From Leptolyngbya sp. FACHB-8 (GTDB lineage: Bacteria; Cyanobacteriota; Cyanobacteriia; Elainellales; Elainellaceae), in contig NZ_JACJOO010000050.1 of the NCBI RefSeq assembly GCF_014695575.1, positions 62,001-126,000 of the forward strand: a stretch of DNA of 64,000 nucleotides, written 5' to 3'. The translations under genes were made by a program, and so were the position numbers. The notes under the pieces are model-generated. The model ran no database searches and was not told where the DNA came from. It worked only from the letters and a program-made list of their open reading frames with translations. Shown here piece after piece: positions 1 through 64,000 of this stretch (positions are counted from its first letter, which is position 1; each line of letters begins with the position of its first letter).

Positions 1-644
1 CGATCGCTCCCCTCGAACGCTTAGCAAAACTTAATCCTGACCAAACGGAATACCATGTCCTTCTGGCCCAGGCGAAACAGCAAGTGGGTGACACGGAAGG
101 TGCTGCCGGGGTATACCGCGACATCCTGTCTCGCCAACCCGGTGACATGAATGCATTGCAGGGGCTGGTAGGTCTGATGATCAGCCAGAAGCGGCCAGAG
201 GCTGCGGTCGCCCTGCTTCAAGACACCCTCAAGATCGCCGATGAGCAAAATAAAGCGAAACCCGGTAGCATCAACTTAACCTCAGTTCAACTGCTGCTGG
301 GTCAGGTTTACGCCGAAGAAGAGCGCTTTAATGAAGCGATCGCCATCTACGACGAAGCCATCAAAACTGCCGGTGAAGATTTCCGGCCTCTATTGGGTAA
401 AGCCATTGTTCTACGCGCCGCAGGTCGTCAGGATGAGGCCAAGCCTTTGTTTGAACAGGCCGCATCCCTGGCTCCAGCTCAATATCGTGATCAAATTAGC
501 CAGTTGGCCAGTGGGGCCCAAAGTCCTAGCGACCCCGCCAACCCTGTCCCAGAAGAACCCAAGACAGATGCCCCCAGTGCTTCTCCTTCCGGTTCCCAGG
601 AGTCTTCTTCCCCATCCCGCGTTACGGGTACTCCTAGCAACTAG
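1..644 (+). CDS. Tetratricopeptide-repeat protein, 3' part (5' end outside window)
   Basis: The reading frame is open from base 3 to the TAG at 642-644, so only the C-terminal ~213 residues are present. They read as helical TPR units, with features such as 'AAGVYRDIL', 'EERFNEAIAIYDEAIKTA' and 'GRQDEAKPLFEQAASLAP'. A Pro/Ser/Thr-rich, probably disordered tail follows. TPR proteins are protein-interaction scaffolds; no enzymatic domain is visible in the part shown. A GTG at 84 could be read as a start, but the TPR pattern continues upstream of it, so it is more likely internal. The threonine aldolase gene begins 8 bp downstream on the same strand, suggesting co-transcription. Partner and cellular role are unknown. 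Confidence 0.85.
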   Translation, partial: IAPLERLAKLNPDQTEYHVLLAQAKQQVGDTEGAAGVYRDILSRQPGDMNALQGLVGLMISQKRPEAAVALLQDTLKIADEQNKAKPGSINLTSVQLLLGQVYAEEERFNEAIAIYDEAIKTAGEDFRPLLGKAIVLRAAGRQDEAKPLFEQAASLAPAQYRDQISQLASGAQSPSDPANPVPEEPKTDAPSASPSGSQESSSPSRVTGTPSN

Positions 645-652
645 AAATTTCC

Positions 653-1720
653 ATGAACTTTTGTAGTGACAATGTAACGGGCATGGCTCCCGAAATCTTG
701 GCGGCCTTGGCGGCAGCCAACGAAGGAACTGCCATGCCCTATGGCGCTGATAGCATTACCCAGCGACTCGAAGCCCGATTTACTGAGGTCTTCGAGAAAG
801 AGGTACACATTTTCCCGGTGGCGACCGGGTCGGCAGCCAATGCCCTGGCGCTGTCGGTGCTGACGCCTCCATACGGGTCGATCTACTGCCATCAAGACGC
901 GCATATTAACGTGGACGAATGTGGTGCGCCAGAGTTCTACGCGGGTGGAGCCAAGCTCGTTACGATGCCCGGCAACCTCGGCAAGCTCGTGGCAGCAGAG
1001 TTAGACACCAGTCTGAAAAATGGTGGGATCGGGGTCGTGCATCATGTGCAACCTGCAGCCGTGAGCCTGACTCAAGCCACAGAGGCCGGCACTGTTTATA
1101 CGGTGGATGAGGTGACAGAGCTTGCCCGCATCGCCCACTCGTACAACGTCCCGGTTCATATGGATGGGGCGCGATTTGCGAATGCGATCGCCTCCCTAGG
1201 CTGCACCCCTGCTGAGGTGACCTGGAAGGCCGGGGTGGATGTGCTGTCTTTTGGGGCGACGAAAAACGGAGCACTTGCAGCGGAAGCCGTGGTGTTCTTC
1301 AATCCTGAATATGCCAAGACATTCCACTTCCGTCGCAAGCGGGGGGGACATCTGTTTTCCAAGATGCGGTTTCTATCAGCACAATTGGAGGCGTATCTGG
1401 AGGGCGATCGCTGGCTCAGCTATGCTACCCACTCAAATCGTATGGCTCGCCAATTAGCCGATGGGCTGGCGGCACTGCCCGAGGTGCATCTGTGCTATCC
1501 CGTTCAGGCCAATGAACTCTTCGTAAAACTGCCCAATGCGGTTATTGAAGGGTTATATGCAGAAGGCTTTCAGTTTTACCGTTGGGAAAGTGAGGATGCC
1601 AGTACAATCCGTTTGGTAACAGCCTTTAACACTTCGCCCGAAGCTGTTGCCGCATTTCTAGAAGCAGCCAGGCGCCAGGTTGAAAGAATTGCGCTAACGG
1701 CAGCGATCGCTGGAGCTTAG
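653..1720 (+). CDS. ltaE: Low-specificity L-threonine aldolase
   Basis: This 355-residue PLP fold-type I enzyme cleaves threonine or allo-threonine to glycine and acetaldehyde. It begins 'MNFCSDNVTG', the usual N-terminus of the family. It shows the cofactor-binding 'VATGSAANALAL' stretch, the 'HMDGARFANA' segment whose Asp contacts the PLP pyridine nitrogen, and the Schiff-base Lys at about residue 204 in 'SFGATKNGALAAEAV'. Length is normal. It starts 8 bp after the TPR gene and probably shares its transcript. It converges on the next gene across a perfect 22-bp-arm palindrome. The assignment is by family motifs. Stereospecificity (L-threo versus L-allo) cannot be read from sequence. Confidence 0.9.
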   Translation: MNFCSDNVTGMAPEILAALAAANEGTAMPYGADSITQRLEARFTEVFEKEVHIFPVATGSAANALALSVLTPPYGSIYCHQDAHINVDECGAPEFYAGGAKLVTMPGNLGKLVAAELDTSLKNGGIGVVHHVQPAAVSLTQATEAGTVYTVDEVTELARIAHSYNVPVHMDGARFANAIASLGCTPAEVTWKAGVDVLSFGATKNGALAAEAVVFFNPEYAKTFHFRRKRGGHLFSKMRFLSAQLEAYLEGDRWLSYATHSNRMARQLADGLAALPEVHLCYPVQANELFVKLPNAVIEGLYAEGFQFYRWESEDASTIRLVTAFNTSPEAVAAFLEAARRQVERIALTAAIAGA

Positions 1721-1738
1721 CACCTTGTGCCAGGCACA

Positions 1739-1786
1739 TTTCAAAAGAGAAGGGTGGGCGCTAACGCCCACCCTTCTCTTTTGAAA
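1739..1786. terminator. Bidirectional hairpin terminator, 22-bp arms
   Basis: Arms at 1739-1760 and 1765-1786 are perfectly complementary around a CTAA loop. The arm ends are A- and T-rich, so each strand ends the hairpin in a short U-rich run. It lies between two convergent genes, as expected for a shared terminator. Confidence 0.75.
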
Positions 1787-2029
1787 TTAGTCCACGACTC
1801 GGATGCGACCACTTCGCAAGCCATCGTAGATCTGATTAACTTGTATCCGTTCTTTGTCCGATAACCGCTGCTTAGCAAGCAGCATTGACATGACATAATC
1901 CTGCTCGTGACGAGAGATACGACGAACGGCCAAAATATGATCTATTAATTCATCAACTGGAATTTGAGGTAGAAGCATAACGAGGATGTAACTGGCGGAA
2001 AGCTTGACTGCCACCGAATCCGAGGACAT
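1787..2029 (-). CDS. Conserved hypothetical protein (~80 aa)
   Basis: A small protein without a domain I can name. The C-terminal half ('LAKQRLSDKERIQVNQIYDGLRSGRIRVVD') looks helical and reads like a conserved cyanobacterial small protein. The frame is open to an ATG at 2080, which would give 97 residues beginning with a very basic stretch and is preceded by AAGGA two bases away. I prefer the ATG at 2029 because the basic leader is atypical, but both starts are possible. The middle contains a hydrophobic patch ('SASYILVMLLPQIPVDELI'). There is no signal peptide and no obvious partner; the gene is alone and convergent with ltaE. Confidence 0.6.
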   Translation of the reverse strand: MSSDSVAVKLSASYILVMLLPQIPVDELIDHILAVRRISRHEQDYVMSMLLAKQRLSDKERIQVNQIYDGLRSGRIRVVD

Positions 2030-2170
2030 CCTAACAATCGTACATCTGCGTGAAATCCGTATTTTGGCGCGTTTTCCCATAGTCCTTACGCAGGGAAATT
2101 CGCCTTAACGGGGTATTCACGGGAACGGGCATCTAGAAAATTTCTGAACTTTAGCATTCTCAACACAGTA

Positions 2171-2236
2171 TTTTCCGATCTGACGCGAGATGGAGGTGGA
2201 ACTTCCTTCCACGTCTATCTCTCGCCAGATCGGAAA
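2171..2236. repeat. Imperfect palindrome beside a MITE-like element
   Basis: Outer arms at 2172-2182 and 2226-2236 (TTTCCGATCTG and its complement) enclose a second, imperfect stem (CGCGAGAT...GGTGGAA against TTCC...ATCTCTCG). It ends 4 bp before the next palindromic element. No gene lies in this 450-bp spacer. Confidence 0.6.
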
Positions 2237-2240
2237 CACA

Positions 2241-2331
2241 CAGGACTTACGCATTTGTGTTGTGGGTGGGGTGCTTCGCACCCCACCCACAACACAAATA
2301 CACTATGGATAGCGGGCTTGCGTAAGTCCTG
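2241..2331. mobile_element. MITE-like 91-bp element with 13-bp terminal inverted repeats
   Basis: Perfect terminal inverted repeats CAGGACTTACGCA (2241-2253) and its complement (2319-2331) enclose a perfect 21-bp-arm hairpin (2254-2274 and 2278-2298) with a TTC apex. A degenerate copy of the right end (ACACAAATGCG...CAGTCCTG, 2332-2351) follows directly. There is no coding capacity. The terminal sequence resembles ones I associate with small inverted-repeat elements in filamentous cyanobacteria, but that recollection is unverified. Confidence 0.6.
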
Positions 2332-2483
2332 ACACAAATGCGTCAGTCCTGATAGCATTATCGCCCCATGAAAAAAGCGGAGAAGAATCCCCGCTATATG
2401 GTGAGCATTAATGTGATTCATGGATTCGTGGACACACTGTTGATGCATGGTGATCTATCGCATTAACACCATTTCACAACACC

Positions 2484-2765
2484 TTAAGCAGAGTAACGCT
2501 GGTCAAGCCACATGCGCACTTCCTGTTCAGAGCTAAATTGCATCTGCTGCTGAGTCATAGGGTCATACACATGCCAGACCAGTTGATCACCGTAGGTCCG
2601 TTGCCGAATTTGTGGCTCAGAGCTGCCTGAAAAATAGCTCATCAATCGATAACCTAGAGACTGCCAAGCCGAAGGAGACTTTACGGAACGTTTTTGAACA
2701 GAGCTTTGAAACTCCTGGGAGGATAACTCTTGCCCGTTCTGCCAAACATAACAATCACTTTTCAT
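2484..2765 (-). CDS. Hypothetical protein (93 aa)
   Basis: A small soluble protein starting 'MKSDCYVWQNGQEL' and ending 'YDPMTQQQMQFSSEQEVRMWLDQRYSA'. I recognise no family. The frame continues to an ATG at 2828, but I place the start at 2765 because AAAGGA sits 8-9 bases before it, while the extra upstream residues are low-complexity (HSTTTTERIST). The C-terminal part, with 'YGDQLVWHVYDPMTQQ', resembles a short beta-hairpin-plus-helix module, but no function follows from that. It is monocistronic and divergent from the LysR gene. Confidence 0.6.
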   Translation of the reverse strand: MKSDCYVWQNGQELSSQEFQSSVQKRSVKSPSAWQSLGYRLMSYFSGSSEPQIRQRTYGDQLVWHVYDPMTQQQMQFSSEQEVRMWLDQRYSA

Positions 2766-2986
2766 GGTTGAAATCCTTTCGGTTGTTGTGGTCGAATGCC
2801 TTTGATGCATCCACTTTAGGAACCTCAACTGAAAGATTCAACAGACATGATGAATCGCGTATATGAATAAAATTCATGGAAAGCGATCGCAATAGAACGG
2901 AAAAGATGGGTAAAAATCATTAGATATCAAAAGGTTTCATAAACTGGGACCTATCCCGTTTAGCCTGACCTTGACAACGTTGTGAA

Positions 2987-3922
2987 ATGGGGGCGACTAT
3001 GCTGCGAGACCAGATTAAGCTATCCCAATTGCGTGCCCTGATTGCCGTGGCCGAATCCGGTAACTTTGGTGAAGCGGGGTTACAGTTGGGTGTATCGCAA
3101 TCGGCTGTTAGTCATGCGATCGCCAGTCTGGAAGCCGAGATGGGCATCGTCCTCTGTGCCCGAGGCCGCCATGGAGCCCAACTGACCCCAGTCGGCGAGC
3201 GCATGGTTAAGCATGCCCAATCCATGATGGGTTTGCTGGATGAAATGGAGCGAGAGGCCAATATCGCCAAGGGTCTGAAGGGCGGTGACGTGCGCATTTC
3301 CGTGTTCCGCAGCGTTGCCACCCATGTTTTGCCGGACATCATCGCTCGTTTTCATGAACGCCTCCCCAACATCAACTTCTCCATCACAGAGTATCAAGGC
3401 GATGATCTGTGCGAAGGGGCGCTACGTCGGGGGCAGGCAGATGTCGGTTTCACCTGTTTACCCACCGCGGATGACTTTGAAGCCTGGGAGTTATTCCGGG
3501 ATGAATATATCGTGCTCTTTCCACCCAAGGCTAAAATTCCCCCTGACCCCATTACCTGGGATGTGCTACATCAGTTTCCCCTCATCCTGCCTAATGAAAC
3601 GGACTACTGTTTCACGTTGATTCGTCAGCATTTTGAAAAGCTTAATCAACCTCTGCGAGCGGCCTATCAAATTAAAGAAGACTCTACTATTGTGGGCATG
3701 GTGATGCGTGGCTTAGGGGCAACCGTGATCGCTCGTCTGGCAGCGGAGCCACTGCCGCCCGAAATCCAAGTGCGCCAGCTGCCTGTCCCGCTGGAACGTG
3801 TGATTCGTGCCATTGTGTTACAGGATGCGCTCCTTCCCCCTGCTGTATATGCATTTTTAGATGCACTGAGGACGGCTAGCTATCCTGAGCGATCGCCCTC
3901 CCAGCTTCCCCAAGCCTCATAA
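2987..3922 (+). CDS. LysR-family transcriptional regulator
   Basis: About 311 residues with the LysR layout. An N-terminal winged helix-turn-helix ('LSQLRALIAVAESGNFGEAGLQLGVSQSAVSHAIASLEAEMG', residues ~12-55) binds DNA. A type-2 periplasmic-binding-like effector domain follows (~95-300: 'DVRISVFRSVATHVLPDIIARF', 'GQADVGFTC', 'MVMRGLGATVIAR'). Members normally act as tetramers controlled by a small co-inducer and often regulate a divergent neighbour; here that would be the 93-residue unknown. ATG codons at 2987 and 2999 are both possible; 2999 has GGGGG just upstream. The sequence does not single it out as NtcB, CmpR, NdhR or RbcR, so the target is left open. Confidence 0.85.
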   Translation: MGATMLRDQIKLSQLRALIAVAESGNFGEAGLQLGVSQSAVSHAIASLEAEMGIVLCARGRHGAQLTPVGERMVKHAQSMMGLLDEMEREANIAKGLKGGDVRISVFRSVATHVLPDIIARFHERLPNINFSITEYQGDDLCEGALRRGQADVGFTCLPTADDFEAWELFRDEYIVLFPPKAKIPPDPITWDVLHQFPLILPNETDYCFTLIRQHFEKLNQPLRAAYQIKEDSTIVGMVMRGLGATVIARLAAEPLPPEIQVRQLPVPLERVIRAIVLQDALLPPAVYAFLDALRTASYPERSPSQLPQAS

Positions 3923-3931
3923 CCTCATGAG

Positions 3932-4032
3932 ATAACCTGAAGTGCCCATTCTTGTATATGAGGCGCACACAAGAATGGGCGTTTTAAAGTACTACGCGTT
4001 GCACGACACTCGAAAACGCCCTTAACCGAAAC
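3932..4032. repeat. Family A double-hairpin palindromic element, copy 1 (degenerate)
   Basis: Hairpin 1 pairs GCCCATTCTTGT (3944-3955) with ACAAGAATGGGC (3969-3980). Hairpin 2 pairs GCGTTTT... with ...AAAACGC (3980-4018) around a GTT apex. The left shell is eroded (GATAACCTG); the right shell CTTAACCGAAAC is recognisable. It lies between the LysR and DMT genes and may also end transcription. Confidence 0.65.
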
Positions 4033-4038
4033 GTAAAG

Positions 4039-4938
4039 CTACCCCCGAAAAAGCAACCAGATTCCCGTCAGGGCAACAATCACCCCCAACACGGAGCGAA
4101 GGCTCACCCGCTCTCCGGCCCATAGCGCAATGGGTAACACAAACAGAGGGCTAGTCGAGTTGAGAGACTGCGCAATTCCCGCAGCCGTAAACTTTAAGGC
4201 AATCTGTTGGAGCCAGATACCAATGAAGGTGCCTGCGAAAGCTGTAACGACAATGACAGCTAAAAAGCGGGGCGATCGCAACCACCGCAATTCCTTTAAA
4301 GGCGCGGGTTGTGCCCCCAGCCAGATCGCCAGAACCAGCACTCCTGCAACCAGACGGATCAAGGTACTCCAGATAGGACTGACAGTTGTATCTGCTAGCG
4401 CGGCCCGAGAGCAGACGGAACCCACGGCTTGACAAAGAGCCGCCGCCAGGCCCATCAAAACTCCTCGGCCCACATGGGAGCGATCGCCTCCTACATCAGC
4501 CTCACGCTCGGCTACTACCCAGGCTACTCCAGTCACCGTCAGGAAAATGCCACACCAGGCGATCGCCCCTAACCGCTCCTGTAAAACGGCCATGGCGATC
4601 AGGGCTGTCAGTGGGGGAGCCAAGGATTCCATCAACAAGGCTCGGCGGGGACCGAGGGTATTAATACTGCTAAAGAAGGCCGAATCTCCTAAGCCAATAC
4701 CGATAGCTCCGCTTACAACCAACAGGCTCAGAGACTGCCATGTAAAGGCCGGTTCTAGTCTCATCGCCAGCAGGGTGAGACCAATCATGAGGATAGCGAT
4801 CGTACTTTTCGCGCTATTCAACACGATGGGCGACATGCGTTGCCCTAATTTGAGGTAGATGAAAGAGGCGATCGCCCAGATCAGCGCTGCCCCCAAAGCA
4901 GCCAGTTCCCCTTTAAATGTGTTCACCCAAAACAGCAT
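4039..4938 (-). CDS. EamA/DMT-superfamily membrane transporter
   Basis: This 299-residue protein has about ten hydrophobic segments in two EamA halves. The first half starts 'ELAALGAALIWAIASFIYLKLGQ' and the second around residue 155 ('GVLMGLAAALCQAVGSVCSRAAL'). A glycine-rich 'GIGLGDSAFFSSINTLGPRRALL' loop and the terminal helix 'SVLGVIVALTGIWLLF' fit the family. Such proteins export or exchange small metabolites across the inner membrane; the substrate cannot be inferred. It starts 17 bp after the M50/TPR gene on the same strand and is probably co-transcribed with it. Several GCGATCGC sites fall within it, in contrast to that upstream neighbour. Confidence 0.85.
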   Translation of the reverse strand: MLFWVNTFKGELAALGAALIWAIASFIYLKLGQRMSPIVLNSAKSTIAILMIGLTLLAMRLEPAFTWQSLSLLVVSGAIGIGLGDSAFFSSINTLGPRRALLMESLAPPLTALIAMAVLQERLGAIAWCGIFLTVTGVAWVVAEREADVGGDRSHVGRGVLMGLAAALCQAVGSVCSRAALADTTVSPIWSTLIRLVAGVLVLAIWLGAQPAPLKELRWLRSPRFLAVIVVTAFAGTFIGIWLQQIALKFTAAGIAQSLNSTSPLFVLPIALWAGERVSLRSVLGVIVALTGIWLLFRG

Positions 4939-4955
4939 GAAACTAATTTAAGCCC

Positions 4956-6038
4956 CTAAGGTTTTTCCCCAATCTCATTTAATATGCGATCTAATATGCT
5001 CGAAATACTTGCACTATCCGAGCCAAACTGTTCAGCTTGTTTTAACCAATATCGAACTTTTTCGGAGTTTCCAAGGTGATAGTCTATTTTGGCGAGATAC
5101 CAGCAGCTAATTGTAAAATCGATTGCTTCTTGTCCAGGCTCCGTTAAGGGAAGTAGCATTTTCTTGGCTTCTGCATAACGGCCTAATTCTGCCAAAATTG
5201 CGCCTCGTGTTCCTTGGATTGTTTTAGAATGACCTGCCGCTTTTATTGCTCGTTCTGACCAATGATCGGCCTGAGTTAAGTACTGCATTTGCCCATTGTT
5301 GATCACAATAGAAAGCAGGGTATCTAAAATATAAGCGATTTCGATTTTATCAAGACTACCCAGCTCAAGTAATTGTTCTAATAATTTGACAGCTTCATCA
5401 TAATGCTCGTAGAGAACAGCTACCTGAGCGTCAATTAATAGCTGAAGTCGATTTGGATCTCCTCCAAGAAAAGACCTTTTTCTAGGCAAATCCCCATACG
5501 CCGAAATAGCCTCCTGGTAGCTAATAGCAGCATTTCTATAGTATTCCTGATAGTTTTTCTTAAGAGTAGTCTGCAGTATTTTTCCATCATTAGGGTGTTT
5601 GACTCCTCCAATCATGACATTCATCGGAAAAAGGGAATAGATTATTAGATAAAGCTCTATATATATAAAAAATAAAAGTAGAATTGAGGGATGCAGACAA
5701 AAGGCTGTGAGTGACATTAAAAACAGCAGGAGATTAGCAAAAGCTCCCCCCAACAAAAAAATAGACGTTCTGAGCTTTAAAGTCTTAAAGTTTGAGCCGT
5801 CAATATTAGCCATTGAAGCAAAAGTAAGACCACCACCTGGATAGCTACCCAGTTCAATTTTTGAATTAAATAGCCACTTCCAAGTAATAGAGGTACGGCT
5901 ACCTATCTTCAAATGATAGGGGCGGAAACCCACTAACTTTGCAGCGAAGAAATGCCCATGTTCATGGCAGAAAATTGAGAAATAGGGCCAGGCAAAAGCA
6001 GCGAATAAATGTAAAAAAAGGCCAAGAATGAAGCTCAT
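4956..6038 (-). CDS. M50-like (site-2-protease-type) membrane metalloprotease fused to TPR region
   Basis: The 360-residue protein opens with membrane helices carrying 'HEHGHFFAAKLVGF', i.e. an HExxH zinc motif at residues 25-29. A second motif 'KHPNDGKIL' at ~148-155 occupies the place of the NPDG/LDG aspartate of site-2 proteases. A 'YPGGGLTFAS' loop lies between them. From ~160 to 360 the protein becomes a helical TPR-like repeat region ('LLIDAQVAVLYEHYDEAVKLLEQLLELGS', 'ERAIKAAGHSKTIQGTRGAILAELGRYAEAKKML'). The family cleaves substrates inside membranes; the TPR part could dock substrate or partner. The gene is visibly more AT-rich than its neighbours and I find no GCGATCGC in it, suggesting later acquisition. 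It precedes the DMT gene by 17 bp. Confidence 0.8.
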   Translation of the reverse strand: MSFILGLFLHLFAAFAWPYFSIFCHEHGHFFAAKLVGFRPYHLKIGSRTSITWKWLFNSKIELGSYPGGGLTFASMANIDGSNFKTLKLRTSIFLLGGAFANLLLFLMSLTAFCLHPSILLLFFIYIELYLIIYSLFPMNVMIGGVKHPNDGKILQTTLKKNYQEYYRNAAISYQEAISAYGDLPRKRSFLGGDPNRLQLLIDAQVAVLYEHYDEAVKLLEQLLELGSLDKIEIAYILDTLLSIVINNGQMQYLTQADHWSERAIKAAGHSKTIQGTRGAILAELGRYAEAKKMLLPLTEPGQEAIDFTISCWYLAKIDYHLGNSEKVRYWLKQAEQFGSDSASISSILDRILNEIGEKP

Positions 6039-6095
6039 ACCGATAGAGATAGCCTGTACGTTGTAACGGAACCTAGGCCATTGATAATAGCCGTA

Positions 6096-7616
6096 TTACC
6101 GGGTGGATAAAACTTGTCGGAGCAGATTAGCTGTCTTTTGGGGTGACACAAGAGCATTAGCACAAAGGATGCCAGAGGCAGCAACTGCCGGAATCCCAAT
6201 GCCGGGAATTGTACTGTCACCCACCCGGTAGAGCCCCGAAATGGGGGTTTGGGGTGGTGGAAACTGGCCTTGATGAGCAGCGATCGCCGCTCCATAGGTG
6301 CCGTGATGCCGTCGCAGGTAATGGGCATGGGTCAGGGGAGTGCCGATTAGTTCCAGGGTGATGCGATCGCGTACATCTGGAATCACCCGCTCTACAGCTC
6401 GGTAGAGAGATGCCGCTCGCTCTTGTTTGCGGCGATCGTAATCTGCATCCCGGCTCCAACCCTCAAACGGTTCCAGAGTATAGGCATGAAGCACGTGATG
6501 CCCTTCCGGAGCGAGGGCCGCGTCCCAAACCGACGGGATGGAAATCATACAAGTATTCCCAGGGACCGTAATATCTTGTTGGGTATCGTGAACCACGACA
6601 TGGTGCCCGGTTAATCCCTTCAATCCAGACGCGCGGAATCCCAGATGTAGATGCATAAAACTATCTACCGCTGGAGTTTGTAGCGCCTGTTGACGGTAAG
6701 CCGCAGGAACATCCTCAGGTTTCAAAAGATGGGTAAAGGTGTCCCAAACAGAAGCATTTGAAATCACCACCGGAGCTGTGACCACCTCTCCATCTGCAAG
6801 TTCCACACCGATCGCACGACCAGACTCTACCCGAATCTGTCTCACCGGGGTCTTAAGCCGCAGCTGGCCACCCCATTTTTCTAACCCCCGCACAAGGGCC
6901 TGAACGATCGCCTCACTACCGCCAACTGGGTAATCCACGACAGAGCGCGATCGCTCCCCCAACATAAAACTCACCTCAGGGGCCACGGTACCCTCCGCTT
7001 TAAGCCCTGACAGGAGAAAGCACTCCAAATCCACCAATCGTCGTACCCAGGGGTTGTGTACTGTTTGATCCAACACATCCCCAACCGACCCCTGGATCAT
7101 AAGTAAATGGGGCAAGAGCTTAAGCAGGGCCAGAGGATAGCGGCTGAGTAAAACTGGAATTGCCTGCCAATCTGGGCGTAGGGCCAAGGTCGGAATTCCT
7201 TTCAAGGCCTCATAGAGCTGCAACATACGCTGCTCGAAGGCAGCATACTCTTTGGCTCCGGTGGGTGTGACAGCGGCGATCGCTTGTTGATAATCCTCAC
7301 TGCGACACCAGACAGGAAATACCCCTTCCGGAAAATGATAGTGACCAAGCGGGTCGTAAGCGATCGCCTCCACCGTCTCCTCCAAAGCATCCAGCACCAT
7401 CCTTAAAGGATTGAGGGAGGTTGGATCACTAAGGCCACAATAGAAAGATGGCCCCGTATCAAAGCGAAAGCCTTGCCGGGAAAAGCCGTGAGCGGCACCA
7501 CCCGGTTGGGTATGGGCTTCACAGACGAGCGATCGCCAACCGTAGCGAGCCAACATGGCTCCGGCAACCAACCCTCCAATACCACTACCAACAATAATTG
7601 CGTCAAAATCTGCCAT
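6096..7616 (-). CDS. FAD-dependent oxidoreductase, carotenoid isomerase/desaturase (CrtISO) type
   Basis: The 506-residue protein begins with a Rossmann dinucleotide motif ('DAIIVGSGIGGLVAGAMLARYG') followed by 'VCEAHTQPGGAAHGFSRQGFRFDTGPSFY', the PGG...FDTGPS signature of the phytoene desaturase/CrtISO superfamily. Near the C-terminus 'GLYRVGDSTIPGIGIPAVAASGILCANALV' is the second FAD-contacting motif typical of the same group. Length matches CrtISO-like proteins. It could be the isomerase, a carotene desaturase or one of the uncharacterised paralogues; motifs alone do not decide, so no symbol is given. It reads away from a 429-bp spacer and is followed 57 bp later by the M50/TPR gene. Confidence 0.8.
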   Translation of the reverse strand: MADFDAIIVGSGIGGLVAGAMLARYGWRSLVCEAHTQPGGAAHGFSRQGFRFDTGPSFYCGLSDPTSLNPLRMVLDALEETVEAIAYDPLGHYHFPEGVFPVWCRSEDYQQAIAAVTPTGAKEYAAFEQRMLQLYEALKGIPTLALRPDWQAIPVLLSRYPLALLKLLPHLLMIQGSVGDVLDQTVHNPWVRRLVDLECFLLSGLKAEGTVAPEVSFMLGERSRSVVDYPVGGSEAIVQALVRGLEKWGGQLRLKTPVRQIRVESGRAIGVELADGEVVTAPVVISNASVWDTFTHLLKPEDVPAAYRQQALQTPAVDSFMHLHLGFRASGLKGLTGHHVVVHDTQQDITVPGNTCMISIPSVWDAALAPEGHHVLHAYTLEPFEGWSRDADYDRRKQERAASLYRAVERVIPDVRDRITLELIGTPLTHAHYLRRHHGTYGAAIAAHQGQFPPPQTPISGLYRVGDSTIPGIGIPAVAASGILCANALVSPQKTANLLRQVLSTR

Positions 7617-8045
7617 AGGTCACATCGCGAATTGCAATCGCATGGGATACAACCAGATGAACGGCACAAATAGGCATTGCCTACTTTCCATATTTCAGCC
7701 TAAGGAAAAGCGTCATCCGTTTCCGTAATTCTTCGTGGGATAGAAGTTCAAGAGGAATTAGCTTCTTCATCGAGAAGCGTAATAACCCCTGAATATTTAT
7801 GAATATATGTTGAAGTTCATCTAGAATTTAAGAAGCTGCTGAGCAAAATTGGTATAAACAAGCAAATTTACTGAAATCGTTCACGTTGTCCCTGGCAGAG
7901 CTCTCTATACCTTAGTCATCCTATTTCTTATGCTAGGGAAACGGAAACCACAAACTCCTATCTATGTCAAGTTTCCGTGCAATTACGTTCGCTGCCCCCT
8001 TGTGTCCGTAAAACTGCCCTATAGTAATAGTGTGTTATCCGCACT
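7617..8045. other. Divergent spacer without a recognisable gene
   Basis: About 430 bp between divergent genes, so it must hold both promoters. TATAGT at 8020-8025 is a plausible -10 for the small secreted gene, but no good -35 is at the right distance. No long palindrome is present, unlike most spacers here. Confidence 0.4.
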
Positions 8046-8273
8046 ATGCCAACTATGAGTCGCGTCTTATTAGGTAGTGTGGTTTGGCTGTTTAGTGCTT
8101 CCATCAGTGCTGCATCCCCTGTCCTCGCCCAGCAAGCAGTTCCGTCAGATTTGATGAACCCCCCATCAGATTTGCCGACATCAAAGCTGAGATCTGACTA
8201 CAACCAAGATTCATCTTACGAGCCTCCTGTGGAGGGCGGCCCTGGAAGCACTCAGGGGTCCGGTACTCGTTAA
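8046..8273 (+). CDS. Small secreted protein with C-terminal GGPGSTQGSGTR tail
   Basis: The 75-residue precursor has a typical signal peptide ('MSRVLLGSVVWLFSASISAASPVLAQQ', cleavage probably after VLA). A short polar Pro/Ser/Asp-rich mature part ends in 'VEGGPGSTQGSGTR'. A GGP-x-ST/R-x-GSGTR tail is one I associate with short exported proteins in cyanobacteria; its role is unknown to me. The start may be ATG 8046 or ATG 8055; the latter gives a tighter signal peptide. It stands alone with palindromic DNA downstream. Function unknown; extracytoplasmic location inferred. Confidence 0.65.
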   Translation: MPTMSRVLLGSVVWLFSASISAASPVLAQQAVPSDLMNPPSDLPTSKLRSDYNQDSSYEPPVEGGPGSTQGSGTR

Positions 8274-8387
8274 CAGTAGATCTTGTAGCGATACAGTAGT
8301 CAATCAGCGGGATTGCGCTTTCCATACCCCTCACTGCATCCCATGTGTTTTACATAGCAACAAACGTCCATACGTCCTTCCGTAAAG

Positions 8388-8467
8388 ATCGTAAATAAAA
8401 CAATCTGTAATTTCTTTTTGTGAGCTTGATGGCTTCGCTGCCACGCTCACAAAAAGAAATTACAGAT
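8388..8467. repeat. Family D palindromic element, copy 1
   Basis: Perfect 23-bp arms at 8403-8425 and 8445-8467, apex GGCTTCGC (GAA triloop on the other strand). The left flank GTAAATAAAACAATCTG matches the shell of the copies at 50448 and 51861. It lies between two convergent genes. Confidence 0.75.
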
Positions 8468-8489
8468 GACTAACTGCACAATCTTCGTA

Positions 8490-8520
8490 GGAGAGCGTGA
8501 GATTGAGCCTCACGCTCTCC
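8490..8520. terminator. Hairpin downstream of nadB
   Basis: Perfect 11-bp arms 8490-8500 and 8510-8520 around a 9-nt loop, 52 bp after the nadB stop. There is no clear T-tract; the terminator role is inferred from position. Confidence 0.5.
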
Positions 8521-8572
8521 TATCAACAAAACCAACTGAACATCAAAGGTTTAGTCGATAGAAAATGTAGCC

Positions 8573-10258
8573 CTACTCAACGGGAGCAGACTTCCACTGG
8601 CGATCGCCCTGCACCAGCGTATGGACTCGCCACTGTTGATCGTCTGTACTTGGGTAGTCAGTCCGGAAGTGACCGCCCCGGCTTTCCGTACGAAAGTGGG
8701 CAGCTCGTAAAATCAAACTGGCAATATCCAATAGGTTACGAGTCTCGCCCCAATCTCGTAGGATCAGGTGATCGATTGTTAAAGCTCCACCCTGACTTGC
8801 CAGGGTTTGCAGATACTTATTGAGGGTTTGGCTCAGGGACAGGTTTGCAAATTCCTGCTGAGCAACCTGAATTTGGGCGATCGCCTGCTCCAGGGTTTCC
8901 TCGGTGCGACAGATTCCGGCACTCTGCCACGTCACGCCCGCCAACCAGGTACGTATCTGCCGAATGGTCGTAATCTGGCTCTTATCCTGATCCGTTAAGA
9001 GCGTATCCGATGCGTCAGATGAAGTAGGTGAATAGTCCAACTCCGGTAGCTGAAGGGCCATAAATTGCGCCCCAAAGACCAGGCATTCCAGTAAGGAGTT
9101 ACTCGCCAGCCGATTCGCACCGTGAACCCCCGTACTAGCCACTTCTCCAATTGCATAGAGCCGGGGGATAGTTGTCTGGTTGTAGCGATCGGCAAAAACG
9201 CCGCCCATCCAATAATGCGCCGCCGGAGCAACGGGAATGGGTTGCGTAAATACATCCACTCCCCATTGACGGCACACCTGAATAATGTTGGGAAAGCGAT
9301 GCTGAATTCGATCCGGTGGAATAGAGCGCAAATCTAGCCAGACATGAGCATTCGGGTTGTCGGGATGGGTCTTTTGTAAATGTGTAAAGATGGCACGACT
9401 CACGACATCTCGGGGAGCCAATTCGCCATCAGGGTGATAGTCAAAGGCAAAGCGATATTGCTCATCATCCAGCAAATGTGCTCCTTCCCCGCGCACAGCT
9501 TCACTGATCAGAAAGCGAGGCGCTCCCGGCAGGGTAAGGGCAGTTGGGTGGAACTGGACAAATTCTAGATCCCGTAGCAAGGCTTCGGCCCGCCAGGCGA
9601 TCGCCACCCCATCCCCCGTACTTAAAGGGGGATTAGTCGTCTGGGCAAACACCTGCCCTCCGCCCCCGGTCGCCAGAATGATGGCCCGAGCCGGTACCGC
9701 TCGGACTTCCTCACCAACCTGCAACAAAACACCCTGGCACTCACCACCCTGCATCCACACATCCATCACAAACCCCTGAAGCACATGAATGTGAGGACGG
9801 GCCAATACTCGTTGGGCCAGAATAGTCACGACAGCACGACCTGTAGTATCTGCAGCATGCAGTACTCGGCGGCGAGAGTGGGCGGCCTCTAAAGTCATAG
9901 CCAGGGCATCGCCCTGACGGTCAAAGGCAACCCCCAGATCAATGAGATGCTGGATGCAATCACTCGCCTCTTTCACGAGTAGGGTAACAGCATCCCGATC
10001 ACATAACCCTGCGCCCGCCTTTAATGTATCGGTTAGATGTAGTTCGCTGGAGTCATCGGGGGCGATCGCCGCTGCAATGCCCCCTTGCGCCCAGTCGCTC
10101 GCAGATTGCTCCAAAGGTTCTTTTGTAATCAGGCCAATCCGGTAGTGGTCGGGGAGACAGAGGGCACTGTAGAGACCGGCGGCCCCTCCCCCTACAACGA
10201 TGACATCAAACGGATTCAGGTCATCCCACGCAGCAGATTGAGACACAGGCAACAACAC
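8573..10258 (-). CDS. nadB: L-aspartate oxidase
   Basis: The 561-residue flavoenzyme oxidises L-aspartate to iminoaspartate, the first step of bacterial NAD synthesis; NadA uses the product. It shows the FAD motif 'FDVIVVGGGAAGLYSAL', the substrate-domain segments 'SDWAQGGIAAAI' and 'EFVQFHPTAL', 'EAVRGEGAHLLD', the catalytic-region 'HYWMGGVFAD', and 'GEVASTGVHGANRLASNSLLE', all diagnostic of NadB rather than succinate dehydrogenase. Length is normal plus a ~20-residue N-terminal extension. Translation appears to begin at GTG 10258; a TTG follows it. Large palindromes occupy the promoter-side spacer. nadA and nadC are not nearby. Confidence 0.93.
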   Translation of the reverse strand: MLLPVSQSAAWDDLNPFDVIVVGGGAAGLYSALCLPDHYRIGLITKEPLEQSASDWAQGGIAAAIAPDDSSELHLTDTLKAGAGLCDRDAVTLLVKEASDCIQHLIDLGVAFDRQGDALAMTLEAAHSRRRVLHAADTTGRAVVTILAQRVLARPHIHVLQGFVMDVWMQGGECQGVLLQVGEEVRAVPARAIILATGGGGQVFAQTTNPPLSTGDGVAIAWRAEALLRDLEFVQFHPTALTLPGAPRFLISEAVRGEGAHLLDDEQYRFAFDYHPDGELAPRDVVSRAIFTHLQKTHPDNPNAHVWLDLRSIPPDRIQHRFPNIIQVCRQWGVDVFTQPIPVAPAAHYWMGGVFADRYNQTTIPRLYAIGEVASTGVHGANRLASNSLLECLVFGAQFMALQLPELDYSPTSSDASDTLLTDQDKSQITTIRQIRTWLAGVTWQSAGICRTEETLEQAIAQIQVAQQEFANLSLSQTLNKYLQTLASQGGALTIDHLILRDWGETRNLLDIASLILRAAHFRTESRGGHFRTDYPSTDDQQWRVHTLVQGDRQWKSAPVE

Positions 10259-10290
10259 TCATGAGCAGAACATAATTATAGTCACCTTCT

Positions 10291-10356
10291 AGTTTCATTG
10301 CGGCAACAGGAGAACATGGCCTTAGCCCCACATTCTCCTGTTGCCGCAATGAAACT
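10291..10356. repeat. Perfect 24-bp-arm palindrome upstream of nadB
   Basis: Arms 10291-10314 and 10333-10356 are perfectly complementary around an 18-nt loop. It lies 33-98 bp upstream of the nadB start, the promoter side, so a terminator role for nadB is excluded. Confidence 0.75.
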
Positions 10357-10400
10357 ATAGCAATGTGCAAATGTGTTAAGTGCCCCACACCACCGTACTT
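10355..10400. repeat. Family F element, truncated copy
   Basis: CTATAGCAATGTGCAA followed by ATGTGTTAAG matches, in inverse, the right half of the element at 58508-58605. Here the core is reduced to TGCCCCACACCACC, so only one arm of the hairpin survives. It abuts the palindrome on its left and the family B element on its right. Confidence 0.6.
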
Positions 10401-10505
10401 AGGAGGTTTCTGCATAAGAATCTACCTAGGATGTTGGTGCTTTGCCCGCGAAGCGGGCAAAGCACCAACATCCTGGGGGTAATTTCATTGTTGGAAATCT
10501 CCTTA
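10397..10505. repeat. Family B palindromic element, copy 1
   Basis: Shell CTTAGGAGGTTTC ... GAAATCTCCTTA encloses a perfect 22-bp-arm hairpin (10428-10449, 10453-10474) with GAA apex (GCGAAGC). A second copy in the same shell orientation lies on the other side of psbU at 11367-11473. Confidence 0.8.
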
Positions 10506-10587
10506 ATCAACGCGCACAGCGGTACTCACCAACTTCAACCCCAAGCATACTTAAGCGCTGAGAATGAGGAACTCCCTTAAAACGAGA

Positions 10588-10611
10588 AGCCCTTAGCAAA
10601 AGCTAAGGGCT
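10588..10611 (-). terminator. psbU terminator hairpin
   Basis: 10-bp arms 10588-10597 and 10602-10611 with AAAA loop, 56 bp beyond the psbU stop; on the minus strand it is followed by TCTCGTTTT. Confidence 0.65.
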
Positions 10612-10666
10612 ATAAATTAAAACATAGGATTAGAAGCCAAACGGAGGGACAGGCCCAACGAGTTGT

Positions 10667-11092
10667 TTAGCGATAAATCCCGTTATTGATCCGGTCATCC
10701 CCTTCAACAAATGCGTTTTCGGGAGGGCTAACGGTAAATTTATCCAGATTGGCTTGCAGTACTTCCAATTGACGATCCGTCAGTCCGGGAATATCCAGAA
10801 CATCGTTCACGTCTTGATAAGGAGCATTCTTTAGAATCTGCTTGGCGATGGTGGGGTACAGCCCCGGATATTGCATGAATGCCCGCACGTTGGTGTTATT
10901 CAGGTCGATTTTTGCGCCGAATTCTGTTGCCAGCTTGTCATCGACAGCGTTACGAAACTCTAACGCCACCAGGGGAGATGAGATGGGCACGAGACGACTG
11001 AAAGGAGCGGCAATCGCCGACAGATCCCCTACCCAACCCCAGCTAGCCACTAGCACAGCCAGGGACAACAACAACCCTACAAATCGCTTCAT
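10667..11092 (-). CDS. psbU: Photosystem II 12-kDa extrinsic protein PsbU
   Basis: PsbU binds the lumenal face of cyanobacterial photosystem II and stabilises the Mn4CaO5 oxygen-evolving site. The 141-residue precursor has a lumen-targeting signal peptide ('[29 protein letters not shown]'). The mature region carries the family's '[27 protein letters not shown]' and the helix-hairpin-helix-like '[28 protein letters not shown]'. I set the start at ATG 11092, preceded by AAGGGA eight bases away, although the frame is open to 11164. It is monocistronic and flanked on both sides by family B elements in direct orientation. Confidence 0.95.
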
Positions 11093-11301
11093 TGGTTGAA
11101 TCCCTTCCGATTTCTCCGATTTCATGATTCCGATTGTCTTAGCCCAAGAGGCTAAATAAAACACAGCAAAAGCAAAAAAAGAGTATATGAACAGGGAGCG
11201 AAGCCGCTTTTATCCAATTCCAGACTCTACCTATAGAGACTACCATTACAAATGACCAAAAAGTGATGCCTATAGAGTTCATTTCCATCTGTTTGGATTA
11301 G

Positions 11302-11358
11302 GCCTCAAAAAACGATGGTGGGTGTCGTATTGCGACGCCCACCATCGTTTTTTGAGGC
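11302..11358. repeat. 26-bp-arm palindrome between cyclase and psbU
   Basis: Arms 11302-11327 and 11333-11358 pair with one G-T mismatch around TATTG. It sits 210 bp upstream of the psbU start and downstream of the cyclase. Confidence 0.65.
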
Positions 11359-11366
11359 TTAACCTT

Positions 11367-11473
11367 TAAGGAGGTTTCTGCATAAGAATTTACCCAGAAT
11401 GTTGGTGCTTTGCCCGCTTCGCGGGCAAAGCACCAACATTCTGGGGGTAATTTCATTACTGGAAATCTCCTAA
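11367..11473. repeat. Family B palindromic element, copy 2
   Basis: Same shell and orientation as 10397-10505, but the perfect 22-bp-arm core (11396-11417, 11421-11442) carries TTC at the apex where copy 1 has GAA. One arm position is changed together with its partner (AGGATG/CATCCT against AGAATG/CATTCT). The end of the element supplies the TAG stop of the cyclase gene (11470-11472). Confidence 0.8.
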
Positions 11474-12528
11474 GAAGGAGTAGTCAACTGCAAAAAAGTA
11501 TCTAGATCAGAAAAGGAGCCAGCATAGGTCACGGTTGGGGTGTCATAGCCCTTCAGATTGACCGAGTGCTGCTTGAACAGGTTCGGGTTCGACATGCTGG
11601 TGATGAGGTACTCGTAAGCCGCCTCACCTAGAGCCACATCCATGCCAATCTGCTTCGTAGCCGATTCTAAGCGAAAGGCGGCATTTACGGTATCACCCAG
11701 GGCGGTGTAATCGGGGCGATCGCCCGTCCCCGTATTGCCCACCATGGCATAGCCCGTATTCAAGCCGGCCCCAACCCGTAACGGAAATGGAAGCGGGTAC
11801 CGCTCATGCAGGCGACTAGTCATTTTGTGTAAAGAACTGAGGGCACGGGCGATCCGTACCATTTCTTCCTGGCTAACGCCTTGGGCTCCGTGGATCCAGA
11901 CGGCCATAATGGCGTCACCAATATACTTATCGACCCAACTGCCATACTCCCGAATAATGTCTCCGGCACAGCGAAACCAGGTGCCGATCGCTTCTGAGAG
12001 AATCTTTTCGTCAATCTGTCGAGTCATCACAGTAAAGTCCCGGATATCAACTACCAGCACGGAGATCAGACGTCGTACGTGGAGGGTAGCTGTAGCCGTA
12101 AACTCTTGAGAGTCAATACCCAGGGAGGAATCCGAGGCGGGTGCCATATCTGGAGAATAAAACTCCAGCTCGGTTTGCCCGAAAGTGAGCCGATCGCCAT
12201 TGTGCAGCGTGACAGGAACACTGACACGCCGTCCATTGACAAAGGAACCATTCCGGCTTCCTAAGTCGATTAAATAGAACTCGCCCGTCTCCATGCGCTG
12301 AAGCATCGCATGGTTACGAGAAATCCAGCGGTCAGGCAACACGAAGTTGTTGTCATCTCCTCGACCAATTGTCCAGCAATTGTTACTTGTCAAGGAAAGA
12401 TAACGGCTACCGGACTCAGTTCGTAGGATTAGGTGGGGAACAGGTTGTGCAATCACTGCGAACCATGAAACCGCTACTTTGCTTTTACTGATGCATCCTG
12501 AGGCTGCGGAACGGATGAGAGAAGACAA
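11470..12528 (-). CDS. FHA-domain class III adenylate/guanylate cyclase
   Basis: A forkhead-associated domain (residues ~50-125: 'WTIGRGDDNNFVLPD', 'ISRNHAMLQ', 'IDLGSRNGSFVNG') reads phosphothreonine on a partner. A class III cyclase domain (~150-345) makes cAMP or cGMP. Both metal-binding Asp are present ('VLVVDIRDFT', 'DKYIGDAIMAVW'), and the transition-state Asn/Arg appear in 'LGDTVNAAFRLE', so it should be active. The Lys in 'DKYIGD' favours ATP. The longest start is TTG 12528; GTG codons further in are possible, so the first ~25 residues are uncertain. A cNMP-binding protein is encoded at 23225. The stop codon lies inside a family B element. Confidence 0.88.
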   Translation of the reverse strand: MSSLIRSAASGCISKSKVAVSWFAVIAQPVPHLILRTESGSRYLSLTSNNCWTIGRGDDNNFVLPDRWISRNHAMLQRMETGEFYLIDLGSRNGSFVNGRRVSVPVTLHNGDRLTFGQTELEFYSPDMAPASDSSLGIDSQEFTATATLHVRRLISVLVVDIRDFTVMTRQIDEKILSEAIGTWFRCAGDIIREYGSWVDKYIGDAIMAVWIHGAQGVSQEEMVRIARALSSLHKMTSRLHERYPLPFPLRVGAGLNTGYAMVGNTGTGDRPDYTALGDTVNAAFRLESATKQIGMDVALGEAAYEYLITSMSNPNLFKQHSVNLKGYDTPTVTYAGSFSDLDTFLQLTTPS

Positions 12529-12784
12529 CAGTCATCTTCTGGTTATCATCCACAAGAGTTTTTGACCTGCAACAGGACAAAATTTCGATCTTCCGCCAAG
12601 GTTTATCGCTGGAGTCACATGGCCTCCTAAACTGGTTGCCCAGCCAGAAGCTAGATCATGCCCGCGAACTACAACTACTAAGTTAGCCCAAGATACTCAA
12701 ATCATAGCCTTACTAACTCAGCACCTGACATCAACTTTCAGGATTCGCACAGCATTGACAGGGTTCAGGGTAGGTAGTGTGAAC

Positions 12785-13543
12785 TCAGGCAGCCATAGCC
12801 AGCAGAAGAAACAAACCATCAACCATAACCGTGCTAAGGATAGCGCCACTAAAAGCCCAATGGTGAAGCTGTTGCGATCGCAACGGCAATAAACCCACCA
12901 CCAACAGTAGACTGACGATCAGCACAGCGCTACCAACTCCCCAAGGAGTTTGCATCTGAGCCAGAGCCGCCTGAAAGATCGGTGGAGCTTGATCAGGAGT
13001 TACCTGCATCAATTGTCGCCAATAGGGAATCAAATTGACCAGGTAGAAATACAGATCTGTCAAAGCAGTCCCCAGTAGGGAACCCAAGTAAAACCAATGG
13101 CCTACAGGGGTCTGTATGCGTCGCATCCCAATCAGAGCAAAAGGTAGAGCGATCGCCTCAATGGGCAAGTGCAGCAGCGGCTCCCAACGAAACCACCCCC
13201 AGTAGATTGACCCCGCCAACCAGGTCCAGGCAAAACCATAAGTCAGGTCACCCAGTACCCAGGTATCCGGCTGCCGGGCAAGAGAACGCGCCATGATTAC
13301 CAGCACCCCCGTCAATAACAGACTGAGTAGTGGCACCAACCGTACAAGCGGAGCCTGAAAAAAGACGGGAACAGATACCAGAAACACGGCTACCCCCAAA
13401 ACACCCCACTTCCCAATACCGGAAAGGGAACCCATGGGAGCCTTGAGAGAAGCAGAAGTCAGGGAAGAAGCGGCTTCCTGACGCTCGGCCAGCGAGGGGG
13501 TAGACGACGAAATGGTAATCAATGGCTTAATTAATTGAAACAA
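12785..13543 (-). CDS. DUF3120-type integral membrane protein
   Basis: The 252-residue protein has a polar, Ser-rich N-terminus of ~40 residues followed by six or seven hydrophobic helices. These include 'GVLGVAVFLVSVPVFFQAPLVRL', 'LLSLLLTGVLVIMARSLARQ', 'LGDLTYGFAWTWLAGSIYWGWFRWEPL' and 'AVLIVSLLLVVGLLPL'. The Trp-rich 'WTWLAGSIYWGWFRWEP' with 'HLPIEAIALPFALIG' is the pattern I associate with DUF3120, a family of cyanobacteria and plastid-bearing plants with no assigned function. It is monocistronic. Assignment rests on recalled resemblance, so it is moderate. Confidence 0.65.
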   Translation of the reverse strand: MFQLIKPLITISSSTPSLAERQEAASSLTSASLKAPMGSLSGIGKWGVLGVAVFLVSVPVFFQAPLVRLVPLLSLLLTGVLVIMARSLARQPDTWVLGDLTYGFAWTWLAGSIYWGWFRWEPLLHLPIEAIALPFALIGMRRIQTPVGHWFYLGSLLGTALTDLYFYLVNLIPYWRQLMQVTPDQAPPIFQAALAQMQTPWGVGSAVLIVSLLLVVGLLPLRSQQLHHWAFSGAILSTVMVDGLFLLLAMAA

Positions 13544-13841
13544 TTTATCGCACTCATTTAGTTTACGTTATTTAACAAAAGATTGCATCCCAAAATGCAA
13601 TGCCAGGGGATGCTTCTAATAGCCTGCTGTGTCTTCGATTGTACGGACAATCCCCCGGGGGGCATATTTAGATATTCTTAAAGTGTCTAGAAACTAGCAA
13701 AGTTCAAAGCTTCAGTGCAGTGTCTAGAAGTTTTAGTTTGACTGAGCCCCCTCTGTAAGGAAAAGCTCACCCTCTCAGAAAACGCCTGAACCGTAATTGG
13801 ACAAGTGTCCGAAAACTTGCTGTAATTTACTACTCGTCCAA
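13544..13841. other. Spacer with no gene
   Basis: AT-rich promoter region of the DUF3120 gene. It contains two short direct repeats of GTGTCTAGAA (around 13684 and 13721) and nothing else I can support. Confidence 0.35.
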
Positions 13842-13903
13842 GAGGATGTGCCTAATGCTCTAGGTCCTGGTTAATCAGGACCTAGAGCATTAGGCACATC
13901 CTC
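13842..13903. repeat. Family C palindrome, copy 1 (perfect 28-bp arms)
   Basis: Arms 13842-13869 and 13876-13903 are perfectly complementary around GTTAAT. A diverged copy with the same arm sequence is at 26669-26727. It sits in a divergent spacer, so it is not positioned as a terminator. Confidence 0.8.
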
Positions 13904-13973
13904 GGTACTATTCTAAACATTTGAATGGGGCGCTTACCGTCTCATTCACACAGCCATCTCATGCTTGAAACAT

Positions 13974-14168
13974 GGGTACATCCCACTTTTGTAAGTGAAG
14001 CGGGCGAAGCCCGCTTCACTTACAAAACCTCAGTTCGGGTTAAGGGCTTTTTTGAGTGCCGCGCGAAGAGCGGCACTCAAAAAAGCCCATTATTGCGTGC
14101 GCGACGCGCACGCAATAATGGGCGGTTCGGCTTATCCCGAACTGACGTTACAAAAGTGGGATGTACCC
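13974..14168. repeat. Nested palindromic elements (one inserted inside another)
   Basis: Outer perfect 21-bp arms 13974-13994 and 14148-14168 enclose two things. First is a 19-bp-arm hairpin (13987-14005, 14009-14027; apex GAA, GCGAAGC). Second is a complete family A element (14026-14150) whose own shell GTTCGGGTTAAG/CTTATCCCGAAC holds two hairpins: 14044-14062 with 14070-14088, and 14085-14102 with 14106-14123. No coding capacity. Confidence 0.8.
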
Positions 14169-14370
14169 TGAGACATGACCCGCACACATCAAGAAGATAA
14201 CCGTAGAGCCTGCTGTGTTTTATGAGCTGAAGCATTAACTTTGTCAGCGCTTCAGCTCACAAAGTTCGATATTGGTACTTCCATAAAGTTGCCTCGGGAT
14301 ACCTGATAGAAGGGAAAAAGCATAGGGTAGACTCATTGAGACATTTCTAGCCAGGCTGAGAGGACTGCCC
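14169..14370. promoter_or_regulatory. Leader region of uppP with a hairpin
   Basis: Promoter/leader of uppP. GAGCTGAAGC (~14223) pairs with GCTTCAGCTC (~14251), giving a 10-bp stem. GAGAGG lies 8 bases before the GTG start. Confidence 0.35.
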
Positions 14371-15327
14371 GTGTCTGAGATGAGTTTTGGAGTCGCATTG
14401 GGAGCACTATTTAATCCAGTTATGGGTGGATTGCCCTTAACGGGGACGATCGCCACAGCTCCTACCGTAGATACCTCAGCCGCCGCTCCCATAAGTCTGT
14501 TTCAGGCTTTGGTTTTGGGCTTTGTGCAGGGAATGACGGAATTTTTACCTATTAGCAGCACTGCTCACCTTAAAGTGGTACCCGTAGCTCTAGGGTGGGG
14601 CGATCCAGGTGTGGCCTACACTGCCATTATTCAGTTGGGGAGTATTGCAGCAGTGCTGTGGTACTTCTGGAGTGACTTGAGCCAGATTGTGCGAGGGGCG
14701 ATCGCTTCTCTTGTTCGCCGCGACTTCCAGACCCAGGAATTCCGCATGGCCTTGGGCATTGCGTTAGGTACCATCCCGATCCTGTTTTTTGGGTTGCTGA
14801 TTAAAGTTCTCATTCCTGACTTTGACAACTCGCCTTTGCGATCGCTCTCCACCATTGCCATTGTTTCTATCCTCATGGCCCTACTGTTGGGGCTGGCGGA
14901 AAAGTTAGGACGCCGCAAGCGTGACTACGACGACCTCACCACCAGGGATGGAATACTGATGGGACTGGCTCAATCTCTAGCGCTGATTCCAGGGGTTTCG
15001 CGTTCCGGTTCGACCCTCACAGCCGGACTATTTATGGGAATGGAACGGGCCGCTGCCGCACGCTTCTCGTTCTTGCTGGGGATTCCGGCAATCACGCTGG
15101 CGGGACTAGTCGAGCTCAAAGACGTGCTGGAGACGGGCGTTAGCCAGAAGGAGTTGATGCCTCTAATCGTGGGCACTATTTCTGCGGCCATCTTTTCTTA
15201 TCTAGCGATCGCCGGTCTTTTACGCTATCTGAAAACCCGAAACACCTGGGTTTTTGTCTGGTATCGCCTCGCCTTTGGCGTAGCGATTTTAACCGCACTC
15301 GCCACTAACTTTCTTAAAAATGCTTGA
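14371..15327 (+). CDS. uppP: Undecaprenyl-diphosphate phosphatase (BacA/UppP)
   Basis: This integral membrane enzyme dephosphorylates undecaprenyl diphosphate to recycle the lipid carrier for peptidoglycan and other envelope glycans. The 318-residue protein shows both hallmark motifs: 'GFVQGMTEFLPISSTAHL' (the (E/Q)xxxE-type catalytic region) and 'LIPGVSRSGSTLTAGLFMGM' (PGxSRSGGT-like). Multiple helices surround them. An N-terminal ~40-residue extension precedes the first conserved helix. I start at GTG 14371, preceded by GAGAGG; ATG 14380 is the alternative. The radical-SAM gene begins 27 bp downstream, suggesting a two-gene transcript. Confidence 0.93.
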   Translation: MSEMSFGVALGALFNPVMGGLPLTGTIATAPTVDTSAAAPISLFQALVLGFVQGMTEFLPISSTAHLKVVPVALGWGDPGVAYTAIIQLGSIAAVLWYFWSDLSQIVRGAIASLVRRDFQTQEFRMALGIALGTIPILFFGLLIKVLIPDFDNSPLRSLSTIAIVSILMALLLGLAEKLGRRKRDYDDLTTRDGILMGLAQSLALIPGVSRSGSTLTAGLFMGMERAAAARFSFLLGIPAITLAGLVELKDVLETGVSQKELMPLIVGTISAAIFSYLAIAGLLRYLKTRNTWVFVWYRLAFGVAILTALATNFLKNA

Positions 15328-15354
15328 GAATGGGAGAGGAATTGTTGTGCGGCT

Positions 15355-16728
15355 ATGCGTGAAGGAACTATTCGCCCTGCCCAGGTCACATGTGTCCTGC
15401 CAGGGTCTATTGCTGAAGAATTAGGGTTTGAAGTGGGCGATCGCCTGGTCGCAATTAATGGCGATCGTCCCCGCGATTTGATCGATTATCGCTACTTATG
15501 CGCGGACGAGTTTTTAGAACTGGAAGTGCTGGGTCGGGATGGCAAAACCTACCAGGTCGAGCTGGAAAAAGATTACGACGAAGACCTGGGGCTAGAGTTT
15601 GAGAGCGCGCTCTTTGATGGCTTGATGCAGTGTAACAACCACTGTCCCTTCTGCTTTATTGACCAGCAACCCCCCGGAAAGCGCCAGAGCCTTTACTTTA
15701 AGGACGATGACTACCGTTTGAGCTTTCTCTACGGGAGCTATCTTACCCTGACGAATTTAACAGCACCGGAGTGGGATCGCATTGCCCAAATGCGCCTCTC
15801 GCCACTCTATGTCAGTGTCCATGCCACCGAGCCAGAAATTCGGGGCCGCCTGCTCAAAAACCCCCGAGCTGGGCAAATTATGGATCAGCTCGCCTGGTTT
15901 CAGGAGCAGCGGCTACAAATTCATGCTCAGGTGGTACTCTGTCCTGGCATTAATGATGGGCCACATCTAGAGCGTACCCTGCGAGACTTAGCACAATTTC
16001 ACCGGGGGGATTTACCAGCGGTGGCTTCTGTGGCGGTGGTACCGGTGGGTCTCACGCGCTTTCGCCCTGACGAGGACGAATTAATTCCTGTTTCCACCGA
16101 GAAAGCACAGGAAGTGATCGCCCAAGTACAGTCGCTTCAAGAAGAATTTCGTAAAACACTAGGGTCGACCTTCGCCTGGTTAGCCGATGAGTGGTTCTTA
16201 ATCGGTCGGCAGGCGCTACCGCCAGAGTCTCATTATGAGTCTTATCCACAAATTGGCAACGGCGTTGGGTCGATTCAGCTGTTCTTGAAAGACTTCTTCC
16301 AGGCTGCTCAACAACTGCCTGCACAGGTCTCTCCTGCCTGTGAGCTGACCTGGGTTGTTGGGAACGCTGTTGAATTTGCATTTCAGCCCGTGGTCGAGCG
16401 TCTTAATCAGGTGAAAGGCTTAACAGTAACGATGGCCGCCCTGAATAGCACCTACTGGGGTCAAGACATCACAGTGACGGGGCTCCTAACCGGGGAGGAT
16501 TTGATTGGCCGTTTGAAGGGACGCCACCTGGGGGATGCTATTCTATTGCCGTCTCTCATGTTGAAACATGATGATTCCCGGTTTTTGGATGACAGAACCG
16601 TGGATGAGGTGTCCCGGGAATTAGGAGTGCCGATCCTGCCCATTGCGGATGTCGAGGAATTGATCCAGACCTGTGGGCAACCGCTGAGTTTAGAGGAAGG
16701 TTCGGTCGCAGTGGGACGGGGGAAATGA
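15355..16728 (+). CDS. PDZ/radical-SAM-like Fe-S protein of the TIGR03279 (DUF512) type
   Basis: The 457-residue protein has an N-terminal PDZ-like module ('PAQVTCVLPGSIAEELGFEVGDRLVAINGDRPRDLIDY'). A cysteine cluster 'LMQCNNHCPFCFIDQQPPGKRQSLYFKDDDYRLSFLYGSY' resembles the CxxxCxxC of radical-SAM enzymes. Downstream is the C-terminal DUF512 region ('GNGVGSIQLFLKDF', 'WGQDITVTGLLTGEDLIGRL'). This combination defines a cyanobacterial family described as a putative Fe-S oxidoreductase; substrate and reaction are unknown. The cysteines are intact, so cluster binding is likely. It lies 27 bp downstream of uppP. Confidence 0.88.
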   Translation: MREGTIRPAQVTCVLPGSIAEELGFEVGDRLVAINGDRPRDLIDYRYLCADEFLELEVLGRDGKTYQVELEKDYDEDLGLEFESALFDGLMQCNNHCPFCFIDQQPPGKRQSLYFKDDDYRLSFLYGSYLTLTNLTAPEWDRIAQMRLSPLYVSVHATEPEIRGRLLKNPRAGQIMDQLAWFQEQRLQIHAQVVLCPGINDGPHLERTLRDLAQFHRGDLPAVASVAVVPVGLTRFRPDEDELIPVSTEKAQEVIAQVQSLQEEFRKTLGSTFAWLADEWFLIGRQALPPESHYESYPQIGNGVGSIQLFLKDFFQAAQQLPAQVSPACELTWVVGNAVEFAFQPVVERLNQVKGLTVTMAALNSTYWGQDITVTGLLTGEDLIGRLKGRHLGDAILLPSLMLKHDDSRFLDDRTVDEVSRELGVPILPIADVEELIQTCGQPLSLEEGSVAVGRGK

Positions 16729-16907
16729 CCCCTTGATTGGGATGCCAGGGATTGTTGAAAATGCGGAGGGAATCTGATTTTCAAAGAGATTTCGAGAATG
16801 AGACTGGGCATTCTGAAGGGAGGTGCGATCGCTCGATTCTACCTCCTACGGTAGTTTTCAAGCTTCTTAGCAAAACGTTAATAATTCTTGTGACCTAGAG
16901 GGCACCA

Positions 16908-18734
16908 ATGCTGATCGGCGGGCGCTACGAGACAATCCGCGAATTGGGCCGGGGAGGCTCTGGGAGAACTTACCTGGCGGAAGACACCTATCGCCGGGGC
17001 AACCCCAAGTGCGTTGTTAAAAAGCTACAACCCACTTCAAAACTCCCTTCGGTTCTAGAAAAAGCCCGTATGATTTTCGATACTGGGGTTCAGGAGCTTT
17101 ACGACCTGGGAGCAACGGGGGCAACACCACGGTTGCTCGACCATCTAGAGCAGGCCGGGGAGTTTTATCTCGTCCAAGAACTGGTTGATGGTCATGATTT
17201 GCGGCAGACCTTTGTGCTGGGCGATCGTTGGGACGAAAAAGACGTAGTTGCCCAACTGCGCGAAATTCTAGAGTTATTAGTTGTGTTTCACGAGCGGGGC
17301 ATTGCTCATCAAGACGTGAAGCCGCAAAATTTGATCCGCCGTTGGAAGGACAAGAAGCTGATGCTTTCTGATGTCGGTGGCATTAAAGTCATTCGGCACC
17401 TTACCCTAACTCCAACCGGAGAGCCCAAGTATACGACCCCCGTGGGTACTCCGGGCTACATGCCTAAGGAACAGATCGATGGCGTCCCGACTCCTGCTAG
17501 CGATGTCTATGCGGTGGGCATGATGGGCATTCAGGCGCTCACCGGTTATACCCCCAACCAGCTTCCCCGCAACCCCGCAACGCGGATTGTAGAGTGGCAT
17601 GACCAGGCCGCCGTTAGTCCTGAATTGATGAAAATTCTGGATCAGATGGTGCATCCCGATATGGCAGAGCGGTACCCAACTGCGATGGCTGCCCTAGCGG
17701 CATTGCCCAGCCCCAAACAACGGGGTCTCTCCCCAGAAGAACTGGCTGAATTTTTAGGAGAGCCACCACCGCCCACCTACGAAATGGTGATTGAACCCCA
17801 CTTCTCCTTTGCCCGAGATTTCTCGGAAGGGCTGGCGGCAGTCATGGTAGAAGACCGCCTGGGTTACATCGACAAGGCGGGGCGGTTTATCATTCCCCCT
17901 CTGCTCGAAGTTGATCCCTTAAGCCTGTATCGAGAAGGGGCGTACCAATTTTCTGAGGGGTTATCGCGAATGGCGATCGACCACCAGTGGGGCTACATTG
18001 ACCCAGCGGGCAAAATCTTGATTCCCCCCCAATTTGATGGAGCTGAGAATTTCTCCAATGGGTTAGCGCGGGTGGAGGTGGAGCATCGTTACGGTTACAT
18101 CAATAAGCGAGGTAAGTTTGCGATCGCCCCCTCCTTTGAAAGTGCCTCCCACGCCTTTCGGGAAGAAGTGGCAGCGGTAGAAATTGACCACAAGTACGGT
18201 TATGTGAATCGCCACGGCGCTGTCGTCATTCGGCCGCAATTTGACAGTGCCGACTATTTCCACGAAGGACTGGCTCGCATTACCCTTGATGGCAAGTATG
18301 GCTTCATCAACAAGAGTGGAGAGTTGGTCATTCCCGCCGAGTTTGACGTCGCCCACACCTTCAGCCAGCAGTTGGCTCGGGTGCGTATTGATGGCAAATA
18401 TGGCTACATCGACAAAACCGGTAAAACCGTTATTGCCCCTGCCTTTGATGATACGTTTAGCTTTACCGAAGGCTTAGCCCTAGTGCGGAATGAGAATCAC
18501 TATGGCTTCATCAACCCCCTGGGGCACATGGTCATCCCCCTGCGATTTGAAGATGCTTACCCCTTCTCGGAGGGATTGGCGGCGGTGAAGATGGGCAATC
18601 TATGGGGTTACATTAACCCGCAGGGCGAGTTTCTTGTAGAGCCACAATTTGAAGATGCCAGCTCTTTCCGAGGCGGTCGCGCTGCTGTCAAGAAGGGCAA
18701 TGGTTGGGGATACCTGGGCGTTGTACATCCTTAA
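16908..18734 (+). CDS. Serine/threonine protein kinase with WG (KWG) repeats
   Basis: The 608-residue protein has an N-terminal eukaryotic-type kinase (residues ~1-270) and nine WG/YG repeats (~290-605, each 'xGYINxxGxxVIxPxFDxAxxFxEGLAxV'), probably a beta-rich interaction surface. In the kinase, the Gly-rich loop ('ELGRGGSGRTYLAED') and ATP-binding Lys ('CVVKKL') are standard. The catalytic loop is 'HQDVKPQN' (His134-Gln135-Asp136, a non-RD kinase), the metal motif is DVG (Asp155) instead of DFG, and the activation segment ends 'GTPGYMPKE'. Essential Asp and Lys remain, so activity is plausible. No membrane segment is present. It is monocistronic with a good terminator. Confidence 0.9.
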   Translation: MLIGGRYETIRELGRGGSGRTYLAEDTYRRGNPKCVVKKLQPTSKLPSVLEKARMIFDTGVQELYDLGATGATPRLLDHLEQAGEFYLVQELVDGHDLRQTFVLGDRWDEKDVVAQLREILELLVVFHERGIAHQDVKPQNLIRRWKDKKLMLSDVGGIKVIRHLTLTPTGEPKYTTPVGTPGYMPKEQIDGVPTPASDVYAVGMMGIQALTGYTPNQLPRNPATRIVEWHDQAAVSPELMKILDQMVHPDMAERYPTAMAALAALPSPKQRGLSPEELAEFLGEPPPPTYEMVIEPHFSFARDFSEGLAAVMVEDRLGYIDKAGRFIIPPLLEVDPLSLYREGAYQFSEGLSRMAIDHQWGYIDPAGKILIPPQFDGAENFSNGLARVEVEHRYGYINKRGKFAIAPSFESASHAFREEVAAVEIDHKYGYVNRHGAVVIRPQFDSADYFHEGLARITLDGKYGFINKSGELVIPAEFDVAHTFSQQLARVRIDGKYGYIDKTGKTVIAPAFDDTFSFTEGLALVRNENHYGFINPLGHMVIPLRFEDAYPFSEGLAAVKMGNLWGYINPQGEFLVEPQFEDASSFRGGRAAVKKGNGWGYLGVVHP

Positions 18735-18779
18735 AGCAATAAGCAGGACATAGCATTGCTATGCCCTGCTTATTGCTTT
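18733..18779. terminator. Bidirectional hairpin between kinase and sodC
   Basis: 15-bp arms 18733-18747 and 18765-18779 with an inner ATAGCA/TGCTAT extension. The arm ends are A/T-rich, followed by TTTATTT on the plus strand. It separates convergent genes. Confidence 0.8.
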
Positions 18780-18796
18780 ATTTCAACAGAACTGTT

Positions 18797-19351
18797 TTAT
18801 TCAGCAACTTGGACAATGCCGCAAGCGATGCGTCCGCCCGCATCTCCGGTGGGTTGCACATAGGAATCAACTTTTTCGTGGAGAATGACCGCGTGGTTGG
18901 CGATCGCATACTTTCCATCGGTCAGAGTTAAACCTGGAATTTCCTCCCGATACGAACCGCTACCATCAGCAGCAATGGTTAAATTGCCTAAATCTCCGGC
19001 ATGAGCATTGGCGAATCCATCACGCTGAAGATTGCCATGGGGAGAACCATCTGGATTAAAGTGCCCCCCAGCCGCATTTCCAGCATCTGCGCAACTGGCA
19101 TTCTCGTGGATATGAAAACCATGTGGGCCGGCCGGGGCTCCGGTCACCTGAGCTTCAACTAAAACGCCCGACTCCGTAGGAGTAAACGTTATTTCTCCTC
19201 GCAGGCTATTGTCTGAGGAAGTGCTCTCCAGAGTTGCAGTAGACAGGGATTCGGCCCAGGCTTCTCCTTGCACTCCTAAATACAGGAATACCACCAATCC
19301 CAATAGAGCTAGAACGGACAAGAGGCGAGTAAGTCTACGTGCAGCTAGCAT
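18797..19351 (-). CDS. sodC: Exported Cu/Zn superoxide dismutase
   Basis: This enzyme dismutates superoxide in the periplasm or lumen. The 184-residue precursor has an N-terminal signal/anchor ('LLSVLALLGLVVFLYLGVQGEAWA'). The mature domain carries all the metal-binding features: 'GFHIHENASC' (copper His pair and disulfide Cys), 'AGGHFNPDG' (bridging His), 'NAHAGDLGN' (zinc ligands), 'NHAVILHEKVDSY' (copper His) and 'GDAGGRIACG' (catalytic Arg and second Cys). Cu/Zn SOD is less common in cyanobacteria than the Fe, Mn or Ni enzymes. It is divergent from the glycosyltransferase pair, with a 25-bp-arm palindrome in the shared promoter region. Confidence 0.93.
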   Translation of the reverse strand: MLAARRLTRLLSVLALLGLVVFLYLGVQGEAWAESLSTATLESTSSDNSLRGEITFTPTESGVLVEAQVTGAPAGPHGFHIHENASCADAGNAAGGHFNPDGSPHGNLQRDGFANAHAGDLGNLTIAADGSGSYREEIPGLTLTDGKYAIANHAVILHEKVDSYVQPTGDAGGRIACGIVQVAE

Positions 19352-19439
19352 GGGTTAAACAGAGGTAAGGGGCTAGAACGTCTCTATCATACTGGGAATG
19401 GCAGGAACTCGAAACCTCTGTGAATAAGGTTTTAGGCAT

Positions 19440-19494
19440 GAGTTTAGTTGCTGTGGAGGAAAGGCTAAGCCTTTCCTCCACAGCAACTAAACTC
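19440..19494. repeat. Perfect 25-bp-arm palindrome in a divergent promoter region
   Basis: Arms 19440-19464 and 19470-19494, loop CTAAG. It lies 89 bp upstream of sodC and 105 bp upstream of the glycosyltransferase, both reading away from it, so it cannot be a terminator for either. Confidence 0.75.
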
Positions 19495-19599
19495 AGAGTT
19501 GATCAGCTCCTCTCCCATATGGGCAAAAGGCAAACAGAGCCATAGCTTTCCAAAGGGACAAGGGAACAGGTATGGTAGGGAGCGAATTTTTATGTTGGT

Positions 19600-21231
19600 G
19601 TGGCGATCGCAATGCCTTCACAACCCAGCCCAACTGCTTTCATCCGAACTGTCTGGCCAGTGGTACTGGGGCTCCTAATCTTACTCGGTATCGGCTTCCG
19701 GGTTAACCAATTAGATACTCCCGTGTTCTGGGTGGATGAGGTTGCAACGGCAACACGGGTCTCCGGCTACACCCAGGCTGAAATTTTGGCAGCGGTGGTA
19801 GATGGGCAACGGCGATCGCCCACCGATCTAAAAAAGTATCAACAGGTAGGCGATCGGCCTTTTGGAGCAACGGTTCACGCCTTAACCCGAAGTCCCGAAC
19901 ATGCGCCACTCTACTTTCTGTTGACTCGGGGTTGGATGAGTCTATTTGGCAGTTCCGTCGCTGCCATTCGCAGCCTTTCAGTTTTGCTGGGACTATTGCT
20001 ACTACCGGCCCTTTATGGGTTGTGCCGTCAGATCGATCCGTTGCCTAGGATGGCGGAACTGGCCCTGGCTCTGGTATCAATTTCTCCTTACTTTATTGCT
20101 TATTCGCGAGAAGCACGGCCCTACAGTTTGTGGGCACTGGCGTTGGTCCTGGGATGTGGAGCTTTGGCTCGGGCATTGCATCGCACCACCTTTGCAGCCT
20201 GGGCTACCTATAGCTTGATGGTGACGCTAAACCTCTACACCTCATTACTTTTCCTGCCCGTACTCGTTGGGCAAGGAGCTTACGTTGGAGTTCTGGCCCT
20301 GAAAGGCAAGAGCATGGTCTGGAAGCCCTGGTGCTGGGCAGCCGGAATAGGATTTATTGCATTTTTGCCCTGGGTATGGGTCATGGTGCAGAACTGGTCA
20401 GCTCTGGAGTCGAATGTGTCATGGGCAGAGTCGCCATTACCCTGGCCCGTGATCGTTGGCGTATGGCTCTACAGCGTTGCCATTCTAGTGTTTGATGTAC
20501 CGATCGCGCCGTTTCCCAGTGCGATCGCCCTGCTTCAGGGCATTATGGCGCTGTTGGTCCTGGTGACCATGGGTTGGGCTGTCGCGTCAGCGATTCGACA
20601 GGCCGCCTTCCCGCGATGGGGGTTAGGGTTGGCCTTAGCCCTACCCACGCCGCTCGCCCTAGTGTTGCTAGATGGATTACAGGGTGGGCAGGTATCCGCA
20701 ACCTCACGCTATTTATTTCCAGCGCAGTTAGGGCTAGTATTGGCTCTCGCAGGATGGTTGGGGTATGGATGGCATAAACATCCTCAACGTACGAGGGGCA
20801 TCGCGATCGCCCTGCTCTTCCTCTGTTTGTTATCAAATTGCATTGGAGTTGGGCGATCGCCTATGTACCAAAAGGGTCGTAACCTCCATAACGCTGAGAT
20901 TGCCGCTGTTATTAACCAAGTTCCAGCCGCCCTGGTGTTGGCAGAAGCAACCCAAACCTTCGACCTCCTTTCTCTCAGCCATAACCTGGCAGATTCTGTC
21001 AGCCTGAGCATTTTACCGAAAGGAACCGAGGTAGATGCAGTGCCGCTCTGTGAGACAGTAGAGACGGTGTTTTTGCTGAATCCGTCAGTGGAGTGGCGCG
21101 ATCGCCTAATCCAAAAACTTCCACCCACCGCGCAGGTGCAGGAAGCCTATCGCCCCCCTCTTCTTACCGCAAACGACGTCCACCTGTCTCTGTGGCGAGT
21201 GGACGCTACACGACTCTGTCCTGCAAACTGA
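19600..21231 (+). CDS. GT-C-fold (PMT/ArnT-like) membrane glycosyltransferase, copy 1
   Basis: The 543-residue polytopic protein has the GT39/GT83-like layout. After the first helix comes the acidic catalytic motif 'TPVFWVDEVATATRVSGY', and further on 'LTRSPEHAPLYFLLTRGWMSLFG', the conserved loop-1 helix region. About ten more helices follow, with a soluble C-terminal part. Such enzymes use a polyprenyl-linked sugar to glycosylate a lipid or protein on the outer face of the membrane. Acceptor and donor cannot be inferred. The paralogue downstream starts 1 bp after its stop, so the two are an operon and likely arose by tandem duplication. ATG may also be taken at 19612. Confidence 0.85.
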   Translation: MAIAMPSQPSPTAFIRTVWPVVLGLLILLGIGFRVNQLDTPVFWVDEVATATRVSGYTQAEILAAVVDGQRRSPTDLKKYQQVGDRPFGATVHALTRSPEHAPLYFLLTRGWMSLFGSSVAAIRSLSVLLGLLLLPALYGLCRQIDPLPRMAELALALVSISPYFIAYSREARPYSLWALALVLGCGALARALHRTTFAAWATYSLMVTLNLYTSLLFLPVLVGQGAYVGVLALKGKSMVWKPWCWAAGIGFIAFLPWVWVMVQNWSALESNVSWAESPLPWPVIVGVWLYSVAILVFDVPIAPFPSAIALLQGIMALLVLVTMGWAVASAIRQAAFPRWGLGLALALPTPLALVLLDGLQGGQVSATSRYLFPAQLGLVLALAGWLGYGWHKHPQRTRGIAIALLFLCLLSNCIGVGRSPMYQKGRNLHNAEIAAVINQVPAALVLAEATQTFDLLSLSHNLADSVSLSILPKGTEVDAVPLCETVETVFLLNPSVEWRDRLIQKLPPTAQVQEAYRPPLLTANDVHLSLWRVDATRLCPAN

Positions 21232-21232
21232 T

Positions 21233-22909
21233 ATGCCTCGATTTGAGCCTTTAGCGATGCTGACTCCACGTTCATGGGGAGGCCGATTCCCGTTGTGGCG
21301 GCCGAGTCGGATGCTGACCCGCTTCTGGTTTGTGTTTCTGTTGGTGTTACTGCTGCTTGGCTTTGGGTTGCGGTGGGCGCAGCTTGATCAGCGCGTCTTC
21401 TGGGTCGATGAGGTGGCAACAGCTGTGCGCATTGGTGGCTACACCGAAGCGGAAGTGGTGGCGGAAGTTTCAGACGGCCACTTTCGAACTCCAGGCGATT
21501 TACGGCCGTACATTCAGGGGCCAAGCCCGCGCTCTGCCCAGGCTACGCTACAAGCCCTGGCTAACAGCCCCGAACATGCCCCCCTCTACTTTTTAATCGC
21601 GCGACAATGGACAGCACTGTTTGGCCGCAACCCTGAGTCATTACGTAGCCTTTCCGTGATTCTCAGCCTGCTTGCCTTACCAGCCGTGTATTGGTTGTGC
21701 TGGGAGTGGATGTGCTCCTCCCTGGCTGGGTGGCTGGCTGTAGGATTAATGGCCAGTTCGCCCTTGCTTATCGCCTACGCCCAAGAAGCCCGCCCCTACA
21801 GCCTTTGGGTTCTACTGCTGGTGCTCTCCGGAGGAATGTTGTTGCGATCGCTCAATACTGGCAAAGCCCATGATTGGTTCGGCTACAGCCTCAGCCTCAG
21901 CTTATGCCTTTATACGTCGCTGCTTTCAATACCGTTGGCGATCGCCCAGGGCATCTACCTTATTTGCCTGGAAAAGGGTCGTTTAACCCGTACTGTACGG
22001 AGGGGAGGATTAGCGATCGCTGCCAGCTTTGTCTCCTTTGGACCCTGGCTGTGGATTGTTGTATCGCGTTGGGACACGCTGCAAAGTAACACCGTCTGGA
22101 TGCAACAGCCAATGGGATTGGTGGAGCGGATTGGTATTTGGATTTATACCCTCAGCATCCTGGTATTCGACACTCCGGTGGCTCCCCTTGGCACTCCCCT
22201 CTCAAATCTGCAAATTTGCACCTCTATTGTGATTCTGATTGCGTTTGCATGGGCGGCTATGGGTTTGGTGCGCAACACGTCCCCCCGCATTTGGGGCTTC
22301 GTGCTGGCTCTGGGCCTACCAACCCCACTGATGCTAATGCTGGCGGATCTATTGTTGGGCGGAAAACGCTCGACGGCCCCTCGCTACTGGATTCCCACCC
22401 ATGTAGCACTGATTCTAATTGTGGCGGGATGGCTGGGTGTCCAAGCGGCCTACAAGTATTACCCAAAAGACTGGAACCGCCGGTGGCAGAAAATTGTTGC
22501 GGTGTTATTAGCGATCGCTCTCACCTGCTCTATTGGCAACCTGTGGCGGTCGCCTCGCTACCTCAAAACCCGAAACCTACACAATCCGGCGATCGCCACC
22601 CTCATCAACCAGGTGCCTCGCCCCCGAGTGTTGGCCGAGCCAACCGAGGTGTATGACTTAATTTCACTCACTCAGTTTCTAAAGCCAGAAGTAGAAATTC
22701 AGGTGGGAGAGGGCGATCGCCTGCTTCAACAACTACGCCCCTGTCAACTCGATACCTTTGTCCTCAATCCCTCTCCAACGCTAATGGAGCAATTCTCCAG
22801 CCGTCCTGGAGCATTACAGGAAGCCTATGTTCCTTCTCGTCTCACGGCCGACGAAATGGCTCTGACTCTTTGGCGTATCGTTCCACCCAATACTTGCTCA
22901 CCAAACTAA
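21233..22909 (+). CDS. GT-C-fold membrane glycosyltransferase, copy 2 (tandem paralogue)
   Basis: The 558-residue paralogue of the preceding gene shares 'VFWVDEVATAVRIGGYTEAE', 'NSPEHAPLYFLIARQWTALFG', 'AYAQEARPYSLWVLLLVLS', 'RSTAPRYWIPTHVALILIVAGWLG' and 'NLHNPAIATLINQVPRPRVLAEPTEVYDLISL', all with direct counterparts in copy 1. Both keep the catalytic Asp-Glu. Spacing is 1 bp (TGA at 21229-21231, ATG at 21233), so translation is probably coupled. Retention of both suggests different substrates or a heteromeric enzyme, which is inference. A palindromic-element cluster follows instead of a simple terminator. Confidence 0.85.
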   Translation: MPRFEPLAMLTPRSWGGRFPLWRPSRMLTRFWFVFLLVLLLLGFGLRWAQLDQRVFWVDEVATAVRIGGYTEAEVVAEVSDGHFRTPGDLRPYIQGPSPRSAQATLQALANSPEHAPLYFLIARQWTALFGRNPESLRSLSVILSLLALPAVYWLCWEWMCSSLAGWLAVGLMASSPLLIAYAQEARPYSLWVLLLVLSGGMLLRSLNTGKAHDWFGYSLSLSLCLYTSLLSIPLAIAQGIYLICLEKGRLTRTVRRGGLAIAASFVSFGPWLWIVVSRWDTLQSNTVWMQQPMGLVERIGIWIYTLSILVFDTPVAPLGTPLSNLQICTSIVILIAFAWAAMGLVRNTSPRIWGFVLALGLPTPLMLMLADLLLGGKRSTAPRYWIPTHVALILIVAGWLGVQAAYKYYPKDWNRRWQKIVAVLLAIALTCSIGNLWRSPRYLKTRNLHNPAIATLINQVPRPRVLAEPTEVYDLISLTQFLKPEVEIQVGEGDRLLQQLRPCQLDTFVLNPSPTLMEQFSSRPGALQEAYVPSRLTADEMALTLWRIVPPNTCSPN

Positions 22910-22922
22910 AATTGACCTAATC

Positions 22923-23003
22923 AACCTCAGTTCGGGATAAGCTGAAGTGCCCATTTTGGTGTGCGAAGCGCACTCAAAAACGTCCTTAACCCGAACTTAG
23001 GTT
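22923..23003. repeat. Family A element, internally deleted copy
   Basis: Shell AACCTCAGTTCGGGATAAG (22923-22941) and CTTAACCCGAACTTAGGTT (22985-23003). Inside, one hairpin keeps only its left arm and apex (CCCATTTTGGTGTGCGAAGCGCAC) and the other only its right end (TCAAAAACG), as if the segment between the two hairpins had been deleted. Confidence 0.7.
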
Positions 23004-23108
23004 ACAGCGCTTTGCGCTTGAGTCAGCCACGGTTATTTTTGTGAGAGCCGCGCGGAGTGCGGCTCTCACAAAAATAACCAGATTTTAAGTGTTTGAAAAG
23101 CGCTGTAA
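23002..23108. repeat. Family G palindromic element
   Basis: Shell TTACAGCGCTTT (23002-23013) and its perfect complement (23097-23108) enclose a perfect 21-bp-arm hairpin (23031-23051, 23059-23079) with loop GCGGAGT. It overlaps the end of the family A copy by 2 bp, indicating adjacent insertion. Confidence 0.75.
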
Positions 23109-23116
23109 TCAATTTG

Positions 23117-23146
23117 CAAGGCTATAGGATTTCTCCTATAGCCTTG
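23117..23146. terminator. Hairpin between convergent genes
   Basis: Perfect 13-bp arms 23117-23129 and 23134-23146 with a TTTC loop. A simple stem unlike the neighbouring composite elements, about 80 bp past the stop of the cNMP-binding gene. Confidence 0.6.
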
Positions 23147-23224
23147 TGATCTTTGAGGGCAAGTATCGCCCTTAAGAGTTGGACTGAAAAACTTTCTGTG
23201 AGGCTTTTGACCTACGAAAGCTCT

Positions 23225-23758
23225 TTAAGACTGGACAAACTCAGGTTCTTGCAATAGGCGCTCAAAGCGAGTTTGGGCAAGCATCAATTGCCCATCTACA
23301 TGACAGGCTGCACGAGCCTCAGAAGCCGCATGGCTTTCCTCACTTAACTGGCGTGTCGTACCCCGCAATCGCTGAGATAGAAGAATCGCTAACGCTCGGT
23401 AGAAACGGCTGGCAAACCCTTCATCTTGCTGTAGCTTTGCAGCCAGTTTTGCACGTGGCACTGCCAGTACTAACGAATCTTCCAGAGTTTGCACGGTCGC
23501 GGATGGAGGGTAAGCATCGATAAACGACATTTCACCAACCACCTCCCCACTGTCTAGTTTCGCGATTTGTCGCTCCATAGCAGAGATGGATACGACCAGT
23601 GCGCCCTCTAGCAAAATATAGAGTGTATTAACGGGTTGGCCTTCTCGAATGAGCGTACTGCCTGCTGCAACGGGAGTTTTCTTACCCACCTGCACCAGCC
23701 AATCTACGTCGCGATCGCTCAATTCGCTCAGAATATAAAGAACCTTTTCCATTTCCAT
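23225..23758 (-). CDS. Cyclic-nucleotide-binding domain protein
   Basis: The 177-residue protein has one CRP-like cNMP-binding beta-roll (residues ~5-125). It contains 'VAAGSTLIREGQPVNTLYILLEGALVV' and 'LDSGEVVGEMSFIDAYPPSATVQTLEDSLVLAV', where the 'GEMSF...PSATV' phosphate-binding cassette is close to consensus but lacks the canonical Arg immediately before SA. A helical tail of ~50 residues has no helix-turn-helix, so it is not a CRP/NtcA-type DNA-binding regulator; it more likely senses a ligand and acts on another protein. Starts at 23758 or 23752 are equally possible. FHA-cyclase and cyclase-like genes elsewhere in the window are possible functional partners. Confidence 0.82.
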   Translation of the reverse strand: MEMEKVLYILSELSDRDVDWLVQVGKKTPVAAGSTLIREGQPVNTLYILLEGALVVSISAMERQIAKLDSGEVVGEMSFIDAYPPSATVQTLEDSLVLAVPRAKLAAKLQQDEGFASRFYRALAILLSQRLRGTTRQLSEESHAASEARAACHVDGQLMLAQTRFERLLQEPEFVQS

Positions 23759-24347
23759 GGTTTAGATGTCCAGTATGAATGCTTACAGGCGTACCGCTTC
23801 GACGCACCCACCGGATGTTGCCATCCAGAAGTTACCAAGAACAAAACTTAAGGCAGATCCCACAATCTCCCACTTTGTATAATGTTTTCTTTGACCACCG
23901 CTTTAATTCGTTACCAAGTTTACAGAGGTTTTATTAATTACTCGAAGTCAGTGAAGGTTCTGTGACTGGCCCTCGTTGGGTGGCTCAAATCAGGAAGGAG
24001 GGCGATCGCCCTTTCCAATTCGTATTTACCCACCCGATCTCCTGACTTGCGCCTTGTACTACACAAGGGCTATTCATATGAGTTGCATTGGCCTTGTGCG
24101 CCTTCGTTCTTTGGAGGGCTTTGACTCTAACCACTTTAGGAAGTGTCAATGGGATTTAGCCCAAAACCGGCTCATCCTTGCTTAAATGCAGGTAAACCTA
24201 ACCGTCCTGAAATCAATCGGGTTTGTCAGGACGATCTTGAGGTCTGTGGCTTGATTTCTCTACATTTTCCGGTGCTGGACGACTTCAAGCTGTTTCAAGT
24301 CTTGTAACCCAAACGTCGGTTTGATCGTTTCGTCTTACTTTAGAGCT
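23759..24347. other. Divergent spacer, no gene supported
   Basis: About 590 bp between divergent genes. A 69-codon open frame at 23976-24185 lacks a ribosome-binding site and a domain. A HIP1 site lies near 24002. No strong palindrome. Confidence 0.4.
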
Positions 24348-24926
24348 ATGCCCTCTACCGCCAAAGCCCCAACCTCTCATCCCGCCTGGGATAATCTGAG
24401 CCTCACCTATCAACCTGATGTGGCTCAGCTAGATAACATCAAGGCCCATCTGGATCTGGTGTTGTTATCTCTGGAAGCCCTGACCGGCCTAGGATCTGAA
24501 GCAATGCTTCAGGCTGCGGAAGCCCTCGATTTAACCGATCGCGTCGGCGATCGCGTTTCCCTCTGGCGGCTCCGCCAGGCCAGCCCCCTGCGGAAGGGCC
24601 AGGGCCGCAAGCGCATGGATGTAGAGGAAGCACGAGCTCTGGTGATGATCATCTGCCATTTGGCAAACCAGCACCAGGAGTTGGTGCGACGTGGGGTAAC
24701 TCTGTTAGAACAACTAACCGAGCAAAACCGCCCCCCCCATGAAGCGGCCCTTCTGGGCGATTACCTGGATAATTTCAATAACATGTACGAGGAGCGCATG
24801 GAGGATGAGGCCAATCCCAATCAACTCTCCTACCTGGCCCTCAAGTTGTTGATTGATCTGCTGTTCTACAGTGCGCCAAATGGTACTCGCCGTTTATGGG
24901 TGTCCCTGATGGAACGCGCTAAATAA
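24348..24926 (+). CDS. DUF3038 protein
   Basis: The 192-residue, mostly helical soluble protein ('DVAQLDNIKAHLDLVLLSLEALTGLGSEAMLQAAEALDL', 'MDVEEARALVMIICHLANQHQELVRRGVTLLEQL', 'LGDYLDNFNNMYEERMEDE') matches what I know of DUF3038, found across cyanobacteria. It is followed at 24986 by a DUF4335 protein; the two are commonly adjacent. I use ATG 24348. Function unknown; the conserved pairing suggests a shared complex or pathway. Confidence 0.75.
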   Translation: MPSTAKAPTSHPAWDNLSLTYQPDVAQLDNIKAHLDLVLLSLEALTGLGSEAMLQAAEALDLTDRVGDRVSLWRLRQASPLRKGQGRKRMDVEEARALVMIICHLANQHQELVRRGVTLLEQLTEQNRPPHEAALLGDYLDNFNNMYEERMEDEANPNQLSYLALKLLIDLLFYSAPNGTRRLWVSLMERAK

Positions 24927-24985
24927 CAACCACCTGCAACGACCCCCTTGCTTGTTGACGCCTGATTACGCACCCCTAAACCCCA

Positions 24986-26470
24986 ATGCCTACTTCCGTC
25001 CTTCGCCGATATACCCCACCCACTTGCACCCTGGAAGTGCGGGCCAACCAGTCTTCCCTATCTCGGTGGGCTGACCAGACAGTATTGAGAGATGTGCGGT
25101 TTAACCTCCATCTAGATGACCCTCAGCGGCCTGATGCGCGTGTGGTACAGATATCGGGCGATCGCAACCAATTGGAAGCCCTGGGCGATGTGGTCAGCCG
25201 CTACGTGCAGAACTTGCTGGATTCGGACGTTGATACGACGGATTCTGCCCTGCTTCGGTTGACCCCTCAATCCCCTCGACTACTTGAGCGAAATTTAGAG
25301 GTACTTCCCCTGGGTGCTGAACGGTCTACAGCGACAAACGGTTCACCCATTGCGCTCCACACACCAGTAGCCGCAGCCGAAAGCGGGATTTTTATCGAAC
25401 CCCGAGGTTTACTGGCCCACGACCTTCATCTGGGAACCTTATCCACTCCAGAATCGGGAGATGTCGTTCGCCTCAGTGCTGTTCAACTGTTTGATCTGGC
25501 TAACGCATTAGACGATTACTCTGCTGAGATGTTGGCCTTACCGAGCCAGCAACGCGCTGTTTCCAGCACCCGACGATGGGCCAGCATGGCGGCGATGTTG
25601 GTATTAGCCATTGGTGCTACTGGCGGCATCACTAAATTTGTCATGGATGTTTCGGCCCCAGCCCCTACCCAGGTAGCTCAGGAGTCTGCGCCCGAAAATG
25701 TTGCGGTTCAATCCGTGCCAACCACGCCTCCACCCGCAGCAGGTGCGCCTCTCCCCGTGCCCGGCGCAACCCCCCAACCCAATGGCTTGTCCCAAACTAC
25801 GAAGGTTCCCCCTGGGGCACCTCCAGGGTCAGTGCAACCCGGGTTCCCTTTCCCTGTACCGCCTCCCCAGGGGAATACAGCCCCCCGTGGGCAAGGGGCC
25901 CCTGTTCCTCCTGGGGCTGTTGCAGTGCAGCCCGCACCAACCAGAGTGCCACAATCACCCCAAATCATTCCTGGTGGAGGGGCCAGTACTACTCAAGGTG
26001 CCAATGTGCCTTCTAACCCAACCGTGCGCCAAGCTCCACCCGAAACTTTCTCCACCAGTGAGGCACCTAGCATCAGCGCGGCGAGGCAAGCGGATCCTGA
26101 AGCGGCGGCTGGAGATACGGCAGCGATCGCCCCGCCACCTACGGCCCGCAATCGCCCTACCACTGATTTGAGCCGCGCTGGGGTAGAAATTCCACAAACC
26201 AATGAGGTTCAGAGTTACTTCCAGGAGCGCTGGCAGCCCCCTGAGAACCTGGGCGAAACCCTGGAGTATCGCCTAACGTTAGGGGCTGATGGAAGCGTGG
26301 AGCAGATTACTCCTCTGGGAGACGCAGCTGGGGTTTATATCGATCGCACGAATATGCCTTTGCTAGGCGACAACTTCGTCAGCCCACTAGCTCCCTATCA
26401 ACGTGCTATGGTGCGGGTTATCCTGGCTCCTGATGGCCGCGTCCAAACCTTCCTGGAAGAGGTGAATTAA
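24986..26470 (+). CDS. DUF4335 protein with membrane segment and Pro-rich linker
   Basis: The 494-residue protein has an N-terminal globular DUF4335-like domain (~1-190: 'RRYTPPTCTLEVRANQSSLSRWADQTVLRDVRFNLHLDDP'). One transmembrane helix follows ('WASMAAMLVLAIGATGGITKFVMDV', ~200-225), then a ~170-residue Pro/Gly/Ala/Gln-rich disordered linker and a C-terminal domain ('VQSYFQERWQPPENLGETLEYRLTLGADGSVEQITPLG'). The layout suggests a cytoplasmic domain tethered across the membrane to an outer one. It starts 60 bp after the DUF3038 gene, presumably the same operon, and ends at an intrinsic terminator. Role unknown. Confidence 0.75.
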   Translation: MPTSVLRRYTPPTCTLEVRANQSSLSRWADQTVLRDVRFNLHLDDPQRPDARVVQISGDRNQLEALGDVVSRYVQNLLDSDVDTTDSALLRLTPQSPRLLERNLEVLPLGAERSTATNGSPIALHTPVAAAESGIFIEPRGLLAHDLHLGTLSTPESGDVVRLSAVQLFDLANALDDYSAEMLALPSQQRAVSSTRRWASMAAMLVLAIGATGGITKFVMDVSAPAPTQVAQESAPENVAVQSVPTTPPPAAGAPLPVPGATPQPNGLSQTTKVPPGAPPGSVQPGFPFPVPPPQGNTAPRGQGAPVPPGAVAVQPAPTRVPQSPQIIPGGGASTTQGANVPSNPTVRQAPPETFSTSEAPSISAARQADPEAAAGDTAAIAPPPTARNRPTTDLSRAGVEIPQTNEVQSYFQERWQPPENLGETLEYRLTLGADGSVEQITPLGDAAGVYIDRTNMPLLGDNFVSPLAPYQRAMVRVILAPDGRVQTFLEEVN

Positions 26471-26489
26471 CCTCATCACCTATAGCGGA

Positions 26490-26525
26490 AACAGCAGTGA
26501 AACTTATCGTTTCACTGCTGTTTTT
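26490..26525 (+). terminator. Rho-independent terminator after DUF4335 gene
   Basis: 14-bp arms 26490-26503 and 26509-26522, loop TTATC, followed by a T-run to 26525. A classical intrinsic terminator, in contrast to the element that begins right after it. Confidence 0.85.
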
Positions 26526-26664
26526 AACGTCAGTTCGGGATAAGCCGAACCGCCCATTATTGCGTGCGCGACGCGCACGCAATAATGGGCTTTTTCGAGT
26601 GCCTGTTTTCGAGTGCTGCGCGTTGCGCGGCACTCGAAAACGCCCTTAATCCAAACTCAGGTTA
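26525..26664. repeat. Family A double-hairpin element (reverse orientation)
   Basis: Shell AACGTCAGTTCGGGATAAG and CTTAATCCAAACTCAGGTT. The hairpins GCCCATTATTGCGTGCGC/complement and CGTTTTCGAGTGC/complement occur in the opposite order from the copy at 14026-14150, which carries the same CCCATTATTGCGTGCGC arm. Confidence 0.8.
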
Positions 26665-26668
26665 TTAA

Positions 26669-26727
26669 AGATGTGCCTAATGCTCTATGGCCTGCCTAAG
26701 CAGGACGTAGAACATTAGGCACATCTT
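26669..26727. repeat. Family C palindrome, copy 2
   Basis: Same arm sequence as 13842-13903 (GATGTGCCTAATGCTCTA...) with loop CCTAAG and about three mispairs. It ends at the folB stop codon. Confidence 0.75.
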
Positions 26728-27098
26728 CACAGGGAATTGGAACGGGTACGAGTAATGTCCACAGTGACGCTGCCCATGAAATTGGGGATGGCTGGACGCT
26801 CCTTGGTCAGGCATACCTGCACCTGTTCCACCAGATTGGATTGGAGAACATGATCGGCGATCGCCCCTGCCATTCGCTCAATCAGCTTAAATTTCATCGT
26901 TTGGATCAGGGTCTGGATTTCCTGAGCGACGACGCTGTAGTCATAGGTATGGGTAATCTCATCCGTCTGAGCTGGCCGCGTCAGGTCGAGCCAAACGGTG
27001 AGATTCACCGAGAACCACTGGCCGAGGGTCTGTTCTTCCGGGTACAGACCGACGTAGCCATAGGCACGAATGTTCGTGATATGAAGGCAATCAGCCAT
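26727..27098 (-). CDS. folB: Dihydroneopterin aldolase
   Basis: FolB converts 7,8-dihydroneopterin to 6-hydroxymethyl-dihydropterin and glycolaldehyde in folate synthesis. The 123-residue protein has the family signatures: 'ITNIRAYGYVGLYPEEQTLGQWFSVNLTVWLDL', with the substrate-proximal Tyr-Gly and Glu; 'DYSVVAQEIQTLI'; 'LIERMAGAIADHVL', with the pterin-anchoring Glu; and the catalytic Lys in 'VQVCLTKERPAIPNFMGSVTVDI'. Length is normal. It lies 110 bp downstream of proA on the same strand, so co-transcription is possible. The stop codon abuts a family C palindrome. Confidence 0.92.
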   Translation of the reverse strand: MADCLHITNIRAYGYVGLYPEEQTLGQWFSVNLTVWLDLTRPAQTDEITHTYDYSVVAQEIQTLIQTMKFKLIERMAGAIADHVLQSNLVEQVQVCLTKERPAIPNFMGSVTVDITRTRSNSL

Positions 27099-27208
27099 TT
27101 AGCGTTCCTCAAAACAGCTCCGGCAGAAATACTGGCATTCCAACCCGACACTGGATGTTTGAGGAACACCCAGTGTCCAGTTCTTTTGCTACTTAACCAA
27201 TCAAAAGA

Positions 27209-28528
27209 TTACAGATCGCGATGGGTAAAGGGGCGAGCATCTGGGCCGGAGTAGGTCGTAGACACATGGCCTTCCCCGGTAAGCCAGTACTTGTAAGTCA
27301 CCAAACCCTCCATTCCAACGGGGCCACGGGGCGGCATTTTCTGGGTGCTGATGCCGACCTCTGCGCCAAAGCCGTAGCGGAATCCGTCAGCAAAGCGGGT
27401 GGAACAATTATGGAACACTCCCGCTGCATCCACTTGGTTCATGAAGGTGAGGGCGACCTGCTCATCCTGAGTCACAATGCCATCCGTATGACGGGAACCG
27501 TAGGTGTTGATGTGGGCGATCGCTTCATCCACCGATTCCACTTGCTTAATCGCCAAAATCAGATCGCTATACTCCGTCTTCCAGTCCTCATCGGTCACCT
27601 GCTGAATTGTGATGCCGTGAGTTGCTAACAGGTGTTGCGTTTCAGCATCCCCCCGCAGTTCTACAGCCCGCGTCTGAAGAGCATCGGCTAATTTTGGCAG
27701 CAGTTGAGGTGCAATGTCCCGATGCACTAGCAGGGTTTCGATCGTGTTACAGGCCGAGGGATAGCTGGTTTTTGCATCGATGGTGAGGGCGATCGCCATC
27801 TCCATATCCGCGGCTCGATCGATATACAGGTGGCAAATCCCATCGGCATGGCCCAGTACGGGAATCTTCGTGTTCTGTTGCACAAAGCGCACAAACACGT
27901 TGGAGCCGCGAGGAATGATCAAATCTACATACTGATCCAGGTTCAGAAGGGACATGGTTTCCTCCCGAGTGGTTAGCAGCCGCACCACCGCCGGGTCAAT
28001 GCCTATGGATGTTAATCCTGCATGAATCGCTTGGGTCAGAGCTTCGCAGGAACGGATCGCTTCCCGCCCCCCTTTCAGAATCACGCCGTTGCCCGACTTC
28101 ACAGCCAGAGTTGCAATTTGCACCAAGGCATCGGGCCGCGACTCAAAGATCACGCCTAAAACTCCCAGCGGACAGGTGATCCGTTTCATCAGCAAGCCAT
28201 TATCCAGCTCTCGATGAATCTGCACTCGGCCTAACGGATCAGGCAGCTTGGCAACATCGCGAACTCCAGCGATCGCCCCCGACAATTTCTCCGCATCCAA
28301 TTTCAGACGACCATACAGTGCCTTCGCCAACCCTTCGGCTTCCGCAATCCGTCGATCTTCTTCGTTGGCAGCGATGATTTCTGCTGCATGCGCTTCGAGA
28401 GATTGGGCGATCGCCTCCACAGCCTGATTGCGCTCTGCCTCTGGCAGCACCGCCAGATGCCGCGCCGCCTCACGGGTCGCTTTCGCCTGGACAGTCAAAT
28501 CAGGGGTAGAAATCGGTGTTGCAGTCAT
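27209..28528 (-). CDS. proA: Gamma-glutamyl phosphate reductase
   Basis: ProA reduces gamma-glutamyl phosphate to glutamate semialdehyde with NADPH, the second step of proline synthesis. The 439-residue aldehyde-dehydrogenase-fold protein shows '[36 protein letters not shown]' (cofactor binding), the catalytic Cys260 in '[16 protein letters not shown]', and the C-terminal '[36 protein letters not shown]'. It is complete, with a normal start at ATG 28528. proB is not adjacent. folB follows downstream. Confidence 0.95.
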
Positions 28529-28593
28529 GGCTTAACGGAGTTACTTGAAACCTAATCCCATTCTAAAGGGGATACTCCCAAGAACTATCAGGT

Positions 28594-28676
28594 AGTGTTC
28601 TAGACAGATGGATGGGATGAGGTGGAAGGGGCACTTCGTGTCCCTTCCACCTCATCCCATCCATCTATTTGAAACA
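28594..28676. repeat. Family E palindromic element, copy 1
   Basis: 29-bp arms 28606-28634 and 28638-28666 with one mismatch, apex TTC. Shell GTGTTCTAGA on the left and TTTGAAAC on the right. The copy at 55522-55598 has the same shell inverted. Confidence 0.75.
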
Positions 28677-28769
28677 TGACCACGGAACGATGAGGCAACA
28701 AATTGAAAATTCCCTTATCGTAGTCAACGGCTATAAATTAACGTTTCGCAATACAACACAAGGGAATCT

Positions 28770-29432
28770 ATGGGAACGGACATTCAAGGCATCGGCTATC
28801 TGGCAACTCCAGCCTCAGGTTCAGGGCCTGGAATTATTGTGTTGCAAGAATGGTGGGGTTTAGTGCCACATATTAAAAACCTGGCCGATCGGTTTGCAGA
28901 AGCGGGATATGTGGCGATCGCCCCCGACCTCTACGACGGTACCCAAACCACCAGCCCCGACGAAGCTGGACGATTACTGATGGCTCTCAACATCGACCAG
29001 ACGGCCCAGAAACTCCTGAAAACCGTTGAATACTTGCTGAATCATGATGCCGTCACCTCTGACACCATCGGCGTCGTAGGCTTCTGCATGGGAGGACAAC
29101 TCGCACTATTAGCAGGCACCCTCAGCCCCAACATTGGTGCCGTTGTAGACTTCTACGGCATTCATCCCAACGTCAAGCCCGACTTCTCCAAGCTTCAAGG
29201 CCCTGTATTGGGCTTCTTTGGAGAACAAGATGACCTGGTCACCTCCGAGGCCGTCAGCCAGCTCGAGGCCGCCATTCGCGCAGCTGACCGCACCCTCGAA
29301 ACCCACATCTACCCCAATTCCGGCCACGCCTTCTTCAACGACACCCGTCCCGAAGCCTACAACCCTACTGCCGCCACCGATGCCTGGCAGAAAACCCTCG
29401 CCTTCTTCAGCCAAAACCTAGCCACAGCCTAA
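28770..29432 (+). CDS. Dienelactone hydrolase-family protein
   Basis: The 220-residue alpha/beta hydrolase has the dienelactone hydrolase type of triad: Cys106 in 'VVGFCMGGQLAL' (the GxCxGG nucleophile elbow), Asp154 in 'GEQDDLV' and His186 in 'YPNSGHAFFND'. The N-terminal 'GIIVLQEWWGLVPHIKNLADRFAEAGYVAIAPDLY' is characteristic. In cyanobacteria without a chlorocatechol pathway, the physiological ester or lactone is unknown. AAGGGA lies six bases before ATG 28770. It is monocistronic. Confidence 0.9.
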   Translation: MGTDIQGIGYLATPASGSGPGIIVLQEWWGLVPHIKNLADRFAEAGYVAIAPDLYDGTQTTSPDEAGRLLMALNIDQTAQKLLKTVEYLLNHDAVTSDTIGVVGFCMGGQLALLAGTLSPNIGAVVDFYGIHPNVKPDFSKLQGPVLGFFGEQDDLVTSEAVSQLEAAIRAADRTLETHIYPNSGHAFFNDTRPEAYNPTAATDAWQKTLAFFSQNLATA

Positions 29433-29846
29433 AACGCTTCCTAATAAGGCTCTAAAAGCCTTCGTTGAAGAAGGCACAGAAACCTGCTTCAAAACCCAAG
29501 CCATGCGAAGCGGCCTAACAACATCTCTACAAAACCTCCTTGCCGAGGGGGGCTGGGGGACGGGCAGCCGTCCCTCAGCCTGGGGGTTTGGGGGACGGCG
29601 TGCCCCCAAACCAAGTCCCTGCTCAGCAACAAAACCTCAAACAATCACCACCTCAGCTACACAACGCTCTACAAAGCTCCTTAACCGAACCTGCGACTAC
29701 ATCGTCTGGGATCAGCCGGGATCGGTTCGGGATGGATCCAGTGAAGTTTTATAAAGAATCGCCTGGGGTGGGCACTGGAAGGGCGATCGCCGAGTGGTAA
29801 GCTAACAGTTGCATTACAAACACTGCTTAGCAATCACGGAGTTGAA
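29433..29846. other. Spacer containing a G-rich double hairpin
   Basis: At 29551-29580 GGCTGGGGGACGG pairs with CCGTCCCTCAGCC. At ~29585-29611 GGTTTGGGGG pairs with CCCCCAAACC. Both stems share the motif GGGGGACGG, so the segment looks like a duplicated unit. The rest is the hemE promoter region. Open frames here have no ribosome-binding sites or domains. Confidence 0.5.
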
Positions 29847-30908
29847 ATGACCGAATCGACTCAGATTCCCTATTTGTTGCGTGCTGCCCGGGGTGAAGTG
29901 TTGGATCGGCCCCCCGTGTGGATGATGCGTCAGGCCGGACGCTATATGAAGGCTTACCGGGATCTGCGCGATAAGTATCCCTCCTTCCGGGAACGGTCTG
30001 AAACCGTGGATGTTGCGGTCGAAATTTCTCTGCAACCCTGGCGTGCCTTCCGTCCCGACGGCGTCATCCTCTTTTCCGACATTCTGACTCCCCTTCCGGG
30101 CATCGGCATCCCCTTCGACATCATCGAAAGCCGCGGGCCCATCATCGACACCCCTATCCGCACTCAGGAACAGGTAGACGCCATTAATCCCCTAGATCCG
30201 GAAGCCAGCCTTCCCTTCGTGGGCGAAATCCTCCGTACCCTGCGTCACGAAGTGGGCAATGAAGCTGCCGTTCTGGGCTTCGTCGGTGCCCCCTGGACCC
30301 TAGCCGCTTACGCCATCGAAGGTAAAGGCTCCAAGGACTACAGCATCATCAAAGGCATGGCCTTCTCAGAACCTACCATCCTGCACCAGTTCCTCAGCAA
30401 GATTGCAGACTCTATTGCCACCTACGTTGGCTACCAGATCGAGAATGGCGCTCAGGTCGTACAAATGTTTGACTCCTGGGCCGGCCACTTGAGCCCGATG
30501 GATTACGACATCTTCGCCCTGCCCTACCAGCAACAAGTCGTGCGCCAGGTGAAGGCCAAGTATCCCGATGTACCGATGATTCTTTATATCAGCGGTAGCG
30601 CCGGTGTACTGGAGCGCATGGGTCAGTCTGGTGTGGACATCGTCAGCGTTGACTGGACAGTCGATATGGCTGATGCTCGTCGTCGTCTTGGCCCCAACGT
30701 TGGAGTACAGGGCAACATCGACCCCGGCATCCTGTTTGGCTCAAAGGCGCTGATTCGCGATCGCATCATCGACACCATTCGCAAAGCCGGAAATCGCGGT
30801 CACATCCTCAACCTGGGTCACGGCATTTTGCCCAAGACCCCCGAGGAAAACGCAGCATTCTTCTTCGAAACAGCAAAACAGGCGGATCAACTCCTGGCAA
30901 CAGCGTAA
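29847..30908 (+). CDS. hemE: Uroporphyrinogen decarboxylase
   Basis: HemE converts uroporphyrinogen III to coproporphyrinogen III on the route to haem and chlorophyll. The 353-residue protein carries the family's '[26 protein letters not shown]' (substrate-binding Arg residues), '[12 protein letters not shown]', with the catalytic Asp, '[22 protein letters not shown]' and '[21 protein letters not shown]'. A GGAG ribosome-binding site precedes ATG 29847 by about six bases. It is monocistronic, followed by a hairpin at 30913-30947. Codon use is GC-rich and strongly biased, fitting high expression. Confidence 0.96.
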
Positions 30909-30912
30909 ACCA

Positions 30913-30947
30913 GTGTTATGGCACGTGTTCGTCACATGTCATAACAC
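30913..30947 (+). terminator. Hairpin after hemE
   Basis: About 15-bp imperfect stem (30913-30927 with 30933-30947), loop TTCGT, four bases past the hemE stop. There is no T-tract; terminator role inferred from position. Confidence 0.5.
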
Positions 30948-31167
30948 CCTGCCATCATTGAGGATGCATCATCGGGTTGGATTGATCGTTATGGGAGGTT
31001 AGAACTCCTTTCACAACCTATAATCAATCCAGCCCGAAATTTTCTCTTTACTGACCGAAACCCTTCATCCAAAGGGAACTATACTGCTGCGGGAGATCTT
31101 CTATACAGGAGATTTCGCGCATTCGTGTTGCTATTTTCATTCGCCAGTTTTTTCACTTCCCTTGCCC

Positions 31168-32124
31168 ATGACTGCCAAACGTATCTTCGTGACGGGGGCT
31201 AGCGGCTGCATCGGCCATTACATTGTCGATGCTTTGATTCAGCAGACCTCCCACGAACTGTTCCTATTGGTACGGAATCCGGATAAGTTCAAGTTGAATA
31301 CTGAGGCACGCCCAGGTATTCATCTCTTGCAGGGGGATATGTATCAGATTGAAAAGTTCAGCAAGCTGCTCAAGACCATAGATGTAGCGGTGCTGACAGC
31401 AGCGGCTTGGGGTGGTCCTCAAGAAACCTACGACATTAATGTCACCAAAACCATTCGGTTAATGAACTTGCTGGACCCCGATGTGTGTGAGCAAGTGCTC
31501 TACTTCTCAACTGCCAGCATTTTAGGGCGGGACAACCAGCCCCTCAAGGAAGCCGGGCAGTTAGGCACCGACTATATCCGTTCCAAGTTCACCTGCCATC
31601 AGCGGTTAAGCAAACTGGCGATCGCTCCCCAAATCACGACCCTTTTTCCCACCCTGGTTTTTGGTGGCGATCAGAACAAGCCAATGTCCCACCTCACAGG
31701 TGGGCTGCCCGATGTGCTGAAGTGGATTGGGCTGATTCGATTTTTTAAGCTAGACGGTAGTTTCCATTTCCTGCACAGCCGCGACATTGCTCAGGTGGTG
31801 GTTCACTTAGTCGATCATCCGCTTGGGGAGAGCGATCGCCGTGAGCTGGTGCTGGGTAACCCGCCCCTAACGGTGAATCAAGCGATCGAGGAAATCTGCA
31901 AGTATCTGCAACAGCAAATCTACTTCCGGATTCCCCTGGTCTTACCCTTAGCGAACTTCTTTATCCGGGTCTTTCGGATCCAGATGGCGGCATGGGATCG
32001 CTTCTGTATGACGTATCGCCATTTTACCCACCAACACTACGTCAATCCTACGACCTATGGGGCCGTTCCCTATTGTGCTACCCTCAGCGACATCTTAAAA
32101 GTGAGTGGCGTCGAAGCCCGGTAA
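31168..32124 (+). CDS. NAD(P)-dependent extended SDR (epimerase/dehydratase-like)
   Basis: The ~318-residue Rossmann protein starts 'MTAKRIFVTGASGCIGHYIVDAL', the GxxGxxG of extended short-chain dehydrogenases. 'LLQGDMYQ' and 'TAAAWGGPQETYDINVTKT' line the cofactor site. The catalytic pair is likely Tyr and Lys in 'GTDYIRSKFTCHQRL' (YxxxK), with Ser in 'YFSTASILG'. A hydrophobic stretch 'FRIPLVLPLANFFIRVFRIQMAA' near the C-terminus could be membrane-associated. I start at ATG 31168 instead of the TTG two codons upstream. hisG begins 69 bp downstream. Substrate unknown; resemblance to sugar-nucleotide epimerases is only at superfamily level. Confidence 0.82.
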   Translation: MTAKRIFVTGASGCIGHYIVDALIQQTSHELFLLVRNPDKFKLNTEARPGIHLLQGDMYQIEKFSKLLKTIDVAVLTAAAWGGPQETYDINVTKTIRLMNLLDPDVCEQVLYFSTASILGRDNQPLKEAGQLGTDYIRSKFTCHQRLSKLAIAPQITTLFPTLVFGGDQNKPMSHLTGGLPDVLKWIGLIRFFKLDGSFHFLHSRDIAQVVVHLVDHPLGESDRRELVLGNPPLTVNQAIEEICKYLQQQIYFRIPLVLPLANFFIRVFRIQMAAWDRFCMTYRHFTHQHYVNPTTYGAVPYCATLSDILKVSGVEAR

Positions 32125-32193
32125 AGTTAGAGAAGGCCCCGGCTTGATGAGCTCGTATGCCTGGGGTCAACAGAAATTACTGAGTGATATTGC

Positions 32194-32841
32194 ATGATTA
32201 CCGTTGCACTGCCCAAGGGCAGCCTATTGAAGGACAGCATTCGCCTCCTACAAGAAGTGGGATTGGACTTTAGTGATTTTCTAGACTCCTCTAATCGGCA
32301 GCTAGAAATTTGGGACAAGAGCCATCGCGCAAAAGCATTATTGGTTCGCAACTACGATGTACCCGTGTATGTGGAGTACGGCCAGGCTCAGCTGGGCTTC
32401 ATTGGCTACGACGTTTTGCGGGAGAAACAGCCCCGAGTTGCTCATTTAGCGGATCTTGGCTTTGGGCACTGTCGCATGTCCATTGCAGTCAAGGCATCCA
32501 GTCCTTACCGCTCTGCCCTGGATCTCCCCCCCCACTGCCGGGTGGCCTCTAAGTTTGTTCACTGTGCTCACGACTATTTCCAAAGCCTGGATCTCCCGGT
32601 GCAGGTTGTCCCCCTGTACGGTTCTGTTGAGTTAGGGCCCATTACAGGCATGTCAGAAGCCATCGTGGACTTGGTGGCCACAGGCCGCACCCTGAAAGAG
32701 AACAACCTGATCGAAATCGAAACCCTCTTTGAAAGCACCGCTCGCCTGATTGCCCATCCCCTCAGCTACCGCCTCAACGGTGATGGATTAAAGGATGTCA
32801 TTGATCAACTGCGAGAAACAGCAAGCACTGCAACGGTTTAG
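32194..32841 (+). CDS. hisG: ATP phosphoribosyltransferase, short (HisG_S) form
   Basis: HisG joins ATP and PRPP in the first step of histidine synthesis. The 215-residue protein is the short form, lacking the C-terminal ACT-like regulatory domain. It shows '[25 protein letters not shown]', '[21 protein letters not shown]', '[14 protein letters not shown]' and the PRPP loop region '[24 protein letters not shown]' ('[15 protein letters not shown]' here). Short forms act with the HisRS-like regulatory subunit HisZ, which should be encoded elsewhere. It is followed by a bidirectional terminator. Confidence 0.94.
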
Positions 32842-32957
32842 CGTTAGCCAGGTAGCACGCCAGATGAAGCTTTGCGATCGAACGTTGATGAGCTGTGGCA
32901 GGGGTGGTTTTGTCGTCACCTGAACCCATGCTAGTAATCAGCGGCTTAAGTTTGCCT

Positions 32958-32996
32958 ATGTTTAGAGGAGGGTACAAAGTACCCTCCTCTAAACAT
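32958..32996. terminator. Bidirectional hairpin between hisG and tgt
   Basis: Perfect 18-bp arms 32958-32975 and 32979-32996 around AAA. It separates convergent genes. Confidence 0.7.
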
Positions 32997-33052
32997 TAGT
33001 ATTGCGATCGCTAACTATCATCACTGAACGCTATTTCGCCACTAGGTTCATT

Positions 33053-34228
33053 TCAGGGGTAGGGCTCTGCTAAACCCGCTTCTACACCTTTTTCTGTCAG
33101 CAATTCTTCTTGAGGTTCGAGCCAATGGCCAAATTCGTCGAGGAACCGATCGCCCAGTATCGCCTCACGAATCCGCGCCGTGAACTGCACCAACTCCGTG
33201 ATGTTATGAATGGAAATGAGGCTAAAAGCCAGTAGCTCACGGGCATGAATTAAGTGACTTAAATAGGCCCGACTAAAGTTTTTACAGGTATAGCAGGGAC
33301 ACTGGTCATCCAGAGGAGTAAAGTCCTCCCGAAAGCGATTGTTTTTCAAGTTCCAGCGATCGCCCCGCACCAATGCCGCTCCATGCCGAGCCAATCGAGT
33401 CGGAATCACACAATCAAACATATCGACTCCGGCAGCAATAGCTTGCACCATTTCCCGATACGTACCCACTCCCATTAAGTAGCGGGGTTTGTTAAGGGGA
33501 AGTAGAGGGGTTGTAACCTGTACAATTTTTTGGATGAGATGGCCTGGTTCGCCAACGCTGACGCCGCCAATAGCAAAGCCATGCATGTCGAGTTGGGCGA
33601 TCGCCGCTGCCGCTTCCTGGCGTAGATCCGGGTAAACCCCTCCTTGCACAATAGGAAACAGAGCTTGGTCGGGACGTTGATGAGCTTCGATGCAACGCTT
33701 CAGCCATCGATACGTGCGATCGGTGGCCTGTTTAACAGCCTCCCAATCTGCAGGATATGGCGGGCATTCGTCAAAGGCCATGATCACATCGGCCCCCAGA
33801 GCATTTTGCACCTGAATAGATTTTTCTGGGGTGAACTTGATCATCTGCCCATCCCGAGGCGAGCGAAATGTGACCCCCTCATCGGTGATGGTGCGCATTT
33901 CACTCAAGCTAAAAACCTGAAACCCGCCCGAGTCCGTCAGAATTGGCCCATCCCATGCCATGAATTTATGTAGCCCACCCGCCTTCTGCACAATCCCCTC
34001 GCCCGGCTGCAGATGCAAATGGTAGGTATTGGACAGGATCATCTGTGCCCCCGTCGCCTTCAGTTGCTCAGGGCTGAGAGTTTTGACGTTGGCCAGAGTG
34101 CCCACCGGCATAAAGCGCGGCGTTTCCAAAATGCCATGGGGAGTTTTAAAGGTGGCCGCCCGCGCTGCGGTGTGGGAACAACGGGTCTGTACCTGAAAGG
34201 AAAAATAAGAAGCGTCCAAAAGTGTCAC
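33053..34228 (-). CDS. tgt: tRNA-guanine transglycosylase
   Basis: Tgt swaps guanine 34 for preQ1 in tRNAs with GUN anticodons, on the queuosine pathway. The protein shows '[38 protein letters not shown]', catalytic '[12 protein letters not shown]', '[13 protein letters not shown]', '[35 protein letters not shown]' and the zinc site '[20 protein letters not shown]'. The frame is open to ATG 34306, but the extra ~26 residues are not family-like. I place the start at GTG 34228, giving 391 residues, near the normal size. It is monocistronic. Confidence 0.93.
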
Positions 34229-34330
34229 CAAAAATCCATCGCTCAGAGGGCTATTGTAGATCAGCCATGGATTAACCCATAGCGATCCACCGCCACTCTT
34301 CTCCATTATTCATGGGAGTCGACCTAACTA

Positions 34331-34456
34331 AAGTATTGCTATTCAGTTGCAGCAACAGATAGGGCCTATCGCTACAACTGAATAGCAATACTTCAGTTGC
34401 AGAATCATGATATGCAGTAATGGGCCACACTATTGCATATCATGATTCTGCAACTG
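34331..34456. repeat. Two abutting palindromes upstream of tgt
   Basis: Stem 1: 19-bp arms 34331-34349 and 34375-34393. Stem 2: perfect 23-bp arms 34394-34416 and 34434-34456. The stems touch with no spacer and both contain CAGTTGCA, so they resemble two units of one element. They sit in the tgt promoter-side spacer. Confidence 0.7.
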
Positions 34457-34582
34457 GATTTAATACAGATGGAACAAAACTATAAAGCTACAAGTGGCCC
34501 GTACTTGCAGTACGAACCACTCACAGTTAAAGCTTGTTACTACGATTTTCTGGTGCGCTACCTGCACTAAAAATCGGTTGGG

Positions 34583-35041
34583 TTAGAAGGAAAAATTCTC
34601 TTCATCGTCAATCCGCATGTCCCAGCTAGCCGAGAGAACCTCCGCTACGACAGCTTCGAGGGCTGCGGCATTGAGGCGACGAGCGTTTTGCTCTTCAAGA
34701 GGATTGGTCAGAGGAATCAGGCGTAACTGGCGTCCCTCTTGGATCAGGTCGAAGCAAGGATAGCCCTCTTGCGTATAGCCTAGCTCCAAATAATCGAAGC
34801 TATATACATTCAAATACAGAGTGCGATTGGCCACCAGGGTTGAGCGATGGGGGTCAGCGAACACCTCCATAACATACCCCTCATCCTCGCTGTGCAAATG
34901 GCTGTCTTGAGTGTAGCCGTAACGAACTCGGCTCAAATCAGACAATAGCCGTTGCATATCTTGCTTGCTTGCAATGATGCCGGTATCCACCAAGCACGGG
35001 GCAGGCAACGCGGTGTTTCCGGAAAGTTGGTCTGGATTCAT
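34583..35041 (-). CDS. Conserved hypothetical protein (152 aa)
   Basis: A soluble acidic protein without a family I can name: 'VDTGIIASKQDMQRLLSDLSRVRYGYTQDSHLHSEDEGYVMEVFADPHRSTLVANRTLYLNVYSFDYLEL', then 'LRLIPLTNPLEEQN' and an acidic C-terminus 'RIDDEENFSF'. The alternation of strands resembles a small alpha/beta domain. Starts at GTG 35050 and ATG 35041 are both possible; I use the ATG. No ligand motif, signal or membrane segment is visible. It is monocistronic. Confidence 0.65.
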   Translation of the reverse strand: MNPDQLSGNTALPAPCLVDTGIIASKQDMQRLLSDLSRVRYGYTQDSHLHSEDEGYVMEVFADPHRSTLVANRTLYLNVYSFDYLELGYTQEGYPCFDLIQEGRQLRLIPLTNPLEEQNARRLNAAALEAVVAEVLSASWDMRIDDEENFSF

Positions 35042-35634
35042 AGAACTCACAAAACCTACAGCCCTAGCGAACCTCGGAGATTGAGCAGCGGCGGGTACCG
35101 CAACTCAGGGTCACCCTCTATACAACGAAACAAATCGGTCTTGAACAGGATAACAATACAAATTTTGTTAAACCTGTTAGAGATCAAGAACGGATGGGTA
35201 GCCTAACGATGAGATCTTGTAGCCATTGCCAGGTAAACTGCCTGATAGCTACAAAAGCAGAGGGCCAAATACCAGATAGCTGGACAAATTTGTATCCTAT
35301 GCAGCGATCTTAACTCACCCGTCGAGGTTCTCCTGGCTTGAACGAAAGATAAATCCCAAAAGTTTAGAAAACCCTAAAAATTGAAAATGGGATGGTAGAA
35401 ATCGTATCTTTCGATTATGGCGGCTATTGGCCAGGACGAATTCCGTATTGTGGCTGAATCTCCTGACTAAAATTTGTGCTAGCGAGAGAAGTGATCGCGT
35501 GTAATTTCCTACAAACCCATATATAGCAAAGTTTTGAAAATTTCATAAAGAACACGGAGGGGGCTGAGAAGCACCTCCTCTGTGTTTTTGTCTTAACCTG
35601 AATGGTTATGAATGAAATAGACAGGGTTGAATGA
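35042..35634. other. Divergent spacer upstream of cobS
   Basis: About 590 bp, AT-rich. A hairpin near 35547-35588 (AACACGGAGG.../...CCTCCTCTGTGTT) ends in TTTTTG and looks like a terminator or attenuator before cobS. I looked for a cobalamin riboswitch and found no convincing B12-box. A 17-codon frame at 35417 is probably spurious. Confidence 0.4.
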
Positions 35635-36387
35635 ATGGTGCGTTTGGTACAGCAGGGATTAGCAGCGATCGCCTTCTATACGGTATTGCCCGTCCCTCTA
35701 TCTTGGGCTCCTGAGTTTCAGGTGGTTTCGCGATTTGCTCCCCTGGTGGGGTTGCTGATTGCTGGGCTCTTGAGTCTAGTTGACTTTGGGCTGCGATGGG
35801 TAGCCATGCCCGATTTAATGCGAGCCGTCGTCCTGGTTCTACTATGGGTAGCCATTACGGGAGGGCTGCATCTGGACGGAGCGATGGACTCAGCCGATGG
35901 GCTAGCGGTTCTCGATCCACAGCGGCGACTGGAGGTTATGGCTGACAGCCGCACCGGGGCCTTTGGGGTGATGGCAGCGATCGCCCTCCTCGCGCTGAAA
36001 ATTGCGGCCATCGCTACCCTTCAGCACCCGTTGAGTTGGATGCTACTGCTGGCAACCGGATGGGGGCGTTGGGGACAACAGGTTGCAATCGCCTGCTATC
36101 CGTACCTGAAACCTGATGGTAAAGGAGCATTTCATAAAACAGCCATTCCCTCCTGGACAGGAACCCTTCCGGGGTTCCTGCTCATGCTAGGGATAGCCCT
36201 TGGGTCCCTTGTTTGGAACTCGTCAGCTACAGCACCTTGGCTTGTGCCGGGTTTGGGAGGTGGGGCGATCGCCCTTCTAAGCGCAGTCTGGTTTAACCGT
36301 CGGTTAGGGGGGCATACGGGCGATACCTATGGAGCCGTCGTGGAATGGACAGAGGCGCTAACCCTGGTGTTAGGTACGCTACCCTAA
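35635..36387 (+). CDS. cobS: Adenosylcobinamide-GDP ribazoletransferase (cobalamin synthase)
   Basis: CobS attaches alpha-ribazole to adenosylcobinamide-GDP, the last membrane-bound step of cobalamin (pseudocobalamin in cyanobacteria) assembly. The 250-residue polytopic protein carries the family core 'LLWVAITGGLHLDGAMDSADGLAVLDPQRRLEVMADSRTGAFGVMAAI', with the acidic metal-binding residues HLDG..DSADG. It ends with 'FNRRLGGHTGDTYGAVVEWTEALTLVLG', also diagnostic. Length is normal. The thioredoxin-like ferredoxin gene starts 74 bp downstream on the same strand. Confidence 0.95.
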   Translation: MVRLVQQGLAAIAFYTVLPVPLSWAPEFQVVSRFAPLVGLLIAGLLSLVDFGLRWVAMPDLMRAVVLVLLWVAITGGLHLDGAMDSADGLAVLDPQRRLEVMADSRTGAFGVMAAIALLALKIAAIATLQHPLSWMLLLATGWGRWGQQVAIACYPYLKPDGKGAFHKTAIPSWTGTLPGFLLMLGIALGSLVWNSSATAPWLVPGLGGGAIALLSAVWFNRRLGGHTGDTYGAVVEWTEALTLVLGTLP

Positions 36388-36461
36388 AAAGTGGGCCACG
36401 TTGATGGAGAGATGACCATCAGGCGTTTGCAGCTCGTCCCCCTGATTTGTGCTGGATCTGT

Positions 36462-36854
36462 ATGAGTCAACCTATTCAAGAGTCTTTGGTAACCACAGCC
36501 CGAAATTTAGGCATCCCTGCCATTCAACGGCATATTTTTCTGTGTGCTGACACCACGGTTCCTAAATGCTGTGACAAAGAAACGGGTTTAGTCGCTTGGG
36601 ACTATCTCAAAAAGCGGCTTAAGGAGTTAGGGCTGGATGCTCCGACAGAAGCTCGCTCTAGCTGTACCTTTCGCACCAAAGCGAATTGCCTGCGAGTTTG
36701 CCAACAGGGGCCAATCCTGGTGGTATACCCCGACGGAGTGTGGTACCACAGCGCAACACCTGAGGTTATTGAGCGGATTATTCAAGAACATGTACTTGGC
36801 AATCAAATCGTTCAGGAGTATGCCTTCGTAGTGCATCCTCTCCCAACCACCTAG
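36462..36854 (+). CDS. Thioredoxin-like [2Fe-2S] ferredoxin
   Basis: The 130-residue protein has the thioredoxin-like ferredoxin layout: '[36 protein letters not shown]' followed by '[41 protein letters not shown]'. Four of its cysteines (C...CC early, C...C late) can bind a [2Fe-2S] cluster, as in the CbiW/NuoE-like group. Similar proteins act as electron carriers, and some sit in cobalamin pathways; being just after cobS fits that but is only suggestive. I start at ATG 36462 because five further upstream codons (MCWIC) would be atypical. Confidence 0.85.
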
Positions 36855-37661
36855 CGAGGGCAAAATCAGGACTTGGGTTTTACACATAGCGTTTCTGGGC
36901 TGATAAAGCCAAAGGATGTGAGACAAAATTCACATGCGCGCACTTCACTATTACTAAGCGGCGAAAATCAATTTTCCTTGAATAGGACAGGTAGAACCTG
37001 ACACACCTGACAAATTTGGTGGTGAAACTGGATTCTGCTGTCGCTTTATAGTTGCCGCTAATTTGCTTAAGAATTAAGAAAGAAAGCAGCACTTCCGGTT
37101 ATTTCTTCCTTTACCTGTAATCATACTGACGAGTGCTGTTTGAACTTTCTGAAGAATTTTGTAGAACACTTTTTGAAAGCTTTACACCATAGCCATTGTC
37201 TAGGAGGCGCCACTAAATTGTGGAGAAATCTTAGAGGCATGCTTTCAGAAATGAGGGCATAAGTTGCTGGTTTTATTGATTTACACTTGTTTCTGAAACT
37301 AAAACCATAGATTTTAGGTCTACAAACAAGCCCTTTAAGTGATGTCAAAAACCCTCTAATCCTTTGTACTGAAGCGATTAGTCCATTTTCGAAGTGAGGC
37401 ACTATAATTTAGCGAGAAGTCGAGCCGATAGTTAATATGCTTCTCGCGCATCTACTCTGAAAGTTCTGGGTATCATAGATGCAGGAATAGGTTACAAGAA
37501 GAAGTGGCCAATGACTTTTCTGCTCCTGAATCAACAGGGCGTATTAGTCGTCAGCAAACTGGCCTTTTCTTCCGTGTGGGCGGCTTCTTCGGCGTCCATT
37601 CCACCAGAAAATACGACAGTTCCAGGTTTGTCTTGGATATAGGCATGGCGAGTATAGAAGT
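36855..37661. other. 800-bp spacer, possible gene remnant
   Basis: No supported gene. On the minus strand 37121-37402 a 93-codon frame is rich in basic and aromatic residues ('APPRQWLWCKAFKKCSTKFF') and lacks a ribosome-binding site. It may be a remnant of a mobile or decayed gene. The last ~150 bp should hold the promoter of the response regulator. Confidence 0.35.
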
Positions 37662-38312
37662 ATGACGAAAGAAGGCGGCACAGGGGAGCAAAAACGTCTC
37701 CTCCTCATTGACGATGACCCTAACCTGATTTTGCTGGTTAAAGATTATCTCGAGTTTCGGGGCTATCAGGTCGATACGGCTGAGAATGGGCAGGAGGCTC
37801 TGGACTTACTCCAGGGAGAAACTCCAGACATGATTATTTGTGACGTAATGATGCCGCAAATGGATGGGTACTCCTTTGTCGAACATGTTCGCAAAGATCC
37901 CCGTACCAGTTGGATTCCAGTTTTGTTCTTATCCGCCAAGGGACAGAGCCAGGACCGGGTAAAAGGGCTCAATATCGGGGCTGATGTTTATATGGTCAAG
38001 CCCTTCGAACCGGAAGAATTGGTGGCTCAAGTCGAGTCTTCTCTCAAGCAGGCTTCCCGCTTGATTCAACGGCAAGACAAAGGCATGGATTCGGCTCCTA
38101 AGATTCAAGTCCCCTTCGACGTGGAGCTTACACCGACTGAACTACGAGTCGTACAATATGTGGCCCGCGGTATGGCAAATCGTGAAATTGCCGAAGAGTT
38201 AAATGTAAGCCAACGGACGATTGAAAGCCACGTTAGCAATATGTTGGGCAAAACGGGTTTGCACAATCGAACGGAGCTAGCTCGATGGGCGATCGAAAAT
38301 AGCATGGCTTAG
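37662..38312 (+). CDS. NarL/LuxR-type response regulator
   Basis: The 216-residue regulator has an N-terminal receiver (residues ~12-128) with acidic pocket 'LLIDDDPN', phospho-acceptor Asp in 'MIICDVMMPQMDGYSF', Ser/Thr switch 'VLFLSAKG' and Lys 'YMVKPFEPEEL'. The C-terminal LuxR helix-turn-helix (~150-215) is 'LTPTELRVVQYVARGMANREIAEELNVSQRTIESHVSNMLGKTGLHNRTELARWAI'. All receiver residues are intact. No kinase is adjacent. It resembles but is distinct from the Ycf29/Rre1-like regulator at 49411. Followed by a strong hairpin terminator. Confidence 0.9.
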   Translation: MTKEGGTGEQKRLLLIDDDPNLILLVKDYLEFRGYQVDTAENGQEALDLLQGETPDMIICDVMMPQMDGYSFVEHVRKDPRTSWIPVLFLSAKGQSQDRVKGLNIGADVYMVKPFEPEELVAQVESSLKQASRLIQRQDKGMDSAPKIQVPFDVELTPTELRVVQYVARGMANREIAEELNVSQRTIESHVSNMLGKTGLHNRTELARWAIENSMA

Positions 38313-38330
38313 ATGCCGTTTGAAGAGTCT

Positions 38331-38371
38331 GAATTAAAAGGGACACAGCAATGCTGTGTCCCTTTTAATTC
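38331..38371 (+). terminator. Intrinsic terminator, 19-bp arms
   Basis: Perfect arms 38331-38349 and 38353-38371 around AAT, starting 18 bp after the response regulator stop. The arm end TTTTAATTC gives a U-rich 3' side. Confidence 0.75.
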
Positions 38372-38425
38372 ATTCATGATGAGATAGATAAACCCATGGC
38401 AATTGACGCTGAGGGTGAGATAGCC

Positions 38426-38881
38426 TCATTCAGGAGGCGTTTTGCAAAGGTTGATCCAGCCTTTTTGGAGGGCAAGATCCAGAAGGAGAGCAGCGATCGC
38501 AAACAACAAAATCCCTTCCCCAACCCATACCGCCAGCACTATCCAGGCGATTTCTCCCTGCCAGCCCATGTCTCCTAACCCTAAACCCCTCACCAGGGTA
38601 AAGGCCATTACAGTCCCCGACTTCAGTTGAAAATTTTTGATGTCTTGCCGAACGGTGTAGCGATAGGTAACCCCAAACAAAAATCCACATAAGCTAACTT
38701 CCAGCCAATGTGCCAGGGCTAAGGGATGATTACTCAATGCAAAGCTGAAGGGATTAGAATGCCCCAGGGCTGACAAAAGTATTGATAGAGCCAGGATGAT
38801 CCCCATTACGGGAAGCGTCGCACTTGCCCCTAACAAACCTGCCTTCAAAGATTCAACCCGTTCTAATTGCCGCCCGTCCAT
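38426..38881 (-). CDS. Conserved cyanobacterial membrane protein (151 aa)
   Basis: The protein has four hydrophobic segments: 'GLLGASATLPVMGIILALSILLSAL', 'LALAHWLEVSLCGFLFGVTY', 'SGTVMAFTLVRGLGL' and 'GEIAWIVLAVWVGEGILLFAIAALLLDLAL'. A basic loop 'RYTVRQDIKNFQLK' lies between. I know no named family. I start at ATG 38881 ('MDGRQLERVESLKAG'); the frame reaches a GTG at 38896, inside a palindromic element. The leader therefore contains the family D hairpin at 38903-38945, which could influence expression. Confidence 0.7.
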   Translation of the reverse strand: MDGRQLERVESLKAGLLGASATLPVMGIILALSILLSALGHSNPFSFALSNHPLALAHWLEVSLCGFLFGVTYRYTVRQDIKNFQLKSGTVMAFTLVRGLGLGDMGWQGEIAWIVLAVWVGEGILLFAIAALLLDLALQKGWINLCKTPPE

Positions 38882-38889
38882 ACGTTTTA

Positions 38890-38960
38890 GGATCACCGAT
38901 AAAATTTTTAAGGGAGGGGCGGCCTCGCTGCCCCCCTCAAAAATTACAGGCTATTCAATA
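38890..38960. repeat. Family D palindromic element, copy 2
   Basis: Stem AATTTTTAAGGGAGGGGCGGC (38903-38923) with its near-complement 38927-38945, apex CTC. The right shell TTACAGGCTATTCAATACG matches the copy at 50448; the left shell is eroded. It occupies the 5' leader of the membrane-protein gene. Confidence 0.65.
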
Positions 38961-38984
38961 CGTACTCCCTAATATCTGAATTCT

Positions 38985-39740
38985 TTACCTTTCGGACATC
39001 AGGAATAGCTGCCGCACTACTTCCCGGTAGGGTTGTACAAGTCGCCACTCACGAGTGAATTGATGGATAGGTTTCCCTACCATATTGGACTCTGGGAAGC
39101 GAACGGACTTGGGTACTGGGTCGAATACCCGAATACCTTCGAATTGCGATCGCAAAATTTTCATCACATCCTGGGTGATGGTGGTATGAACCTCTGCCAT
39201 GGTAGGCAGCACCCCCAAAATTTCCAGGTCAGGGTTTAACCGCTGCTGCACCGTGTCGATGGTCTCCATCAACCCCTGGAGGCCCTTCAGGGCGAAAAAT
39301 TGGCATTGTACAGGTACGAGCAATGCGTCGGCAGCTGACAAAGCATTCAAGGTCAATAATCCCAGGCTGGGAGGGCAGTCAATGACAATTTGTTCAAACT
39401 GCTCCAGGTAGGGATCCAAAGCTTTCTTGAGGCTATGTAACCGATTGGGCTGCTGTTGTAATTCTTTTTCGATTTTTGCCAGAGCAATACCTCCTGGAAG
39501 AAGAGTAATACCAGAGGCGGTTGTCACCGTGGCATCTTCCAGGGGAACCTTCCCCACCAGTACTTCATAGGCCGTCGGTTGCCCATCAGCCAACTCGACC
39601 CCCAAACCTGTGGTGAGGTTACCCTGAGGGTCTAGATCGATCGCCAAACAGGAGCCTTCTTCTGCAAGAAGCCCTGCGATCGCAATGGTAGATGTAGTTT
39701 TGGCAACGCCTCCCTTTTGGTTTGCGATCGCAGTAATCAT
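38985..39740 (-). CDS. ParA/Soj-family partition ATPase
   Basis: The 251-residue deviant-Walker ATPase reads 'MITAIANQKGGVAKTTSTIAIAGLLAEEGSCLAIDLDPQGNLTTGLG', the KGGxxKTT P-loop with signature Lys. 'IVIDCPPSLGLLTLNALSAADALLVPVQCQFFALKGLQGL' is the Walker B region. Such ATPases position chromosomes, plasmids or protein complexes by dynamic DNA or membrane binding. No parB follows, and it is preceded by an anchored PIN-like gene (8-bp gap) and an S2P protease gene in one operon, so a role other than DNA partition is possible. The start is ATG 39740; the TTG at 39752 is disregarded. Confidence 0.9.
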   Translation of the reverse strand: MITAIANQKGGVAKTTSTIAIAGLLAEEGSCLAIDLDPQGNLTTGLGVELADGQPTAYEVLVGKVPLEDATVTTASGITLLPGGIALAKIEKELQQQPNRLHSLKKALDPYLEQFEQIVIDCPPSLGLLTLNALSAADALLVPVQCQFFALKGLQGLMETIDTVQQRLNPDLEILGVLPTMAEVHTTITQDVMKILRSQFEGIRVFDPVPKSVRFPESNMVGKPIHQFTREWRLVQPYREVVRQLFLMSER

Positions 39741-39748
39741 GAGACAAA

Positions 39749-40531
39749 TCAACCAGATTTTTCCGTCGGGCTAACCGGTTGCCGCCATGGTTCTAAAAAA
39801 CTGGAACCACTAATGACGGCCCAGAGCAGCCATCCCGCCATTAAAACCCCTCCCAGGGCCATCATAAGCGAAATGAACTGAGACACTGCCTCTGAGGATA
39901 CCAGAGAAGGTTGAACTGGTTTCGTAATTGGGCGAGAGCGATGACGAACTGCCGTCGTGGAGCGAGCGGAAGTAGAGACGATGCGGGATGCGCTCGTCTG
40001 GGGCTGGGTGATGATTCCAGAAGCGACCGTGGCCCTCATTTGTTGAAGTTTTTGGCTCACTGAAATGGGTCGTTGGCCACTGCGACACCACTGAATAAGA
40101 GATGGGGCATCAATGGCACAAAAGTTATTTGACGGAATTTCGTAAACCTTTTGCAACAGCCCTCGGTCATTCGTGGCCAGTACTGTCAGGTAGCTTGAGT
40201 GACTGAGTGACAACGCATAGGCACAGCGAGCAGCGGCCAGCGCAATACGAGCCCGTTTGGTAAGGGCTTGGGCCGCCGCCGTCAAACTGGGGTGATGGGC
40301 TGTGGCCTCTGTGATTTTCCAGGTACTAGTGGGATAGAAGTGATGAAAGGCTCGGGCCAGCGACTCCAGATCAGGATCTGGAGTGCGCCCATAGAGAAAT
40401 TTCATCTCTTCGTAGACAGACTGTGGAATATGGACTTCACCAATCCGAGAAAATTCAAGCCATTCCCGATTGGTGCCCGCTGATAGGGCGCTAATATCCA
40501 AAACAACGAGCACAGGGGGATTGAACGACAT
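39749..40531 (-). CDS. PIN-like domain protein with C-terminal membrane anchor
   Basis: The ~260-residue protein's N-terminal ~150 residues look like a PIN nuclease fold: first Asp in 'PVLVVLDISALSAGTN', an acidic helix 'IPQSVYEEMKFLYGRTPDPDLESL', and Asp in 'YLTVLATNDRGLLQKVYEI'. A Ser/Arg-rich linker (~155-205) follows, then one transmembrane helix 'FISLMMALGGVLMAGWLLWAVI'. PIN proteins usually cut RNA; a membrane-tethered one is unusual. It begins 1-2 bp after the S2P stop and ends 8 bp before parA, so the three genes are co-translated. The anchor could be a substrate for the protease upstream, which is inference. Confidence 0.75.
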   Translation of the reverse strand: MSFNPPVLVVLDISALSAGTNREWLEFSRIGEVHIPQSVYEEMKFLYGRTPDPDLESLARAFHHFYPTSTWKITEATAHHPSLTAAAQALTKRARIALAAARCAYALSLSHSSYLTVLATNDRGLLQKVYEIPSNNFCAIDAPSLIQWCRSGQRPISVSQKLQQMRATVASGIITQPQTSASRIVSTSARSTTAVRHRSRPITKPVQPSLVSSEAVSQFISLMMALGGVLMAGWLLWAVISGSSFLEPWRQPVSPTEKSG

Positions 40532-40532
40532 T

Positions 40533-42035
40533 TTAGCCTCCGATACCAAGCCGACCTGATAGGCCCGGGGTGAGTGGGAGCAATGTTGCTGCCATCAAAA
40601 ACAATGCTAAAAGCGCAAAAGCAGCCCTGGCATCATCAGGTTCGGTTAATTCGTTTAATGCTGGGCGTTCGAGATCCCGTTGCAAAAATAGAATGACAAT
40701 AGCCCAGTACAACGCTAGTGGATTGACCAGAGAGGCAACCCCTAAAATAATCAAGGTTGCGGCAGTGGTGCGCCCCGCTACTTTACGACCGTAGATGGCC
40801 TGAACGATACGTCCTCCATCTAACTGACCGGCAGGCATCAGGTTAATGGCATTAATGATCAAGCCGAGCCATCCCACCACGACTAATGGATGTACTTCAA
40901 TGTAAGGCTGCTGAACTGCTTCTCCAAGGATAATTCGAGCCATTGTACCGACGAGAATTGAACCTTGAAAAAATTCTGATTGCAATGGGAACAAACTACC
41001 CGTTTGTATACCACCCTGATGTGATAATGATAATCCGATTATCAGAAAGATGAAGGCTAATAAGCCACCTGCCGCTGGTCCCGCCAGGGAAATATCAAAC
41101 AACACATTACGGTTAGGCAAAAGCGACTCAAACCGGACAAGGGAACCTAAAGACCCTAACTGCCAGGCTGGAAGGAAGAAGGGTGGGCTAAGGCGGACCT
41201 GGTAACGCCGTGCCACCCAGCGATGGGCAACTTCATGGACTGCCAGGATGCTTAATAGCCCTCCACCGATTGCTAGAGTTTCTGGAATCCGCGCGACCTC
41301 TGTACTGAGGTCAAACCCTAAAAGAATACCCGCTGCTTCCAAGCAGGTTGCCAGGGTTGCCAGAGCCAATACCAGCGCAAATAGCTTTTGGGTCAGGGTT
41401 GTGGGCTTGGGATCATTCTGGCTAGGCAAAATCACAACAGTCGGCCGCTCCGTTGGATCATTCAGCAAGAACAGGCGATAGCGATCGCCCATACGCTCTT
41501 CTAAGCGAGCCGATAAGGATTGATGGGTCTCGGCTGCGTCTCCCCGCAAATTGCCTTTGAAGATAGCCCCATCCATATAAGGAATAGTTTCGATAGCGAA
41601 AAAGGTATCAACCCCGAAAATTTCTTTAATCTTTTGTAGATCTTCTGCTGGAATTTTCTCAACGGCTAGCGTTGGTTTAACGACATCAGACGTAGGAGAA
41701 GGAGCCTCTGAGGAGCTAATTACCTCTGTTTGCCCACTGGGTTCCTCTGAAGCAACTGCTGACGGACGACGAAAAGCTGAGGCATCTTGCCCCAAGGCTC
41801 GCAGCTGGTTACCTAAGTAAATATAGGCAACTGTCGATAGCACCAGAATTACCAAAATAGCTGCCAAGTTAATGAAAATACCCAGGCTGAACAGGCTAAA
41901 GACTAAAAGCCAGGGAGCCATCAGTACAACCGACTGCAGCCAGGCCAATAGCCCAGGCTTGCCATAGGGGCGAGCACGATTGAATCCCCATACCAATACA
42001 CCGAGCGCAACCAGCAAAATCAGAATAATTATCAT
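40533..42035 (-). CDS. Site-2-protease-family membrane metalloprotease (EGY-like)
   Basis: The ~500-residue polytopic M50 protease has two N-terminal helices, a soluble ~150-residue region ('KIPAEDLQKIKEIFGVDTFFAIETIPYMDGAIFKGNLRG'), and a catalytic core with HEVAH (His268-Glu269...His272) and the metal-binding Asp407 in 'NLMPAGQLDGGRIVQAIYG'. The 'FGVDTFF...GAIFKGNLRG' module plus that core is the pattern of plant EGY1-3 and cyanobacterial homologues. They cut membrane proteins within the bilayer. The frame starts at GTG 42038 or ATG 42035. First gene of the S2P-PIN-ParA operon. Confidence 0.9.
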   Translation of the reverse strand: MIIILILLVALGVLVWGFNRARPYGKPGLLAWLQSVVLMAPWLLVFSLFSLGIFINLAAILVILVLSTVAYIYLGNQLRALGQDASAFRRPSAVASEEPSGQTEVISSSEAPSPTSDVVKPTLAVEKIPAEDLQKIKEIFGVDTFFAIETIPYMDGAIFKGNLRGDAAETHQSLSARLEERMGDRYRLFLLNDPTERPTVVILPSQNDPKPTTLTQKLFALVLALATLATCLEAAGILLGFDLSTEVARIPETLAIGGGLLSILAVHEVAHRWVARRYQVRLSPPFFLPAWQLGSLGSLVRFESLLPNRNVLFDISLAGPAAGGLLAFIFLIIGLSLSHQGGIQTGSLFPLQSEFFQGSILVGTMARIILGEAVQQPYIEVHPLVVVGWLGLIINAINLMPAGQLDGGRIVQAIYGRKVAGRTTAATLIILGVASLVNPLALYWAIVILFLQRDLERPALNELTEPDDARAAFALLALFLMAATLLPLTPGLSGRLGIGG

Positions 42036-42364
42036 CACTCAAGCAATATTTTTACAAAACTTTACAGGTTATCAGGAGAATTTTCCCTTCTTAGAAAAAC
42101 GAAGGGATTTTCCCTGGTAAAAGATCTGCATTGTTGTTGCATTATATGGAGTCTTGCAACTCTTCCCATCACCCCATAAGCGAAGTTATAGTTGCATCTT
42201 GCACCTTGCCATCCCGAAATTCAAAGTCCTCATGTTCTCGCGGCTACGTGGTAAAAACACGAAAACTGCGTATTTTGACATAGCATCTAAGTATAGCTAC
42301 TGTCATTTTTGTCAGAACGTAGGCCGAGGGCGAGACGCTGCACAACTTAATCCTTAGCTAGTAG
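42036..42364. promoter_or_regulatory. Promoter region of the S2P operon
   Basis: About 330 bp of AT-rich DNA upstream of the S2P gene. A 67-codon plus-strand frame (42154-42357) has no domain or ribosome-binding site and is not called. Confidence 0.35.
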
Positions 42365-42365
42365 T

Positions 42366-42459
42366 CTGTCAATGTTCAAGTGTGGGGTTGACCCACACTT
42401 GAACATGAAATTTGAGGAGTTTTTGAGGGGTTGTAGACCCCTCAAAAACTCCTTGACAG
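42366..42459. repeat. Double-hairpin palindromic element
   Basis: Hairpin 1 (42372-42386 with 42392-42406, 15 bp) and hairpin 2 (42416-42430 with 42438-42452, 15 bp) sit within a 6-bp shell CTGTCA...TGACAG. The two-hairpins-in-a-shell layout is that of family A, with unrelated sequence. Confidence 0.65.
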
Positions 42460-42515
42460 CGTGCTGGTGTCTTAATAAAAATAGCCGGGGCATGTTTTAA
42501 AGTTGATTGAAAGAG

Positions 42516-42550
42516 TCATTTTTTCGTGCATAAAGCACACGAAAAAATGA
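42516..42550. repeat. Short palindrome
   Basis: 13-bp arms TCATTTTTTCGTG (42516-42528) and complement (42538-42550), with an outer CTTTAAA/TTTAAAG partial pairing. Confidence 0.55.
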
Positions 42551-42632
42551 CCTTTAAAGCAGGTCCTAGCCATGAGCGGCAGAAATCAACCGTGGTTGGA
42601 ATGGAGAATCGTTCAAATCTTCCACCCCAAAT

Positions 42633-42755
42633 AACCTGAGTTCGGGTTAAGGGTGTTTCCGAGTACCGTGCGTTGCATGGCACTCGAAAAAGCTCATTTT
42701 GGCGTACGCTTTGCGCACGCCAAAATGAGCTTTTCAGCTTATCCCGAACTGAGGT
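42633..42755. repeat. Family A double-hairpin element
   Basis: Shell AACCTGAGTTCGGGTTAAG and CTTATCCCGAACTGAGGT. Hairpin 1 has degenerate arms (GTTTCCGAGTACC/...GGCACTCGAAAAAG). Hairpin 2 pairs AGCTCATTTTGGCGT with its complement around a TTT apex. It sits between murQ and the S2P operon. Confidence 0.75.
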
Positions 42756-42864
42756 CAAATATAGGAAAACTTAAACTTTTGAACACAGGGCTGTTTGGAA
42801 GTTTTTTTTGGATAAGCGTAAGAAAGAACACCTTTCCAGACAGCTTTAAAGTACGTGGTGGTGT

Positions 42865-43794
42865 TTAAGCATCAGGACGAGCCGCCGCTACCGCTTGCCG
42901 GAGATGTCCTTGGTGCTCTGTTAGAAGGCGATCGCTCGTGTCCACATCCAAGCCGGTCCAGTGCATGAGTAGTGCTAGCTTGACCCGCCGCTGGCTGCGC
43001 TCTAATAGCTCAGCCGCTCCATCTCGGCTCAATTGGGTGAGGTCTTGGACAATCCGAACGGCCCGATCCAGCAACTTCTGATTGGTAACAGCCACATCTA
43101 CCATGCGGTTACCGTAGACCTTACCAAGCCGCACCATCGTTCCAGTAGAAAGAATATTCAGGGCCATTTTGGTAACGGTTCCGGCCTTCAATCGGGTGGA
43201 ACCCGCTAGAATTTCAGGGCCAACCAGCAAGCGAATATCAATGTCTACCGCAGCGGATACCTGCTCGGCTGGTACACAGGCGATAAAGATGGTGGTAGCT
43301 CCGCGTTGACGGGCTTCTGCCAAAGCTCCGTGGACGTAAGGGGTTGTGCCTCCAGCAGCAATGCCCACTACAACATCATGCGAAGTGATTTGACGCTGGG
43401 CGATCGCCTCTGCCCCATCCTCTGCTCGATCTTCTTTATCTTCGGAACTGCGAACCAAAGCTGGCTCGCCGCCAGCAATAATGCCTTGTACCAGTTCAGG
43501 AGGCGTACAAAAAGTGGGAGGACACTCTGCTGCATCCAAGACTCCGAGCCGACCACTGGTACCGGCTCCTACATAAAACAGCCGACCTCCCTGGCTCAGG
43601 GTTGCTGCGGTTCGATCAATAGCCTCTGCCAGTTTTTCTCGAACTGCGGCGATAGCTGCAACCGTTTTTTGGTCCTCCTGGTTAAACAGCGTCACCATCT
43701 CTAAGGTAGATAAGCTATCAAGCTGCTCACTGGCGGGGTTGGCCTGTTCGGTCAGAAGGTGACCGCGCTCTGATAGTCCTGTGGCTTGCGTCAT
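42865..43794 (-). CDS. murQ: N-acetylmuramic acid 6-phosphate etherase
   Basis: MurQ removes the lactyl ether from MurNAc-6-phosphate to yield GlcNAc-6-phosphate in peptidoglycan recycling. The 309-residue SIS-fold protein contains 'ALSQGGRLFYVGAGTSGRLGVLDAAECPPTFCTPPELVQGIIAGG' (phosphate-binding loop and catalytic Glu in DAAECPPT), 'VVGIAAGGTTPYVHGALAEARQRGATTIFIAC' and 'GSTRLKAGTVTKMALNILSTGTMVRLGKVYGNRMVDV', all diagnostic. ATG 43794 overlaps the stop of the upstream DUF3110 gene (TAATG), so the two are translationally coupled. Confidence 0.95.
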   Translation of the reverse strand: MTQATGLSERGHLLTEQANPASEQLDSLSTLEMVTLFNQEDQKTVAAIAAVREKLAEAIDRTAATLSQGGRLFYVGAGTSGRLGVLDAAECPPTFCTPPELVQGIIAGGEPALVRSSEDKEDRAEDGAEAIAQRQITSHDVVVGIAAGGTTPYVHGALAEARQRGATTIFIACVPAEQVSAAVDIDIRLLVGPEILAGSTRLKAGTVTKMALNILSTGTMVRLGKVYGNRMVDVAVTNQKLLDRAVRIVQDLTQLSRDGAAELLERSQRRVKLALLMHWTGLDVDTSDRLLTEHQGHLRQAVAAARPDA

Positions 43795-44171
43795 TACAGC
43801 AATCCCTCCAAGCGGCGGCGAATCGCATCTAGCTCTGAGGTGGAGAAATCATCCGGTGGCGGCTCTGGCCCCTTTTCAGGATCCCACTCAACGTCGTCCA
43901 AATTTGTTTCAGGGGGGATAGCAAGGGTTCCTTCAGGGACCAGAACACACTCGTACTCCGCTTCCTCGCAAAATTCCTCCACCTCTTCCGACTCAATAGG
44001 CTCCACACTAGGAGACAGGAAATCTTGGGCTTCCAATAGCAGCCCATAGCGAGTGGCATCTTCCTCTGACTCAAACATCAGCACAACATTACGGTCATCC
44101 TCCTGCATTTTGAGGGTATAGATGCCTTCGTTTTCAGTGCCAGGGTTGAACAGTAGGACGTATACACGCAT
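43794..44171 (-). CDS. DUF3110 protein
   Basis: The 125-residue acidic soluble protein begins 'MRVYVLLFNPGTENEGIYTLKMQEDDRNVVLMFESEEDATRYGLLLEAQDFLSPSVEPIE', a pattern I know as DUF3110 of cyanobacteria and plastids. A Pro/Asp/Glu-rich tail follows and a last helix 'SELDAIRRRLEGLL'. I start at ATG 44171; the open frame extends to 44204 without better signals. Its stop overlaps the murQ start by one base, tying its expression to murQ. Function unknown. Confidence 0.8.
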   Translation of the reverse strand: MRVYVLLFNPGTENEGIYTLKMQEDDRNVVLMFESEEDATRYGLLLEAQDFLSPSVEPIESEEVEEFCEEAEYECVLVPEGTLAIPPETNLDDVEWDPEKGPEPPPDDFSTSELDAIRRRLEGLL

Positions 44172-44417
44172 GAAAATTACGGGGTGCAGGACAATACGGA
44201 ACACGACTATGAAACCCCATGGTATAGCAGTAAGCTACAAAGGTTAAATTCGCCTGAAGTATTCCTAAAAAATCCCTGGCCCTATATCTTTTTAGGATTA
44301 GACGCATCCTCACATTGGATTGGTATTACGCATTTTTGTCAGTGATCTTTCCCACACTACCGCTATCGCAAAACTTATACCGGAAGGAGAGAGATTAGCT
44401 TAAACCGGTCTCCTTTG

Positions 44418-44554
44418 CAGCAATTCTCATTTTGAAATCCAACCCGAAAATAGCCCGCCTTCGGCGGGCTATTTTCGGGTTGGATTTCAAAGCTGAGAGT
44501 TCGTGCCCTTCGGGCACGAACTCTCAGCTTTGAAACCCATACTGAGAATTGCTG
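44418..44554. repeat. Family H double-hairpin element with 29- and 20-bp perfect arms
   Basis: Shell AGCAATTCTCA (44419-44429) and complement (44543-44553). Hairpin 1: perfect 29-bp arms 44431-44459 and 44463-44491. Hairpin 2: perfect 20-bp arms 44489-44508 and 44512-44531. Both have a TTC apex, GAA on the other strand. There is no coding function. It lies in the 470-bp spacer between larE and the DUF3110 gene. Confidence 0.8.
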
Positions 44555-44640
44555 TCTCCTTTGGGTTACAAGCCCTATGTCAACTGCCACAGCAAGAATA
44601 GTGCTAGTTCTGAGTCCTTCAATCCTTCAAGTGTTGATTT

Positions 44641-45474
44641 TTAGGACTGTTTCAAGGCCAAAGCTCGATTGAGCTTGCCACTGCTAAATCCTTCCAGATC
44701 TAGGGTGACGTAGAGAAAGCCGTAAATCTGGAACTGTTCGACCAGGGCAGGTAGGTCTTGAGTCTGCACAAAGGCCTGAATGTCCTCAACCGGCAGTTCA
44801 ATGCGGGCAGTGTCTCCCTCGGAACGCACGCGCAAATTCTTCAAGCCTAATTGCCGCAGATAGCGCTCAGCCCGACCGACTCGTTGCAATTTCTCAACGG
44901 TAATGGTTTCGCCGTAGGGGAAGCGGGAACTGAGACAGGGCTGAGCAGGTTTGTCCCACCAAGGCAGACCCAGATTACGGGAGAGCTCTCTCACTTCTAA
45001 CTTGGAAATGCCAACTTCTGCCAGAGGCGATCGCGCTCCCCGTTCCTTAGCAGCCTGAATTCCTGGACGATAGTCACCCAAATCATCAGCATTTACCCCA
45101 TCCACGACGTAGGGGTAGCCCCAGGCCAAAGCCAAAGGTTTTAACGTGTCGTGTAATTCGCTTTTACAGAAGTAGCAGCGGTTGACCGGATTGGCGGTGT
45201 AGTCCGGATTGTCCATTTCGTGCGTCTGGACAATTTTGTGAGGAATGCCCATCTCTGCTGCCTGCTTACGCGCATCTTCCAGATCCTCAGGCATTAGCGA
45301 AGGGGATTCGGCCGTGACGGCGAGGGCGCGATCGCCCAGCACATCAAAAGCCACCTTGGCTACTAAAGTACTATCAATACCACCAGAGTAAGCAATGAGC
45401 GCCTGTTCCATTTCCTGAAACAGGGCTTTTAGCTGCTCATACTTTTCTGCTAAGGTTCGCGTCGTTAAATCCAT
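44641..45474 (-). CDS. larE: LarE-type ATP-dependent sulfur-inserting enzyme
   Basis: The 277-residue PP-loop protein has 'ALIAYSGGIDSTLVAKVAFDVLGDRALAVTAESPSL' (SGGxDS ATP pyrophosphatase loop), 'NRCYFCKSELHDTL' and 'PCLSSRFPYGETIT'. LarE adenylates a carboxyl of the nicotinic-acid-derived cofactor precursor and inserts sulfur to build the nickel-pincer cofactor of LarA-type racemases. The three cysteines (CYFC plus the Cys of PCLSSR) fit the Fe-S-cluster subtype better than the sacrificial single-Cys enzyme. larB, larC and larA are not in this window, so the physiological pathway cannot be confirmed here. Confidence 0.85.
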   Translation of the reverse strand: MDLTTRTLAEKYEQLKALFQEMEQALIAYSGGIDSTLVAKVAFDVLGDRALAVTAESPSLMPEDLEDARKQAAEMGIPHKIVQTHEMDNPDYTANPVNRCYFCKSELHDTLKPLALAWGYPYVVDGVNADDLGDYRPGIQAAKERGARSPLAEVGISKLEVRELSRNLGLPWWDKPAQPCLSSRFPYGETITVEKLQRVGRAERYLRQLGLKNLRVRSEGDTARIELPVEDIQAFVQTQDLPALVEQFQIYGFLYVTLDLEGFSSGKLNRALALKQS

Positions 45475-45607
45475 GACTCACCCCAACATTTGACCGCCAA
45501 GTCAAATTTCCCTGGCTACACTATCAAACAGTGTAACGAATTCTGGATAAAGCCATTTCAATGGAGTAATACCACCTGCTATGAACTCCGCTTCCTCTAG
45601 AAACGGT

Positions 45608-45656
45608 ATGTTTTTTGTTGGAACGCCCGTGTAACGGGCATCCCAACGAAAAACAT
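45608..45656. repeat. 23-bp-arm palindrome between aroQ and larE
   Basis: Arms 45608-45630 and 45634-45656 pair with two mismatches around GTA. It is separate from the aroQ terminator at 45706. Confidence 0.6.
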
Positions 45657-45705
45657 GCTGATAAGCAGAAATTTCCTGTGCAATGTAAGAGCACCTGAAT
45701 AAATA

Positions 45706-45735
45706 AAACAGGGAGAGCGATCGCCCTCCCTGTTT
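45706..45735 (-). terminator. aroQ terminator with HIP1 centre
   Basis: AAACAGGGAG...GCGATCGC...CTCCCTGTTT, a palindrome whose middle is a HIP1 site, 17 bp beyond the aroQ stop. On the minus strand it ends in TGTTTTATTT. Confidence 0.75.
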
Positions 45736-45751
45736 CAGGTAGATGTTGCGG

Positions 45752-46210
45752 TCAACGCCGCAAATATTGCACAAGGGCACGCAGGCCCAAGTAATAGCTA
45801 TCGGCTCCAAACCCACTCACTTGCCCAATGGCAACCGGAGCGATGTAAGAGTGGTGACGAAACTCTTCACGCCGGTAGATATTACTGAGGTGAACCTCAA
45901 CCGTTGGAATTTCGGTGCCAGCAATGGCATCCCGAATAGCAACGCTGGTGTGAGTATAGGCTCCTGGGTTAATCAGCAAGCCATGACGCACTCCCATCGC
46001 AGCATGGATGTGGTCTATAAGGGCCCCCTCATGATTTTCCTGAAAGCTTTCGAGAGATACATTACCCAGGGCATTCGCTTCTTCCCGCAAGCGACGATCA
46101 ATCTCTTGAAGGGTTATACGACCGTAGGTTTCGGGCTCACGCTTCCCCAGCAAATTAAGATTTGGCCCATGAAGAACCAAAAGATTGAGAGGCGAAGTGT
46201 TGTCTAGCAA
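45752..46210 (-). CDS. aroQ: 3-Dehydroquinate dehydratase, type II
   Basis: AroQ dehydrates 3-dehydroquinate in the shikimate pathway. The 152-residue protein shows '[23 protein letters not shown]' (catalytic Arg and Tyr), '[13 protein letters not shown]', '[19 protein letters not shown]' and '[42 protein letters not shown]', complete for the dodecameric type II enzyme. There is no ATG before the first conserved strand, so translation most likely begins at TTG 46210. A 45-residue protein gene ends 3 bp upstream, suggesting coupled translation from its strong ribosome-binding site. Confidence 0.95.
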
Positions 46211-46213
46211 GGC

Positions 46214-46351
46214 TTACCGGCGGCGCCCCCGATCATCAACAGGAATGGGAATCGGCTCAGCTTCGGGCTGCACATCAGGCCCAAGGATAGCTTCGATCAG
46301 CTTTTGTGCCCATTCCCGTAGCTTTTCCAGTACATTTTCAATGAAATCCAT
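46214..46351 (-). CDS. Small conserved-looking protein (45 aa) upstream of aroQ
   Basis: A short gene encoding 'MDFIENVLEKLREWAQKLI' followed by 'EAILGPDVQPEAEPIPIPV' and 'DDRGRRR'. It has an amphipathic N-terminal helix, a Pro/Glu-rich linker and a basic C-terminus. AAGGAG lies 11 bases before ATG 46351, and the stop is 3 bp before the TTG of aroQ. The strong ribosome-binding site and tight spacing to a weak-start gene argue that it is translated. The helix could bind a membrane surface or a partner. No family recognised. Confidence 0.65.
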   Translation of the reverse strand: MDFIENVLEKLREWAQKLIEAILGPDVQPEAEPIPIPVDDRGRRR

Positions 46352-46552
46352 TGATCTGCTAGCTCCTTAGGTAGCTTAGAGCAGCCCTGCCCCTGCAGCG
46401 ATCGCTTAACAGGGACAAAACCTCTAATCTTTCGATCTCAGTAAATAGATCATAACGAATCATCGAAAATGATCAAGTATTACTTTTTGAGCCTGCCTGC
46501 TATGAAGAGGCCGCTAACATCTGCCCCCACCTTCAACTCAGGGGCTTGCGGC

Positions 46553-47959
46553 TTATTCCGACAATTGAGGAATTGTTACAAGATAGCGATATCCGCTCTC
46601 CGGAGTACCCTGTAGCTTGATATCACCTCCATGAAGCTCAATGAGCTGCTTACAGAGGTTCAATTCCAGGCTTTGGCGGGAGACGGTAGCGATTTTCTTA
46701 GCTCGTTGCACTTCCGCAAGAGGGCTTTCTTCATCAATGTTTTCTGAAGCAAGCTCAGGATAGTTCGCTCCATTATCCCAGGTGCTTCCGGGAGTGCTTT
46801 CCATCAATTGCCGCAACAAGTAGTCGGCATGGGGCAGCCCATCTCCTAGCCAGGGATGATAGACAGAAATAGCCAGGGTTAGATGGTTGTCACGACGAGA
46901 CACATGAACTCGGATATCGCTATCAGGGCTGGCGGCCTGAATCACACTGAGAACCAGGTGATACAGCATTTGCCGAATTTTATCCTTGTCGAGTAGCCAG
47001 ATGCGATCGCTCGGCCCCAGCCCCATTGTCAAACGCAACTGCTGCTCTTGCCGTTGTGCAGCCTGCTGAAGAGCCGTAAGCGACTGCTGACAAAGCATTT
47101 CAATATCAACAGTGGATAGGTTCAGGGAAGCGTTCTTCTCTTCCAGAGCCCCTAACTCCAGCATTTCATTCAGCACAGAGAGTAAATACTGGCCACTGTT
47201 GTGGATGATGTCCATGTATTCCTTCTGTTTATCGGTCAAGGGGCCATAGATCTCGCGATTGAGAACACTAGCCATACCGAGAATAGAGGTAAGTGGGGTT
47301 CTTAGCTCTTGAGCCATGTGGGATAGCAGAGTTCCTTTAATGGCACTGATGTTACTTGTAAGAGGTGCTGGGGCACTAACTGCCATTTTTTCTGCGATCG
47401 TTTGCTTACGTAGATAGCTACGCTCGTACTCGCTCATACACCAGCGAGCAACCAACTCCAGCATTTCGAGTTCACGACTGGTAAATTGGCGAGGAGATAG
47501 GTCCATCACAGCCAATGTTCCAATGCAGTAGCCACTGGACGTAAATATGGGAACTCCAGCATAAGCCTGAATCCCATAGCGTTGAACCAAACGGCTGTTA
47601 GCAAACCGCTCATCTAAGCGAGTATCAGATAAGGTAAGAACCTGTTGTGTATCAAAAACCTGTGAGCAGAACGCTTCATTACGTGGGAGTTGGCGGGAGG
47701 TTGCCAACTCATTCATGAGCCCAATGCGGCAAAGCCCAAAGGCCGATTTGAAGAGCTGTCGATCTGGCTCCATCAAACCCAAGATACAAATAGGTGCATT
47801 CAATAAATGGGCTGCGGTTTGCGTTGCCTCCTCGAATACGGGCACGCTTTCGATATCCATCAGCCCTAATTCTGATATCGCCTTTGTCCGTCGATGCTCA
47901 TCTAGCGCTTCAGCAGCATCGTCGTAATGGCAAAGTAATTTAGAATTTGGGTCTAGCAT
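46553..47959 (-). CDS. GAF-domain histidine-kinase-like protein lacking the H-box His (CSK/Hik2-like)
   Basis: The 468-residue protein has a GAF domain (~35-185, 'TAAHLLNAPICILGLMEPDRQLFKSAFGL', 'GVPIFTSSGYCIGTLAVMDL') and a dimerisation domain 'LLSHMAQELRTPLTSILGMASVLNREIYGPLTDKQKEYM'. That segment resembles cyanobacterial Hik2 and the chloroplast sensor kinase. The residue normally phosphorylated (SHELRTP) is Gln217 (CAA at 47309-47311). The ATP domain is also degenerate: the N-box Asn is replaced by Ser in 'YHLVLSVIQAA', no DxGxG is present, and GLGL is 'SLEL'. It is therefore probably a pseudokinase. The Rre1/Ycf29-like regulator at 49411, the known partner type of Hik2, is nearby. Confidence 0.85.
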   Translation of the reverse strand: MLDPNSKLLCHYDDAAEALDEHRRTKAISELGLMDIESVPVFEEATQTAAHLLNAPICILGLMEPDRQLFKSAFGLCRIGLMNELATSRQLPRNEAFCSQVFDTQQVLTLSDTRLDERFANSRLVQRYGIQAYAGVPIFTSSGYCIGTLAVMDLSPRQFTSRELEMLELVARWCMSEYERSYLRKQTIAEKMAVSAPAPLTSNISAIKGTLLSHMAQELRTPLTSILGMASVLNREIYGPLTDKQKEYMDIIHNSGQYLLSVLNEMLELGALEEKNASLNLSTVDIEMLCQQSLTALQQAAQRQEQQLRLTMGLGPSDRIWLLDKDKIRQMLYHLVLSVIQAASPDSDIRVHVSRRDNHLTLAISVYHPWLGDGLPHADYLLRQLMESTPGSTWDNGANYPELASENIDEESPLAEVQRAKKIATVSRQSLELNLCKQLIELHGGDIKLQGTPESGYRYLVTIPQLSE

Positions 47960-48773
47960 TGGAACCCTCTGATCAGGGGTAATGTTGTGGGCGCGAAGAT
48001 GGGTGGAACAAAGGGTCTGATGTTTGGAACTTCAAAACACCAAATTGCCTTGATCTATTTTCAGGATTCCCTAAGTTAATTTGCGAATTGCACCATCATG
48101 CAAAGGGTCTGAATTTCGTCTAAACTCGTCATGCAGTAAGCTCAGAGTGATCGATAAGCCCCTATAAAATCATCCGTAATTCTACTGGCGAAACGAATGA
48201 TTGGTTGAGGAAAACCCTTGTTTTCTAGGAGTTTATAAGGGTTGCATAATTCGAGCTTAAACAACTCAGGTTAAATTCAAGCAATTTCACTGACGGTTTC
48301 CGAAAAGCACCATCTCTAATAGGAAAGGACGTCTAAGATCGCAACAGCTACCCAAGCATTTTATAGCGCTTAAAGCAGTGCAAAACATTACGAGGAACTG
48401 CTGCAATACCTGATGTCTAGAGATATGTCTATTAAATTACAAAATCTTTAGCTCAGTTCGCTGGGGGCCACGTCTTAATCGAAACTGTTTTCTTAAGGAT
48501 CTCTCGTCAAATCTTGTGTGAAGTCTTTATTGTTTTCTTACCTATAACTTAAAGTCCTGTATAATTTAAGTCAGGATTTTTGAGCCAGTGACTTTCGGGC
48601 GAAGCATAAGTCTGCGATGGGTTCAACTTAACCATTAGACTATCGTGCCGCGAGTGTGTTGTAGAAGAAAGGGTACAGAATGCCTCCACAACAGCCAAAT
48701 ATGGATGGATCTAAAGCATTACTTTCAACTCACCTTCTTTACGCATGAAATTCATAGGTAATGTCGTTTTTCT
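47960..48773. other. Long gene-free spacer
   Basis: About 800 bp with no supported gene. TATAAT at 48557 within GTCCTGTATAATTTAAG is a good -10-like sequence, and the downstream 48590-48660 could be a short transcript. The stretch around 48610-48650 resembles part of a tRNA on the minus strand but lacks a proper T-arm. Confidence 0.3.
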
Positions 48774-48834
48774 GAAGCTATACAGAATGGGAGGAGTGGC
48801 ATGCAGTTCCACTCCTCCCATTCTGTATAGCTTC
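48774..48834. repeat. Perfect 26-bp-arm palindrome
   Basis: Arms 48774-48799 and 48809-48834, loop of 9 nt. Its own shell is not obvious. Confidence 0.7.
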
Positions 48835-48860
48835 CTATTGATTTGAGATTAGGGTATTAA

Positions 48861-48894
48861 GGGATAAGCTGTGGCGATCGCCACAGCTTATCCC
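48861..48894. terminator. 34-bp perfect palindrome centred on HIP1, after the small membrane gene
   Basis: GGGATAAGCTGTGGCGATC and its complement with GCGATCGC at the centre, 13 bp past the stop of the 38-residue gene. Position fits a terminator; there is no clear T-tract. Confidence 0.55.
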
Positions 48895-48907
48895 TTGTGC
48901 TCTGTCC

Positions 48908-49024
48908 CTAATGCAAGGGTCCATAGGGTGTGCCAAGTGCAATAAGGTACAACACAACGGCACTTGCCCCTACAAGGACTACCGCCAGATATAACCCCTG
49001 CATCATTTCCCGTGACATGCGCAT
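48908..49024 (-). CDS. Single-span membrane miniprotein (38 aa)
   Basis: A short gene encoding 'MRMSREMMQGLYLAVVLVG' then 'ASAVVLYLIALGTPYGPLH'. It has a basic N-terminus, one transmembrane helix (~10-30) and a short outside tail. AAGGAGG stands six bases before ATG 49024, the best ribosome-binding site in the window, and a palindrome follows the stop. The size and shape match the small subunits of photosynthetic or NDH complexes, but I cannot equate it with PsbM, PsbX, Psb30, PetN, PetM, PsaM or NdhP/Q. It is isolated from other genes by long spacers. Confidence 0.7.
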   Translation of the reverse strand: MRMSREMMQGLYLAVVLVGASAVVLYLIALGTPYGPLH

Positions 49025-49410
49025 ACCAACCTCCTTCCCTGGGGGAACTTGAGCGAACCGTTCCTGCTGTTAGTGTCTGAAGCCAATGCCCCAGCAACAT
49101 GACGATGCTACCGGTTTGCCGCTCCTCTGCCTGTCTTCTCAAGGGAAGAACCTAGAAATCCTAGGGCTGACTCCTGTATAGGGTCTTGTTTAACCACGGG
49201 GCTCACACAAGTGAGCTAGATACGAGCATTCAGAAGCATTCATAGAATTTACGGTGCTTGAAATCTGCTACATACCACACATGTGCCAGCCCCGAACTTT
49301 CAGCAATATTTTGGCCAGTCTTTCTAAAACCCCTGACTTTTGAAATACTGCGCTCCTTAAATTAGGGGATTCAGAAAAAACTGTCCGGATGGGTAGACGA
49401 GTTTCCAGTT
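49025..49410. other. Promoter-side spacer of the miniprotein
   Basis: About 385 bp without a gene or large palindrome; presumed promoter of the 38-residue gene and 3' region of the downstream-encoded regulator. Confidence 0.35.
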
Positions 49411-50103
49411 CTAATTGGTCAGGCCATGCTCCAGAGCATAACGAACCAGCTCTGTACGGCTATTTGTGCCGGTTTTGCTGAATAAGCGGCTTACATACTT
49501 TTCAACATTACGTACGCTGGTTTCAAGGCGACGGGCAATTTCTTTGTTCATCAGACCCTCAACAACCAAATTAAGCACACTCTGCTCTCGGGGAGTAAAG
49601 TCAATTTTGATCGGAGCTGGGGTTTGAGTCACACCGCCTTTTTGGGTAAGCATCGAACGAATTTGAGCAATTTGTTCACGGATGTCGGCAATGTCGGATT
49701 TGTCGCCATCAGTGGCTGCCCGACTGAGAGAAGCTCGCCGCTCTAACAAGCTATTGACGATCGCCACCAATTCTTCTGGGTCAAAAGGTTTTGGTAGGTA
49801 AGCATCACAGCCTGCCTGATACCCCTGAATCCGATCAGTCGTCATACCGCGAGCTGTAAGGAACACCACCGGCAGGGTTTCAAATCGGGGGTCGTCGCGC
49901 ATTTGCTGGAGAAACTGATAACCATCGACCTGGGGCATCATGATGTCGGATATGACCAGATCGGGTAGAGTTTGCTCCAACAAATCCCATCCTTCGCGGG
50001 CATTACTGGCCACATGCACGGTAAATCCACTGTCCTCCAGGTAAGCCTGTACGGCCTGCCGTAAACCTGGTTCATCATCTACCAGCAACAACTGTCCAGT
50101 CAT
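49411..50103 (-). CDS. Ycf29/Rre1-like NarL-family response regulator
   Basis: The 230-residue protein's receiver (~1-120) has 'LLLVDDEPGL', Asp in 'LVISDIMMPQVDGYQFL', 'VVFLTARGMTTDRIQGYQAGCDAYLPKPFDPEELVAIVNSLL'. The LuxR domain is 'FTPREQSVLNLVVEGLMNKEIARRLETSVRNVEKYVSRLFSKTGTNSRTELVRYALEHGL'. This wording matches the plastid-encoded Ycf29 and cyanobacterial Rre1 (slr1783) as I remember them. Rre1 is phosphorylated by Hik2 and controls stress genes. The frame extends to 50220, but ATG 50103 with GGTGGAG upstream is the sensible start. The Hik2/CSK-like pseudokinase is encoded 1.5 kb away. Confidence 0.85.
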   Translation of the reverse strand: MTGQLLLVDDEPGLRQAVQAYLEDSGFTVHVASNAREGWDLLEQTLPDLVISDIMMPQVDGYQFLQQMRDDPRFETLPVVFLTARGMTTDRIQGYQAGCDAYLPKPFDPEELVAIVNSLLERRASLSRAATDGDKSDIADIREQIAQIRSMLTQKGGVTQTPAPIKIDFTPREQSVLNLVVEGLMNKEIARRLETSVRNVEKYVSRLFSKTGTNSRTELVRYALEHGLTN

Positions 50104-50371
50104 TTGCGTATCTCCACCATGTATGCAGTTTAGGGGCAAGAGTTTCCAGGAGTACCAGTTGAAAGGAAAGGGGCATGCTTTGGCTATAGAGCTCAATGCT
50201 GCCGTTCTCCTGGCATTCACCCTTTCCTACCGTACCGTGCCAAAATCCCAATTTCCAGAGAAGCATAGTAATAGATAGATGCGGAGCTTGCACCAGAACT
50301 CCGATCCCTCTTTTCACCTGTGCTAGAGAACAACAGAGGTGAGGACTAGTAGGCTGCGGCCTAAGTTCGCA

Positions 50372-50418
50372 ACCTATGTTTTGTGTGGGGTGCTTCGCAC
50401 CCCACACAAAACATAGGT
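50372..50418. repeat. Perfect 22-bp-arm palindrome (TTC apex)
   Basis: Arms 50372-50393 and 50397-50418. The inner part GTGGGGTGCTTCGCACCCCAC is close to the core of the MITE-like element at 2254-2298, with a different shell. Confidence 0.75.
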
Positions 50419-50447
50419 GATGGATTTCCGCCTCAGCGTACTAGGGA

Positions 50448-50531
50448 GCACAAATAAAACAACCTGTACTTGTTTTTGAGGGCGGGCGAAACTGCTTCTT
50501 CCTCAAAAACAAGTACAGGTTATTCAATACA
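50448..50531. repeat. Family D palindromic element, copy 3
   Basis: Perfect 21-bp arms 50461-50481 and 50501-50521 with a 19-nt loop. Shell GCACAAATAAAAC on the left and ATTCAATAC on the right. Confidence 0.75.
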
Positions 50532-50566
50532 CGATCCTAAGCAGAAAGCCGCCTGATATATCCAAC

Positions 50567-50690
50567 TTGAGTTCAGGTTAAGGACGTTTTCGAGAGTTGC
50601 GAATTGCGGGGCACTAGAAAAGATCCATTTTTGTGTGCAAAAAGCACACAAAAATGGATAGTTCAGGTAATCCCAAAGCGGGGTTATTTA
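50567..50690. repeat. Family A double-hairpin element, diverged
   Basis: Left shell GAGTTCAGGTTAAG; the right shell is eroded (GGTAATCCCAAAGCGGGGTT). Hairpin 2 has perfect 16-bp arms 50623-50638 and 50644-50659 around AAAAA. Hairpin 1 is decayed. Confidence 0.65.
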
Positions 50691-50826
50691 CAAAGTGGGG
50701 ATTGTGGATGAAAAATTGCCCCTTTCGAAGCCTTTTCCAACACCCTCGAAAAGATGCTGATAAACTGGAAGCAAGCAAGGATATTCCCTTGCTTTTAATT
50801 TAGGAAATTTTCTTTCGGAACCCTAA

Positions 50827-51420
50827 ATGTTGCTGCTGTCAGCGTTTGATTTATCCCTATCGTCCCTCTCCTCAGTGTTGATGGCTCTACCCTTAGTTGA
50901 TGGGTTGCTGTCCACTCAGGGAGTTATGGTTATGCTCCTGGTGGCCTACGCCGGAGCCATGTGGATGTTTCTTACCAGTGCACCTAAGGTCTACACAGTG
51001 ATGGTGTCTGACCTGGATTTGGCCCGTCGCATCTATGAAGATGTGCTCGATCTGTCGGCGGCGGATGTGCCTTTGCACTACTACTACAACTACGAGCAAA
51101 CTTTGGGGGCTGCCTCAATTGACCCCACGTTTTTCTCAACAGCCGCCTACGGTGCTACACCGACACGGGCAGCTAATGCTCCAGAAGGACTGTGGTATCA
51201 ACTCAGAAAAAACACTCAGCTTCATGTTGTTTCAGGAGCCAGCATGGGCCAAAACGACCGACAGCGCCATGTCTGCTTCGACCATGATTGTATGGAATTG
51301 TTGCTGATGCGCGCCCAGACCCGGGGAGCTCAGTATAAAATACGTCGCGATAAGCCTCTTAATTTCCTCTTAAAGGATTGGCAGGGGCGCATTTATGAAA
51401 TGGCCGAAATATCAAATTAG
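50827..51420 (+). CDS. Membrane-anchored glyoxalase-like protein
   Basis: The 197-residue protein has an N-terminal hydrophobic region ('LSTQGVMVMLLVAYAGAMWMFLTSAP'). A VOC/glyoxalase-like fold follows: 'KVYTVMVSDLDLARRIYEDVLDLSAADVPLHYYY', then 'GLWYQLRKNTQLHVVSGA', 'RHVCFDHDCMELLLMRAQTRGAQYKIRRDKPLNFLLKDWQGRIYEMAEI'. The start-of-fold and end-of-fold strands are characteristic, and the final Glu ('IYEM') is where VOC enzymes keep a metal ligand. The substrate is unknown and lyase activity cannot be assumed. The DUF4278 protein gene begins 40 bp downstream, probably in the same transcript. Confidence 0.75.
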   Translation: MLLLSAFDLSLSSLSSVLMALPLVDGLLSTQGVMVMLLVAYAGAMWMFLTSAPKVYTVMVSDLDLARRIYEDVLDLSAADVPLHYYYNYEQTLGAASIDPTFFSTAAYGATPTRAANAPEGLWYQLRKNTQLHVVSGASMGQNDRQRHVCFDHDCMELLLMRAQTRGAQYKIRRDKPLNFLLKDWQGRIYEMAEISN

Positions 51421-51460
51421 CTGTCACCGAGTCACGACCTAAAATAGGTTGGAGGCATCC

Positions 51461-51835
51461 ATGGAGACCCTGATCGAAGTCGGTTTAGTTGAAGCCCTTG
51501 CGGCGGCTCTCTTTGTTGGTTTCTGCCTGTTTATTAGCTATTTGCTCCAGCCTCGGAAGGTCTATGAACGGCGGCTAGCTCAAATACTTGACCAAATCGC
51601 AGAACCTGAAAGGCTAGTTCCCCCGCAGTTAACCTATCGAGGAGCACCCTGCCCAGCGCCAGTTGTACAGGCTCCTCCAGTTGAGATTCCTGCACCTCCA
51701 GAAATAAAACTTGAGCCTGCTGTCCCGGTTCAAGCGGCAGCACCTGTTATTCAGCTGACTTACCGGGGTGTGCCCTATAGGCAGGTATCTGTAACCAGCT
51801 CGGACGTGACGTCGTTGGGCGATCGCCCTCAATAA
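51461..51835 (+). CDS. Membrane protein with two DUF4278 (LTYRG) motifs
   Basis: The 124-residue protein has a transmembrane helix ('GLVEALAAALFVGFCLFISYLL'), a basic helix ('QPRKVYERRLAQILDQIAEPERL') and a Pro/Ala/Val-rich tail. The tail contains 'QLTYRGAPC' and 'QLTYRGVPY', the short LxYRGxxY motif of DUF4278. The start is ATG 51461 with TTGGAGG six bases upstream; a TTG at 51449 is discounted. DUF4278 motifs are common in cyanobacterial small proteins of unknown role. It follows the glyoxalase-like gene by 40 bp. Confidence 0.7.
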   Translation: METLIEVGLVEALAAALFVGFCLFISYLLQPRKVYERRLAQILDQIAEPERLVPPQLTYRGAPCPAPVVQAPPVEIPAPPEIKLEPAVPVQAAAPVIQLTYRGVPYRQVSVTSSDVTSLGDRPQ

Positions 51836-51860
51836 CATCCAATTCACTTGGGATCGTGCA

Positions 51861-51941
51861 TTGAACAACCTGCGATTCTTTCTTGGAAGTGGTGGCTAAG
51901 CCACCACTTCCAAGAAAGAATGACAGGTTGTTTTATTTGTG
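51861..51941. repeat. Family D palindromic element, copy 4 (inverse)
   Basis: Perfect 22-bp arms 51875-51896 and 51900-51921, apex TAA. Shell TTGAACAACCTG (51861-51872) and CAGGTTGTTTTATTTGTG (51924-51941), i.e. the reverse of the 50448 copy. Confidence 0.75.
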
Positions 51942-51994
51942 ATTCTTGAGCAAGCTTCAGCAGTGGCACAGTGAAATGTACTGCGCCACTCTTT

Positions 51995-52468
51995 TTATAC
52001 TTGGCCTGCCTGTGAAGGCTTGACCCATCGCGTCAGAAGTTGGCGATCATTATCCTCAAATCCAATGTTTCGGTAGAGGCGTTGAGCGGATGAATTATGC
52101 CGTTCGACCTCCAGGTAAAGCCGTTTGATGCCCTGCTGCTGACAAAAGCCTTCAATAAAGTCAAAGGTTTTTCGCCCAATGCCCTGTCCCCGGTAGGGTT
52201 CCTGCAAGTAAATTTCATCGACACACGCTTCCTGGCCCAGTGCTTCCAGGCTATAGCCCAGGGCTAGCATCACATAACCGATGGGGTTAGGACAGCAGAT
52301 CAGCCAGATGCGACCCCAGTGAGGGTGAGCGAGGAGATCTTCCAGGGCTTGAGGAAGGCGATCGCCGGGATCAGGATGTTGGTCGTAGGCATAGTAAGCC
52401 TGGATCATTGGCAGCAACCGAGGAATGTCTGATGGGGTAGCCGATCTGAAAGACAAGTTAGATTCCAT
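51995..52468 (-). CDS. GNAT-family N-acetyltransferase
   Basis: The 157-residue protein has the GNAT core: 'FRSATPSDIPRLLPMIQAYYAYD', 'IGYVMLALGYSLEALGQEACVDEIYLQEPYRGQGIGRKTFDFIEGFCQQQGIKRLYLEV' (the RGQGIG acetyl-CoA loop) and 'HNSSAQRLYRNIGFEDNDRQLLTRWV'. It transfers acetyl to an amine; the substrate is unknown. The start is ATG 52468, preceded by GGAAGGA five bases away, not the open frame at 52510. It is monocistronic. Confidence 0.88.
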   Translation of the reverse strand: MESNLSFRSATPSDIPRLLPMIQAYYAYDQHPDPGDRLPQALEDLLAHPHWGRIWLICCPNPIGYVMLALGYSLEALGQEACVDEIYLQEPYRGQGIGRKTFDFIEGFCQQQGIKRLYLEVERHNSSAQRLYRNIGFEDNDRQLLTRWVKPSQAGQV

Positions 52469-52548
52469 CGGTTCCTTCCATGATCGGGATGGGACGGTTC
52501 TAAGCAACAAAGCCAGGACGTAGTATTACATGCTACACCCTGGCTTAC

Positions 52549-52597
52549 TAAGGAGATTTCTGAGAAACAATATCCCCATTATTTGGAAATCTCCTAA
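52549..52597. repeat. Family B empty shell (no core hairpin)
   Basis: TAAGGAGATTTC (52549-52560) and GAAATCTCCTA (52585-52595) match the family B shell at 10397 and 11367. The 22-bp-arm core is absent; only short linkers like those next to the core remain (CAATATCCCC, ATTATTTG). Confidence 0.65.
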
Positions 52598-52623
52598 GTT
52601 TCTGGCTATGGAAATAGGGACGG

Positions 52624-53253
52624 CTATGATAGTTGCTCTTGACGACAACGGTAAGCCTTCAAGTCGAGCCCTGAGATGTGAATGACATGGCTTTCAACAG
52701 CGTCCTGTTCTGGGTCTAGACATTGAGCTGCAGCTTCGGTCAACCAAATTTCGTTGGCAGCGGCTACGTCTTCCCCAAGTTTGGAGGCCAGATTCATTTC
52801 AACACCGTAGACATTGTTGTAATGAGTTGGCTCGGCCATCATCAACAACTCCCCATATCCAATACCGATGCTGGCCTGCATATTTAAGGGAGCAAGCCGC
52901 TTTATAGACTCCCGAGATACGGTCAGGGCAGTTGCAACATTCGGGAAAACGGCGTAGATATTGTCCACCTCAATTTTGAAGATTTGGCCGCCTTGCTGTT
53001 CAAACAGGGGTACCAGGGTTCGCCGCATTTGTTCCACCCTGGCGAGGGCTTCAATAATATTGCTCTGCTGACAGCCTCGAGAAAAACCGGCGGAATCTAA
53101 TACCAGCACCGCGTAAGTTTCGACGAATAATTCGCGGATGTGGTTGTCGATGGCAGCCCGTTTATCGGGGTGGTCAAGGCGATCGCTCAACAACCGCTCC
53201 AACTCGGGCTGAGAATTACCACGATAGACAAAGAAGGAATTAGAACACGACAT
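52624..53253 (-). CDS. Class III nucleotide cyclase-like protein
   Basis: The 209-residue protein contains a cyclase-like fold: 'YAVLVLDSAGFSRGCQQSNIIEALARVEQMRRTLVPLFEQQGGQIFKIEVDNIYAVFPNVATALTVSRE' and 'NMQASIGIGYGELLMMAEPTHYNNVYGVEMNLASKLGEDVAAANEIWLTEAAAQ'. The metal-type Asp residues remain ('LDSAGF', 'EVDNIYAVF'), but the catalytic KxxGD and NxxxR positions read 'KIEVD' and 'NLASK'. Turnover is therefore doubtful; Lys may replace the essential Arg. It may be a regulatory or diverged cyclase. It starts at ATG 53253 and is monocistronic. Confidence 0.75.
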   Translation of the reverse strand: MSCSNSFFVYRGNSQPELERLLSDRLDHPDKRAAIDNHIRELFVETYAVLVLDSAGFSRGCQQSNIIEALARVEQMRRTLVPLFEQQGGQIFKIEVDNIYAVFPNVATALTVSRESIKRLAPLNMQASIGIGYGELLMMAEPTHYNNVYGVEMNLASKLGEDVAAANEIWLTEAAAQCLDPEQDAVESHVIHISGLDLKAYRCRQEQLS

Positions 53254-53405
53254 AGCAAGATTTCAGGAATTTTTGAAGGAGAAATGTTTGGAACCAGGTG
53301 ACGGATTTAAGCGACCTCGGCAATTTTTTTGAAGTGAGCCGAGACGCTTTCCAGGGAACGCGACACCAGTATGCCCTGAAACCCTCGCCAATACATCAGA
53401 AGAGC

Positions 53406-53431
53406 ATACCCGACTTTTTTTATCGGGTATG
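53406..53431. terminator. Hairpin upstream of thrC
   Basis: CATACCCGA...TCGGGTATG 9-bp stem with a T-rich loop in the 290-bp spacer between the cyclase-like gene and thrC. Role uncertain. Confidence 0.35.
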
Positions 53432-53546
53432 TTTGACGGGGTTTGTAGCCCGTGTTACTATCAGCTCAACTTGTTCGAGAAACGGGTGAAATGCCCACTC
53501 CATAAACCCTTTAAAGTTTTCAGCGTACCAAGGAACTTTTTACAAC

Positions 53547-54863
53547 ATGACTCAGGCTATCGACCCCACCACTCTGAACCGTACCCCTGCTACAGCGGCC
53601 ACCTTTACAGCTCTGCAGTGTAAAGAGTGTGGTGCCGAATATGAACCGAAGGCAATCCATGTTTGTGAAAGTTGCTTTGGCCCCCTAGAAGTTGCCTACG
53701 ACTACAGCGCCCTGGCTCGCACCGTTACCCGCCAAACCATTGAAGCTGGCCCCAACTCGATCTGGCGCTACCGTTCCTTTCTCCCCGTTGCGACCGACAA
53801 CCCCATTGATGTGGGCACCGGGATGACTCCTCTGCTCAAAGCCAATCGTCTGGCTCGCCGCCTGGGAATCAAAAACCTCTACATCAAAAACGATGCAGTC
53901 AACATGCCCACCCTGAGCTTCAAGGATCGGGTGGTGTCTGTGGCTCTGACTCGCGCCCGTGAATTGGGCTTCACCACCGTTTCCTGTGCCAGTACCGGAA
54001 ACCTGGCGAACTCGACTGCAGCGATCGCCGCTCATGCTGGTTTGGAGTGCTGCGTCTTCATTCCTTCCGATTTGGAAGCCGGGAAAGTGCTCGGCACTCT
54101 GATTTATGCTCCCACAGTGATGGCTGTTCATGGCAACTACGACCAGGTCAACCGCCTCTGCTCGGAAGTCGCTAACACCCACGGCTGGGGCTTTGTCAAC
54201 ATCAACCTGCGCCCCTACTACTCTGAGGGTTCTAAGACCCTGGGTTATGAAGTCGCTGAGCAGTTGGGATGGCAACTGCCTGACCACGTTGTCGCTCCGC
54301 TGGCTTCTGGTTCCTTGTTCACCAAGATCTACAAAGGCTTCAATGAGTTTGCCAAGATTGGCCTGGTAGAAGAAAAGGCAGTACGTTTCAGTGGTGCCCA
54401 GGCCGAAGGTTGCTCCCCCATTGCTCAAGCCTTCCGCGAAGAGCGCGACTTCATCTCACCTGTGAAACCAAATACCATTGCAAAATCCATTGCGATCGGC
54501 AACCCTGCTGATGGTGTTTATGCTCTAGAAATCGCTCGCAAAACAAACGGCAACATTGAATCTGTTACCGATGCGGAGATTGTAGAAGGGATTAAGCTGC
54601 TAGCAGAAACGGAAGGCGTGTTCACCGAGACGGCTGGAGGTACCACTATCGCCACTCTGAAGAAGCTGGTAGAAGCCGGAAAGATTGACCCCGATGAAGT
54701 CACGGTAGCCTACATCACCGGCAATGGCCTCAAGACCCAGGAGGCAGTACAAGGTTATGTGGGTGAGCCCCTCACCATTGAGCCTAAGCTAGAAAGCTTC
54801 GAGCGGGCTCTGGAGCGGGCTAAGACCCTGGATCGTCTGGAATGGCAGCAAACCATCGTTTAA
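53547..54863 (+). CDS. thrC: Threonine synthase
   Basis: ThrC converts O-phosphohomoserine to threonine. The 438-residue PLP fold-type II enzyme has an N-terminal zinc-ribbon ('LQCKECGAEYEPKAIHVCESCFGPLEVAYDY'), then 'GTGMTPLLKANRLARRLGIKNLYIKND'. The PLP Lys126 is in 'TLSFKDRVVSVALTRARELGF', the phosphate-binding loop is 'CASTGNLANSTAAIAAHAG', and 'TAGGTTIATLKKLVEAGKI' is near the end. Codon use is strongly biased, fitting high expression. A MoaD/ThiS-like gene follows 307 bp downstream, an association seen in several bacteria. Confidence 0.95.
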   Translation: MTQAIDPTTLNRTPATAATFTALQCKECGAEYEPKAIHVCESCFGPLEVAYDYSALARTVTRQTIEAGPNSIWRYRSFLPVATDNPIDVGTGMTPLLKANRLARRLGIKNLYIKNDAVNMPTLSFKDRVVSVALTRARELGFTTVSCASTGNLANSTAAIAAHAGLECCVFIPSDLEAGKVLGTLIYAPTVMAVHGNYDQVNRLCSEVANTHGWGFVNINLRPYYSEGSKTLGYEVAEQLGWQLPDHVVAPLASGSLFTKIYKGFNEFAKIGLVEEKAVRFSGAQAEGCSPIAQAFREERDFISPVKPNTIAKSIAIGNPADGVYALEIARKTNGNIESVTDAEIVEGIKLLAETEGVFTETAGGTTIATLKKLVEAGKIDPDEVTVAYITGNGLKTQEAVQGYVGEPLTIEPKLESFERALERAKTLDRLEWQQTIV

Positions 54864-54877
54864 TACGGTCGAAGGAT

Positions 54878-54910
54878 TGGGTTTTCGTGGACTATCTCCG
54901 CGAAAACCCA
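54878..54910 (+). terminator. thrC terminator-like hairpin
   Basis: 10-bp arms 54878-54887 and 54901-54910, 15 bp after the thrC stop. Confidence 0.5.
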
Positions 54911-55170
54911 GTTCTGGCCCACGACGAGGTTACAGAGTAACTGAAAGGCCTTACCTGAATAATCTTTATCCGGATAATGTTTATAAAGATTTGACGGAAA
55001 AGCCATGAGATCTTGTTAAGGACACGTTCTTCTTCAAGATGATCCGCTAGGCTTTACCTAGAGCCCGTTTCATCAAGAACTGTTTTTTACTAAAGGGAAC
55101 CGACCTTTTAGCCCTAATTTCTGCTCTACTTAGAGCGTATTCCCCCTATTTTCACCACTTCAAGCTGATC
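54911..55170 (+). promoter_or_regulatory. Leader of the MoaD/ThiS-like gene
   Basis: 260 bp without a gene; AT-rich in the middle (55000 region). It probably contains the promoter. No riboswitch recognised. Confidence 0.35.
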
Positions 55171-55446
55171 ATGGCTATCAAAGTTTTGATTCCCACCCCC
55201 CTACAGAAGTTTACGAAAGATCAGGCAACCGTCGAGTGCAGCGGTGCAACGATCGATGACCTGATGAACGAACTGGAAACTCAATTCCCAGGCATTAAGG
55301 CACGTCTATGCGATGATGCTGGGAACCTGCGGCGCTTTATCAACTTTTACGTCAACAGTGAAGACATTCGCTTTTTGGAAGGGCAGAGCACAGCTCTGAA
55401 GGATGGCGATGAGGTTAGCATTGTTCCGGCTGTAGCTGGCGGTTGA
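55171..55446 (+). CDS. MoaD/ThiS-family ubiquitin-like sulfur carrier
   Basis: The 91-residue beta-grasp protein starts '[46 protein letters not shown]' and ends '[14 protein letters not shown]'. The terminal Gly-Gly is the site that is adenylated and thiocarboxylated. MoaD partners make molybdopterin, ThiS partners thiazole, and CysO-like ones donate sulfide for cysteine. The '[12 protein letters not shown]' ending is most MoaD/CysO-like. Proximity to thrC instead of moa or thi genes favours a sulfur-carrier role in amino-acid metabolism, which is inference. Confidence 0.88.
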
Positions 55447-55457
55447 ACCTCTGTAGA

Positions 55458-55512
55458 GATCTAAAAAGAATCGTGCGTGGTGCCGGGCACCACGCACGAT
55501 TCTTTTTAGATC
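55458..55512. terminator. 27-bp-arm hairpin after the MoaD/ThiS-like gene
   Basis: Perfect arms 55458-55484 and 55486-55512 with virtually no loop. The right arm includes TTCTTTTTAGATC. It lies 11 bp after the stop. Confidence 0.7.
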
Positions 55513-55521
55513 AAGATTTAG

Positions 55522-55598
55522 TCAAACATGTGAATGGGATGGAGTGAAAGAGGCACTTCGTGCCTCTTTCACTCCATCCCATTCACATATCTAGAACA
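55522..55598. repeat. Family E palindromic element, copy 2 (inverse shell)
   Basis: Perfect 29-bp arms 55528-55556 and 55560-55588, TTC apex. Shell GTCAAAC on the left and TCTAGAACAC on the right, the reverse of 28594-28676. Confidence 0.75.
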
Positions 55599-55625
55599 CA
55601 GCTCATCACACACGACTTTAGGACA

Positions 55626-56264
55626 TCAGGTGCCGATGCGGCTGAAAAGCTCAGGGCTCATGTAGGAGCGATCGCCCAGCCGTTGTAGCAAGGGGCCATG
55701 GACGTCGAACTTCACAACCGTGAGGGATGCGGCGGGTACGTCGATGCGATCGCGATACCGCCCGATATCAATTCCCAGTAGGCTACACAACATAATCCGA
55801 ATGGTGGCTTTGTGGGATACCACAAGCACATTACCGGAAGTATATTTCTGTTCAATTTCGGCCAGAACTAGATTGGCGCGGCTGGCAATTTGTACCGAGG
55901 TTTCACCGCCTGTAGGAGGATTCCATGCGGGTTCTGTGAGCCACCGTACATAGTCGTCGTTGTAGTGTTCTTTCACATACTCAGGGGTTTGCCCCTCCCA
56001 CTCGCCGTAATGGATTTCCTTCAGGCCGTCGCGGAGGTGCATATCCTGGGCGATCGCATCACAAAGAGGCTTCGCGGTCGCAATAGTGCGCCTCATAGGA
56101 CTGGCATAAACTGCATTCCAGGGCAAAGCCGCGTAAGCTTCTGCAAATTCCTGGGCCATGGTATGGCCTTCAGGCGTCAATTCGGGGTCAATGCTGCCGC
56201 AATATCCTCCGGTTTGACTGTAAGGAGTTTCGCCGTGGCGCAATAAGTAGAGGATTAGGCTCAT
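55626..56264 (-). CDS. Histidine phosphatase (phosphoglycerate-mutase-like) family protein
   Basis: The 212-residue protein has the RHG motif 'LILYLLRHGETPYSQTGGYCGSIDPELTPEG' (phospho-His), 'VYASPMRRTIATAKPLCDAIA', 'EIHYGEWEGQTPEYV', the second His in 'VLVVSHKATIRIMLCSLLGIDI', and 'VPAASLTVVKFD'. These are all catalytic elements of the branch that includes cyanobacterial metal-independent phosphoserine phosphatases and other sugar or amino-acid phosphatases. The start is ATG 56264, not the upstream frame to 56300. The substrate is uncertain, so no symbol is given. Confidence 0.88.
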   Translation of the reverse strand: MSLILYLLRHGETPYSQTGGYCGSIDPELTPEGHTMAQEFAEAYAALPWNAVYASPMRRTIATAKPLCDAIAQDMHLRDGLKEIHYGEWEGQTPEYVKEHYNDDYVRWLTEPAWNPPTGGETSVQIASRANLVLAEIEQKYTSGNVLVVSHKATIRIMLCSLLGIDIGRYRDRIDVPAASLTVVKFDVHGPLLQRLGDRSYMSPELFSRIGT

Positions 56265-56626
56265 GACACAGTCCGTAGGGGCAAATGATTGAGAGATCAC
56301 GTCTTCGCACCTATCGTACCGAAAAGAAATTTATCAGCCATGTCTCAAAGGTCTCACGCATGAAAATTAGTATTGTGAGGGAATGAAATGGAACGACGTG
56401 CGATCGCTTAGCGTTCCATTTCATTCGCCTCAACAACACGCCAAAATTAGGTACTGTCGAATTATCGGAAGGACGCTAAACACTCCTGCCACAATAACCA
56501 GGCCCATATTAAAAAACGCGACCAAAAATTCCTTTGTATAAAAGTTGGCTCATCTGTACCGATAGAGAGATGCCCACCGAGTTATTTTTTTGTGAAGCTC
56601 GTGTAGATGTTTAATACCTGGGTACC
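56265..56626. other. Divergent spacer with a palindrome
   Basis: 360 bp between divergent genes. 15-bp arms at 56381-56395 and 56412-56426 enclose a loop containing GCGATCGC. No gene. Confidence 0.5.
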
Positions 56627-57001
56627 ATGACTCACGTTCTATTGGTAGATGATGAAGCTCCCCTGAGGGAAAGCCTCACCTACACACTGCGAAAAGAAGG
56701 ATATGAAGTTTCGACCGCAGTGGATGGACACAGTGCGATTAAACAGTTTCATAAGCTTGGGCCAGACATTGTACTGTTGGATTTGATGTTGCCCGAAGTA
56801 GATGGAATGGAAATTTGTTGGCGAATTCGGGCTTTTTCCAATGTTCCTATTGTGATGTTGACAGCGAAGGATCAGGATATTGATAAGATCCGGGGTTTGG
56901 AAGCAGGAGCTGATGACTACATCACAAAACCCTTTAACACCCGAGAGTTATTAGCTCGCATGAAGGCAGCCCTGCGCCGCCATGGTGGAGAGCGCACGTA
57001 A
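56627..57001 (+). CDS. Receiver-only response regulator (OmpR-like receiver, no output domain)
   Basis: The 124-residue protein is a complete receiver: 'VLLVDDEAPLRESL', phospho-Asp in 'IVLLDLMLPEVDGMEI', switch 'IVMLTAKDQDIDKIRGLEAGADDYITKPFNTRELLARMKAALRR'. The sequence is of the OmpR/PhoB kind, which normally continues for another ~100 residues as a winged helix. Here it ends 'HGGERT' and TAA. The sensor kinase starts at or within its last codons. It probably works as a CheY/Spo0F-like relay, or is a truncated OmpR regulator. Confidence 0.88.
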   Translation: MTHVLLVDDEAPLRESLTYTLRKEGYEVSTAVDGHSAIKQFHKLGPDIVLLDLMLPEVDGMEICWRIRAFSNVPIVMLTAKDQDIDKIRGLEAGADDYITKPFNTRELLARMKAALRRHGGERT

Positions 57002-57002
57002 C

Positions 57003-58418
57003 ATGGGCTGGTCGCCTCGACGCATTAACTGGAATTCAATTCATACTCGGCTCTTAGCTAGCTACCTACTTCTAGCGACCCTGGGCACGTCGCTTATGTC
57101 TGGCTACATTTTGTGGTCATTTTATGCCTACTTTATGGATACCAGGCAGACAGACCTGAATAATTTGGCAGCCGCCTTAAGTGAAAGCGTTGCAGATGCG
57201 TTGGAGAGTGGCAATATTGAGCAGGTGCGCGTCATTACTCAACGCTATGGGGCTCCTGAAAGCGTTACGGTCCGAGTGTTCAGCCCAGAAGGTACGTTGC
57301 TATCGACCTCTACCCCAGAGATCGATCGGCAAGTCACTGACTGGCTGGCCATACCGGGTATTGCTCAAGCGCTAAAGGGACAGCCTAGTCAGGGAGTTGC
57401 CAAAGGGGTCCTGACACGGGAGGATCGCCTTTACTCGAATAAGCCTATCGTGCGGAATAACGAGCTGATAGGAATGCTGCGAATTTCGATTACCCTCGGG
57501 CAATTCCAGCGGCAGTTTGCTCGGATCATCTGGACAATCTTAGGTAGCCTTGCTCTGACCATCTTCCTCTGCGCGTTGATCAGCGATCGCTTTGCCCGCA
57601 GTCTCTCCAAGCCCATTGAGACGATGCGGAGTTTTGCCATGCGGGTAGGGATGGGGCATTTTGGCGATCGCCTCTCCATTCGTACCAGCCAGGAACTTGA
57701 CCAACTGGCTGCAGAACTCAACCGCATGAGTGAACGACTGGCCTCTCTGGATGAAGAACGGCGCGCATTTCTTGCGAATGTATCCCACGAGCTACGTACT
57801 CCCGTTAGTAACGTACAGGTGACCGTAGAAGCTCTGGAGAATGGGGCTGTTGAAGAAATTGAGTTGCGCGATCGCTTCTTCCAAACCATCAAGGATGAGA
57901 CTAAACGATTATCCAGTTTGATCTACGACTTATTGGATTTGGGCCGCCTGGAAGCTGGGGTTGTGCAGCTCGACCAGCAAATGATGTCTCTGGAGGGCCT
58001 GGTGAACCGTGCTGTGCGGGCGATGGAGTTGCGGATGGATGCCAAGCAACTATCCGTCCAAGTGGATGTAACAGATGTGCAATTTATGGGTGACCCTGAG
58101 CGGCTCCTTCAAGCACTTCTGAATGTGCTGGATAACGCGATTAAACATTCGCAGACAGGGACAGAAATTTTTATTGCAGGACGACGCGGTAAAAATTCGG
58201 CTGTGCTCATTGTTCGAGATCAAGGACCGGGAATTCCCCGGAAGCACTTGCCGCATATTTTTGAGCAGTTTTATACGACCAATGCTTCTCGAAATGGCAA
58301 CAGTACAGGACTGGGATTGGCGATCGCAAAACGTATTGTAGAGGCCCAAGGTGGCCGCATTACAGCCAGTAGCAAGGCCGGTGAAGGAGCAACGTTTACG
58401 ATTACCCTGCCGCTTTAA
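57003..58418 (+). CDS. Membrane sensor histidine kinase (HAMP-HisKA-HATPase)
   Basis: The ~471-residue kinase has TM1 ('LLASYLLLATLGTSLMSGYILW'), an extracytoplasmic region of ~140 residues with a Cache-like look, TM2 ('IIWTILGSLALTIFLCALIS') and a HAMP domain ('SKPIETMRSFAMRVGMGHFGDRL'). The H-box is 'FLANVSHELRTPVSNVQVTVE', the N-box 'LLNVLDNAIKH', G1 'VRDQGPGIP' and G2 'STGLGLAIAK'. All catalytic residues are intact. ATG 56982 would overlap the receiver gene by 20 bp; ATG 57003 directly follows its stop. Cotranscription makes the receiver-only protein its likely partner. Stimulus unknown. Confidence 0.92.
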   Translation: MGWSPRRINWNSIHTRLLASYLLLATLGTSLMSGYILWSFYAYFMDTRQTDLNNLAAALSESVADALESGNIEQVRVITQRYGAPESVTVRVFSPEGTLLSTSTPEIDRQVTDWLAIPGIAQALKGQPSQGVAKGVLTREDRLYSNKPIVRNNELIGMLRISITLGQFQRQFARIIWTILGSLALTIFLCALISDRFARSLSKPIETMRSFAMRVGMGHFGDRLSIRTSQELDQLAAELNRMSERLASLDEERRAFLANVSHELRTPVSNVQVTVEALENGAVEEIELRDRFFQTIKDETKRLSSLIYDLLDLGRLEAGVVQLDQQMMSLEGLVNRAVRAMELRMDAKQLSVQVDVTDVQFMGDPERLLQALLNVLDNAIKHSQTGTEIFIAGRRGKNSAVLIVRDQGPGIPRKHLPHIFEQFYTTNASRNGNSTGLGLAIAKRIVEAQGGRITASSKAGEGATFTITLPL

Positions 58419-58429
58419 CGGTGTTGTAT

Positions 58430-58507
58430 AGCGCTACGCGCTTAGAACCTGAAAAGCTCCGCTCCGCAGGGCTTTTCAAAAAAATACTGTCCTAACCCCA
58501 TGTAAGG
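58430..58507. repeat. Palindromic DNA downstream of sensor kinase
   Basis: TATAGCGCTACGCGCTTAG near 58428 resembles the left shell of family G at 23002. TGAAAAGC...GCTTTTCA (~58450-58478) forms a hairpin. Confidence 0.4.
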
Positions 58508-58605
58508 CTATATAGCGCTATGCACGTTGATTAAGTACGGTGGTGTGGGGCACTTCGTGCCCCACACCACCGTTGCTGTACTTAACGCACTTGCACATTG
58601 CTATA
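58508..58605. repeat. Family F palindromic element, full copy
   Basis: Perfect 15-bp core hairpin 58539-58553 with 58557-58571, TTC apex. Shell CTATATAGCGCTATGCAC...TTAAGTAC on the left and GTACTTAACGCACTTGCAC...GCTATAG on the right. Truncated copy at 10355-10400. Confidence 0.7.
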
Positions 58606-58670
58606 GATGCTCCAAAAGAGGGGTGTGCAGCGCCTCCCTCATACAATGAAGCGTAGACCCTCAATAGTTT

Positions 58671-60365
58671 CTATCGTTGCGGCAGGGTTTTAAGGGTGGT
58701 TAGTTGACCGATCGCCTGAATCAGATCTTTGGGTTCGACAGGTTTGGGAAGAAAGTGATGGAATCCGGCAGCGATCGCTTCGCGCTGGTCTTCTTGTTTG
58801 GTATAGGCACTGAGGGCGATCGCTGGGATGTTGTACCCCTGACCCTGTTCCCACTGGCGAATACGCTGGATCAGGCTGAGGCCATCCTCTTCGGGCATGG
58901 CGATGTCACTCAACAGGATATCGGGGCGATGGTCTTGCAGGTAGTCGATGGCGTCCTGAGCGGAAGCAACGGCCGTCACTTGAGCTTTGGCTTGTTCAAG
59001 TACCGCTATCAGAAATGCGCGGTTGTCACCGTTATCATCAACCACTAATACAGAAACGCGTTCGAGGGTCGGTACATCAACCGAATTGTAGTGGTAAGTA
59101 GGAACTGGCGAATCTGGAGTCACATCCTGAACCGAGGCAGCCATCGGTAAGTAAACCGTAAAGGTTGAGCCTTTGCCCGATCCACCGCTGGCGACCTCAA
59201 TCCGTCCATTGTGCAAGTCGACTAACTGACGGACAATCGCCAACCCTAATCCCAGACCACCGTGAGAACGAGTGGAAGACGAATCAGCCTGCCGGAAGTA
59301 CTCAAAGATGTAGGGTAGAAATTCTGGCTGAATGCCCACACCATTATCTTTGACCGTAATTTGAGCCACGGCAGAGATCGCCTCTTGATCGGGCTGTGGA
59401 CCCAGAAGTAAGGGGGTGTTCGACCCAGCTTGGTTGGGGAGAACAGACAGCACGACCTCAATAATTCCGCCCTCGGGTGTGAACTTAATGGCATTAGACA
59501 CCAGATTGCGCACAATTTGCTGAAGCCGCTCTATGTCACCCGACACCTTGCAAGGGGAGGAAGGAAATTGTTTTTTAATCTGAACGCCTTTAGCTTCGGC
59601 CAATACCCGCATCGACTCAATTTCCGCAGAAACCAGGATATTCAGATCGAGGGGTTTGCGGGACAAACATAGCTTGCCTCGCATCAGCCGAGCCACATCC
59701 AGAATATCTTCCACCAATTGAGCCTGAGACTGGGCATTGCGGCTGATAACTTCCAGAGCCCGCTGAGTCGTCTCTGGATCAAACTGTTTGGTTTCTAACA
59801 GCTTAGCCCAGCCCAGAATGGAATTGAGGGGGGTGCGCAGTTCGTGAGAGACGATCGCCAAAAACTCATCTTTCAAGCGGTTAGCGGCTTCGGCTTGTTG
59901 TCGCGCTAATTGCTCGCGGATAATTTCAATCTTTTGGGCAGATAGCTCAGCCGCCTGCCGTTCTACTTCCTGAGTCTTCTTAAACAGTTCTACAAAGACA
60001 GTCACTTTGGAAACCAGAATGACCGGATCGATGGGCTTCAGAAGGTAATCTACCGCTCCCAGGGAGTAGCCCTTCATCTGCCACATATCGTTGGTATTAA
60101 ACGCAGTGATGAAAATGATAGGGGTGTGTTGCGATCGCTCCCGCTGGCGAATCAACGACGCTGTTTCAAACCCATCCATCCCCGGCATCTGCACATCCAG
60201 CAGAATCACCGCAAAGTCTTGCTTGAGTAGACACCGAAAGGCTTCTTCCCCGGAATGAGCTTTCACCAGATTCTGCCCCATCCCCGAAAGGATGGCCTCC
60301 AGGGCGATCAGGTTTTCGTTGTGATCGTCCACTAAGAGAATGTTGACCTTGGAGTCAGAAACCAT
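58671..60365 (-). CDS. Hybrid histidine kinase (REC-HisKA-HATPase-REC)
   Basis: The 564-residue cytosolic protein has receiver 1 (~5-125: 'NILLVDDHNENL', 'VILLDVQMPGMDG', 'DYLLKPID'), a coiled-coil linker, H-box '[27 protein letters not shown]', N-box 'RNLVSNAIKFTP', 'DNGVGIQPEFLPYIFEYF' and 'GLGLGLAIVRQLV'. Receiver 2 (~440-560: 'VLVVDDNGDNRA', 'ILLSDIAMPEEDGLSL', 'HFLPKPVEPKDL') follows. All phosphorelay residues are present. The start is ATG 60365; a longer frame to 60515 begins with a low-complexity Ser/Pro stretch. It is encoded 97 bp downstream of the giant hybrid kinase and probably forms one relay with it. Confidence 0.92.
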   Translation of the reverse strand: MVSDSKVNILLVDDHNENLIALEAILSGMGQNLVKAHSGEEAFRCLLKQDFAVILLDVQMPGMDGFETASLIRQRERSQHTPIIFITAFNTNDMWQMKGYSLGAVDYLLKPIDPVILVSKVTVFVELFKKTQEVERQAAELSAQKIEIIREQLARQQAEAANRLKDEFLAIVSHELRTPLNSILGWAKLLETKQFDPETTQRALEVISRNAQSQAQLVEDILDVARLMRGKLCLSRKPLDLNILVSAEIESMRVLAEAKGVQIKKQFPSSPCKVSGDIERLQQIVRNLVSNAIKFTPEGGIIEVVLSVLPNQAGSNTPLLLGPQPDQEAISAVAQITVKDNGVGIQPEFLPYIFEYFRQADSSSTRSHGGLGLGLAIVRQLVDLHNGRIEVASGGSGKGSTFTVYLPMAASVQDVTPDSPVPTYHYNSVDVPTLERVSVLVVDDNGDNRAFLIAVLEQAKAQVTAVASAQDAIDYLQDHRPDILLSDIAMPEEDGLSLIQRIRQWEQGQGYNIPAIALSAYTKQEDQREAIAAGFHHFLPKPVEPKDLIQAIGQLTTLKTLPQR

Positions 60366-60462
60366 AATAGGCGGGAATAAAGTGGTCGTTGGCAGCGGAT
60401 GGGTCAGGGCCGGGGCGCAAGGGGGCGCGGGAGTGAGGGAACTCCCTGCCCCCTGCGGGGAG

Positions 60463-63400
60463 TTATTTGACGGATTGGCAGAGCCAGATGCGGAGGAGAG
60501 AGAGCAGTTGCTCAATTTCCACGGGTTTGGGGATGTAGTCCGTGGCTCCAGCCTCGATGCATTTTTCGCGATCGCCCTTCATTGCTTTAGCGGTCAAGGC
60601 AATCATGGGGAGATCTGAAAACTGGCTCATGTCTCGAATGGATCGCATGGTTTCGTAGCCATCCATTTCCGGCATCATGATGTCCATCAACACCACGTCC
60701 ACATCGGGGTTGCTTTGGAGAGCGGCGATACCATCTCGCCCGTTTTCGGCGTAGATTACCTCCATTTGATGGCGTTCCAACATACTGGTGAGGGCGAAGA
60801 TGTTGCGCACGTCGTCGTCGACGATCAGCACTTTCTTACCGGCCAATACGGGGTCATTACGACGCAACTGTTCCAGCATTTGCCGTTGTGGTTCGGGCAG
60901 TTTGGACTGTACCCGATGGAGGAAGAGTGCGGTTTCATCTAGCAAACGTTCAGGCGATCGCACTCCCTTCAGTATTAAAGTATCGGAAAGTCTACGTAAT
61001 TCGGTTTCCTCCTGAGGGCTTAACTCTTTGCCGGTGTAGATAATAATGGGCATCCGTCCGGCAATGGGTTCTCGCTTGATCTGCTCGATTAGCTCAAAGC
61101 CATTCATATCTGGCAGCATCAGATCCAGCACGAGGCAGTCGAAGGCTTGGGAGCGGAGGGCTTCCAGGGTTTCGGCCCCATTACTAACGGCGGTGGTTAC
61201 AACGTCACCATGGCCGATCAAATCCACCAAGCTCTGACGTTGAATGTCGTCATCCTCGACAATCAACAACTGCTTCACAGGGCGCTCCACAAATTCCTTC
61301 AGGTTCGCCAGGGCATTGTGTAGAGAATCACTGCTGATGGGCTTTTGCAGGTAGGCGATCGCCCCCTGACGCAGACCGCGATCGCAGCCATCCTCCACCG
61401 TCATGATGTGGACAGGGATATGGCGGGTAGCCGGATCGTGCTTGAGGTAGTTCAACACCGTCCAGCCATCCAGAATGGGCAGGCGAATGTCGAGCATGAT
61501 GGCCGTGGGTTGGAATTCCCGTGCCATTTCCAGACCCACATCCCCTCGGGTTGCAACGAGCCCCTTAAACCCTTGCTGTCGCGACAGATCCAAAAGGATA
61601 CGGGCAAAGTTGAGGTCGTCTTCGATGATTAACAGAACGCTATCCTCGGGTTCGATGGAAATGCGATCGTCATCAATCAACGGGTCTGAACTGGGGACGC
61701 TGAGATTTGTAGGCAACGGGGGCAGTATTTCCGGAGGAGCCGTCGGCGCTGGGGCGATCGGCAGAGTTCCCATGGATGAGAACCGTCGGGAGTCACCGTC
61801 TAACCGTCGGCCCGACCCGTTTCCGTTGGCCATGCCGTTATCGCTTCCATGAGATTGCTCAGGCATTCCAGGGTAGACCAGCGGTAGGTAAAGGGTGAAG
61901 GTGCTGCCCTGACCTAGTTCGCTATGGAGGCGAATTTCACCCCCAAGCAACTGAGCAATTTCTCGGCTGATGGAGAGCCCCAACCCGGTGCCACCATAGC
62001 GACGGCTGGTGGTGCCATCCTCCTGCTGGAAGGCCTCGAAAATGATTTGCTGCTTTTCGGTGGCGATGCCAATACCCGTATCGGTAACAGCAAAGGCAAT
62101 CACCTGGCCTGCCCGGTTGAGAATGTCGTTCTCGGGGCTCCAGCCCTGCTTGACGGCGCTGATCTCCAAGGCGACATGGCCTCGTTCCGTAAACTTGAAG
62201 GCATTCGCCAGCAAATTCTTCAACACCTGTTGCAGCCGCTTCGCGTCGGTGTGCATGGTGCGGGGCAGGTACTCGTCGAAGCGTAAGTGAAACTCCAGCT
62301 TGCGATCGATCGCCACCTGACGGAAGGTGCGCTCCAGGTGAATGTGCAGGTCGGTAAACAGCATCTGCTCGGCTTCCACCGAAATGGTGCCGGACTCGAT
62401 CTTCGCCAGGTCTAAGATGTCGTTGATTAGCCCTAACAGGTCGTTACCGGCGGAGTAGATGGTCTGGCTGTACTCCACCTGCTTAATGGTGAGGTTGCCG
62501 TCACTGTTATCGGACAGCAGCCGGGCCAGGATGAGCAAGCTGTTGAGCGGTGTCCGAAGTTCGTGGGACATATTGGCCAGAAACTCGGACTTGTACTTGG
62601 AGGTAAGAGCGAGCTGTTCGGCTTTCTCTTCGAGCGATCGCCGCGCCTGCTCAATCTCACTGTTCTTCCGTTCCACCTCACGGTTCTGGAGGGCCAGCAG
62701 TTCGGCTTTTTCTTGCAACTCTTCGTTGGTTTGTTGCAATTGCTCCTGCTGGTTCTTCAGCAGTTCTTCCGACGCCTTCAGGGATTGGGCCTGTTGCTCC
62801 AGTCGCTTGTTGGTTTCGGTTAACTCTGACTGCTGACTTTGTAGCTCTTCCGCCAGAGATTGGGATTGCTTCAGCAGCTCCTCCGTTCTCATGCTGGCGG
62901 CGATCGTGTTTAGAACGATGGCGATACTTTCCGTTAGTTGGTCGAAGAACGTCAGGTGGATTTCGTTGAAGCGGTTGAAGGAAGCTAGCTCTATGACCGC
63001 CGTGACCTGACCTTCAAACAGTACAGGCAGTACGACCACGTTCATCGGCGGTGCTTCGCCCAGACCCGAGCTGATTCTGATGTAGTCGGCTGGAACTTCG
63101 GTAATCAGAATCCGCTCTTTTTCCAGGGCACACTGCCCGACTAAACCTTCGCCCAGATAGAAGCGGTTGGCTAAATTCTTCCGTTCGCGGTAAGCATAGG
63201 TGCTCAACAGCTTCAGGAAGGGAGGATGGATTTCGCTGGTTTCCAGTAAGTAGAACACGCCATGCTGAGCGGATACCAGTGGAGCCAGTTCCGACAGGAT
63301 GAGCTTCGACACCGTTTCCAAATCCCGTTGGCCTTGCAGCATTCGGGTGAACTTCGCCAGGTTGGTTTTGAGCCAGTCCTGCTCGGTGTTCTTCTGCGTT

Positions 63401-64000
63401 GTTTCGCGCAGGTTGGCGATCATCAGGTTCACGTTGTCCTTCAGGATCGCCACCTCGCCCTGGGCTTCCACCGCAATGGATCGGGTCAGGTCACCCTTGG
63501 TTACCGCGGTTGCCACCTCGGCGATCGCTCGTACCTGGGTGGTTAGATTCGCCGCCAGTTCGTTTACGTTGTCCGTCAAGTCACGCCAGGTTCCCGACGC
63601 ACCCGGTACCTTCGCCTGACCTCCCAGTTTTCCTTCGATTCCCACCTCGCGGGCCACGGTGGTTACCTGGTCGGCAAAGGTCGCCAGCGTATCGATCATC
63701 TCGTTGATCGTGTCAGCCAGGGTTTCGATTTCACCCTTCGCGTCGAGCATCAGCTTCCGCTTCAGGTCACCGTTCGCCACCGCCGTTACCACTTTCGCGA
63801 TGCCTCGTACCTGGGCGGTGAGGTTACCGGCCATGGAGTTCACGTTGTCCGTGAGGTCTTTCCAGATACCCGCAACCCCGGTCACTAACGCCTGTCCACC
63901 CAGTTTCCCTTCGGTACCTACTTCCCGCGCAACCCGCGTTACCTCTGAGGCGAAGGAGCTGAGCTGGTCCACCATGATGTTGATGGTGTTTTTCAGCTCG
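60463..64000 (-). CDS. Giant hybrid histidine kinase with tandem HAMP units (5' end outside window)
   Basis: At least 1,179 residues are visible, and the frame is open through base 64000, so the N-terminus is missing. Order: repeated HAMP units ('[35 protein letters not shown]', '[35 protein letters not shown]'), a GAF domain ('[47 protein letters not shown]'), a long coiled coil, H-box '[20 protein letters not shown]', ATPase ('[12 protein letters not shown]', 'DTGIGI', '[13 protein letters not shown]'), then three receivers with Asp in '[12 protein letters not shown]', '[12 protein letters not shown]' and '[12 protein letters not shown]'. Tandem HAMPs relay signals over long distances. Followed by the second hybrid kinase. 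Confidence 0.93.

Follow-up and report, generated by a model that had tools for sequence, protein, structure and literature searches.

Layout of the locus

We analysed a stretch of 64,000 nucleotides of Leptolyngbya sp. FACHB-8 (hereafter the window), taken from a 6.93-Mb draft genome of 95 contigs. It carries the PsbU gene at 10667-11164 and, further along, a composite of inverted repeats in the spacer between the genes for a DUF3120 protein and UppP (Table 1). The perfect 21-bp outer arms of the composite (13974-13994 and 14148-14168) lie exactly where the first-pass annotation had placed them. That annotation also described a separate hairpin with 19-bp arms that reuses the TTGTAA end of the outer arm; the hairpin is present (13987-14005 and 14009-14027), though as the tip of an older palindrome rather than as a unit of its own. 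As detailed below, the composite is a MITE (family A) inside another MITE (family B).

Table 1. Parts of the nested composite and its neighbouring genes, in window positions.
Feature	Position	Strand	Remarks
Neighbour gene, DUF3120 protein	12785-13543	-	Context
Left target duplication of B	13966-13973		TGAAACAT; 7 of 8 bases match 14169-14176
Left part of B	13974-14026	+	End GGGTACATCCCACTTTTG; holds the whole hairpin tip and runs through the first TACAAA; based on the arms, the restored palindrome and other copies
Target duplication of A, left copy	14021-14026		TACAAA; limits from 59 complete A copies
Inner MITE A (family A)	14027-14148	+	122 bp; ends ACCTCAGTTCGGG.../...CCCGAACTGACGT, IS982-like
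Inner hairpin 1 of A	14044-14088		19-bp perfect arms, 7-nt loop
Inner hairpin 2 of A	14085-14123		19-bp perfect arms, 1-nt loop; terminator-like on the - strand
Target duplication of A, right copy	14149-14154		TACAAA; limits from 59 complete A copies
Right part of B	14155-14168	+	AGTGGGATGTACCC
Right target duplication of B	14169-14176		TGAGACAT
Neighbour gene uppP/bacA	14371-15327	+	Start 194 bases from the right duplication of B

Folded as single-stranded DNA, positions 13966-14176 reach -91.2 kcal/mol, versus -30.9 ± 3.5 kcal/mol in 200 shuffles (z -17.2). A fold this stable, set in a palindrome-rich window and including a terminator-like stem on the minus strand, could belong to a non-mobile structural RNA or DNA element (a terminator, a REP-like sequence or a regulatory stem-loop) that merely looks composite. 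The stem does not exceed expectation, however, with one such structure on the minus strand of 13540-14400 and 0.8 ± 1.0 in shuffled sequences, and no Rfam family matched 13500-14500 at its gathering score (the 11 matches below that score were all to microRNA families). Duplications at both levels of the composite and dispersed copies of its parts are, on the other hand, marks of transposition, and we consider a purely structural origin very improbable. The composite may have acquired a structural role after insertion.

Several kinds of palindrome occur elsewhere in the window: over positions 1-64000, there are 40 pairs of inverted repeats that are 17 nt or longer and lie within 220 bp. A 62-bp palindrome at 13842-13903 with 31-bp arms (97% complementary, no loop) is neither A nor B and has a similar counterpart at 26668-26727.

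Limits and target duplication of the inner element

The first-pass annotation had recognised a complete family A element between the outer arms, and the other copies in the genome allowed us to set its limits. A search of the source genome with A gave 122 matches, partial and hairpin self-matches counted, and its 15-base terminus, when one mismatch was tolerated, occurred 188+179 times versus 0+3 times for the reversed pattern. We collected a sample of 66 copies, mainly from places listed in these searches, placed the termini three bases outside the TCAG...CTGA words, and counted 59 after dropping seven copies whose termini were not 115-117 bp apart. Perfect direct repeats flank 54 of the 59 complete copies (37 of 6 bp, 16 of 7 bp and one of 13 bp) and the other five lack an acceptable duplication; when the right flanks were shuffled 200 times, a repeat of at least 5 bp was seen in 1.66 copies on average and never in more than 6. 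Among the 53 repeats of 6-7 bp, T is the first base in 50 and A the last in 51.

The proposed check for a target duplication was thus borne out at the locus itself, where TACAAA stands at both junctions of A. Junction sequence of the TTAC/GTTA type, which had been pointed out earlier, is present as well and consists of this duplication plus the terminal A/T of A. The longest match across both junctions reaches TTACAAAA because the adjoining bases chance to equal the terminal bases of A, and the outer arms and the hairpin have TTACAAAA in common because the insertion of A duplicated its target. At 122 bp, A has neither a transposase gene nor room for one.

The window contains three other pairs of A-type termini (42637-42752, 22927-22999 and 26530-26659), one complete, one short, and one decayed and longer. 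Elsewhere in the genome, the copy with the 13-bp direct repeat (L004, C6:32995-33119) is flanked by TATTTTAGCCCTA. Two further copies, L105 and L003, have a common flank with GGCGGGCTATTTTC (compare window positions 44431-44552), apparently a further repeat family; in L105, A lies inside this repeat with a duplication of TATTTTC.

The outer element and its uninterrupted copies

When A and one copy of the junction word are removed, the joined flanks form a perfect 67-bp hairpin with 32-bp arms and a 3-nt loop. Searching the source genome with this restored B returned 82 matches (both strands of the palindrome counted, window included), and the closest uninterrupted copy among the matches listed (C7:131374-131440) equals it at 65 of 67 positions. 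Both results agree with the earlier suggestion that A inserted into an older palindrome. We sampled the listed matches, allowing at most three mismatches in the ends and at most 300 bp including any insert; 55 were collected, and 53 were used after removal of a sub-match of 39 bp and a further entry of 51 bp. Fifty of these 53 sampled copies are uninterrupted. The 53 are non-coding, mostly palindrome, and span 36-90 bp when inserts are left out; the commonest variant, with 25 of the 55 collected, is 89 bp long, being extended on one side by an additional segment.

Of the 53 copies, 46 lie between direct repeats of 8-10 bp that differ at no more than one position (26 perfect, one of 10 bp); with shuffled flanks, such repeats appeared in about 1% of cases for a length of 8 bp and in 0.6% for 9 bp. 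An acceptable duplication is absent in seven; for the closest uninterrupted copy (L009) and the host of a second composite (L132), both among these seven, 6 of 8 positions agree. The window copy is among those with repeats, and B is thus itself a mobile element.

One B copy (L134, C49:21400-21466) carries a second copy of B's own end inside its hairpin tip, as if by conversion or abortive self-insertion. In another genome (G049), many of the listed B-type ends fall about 200 bp or less from contig starts, which suggests longer multi-copy elements that break the assembly.

Related loci, plasmids and viral contigs

A search based on uppP yielded 65 related loci. In the nearest relative, LEGE 07170 (L197), the DUF3120 gene and uppP stand in the same order, with about 1.04 kb between the aligned protein ends; the spacer there gave no match to B and a weak 18-bp match to A (E 0.09). 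It shares just 25 bp with that of the window, too little to place an empty site precisely. The pre-insertion state that the first-pass annotation proposed to look for is therefore represented by the uninterrupted paralogues in the source genome, and not by an orthologous empty site in relatives. The congener G001 gave no match to the composite and a plasmid collection none to A or B. Among viral contigs, A-type ends occur in eight stretches, in one case (L268) directly behind an IS982 transposase gene; the B end had no match there.

Further composites with the same target

Three of the 53 B copies are interrupted, all at one target. In the second composite (C43:174779-174994; L132/L168), the host is a B of the 89-bp type. 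Its insert belongs to a different A-type subfamily, points the other way and, once reversed, shows 83% identity with the A of the window; it too stands between two copies of TACAAA. The third (C65:133987-134173; L170) is also a B of the 89-bp type; its insert, a 92-bp element of a third family with other copies or fragments outside B (L018, L026, L112, L120 and L164), occupies the same place in B, within 1 bp depending on how its end is set. The two copies of the outer duplication of B agree at 7 of 8 positions in the window, at all 8 in L170 and at 6 in L132. From the side of A, 2 of 57 complete copies with sufficient flanks lie inside B. We also searched 36 genomes for the A/B junction pattern with at most three mismatches; the 36+40 loose matches in the source genome, versus 3+0 for the reversed pattern, are not a census of A in B.

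The same composite thus does not recur as one conserved unit at many loci, the finding that would have spoken for a single larger element: the two other composites have different inner elements, one of them reversed. A composite that moves as a unit would share its layout with the other two, as is seen, and the outer duplication of B does enclose the whole, which an ISKra4 transposase could in principle move. Yet neither the inner elements (the window A, its 83% identical reversed relative and the separate 92-bp family) nor the host variants (67 versus 88-89 bp without the insert) are the same, and A is also present by itself, flanked by a duplication of its own, at dozens of other places, so that we give this explanation hardly any weight. 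Equally hard to credit is a single ancestral insertion of A in B that was copied to three loci and whose inner parts diverged later. The equal target in all three is what it would predict, but the inner elements are of opposite orientation or different families while the halves of the host B stayed alike, and identity between the A of the window and A copies outside B reaches 97%.

The composite is, almost certainly, a nested pair of non-autonomous DNA transposons, in which B arrived first and A later entered B. B would have inserted between the DUF3120 gene and uppP with duplication of 8 bp, presumably mobilised in trans by a transposase of the ISKra4 family. A would then have entered one arm of the B hairpin at TACAAA, duplicating 6 bp, and an IS982-family transposase probably supplied the activity in trans. 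We infer both this route and the lack of any host function.

The reverse nesting also occurs. Among 52 B copies with 50-bp flanks, one (L160) clearly sits within an A-type element, where it is flanked by a 9-bp duplication free of mismatches, and removing it leaves A-type sequence over 122 columns at 72% identity. A second case, at an A-type end, may be L161. Nesting in both directions indicates that the activity periods of the two families overlapped or alternated. In L156 and L026, B adjoins A-type sequence, and in L088 an A lies inside another A-type element.

Choice of the landing site

A preference matrix built from 35 six-base duplications of A, none of them from the cases in B, gives its highest score within both the 67-bp and the 89-bp B to TACAAA and its mirror TTTGTA, so base preference predicts the landing place. 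We consider it somewhat more probable than the alternatives that the recurrent site is due to the base preference of A (for T-A...T-A 6-mers) alone, with no role for the hairpin. Against this, TACAAA scores 3.5 bits, below the mean of 5.6 for the sites used by A (about 1% of background 6-mers reach 3.5), and the only two of 59 A copies that use TACAAA are both in B, which holds a small share of such sites. By a rough, post hoc estimate, the 50 sampled uninterrupted B copies account for 1.7% of the TACAAA sites in the genome, or 7.7% should only one fifth of the genome be open to insertion. Such an excess, in two to three events viewed post hoc, suggests that the hairpin, or else B as such, plays a part; participation of the hairpin in site choice is possible.

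More generally, the targets of A were associated with foldability at p 0.028 with the two cases in B and 0.058 without them, coding DNA being among the controls. Any overall tendency of A to choose targets that can fold is thus weak and not established. A wider scenario, which we put forward as speculative and rather unlikely, is that MITEs of the IS982 type are guided to cruciform-forming stems and that hairpin MITEs of the ISKra4 type serve as harmless landing pads; since B also enters A, the two families would then form nested stacks that spare genes from insertion.

Transposase families behind A and B

Ends of the A type flank transposases of the IS982 family (NF033520) in the congener G001 (L271, E 1.6e-77) and in G037 (L272, E 1.1e-72; L297, E 4.8e-72). 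These elements have direct repeats of TAGCTA (6 bp), AATACTA (7 bp) and TTAGGTA (7 bp), in that order; a fourth IS982 element (L275, in G020) has no clear direct repeat. The ends of A (ACCTCAGTTCGGGTTAAG.../...CTTATCCCGAACTGACGT) match the type of those of L297 (ACGTCAGTTCGGGATAAG.../...CTTAACCCGAACTGACGT). The available text of PMC7335449 gives the end pattern AC(N)6T(N)5TT for IS982; of that pattern, A has the AC, the T at position 9 and the T at position 15, and an A at position 16. With inverted repeats that start in 5'-AC, direct repeats of matching length and type, no room for a transposase and a high copy number, A has the properties of an IS982-derived MITE.

The B end, GGGTGCATCCCA (GGGTACATCCCA in the window), also terminates elements of 1.16-1.19 kb that encode transposases of the ISKra4 family (NF033572) and end in GGGTGCATCCCA.../...TGGGATGCACCC. 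Duplications were checked at 8 of 30 loci, from G004, G006 and G008, and perfect direct repeats were found in six of the eight (five of 8 bp, one of 9 bp), all in G008. There was no clear duplication at L352, L354, L317 and L319; L303 and L354 are one element of G006. Equal ends and direct repeats of 8-9 bp in both are consistent with B as an ISKra4-derived MITE. In the ISMich2 group, two overlapping frames encode the transposase and a -1 frameshift links them, according to the part of PMC3942029 that describes it; the elements with B-type ends have two overlapping frames in L303 and L319 and one continuous frame of 366 aa in L317.

The search of the source genome (G000) for parent elements gave a weak profile match to IS982 (E 8.4e-5), which has no pair of A-type ends, and no match to the ISKra4 profile NF033572. 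Seven PF01609 loci in the same genome have no convincing A- or B-type ends (isolated matches had up to 4-5 mismatches), and A-type ends are absent from its PF00872 locus (L270). MITEs usually have a parent transposase alongside them in the genome, but an old MITE can lack one. Both families look orphaned in their own genome, although a draft in 95 contigs could miss multi-copy elements.

Comparison with known systems

From sequence alone, the composite fixes the ends, the duplications and the relative order of two MITE families, and each family can be tied to a transposase family in a palindrome-rich cyanobacterial genome. Three independent insertions at one spot provide, in addition, a concrete test of whether DNA structure guides IS982-type insertion beyond base preference. 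Nezha is said to be a cyanobacterial MITE, reportedly described by Zhou and colleagues in 2008; as MITEs of cyanobacteria, A and B resemble it by description. An ISL3-type MITE of Microcystis is described in the accessible portion of PMC11448079.

A has the AC-ended inverted repeats and variable-length direct repeats that the available text of PMC7335449 gives for the IS982 family, in which ISNsp1 of Nostoc has repeats of 6 bp; it differs from the elements of this family in having no transposase gene. Its closest described counterpart is MITECca01, an IS982-derived MITE of Cardinium that, in the text of PMC9769881 at hand, is similarly short, transposase-less and provided with IS982-like ends. 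MITECca01 is about 240 bp and shares its genome with intact copies of the parent IS, whereas A is 122 bp, contains two inner hairpins and has no parent IS that we could find in its own genome. The word 'nested' is absent from the main text of that paper (PMC9769881).

B has the ends and the 8-9-bp duplications of related cyanobacterial ISKra4 elements and, unlike that family and its ISMich2 group as covered in the relevant part of PMC3942029, is short, non-coding and mostly palindrome. A search of the open-access literature for ISKra4 with 'miniature inverted-repeat' brought up no description of an ISKra4-type MITE in the text it returned. A further class, the REP/RAYT repeats, is recognised by a GTAG or CGTC end of a small palindrome (PMC3733652, in the section that sets out the criterion); the ends of A and B differ from both, and we rejected this assignment.

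Nested elements are known in general (PMC3852290, in its available text). The nearest parallel is the insertion of IS1111 into QMITE2, a palindromic MITE of Coxiella (reviewed in PMC10969869, in the part that deals with it), where a mobile element likewise lies in copies of a palindrome-carrying MITE. In that case, however, the incoming IS1111 is an IS and recognises a GTAG palindrome, whereas in the present composite one MITE enters the stem of a MITE from another family. The composite is thus a well-documented case of a known kind of event, A and B are new members of the MITEs, and the recurrent insertion site is its most interesting aspect.
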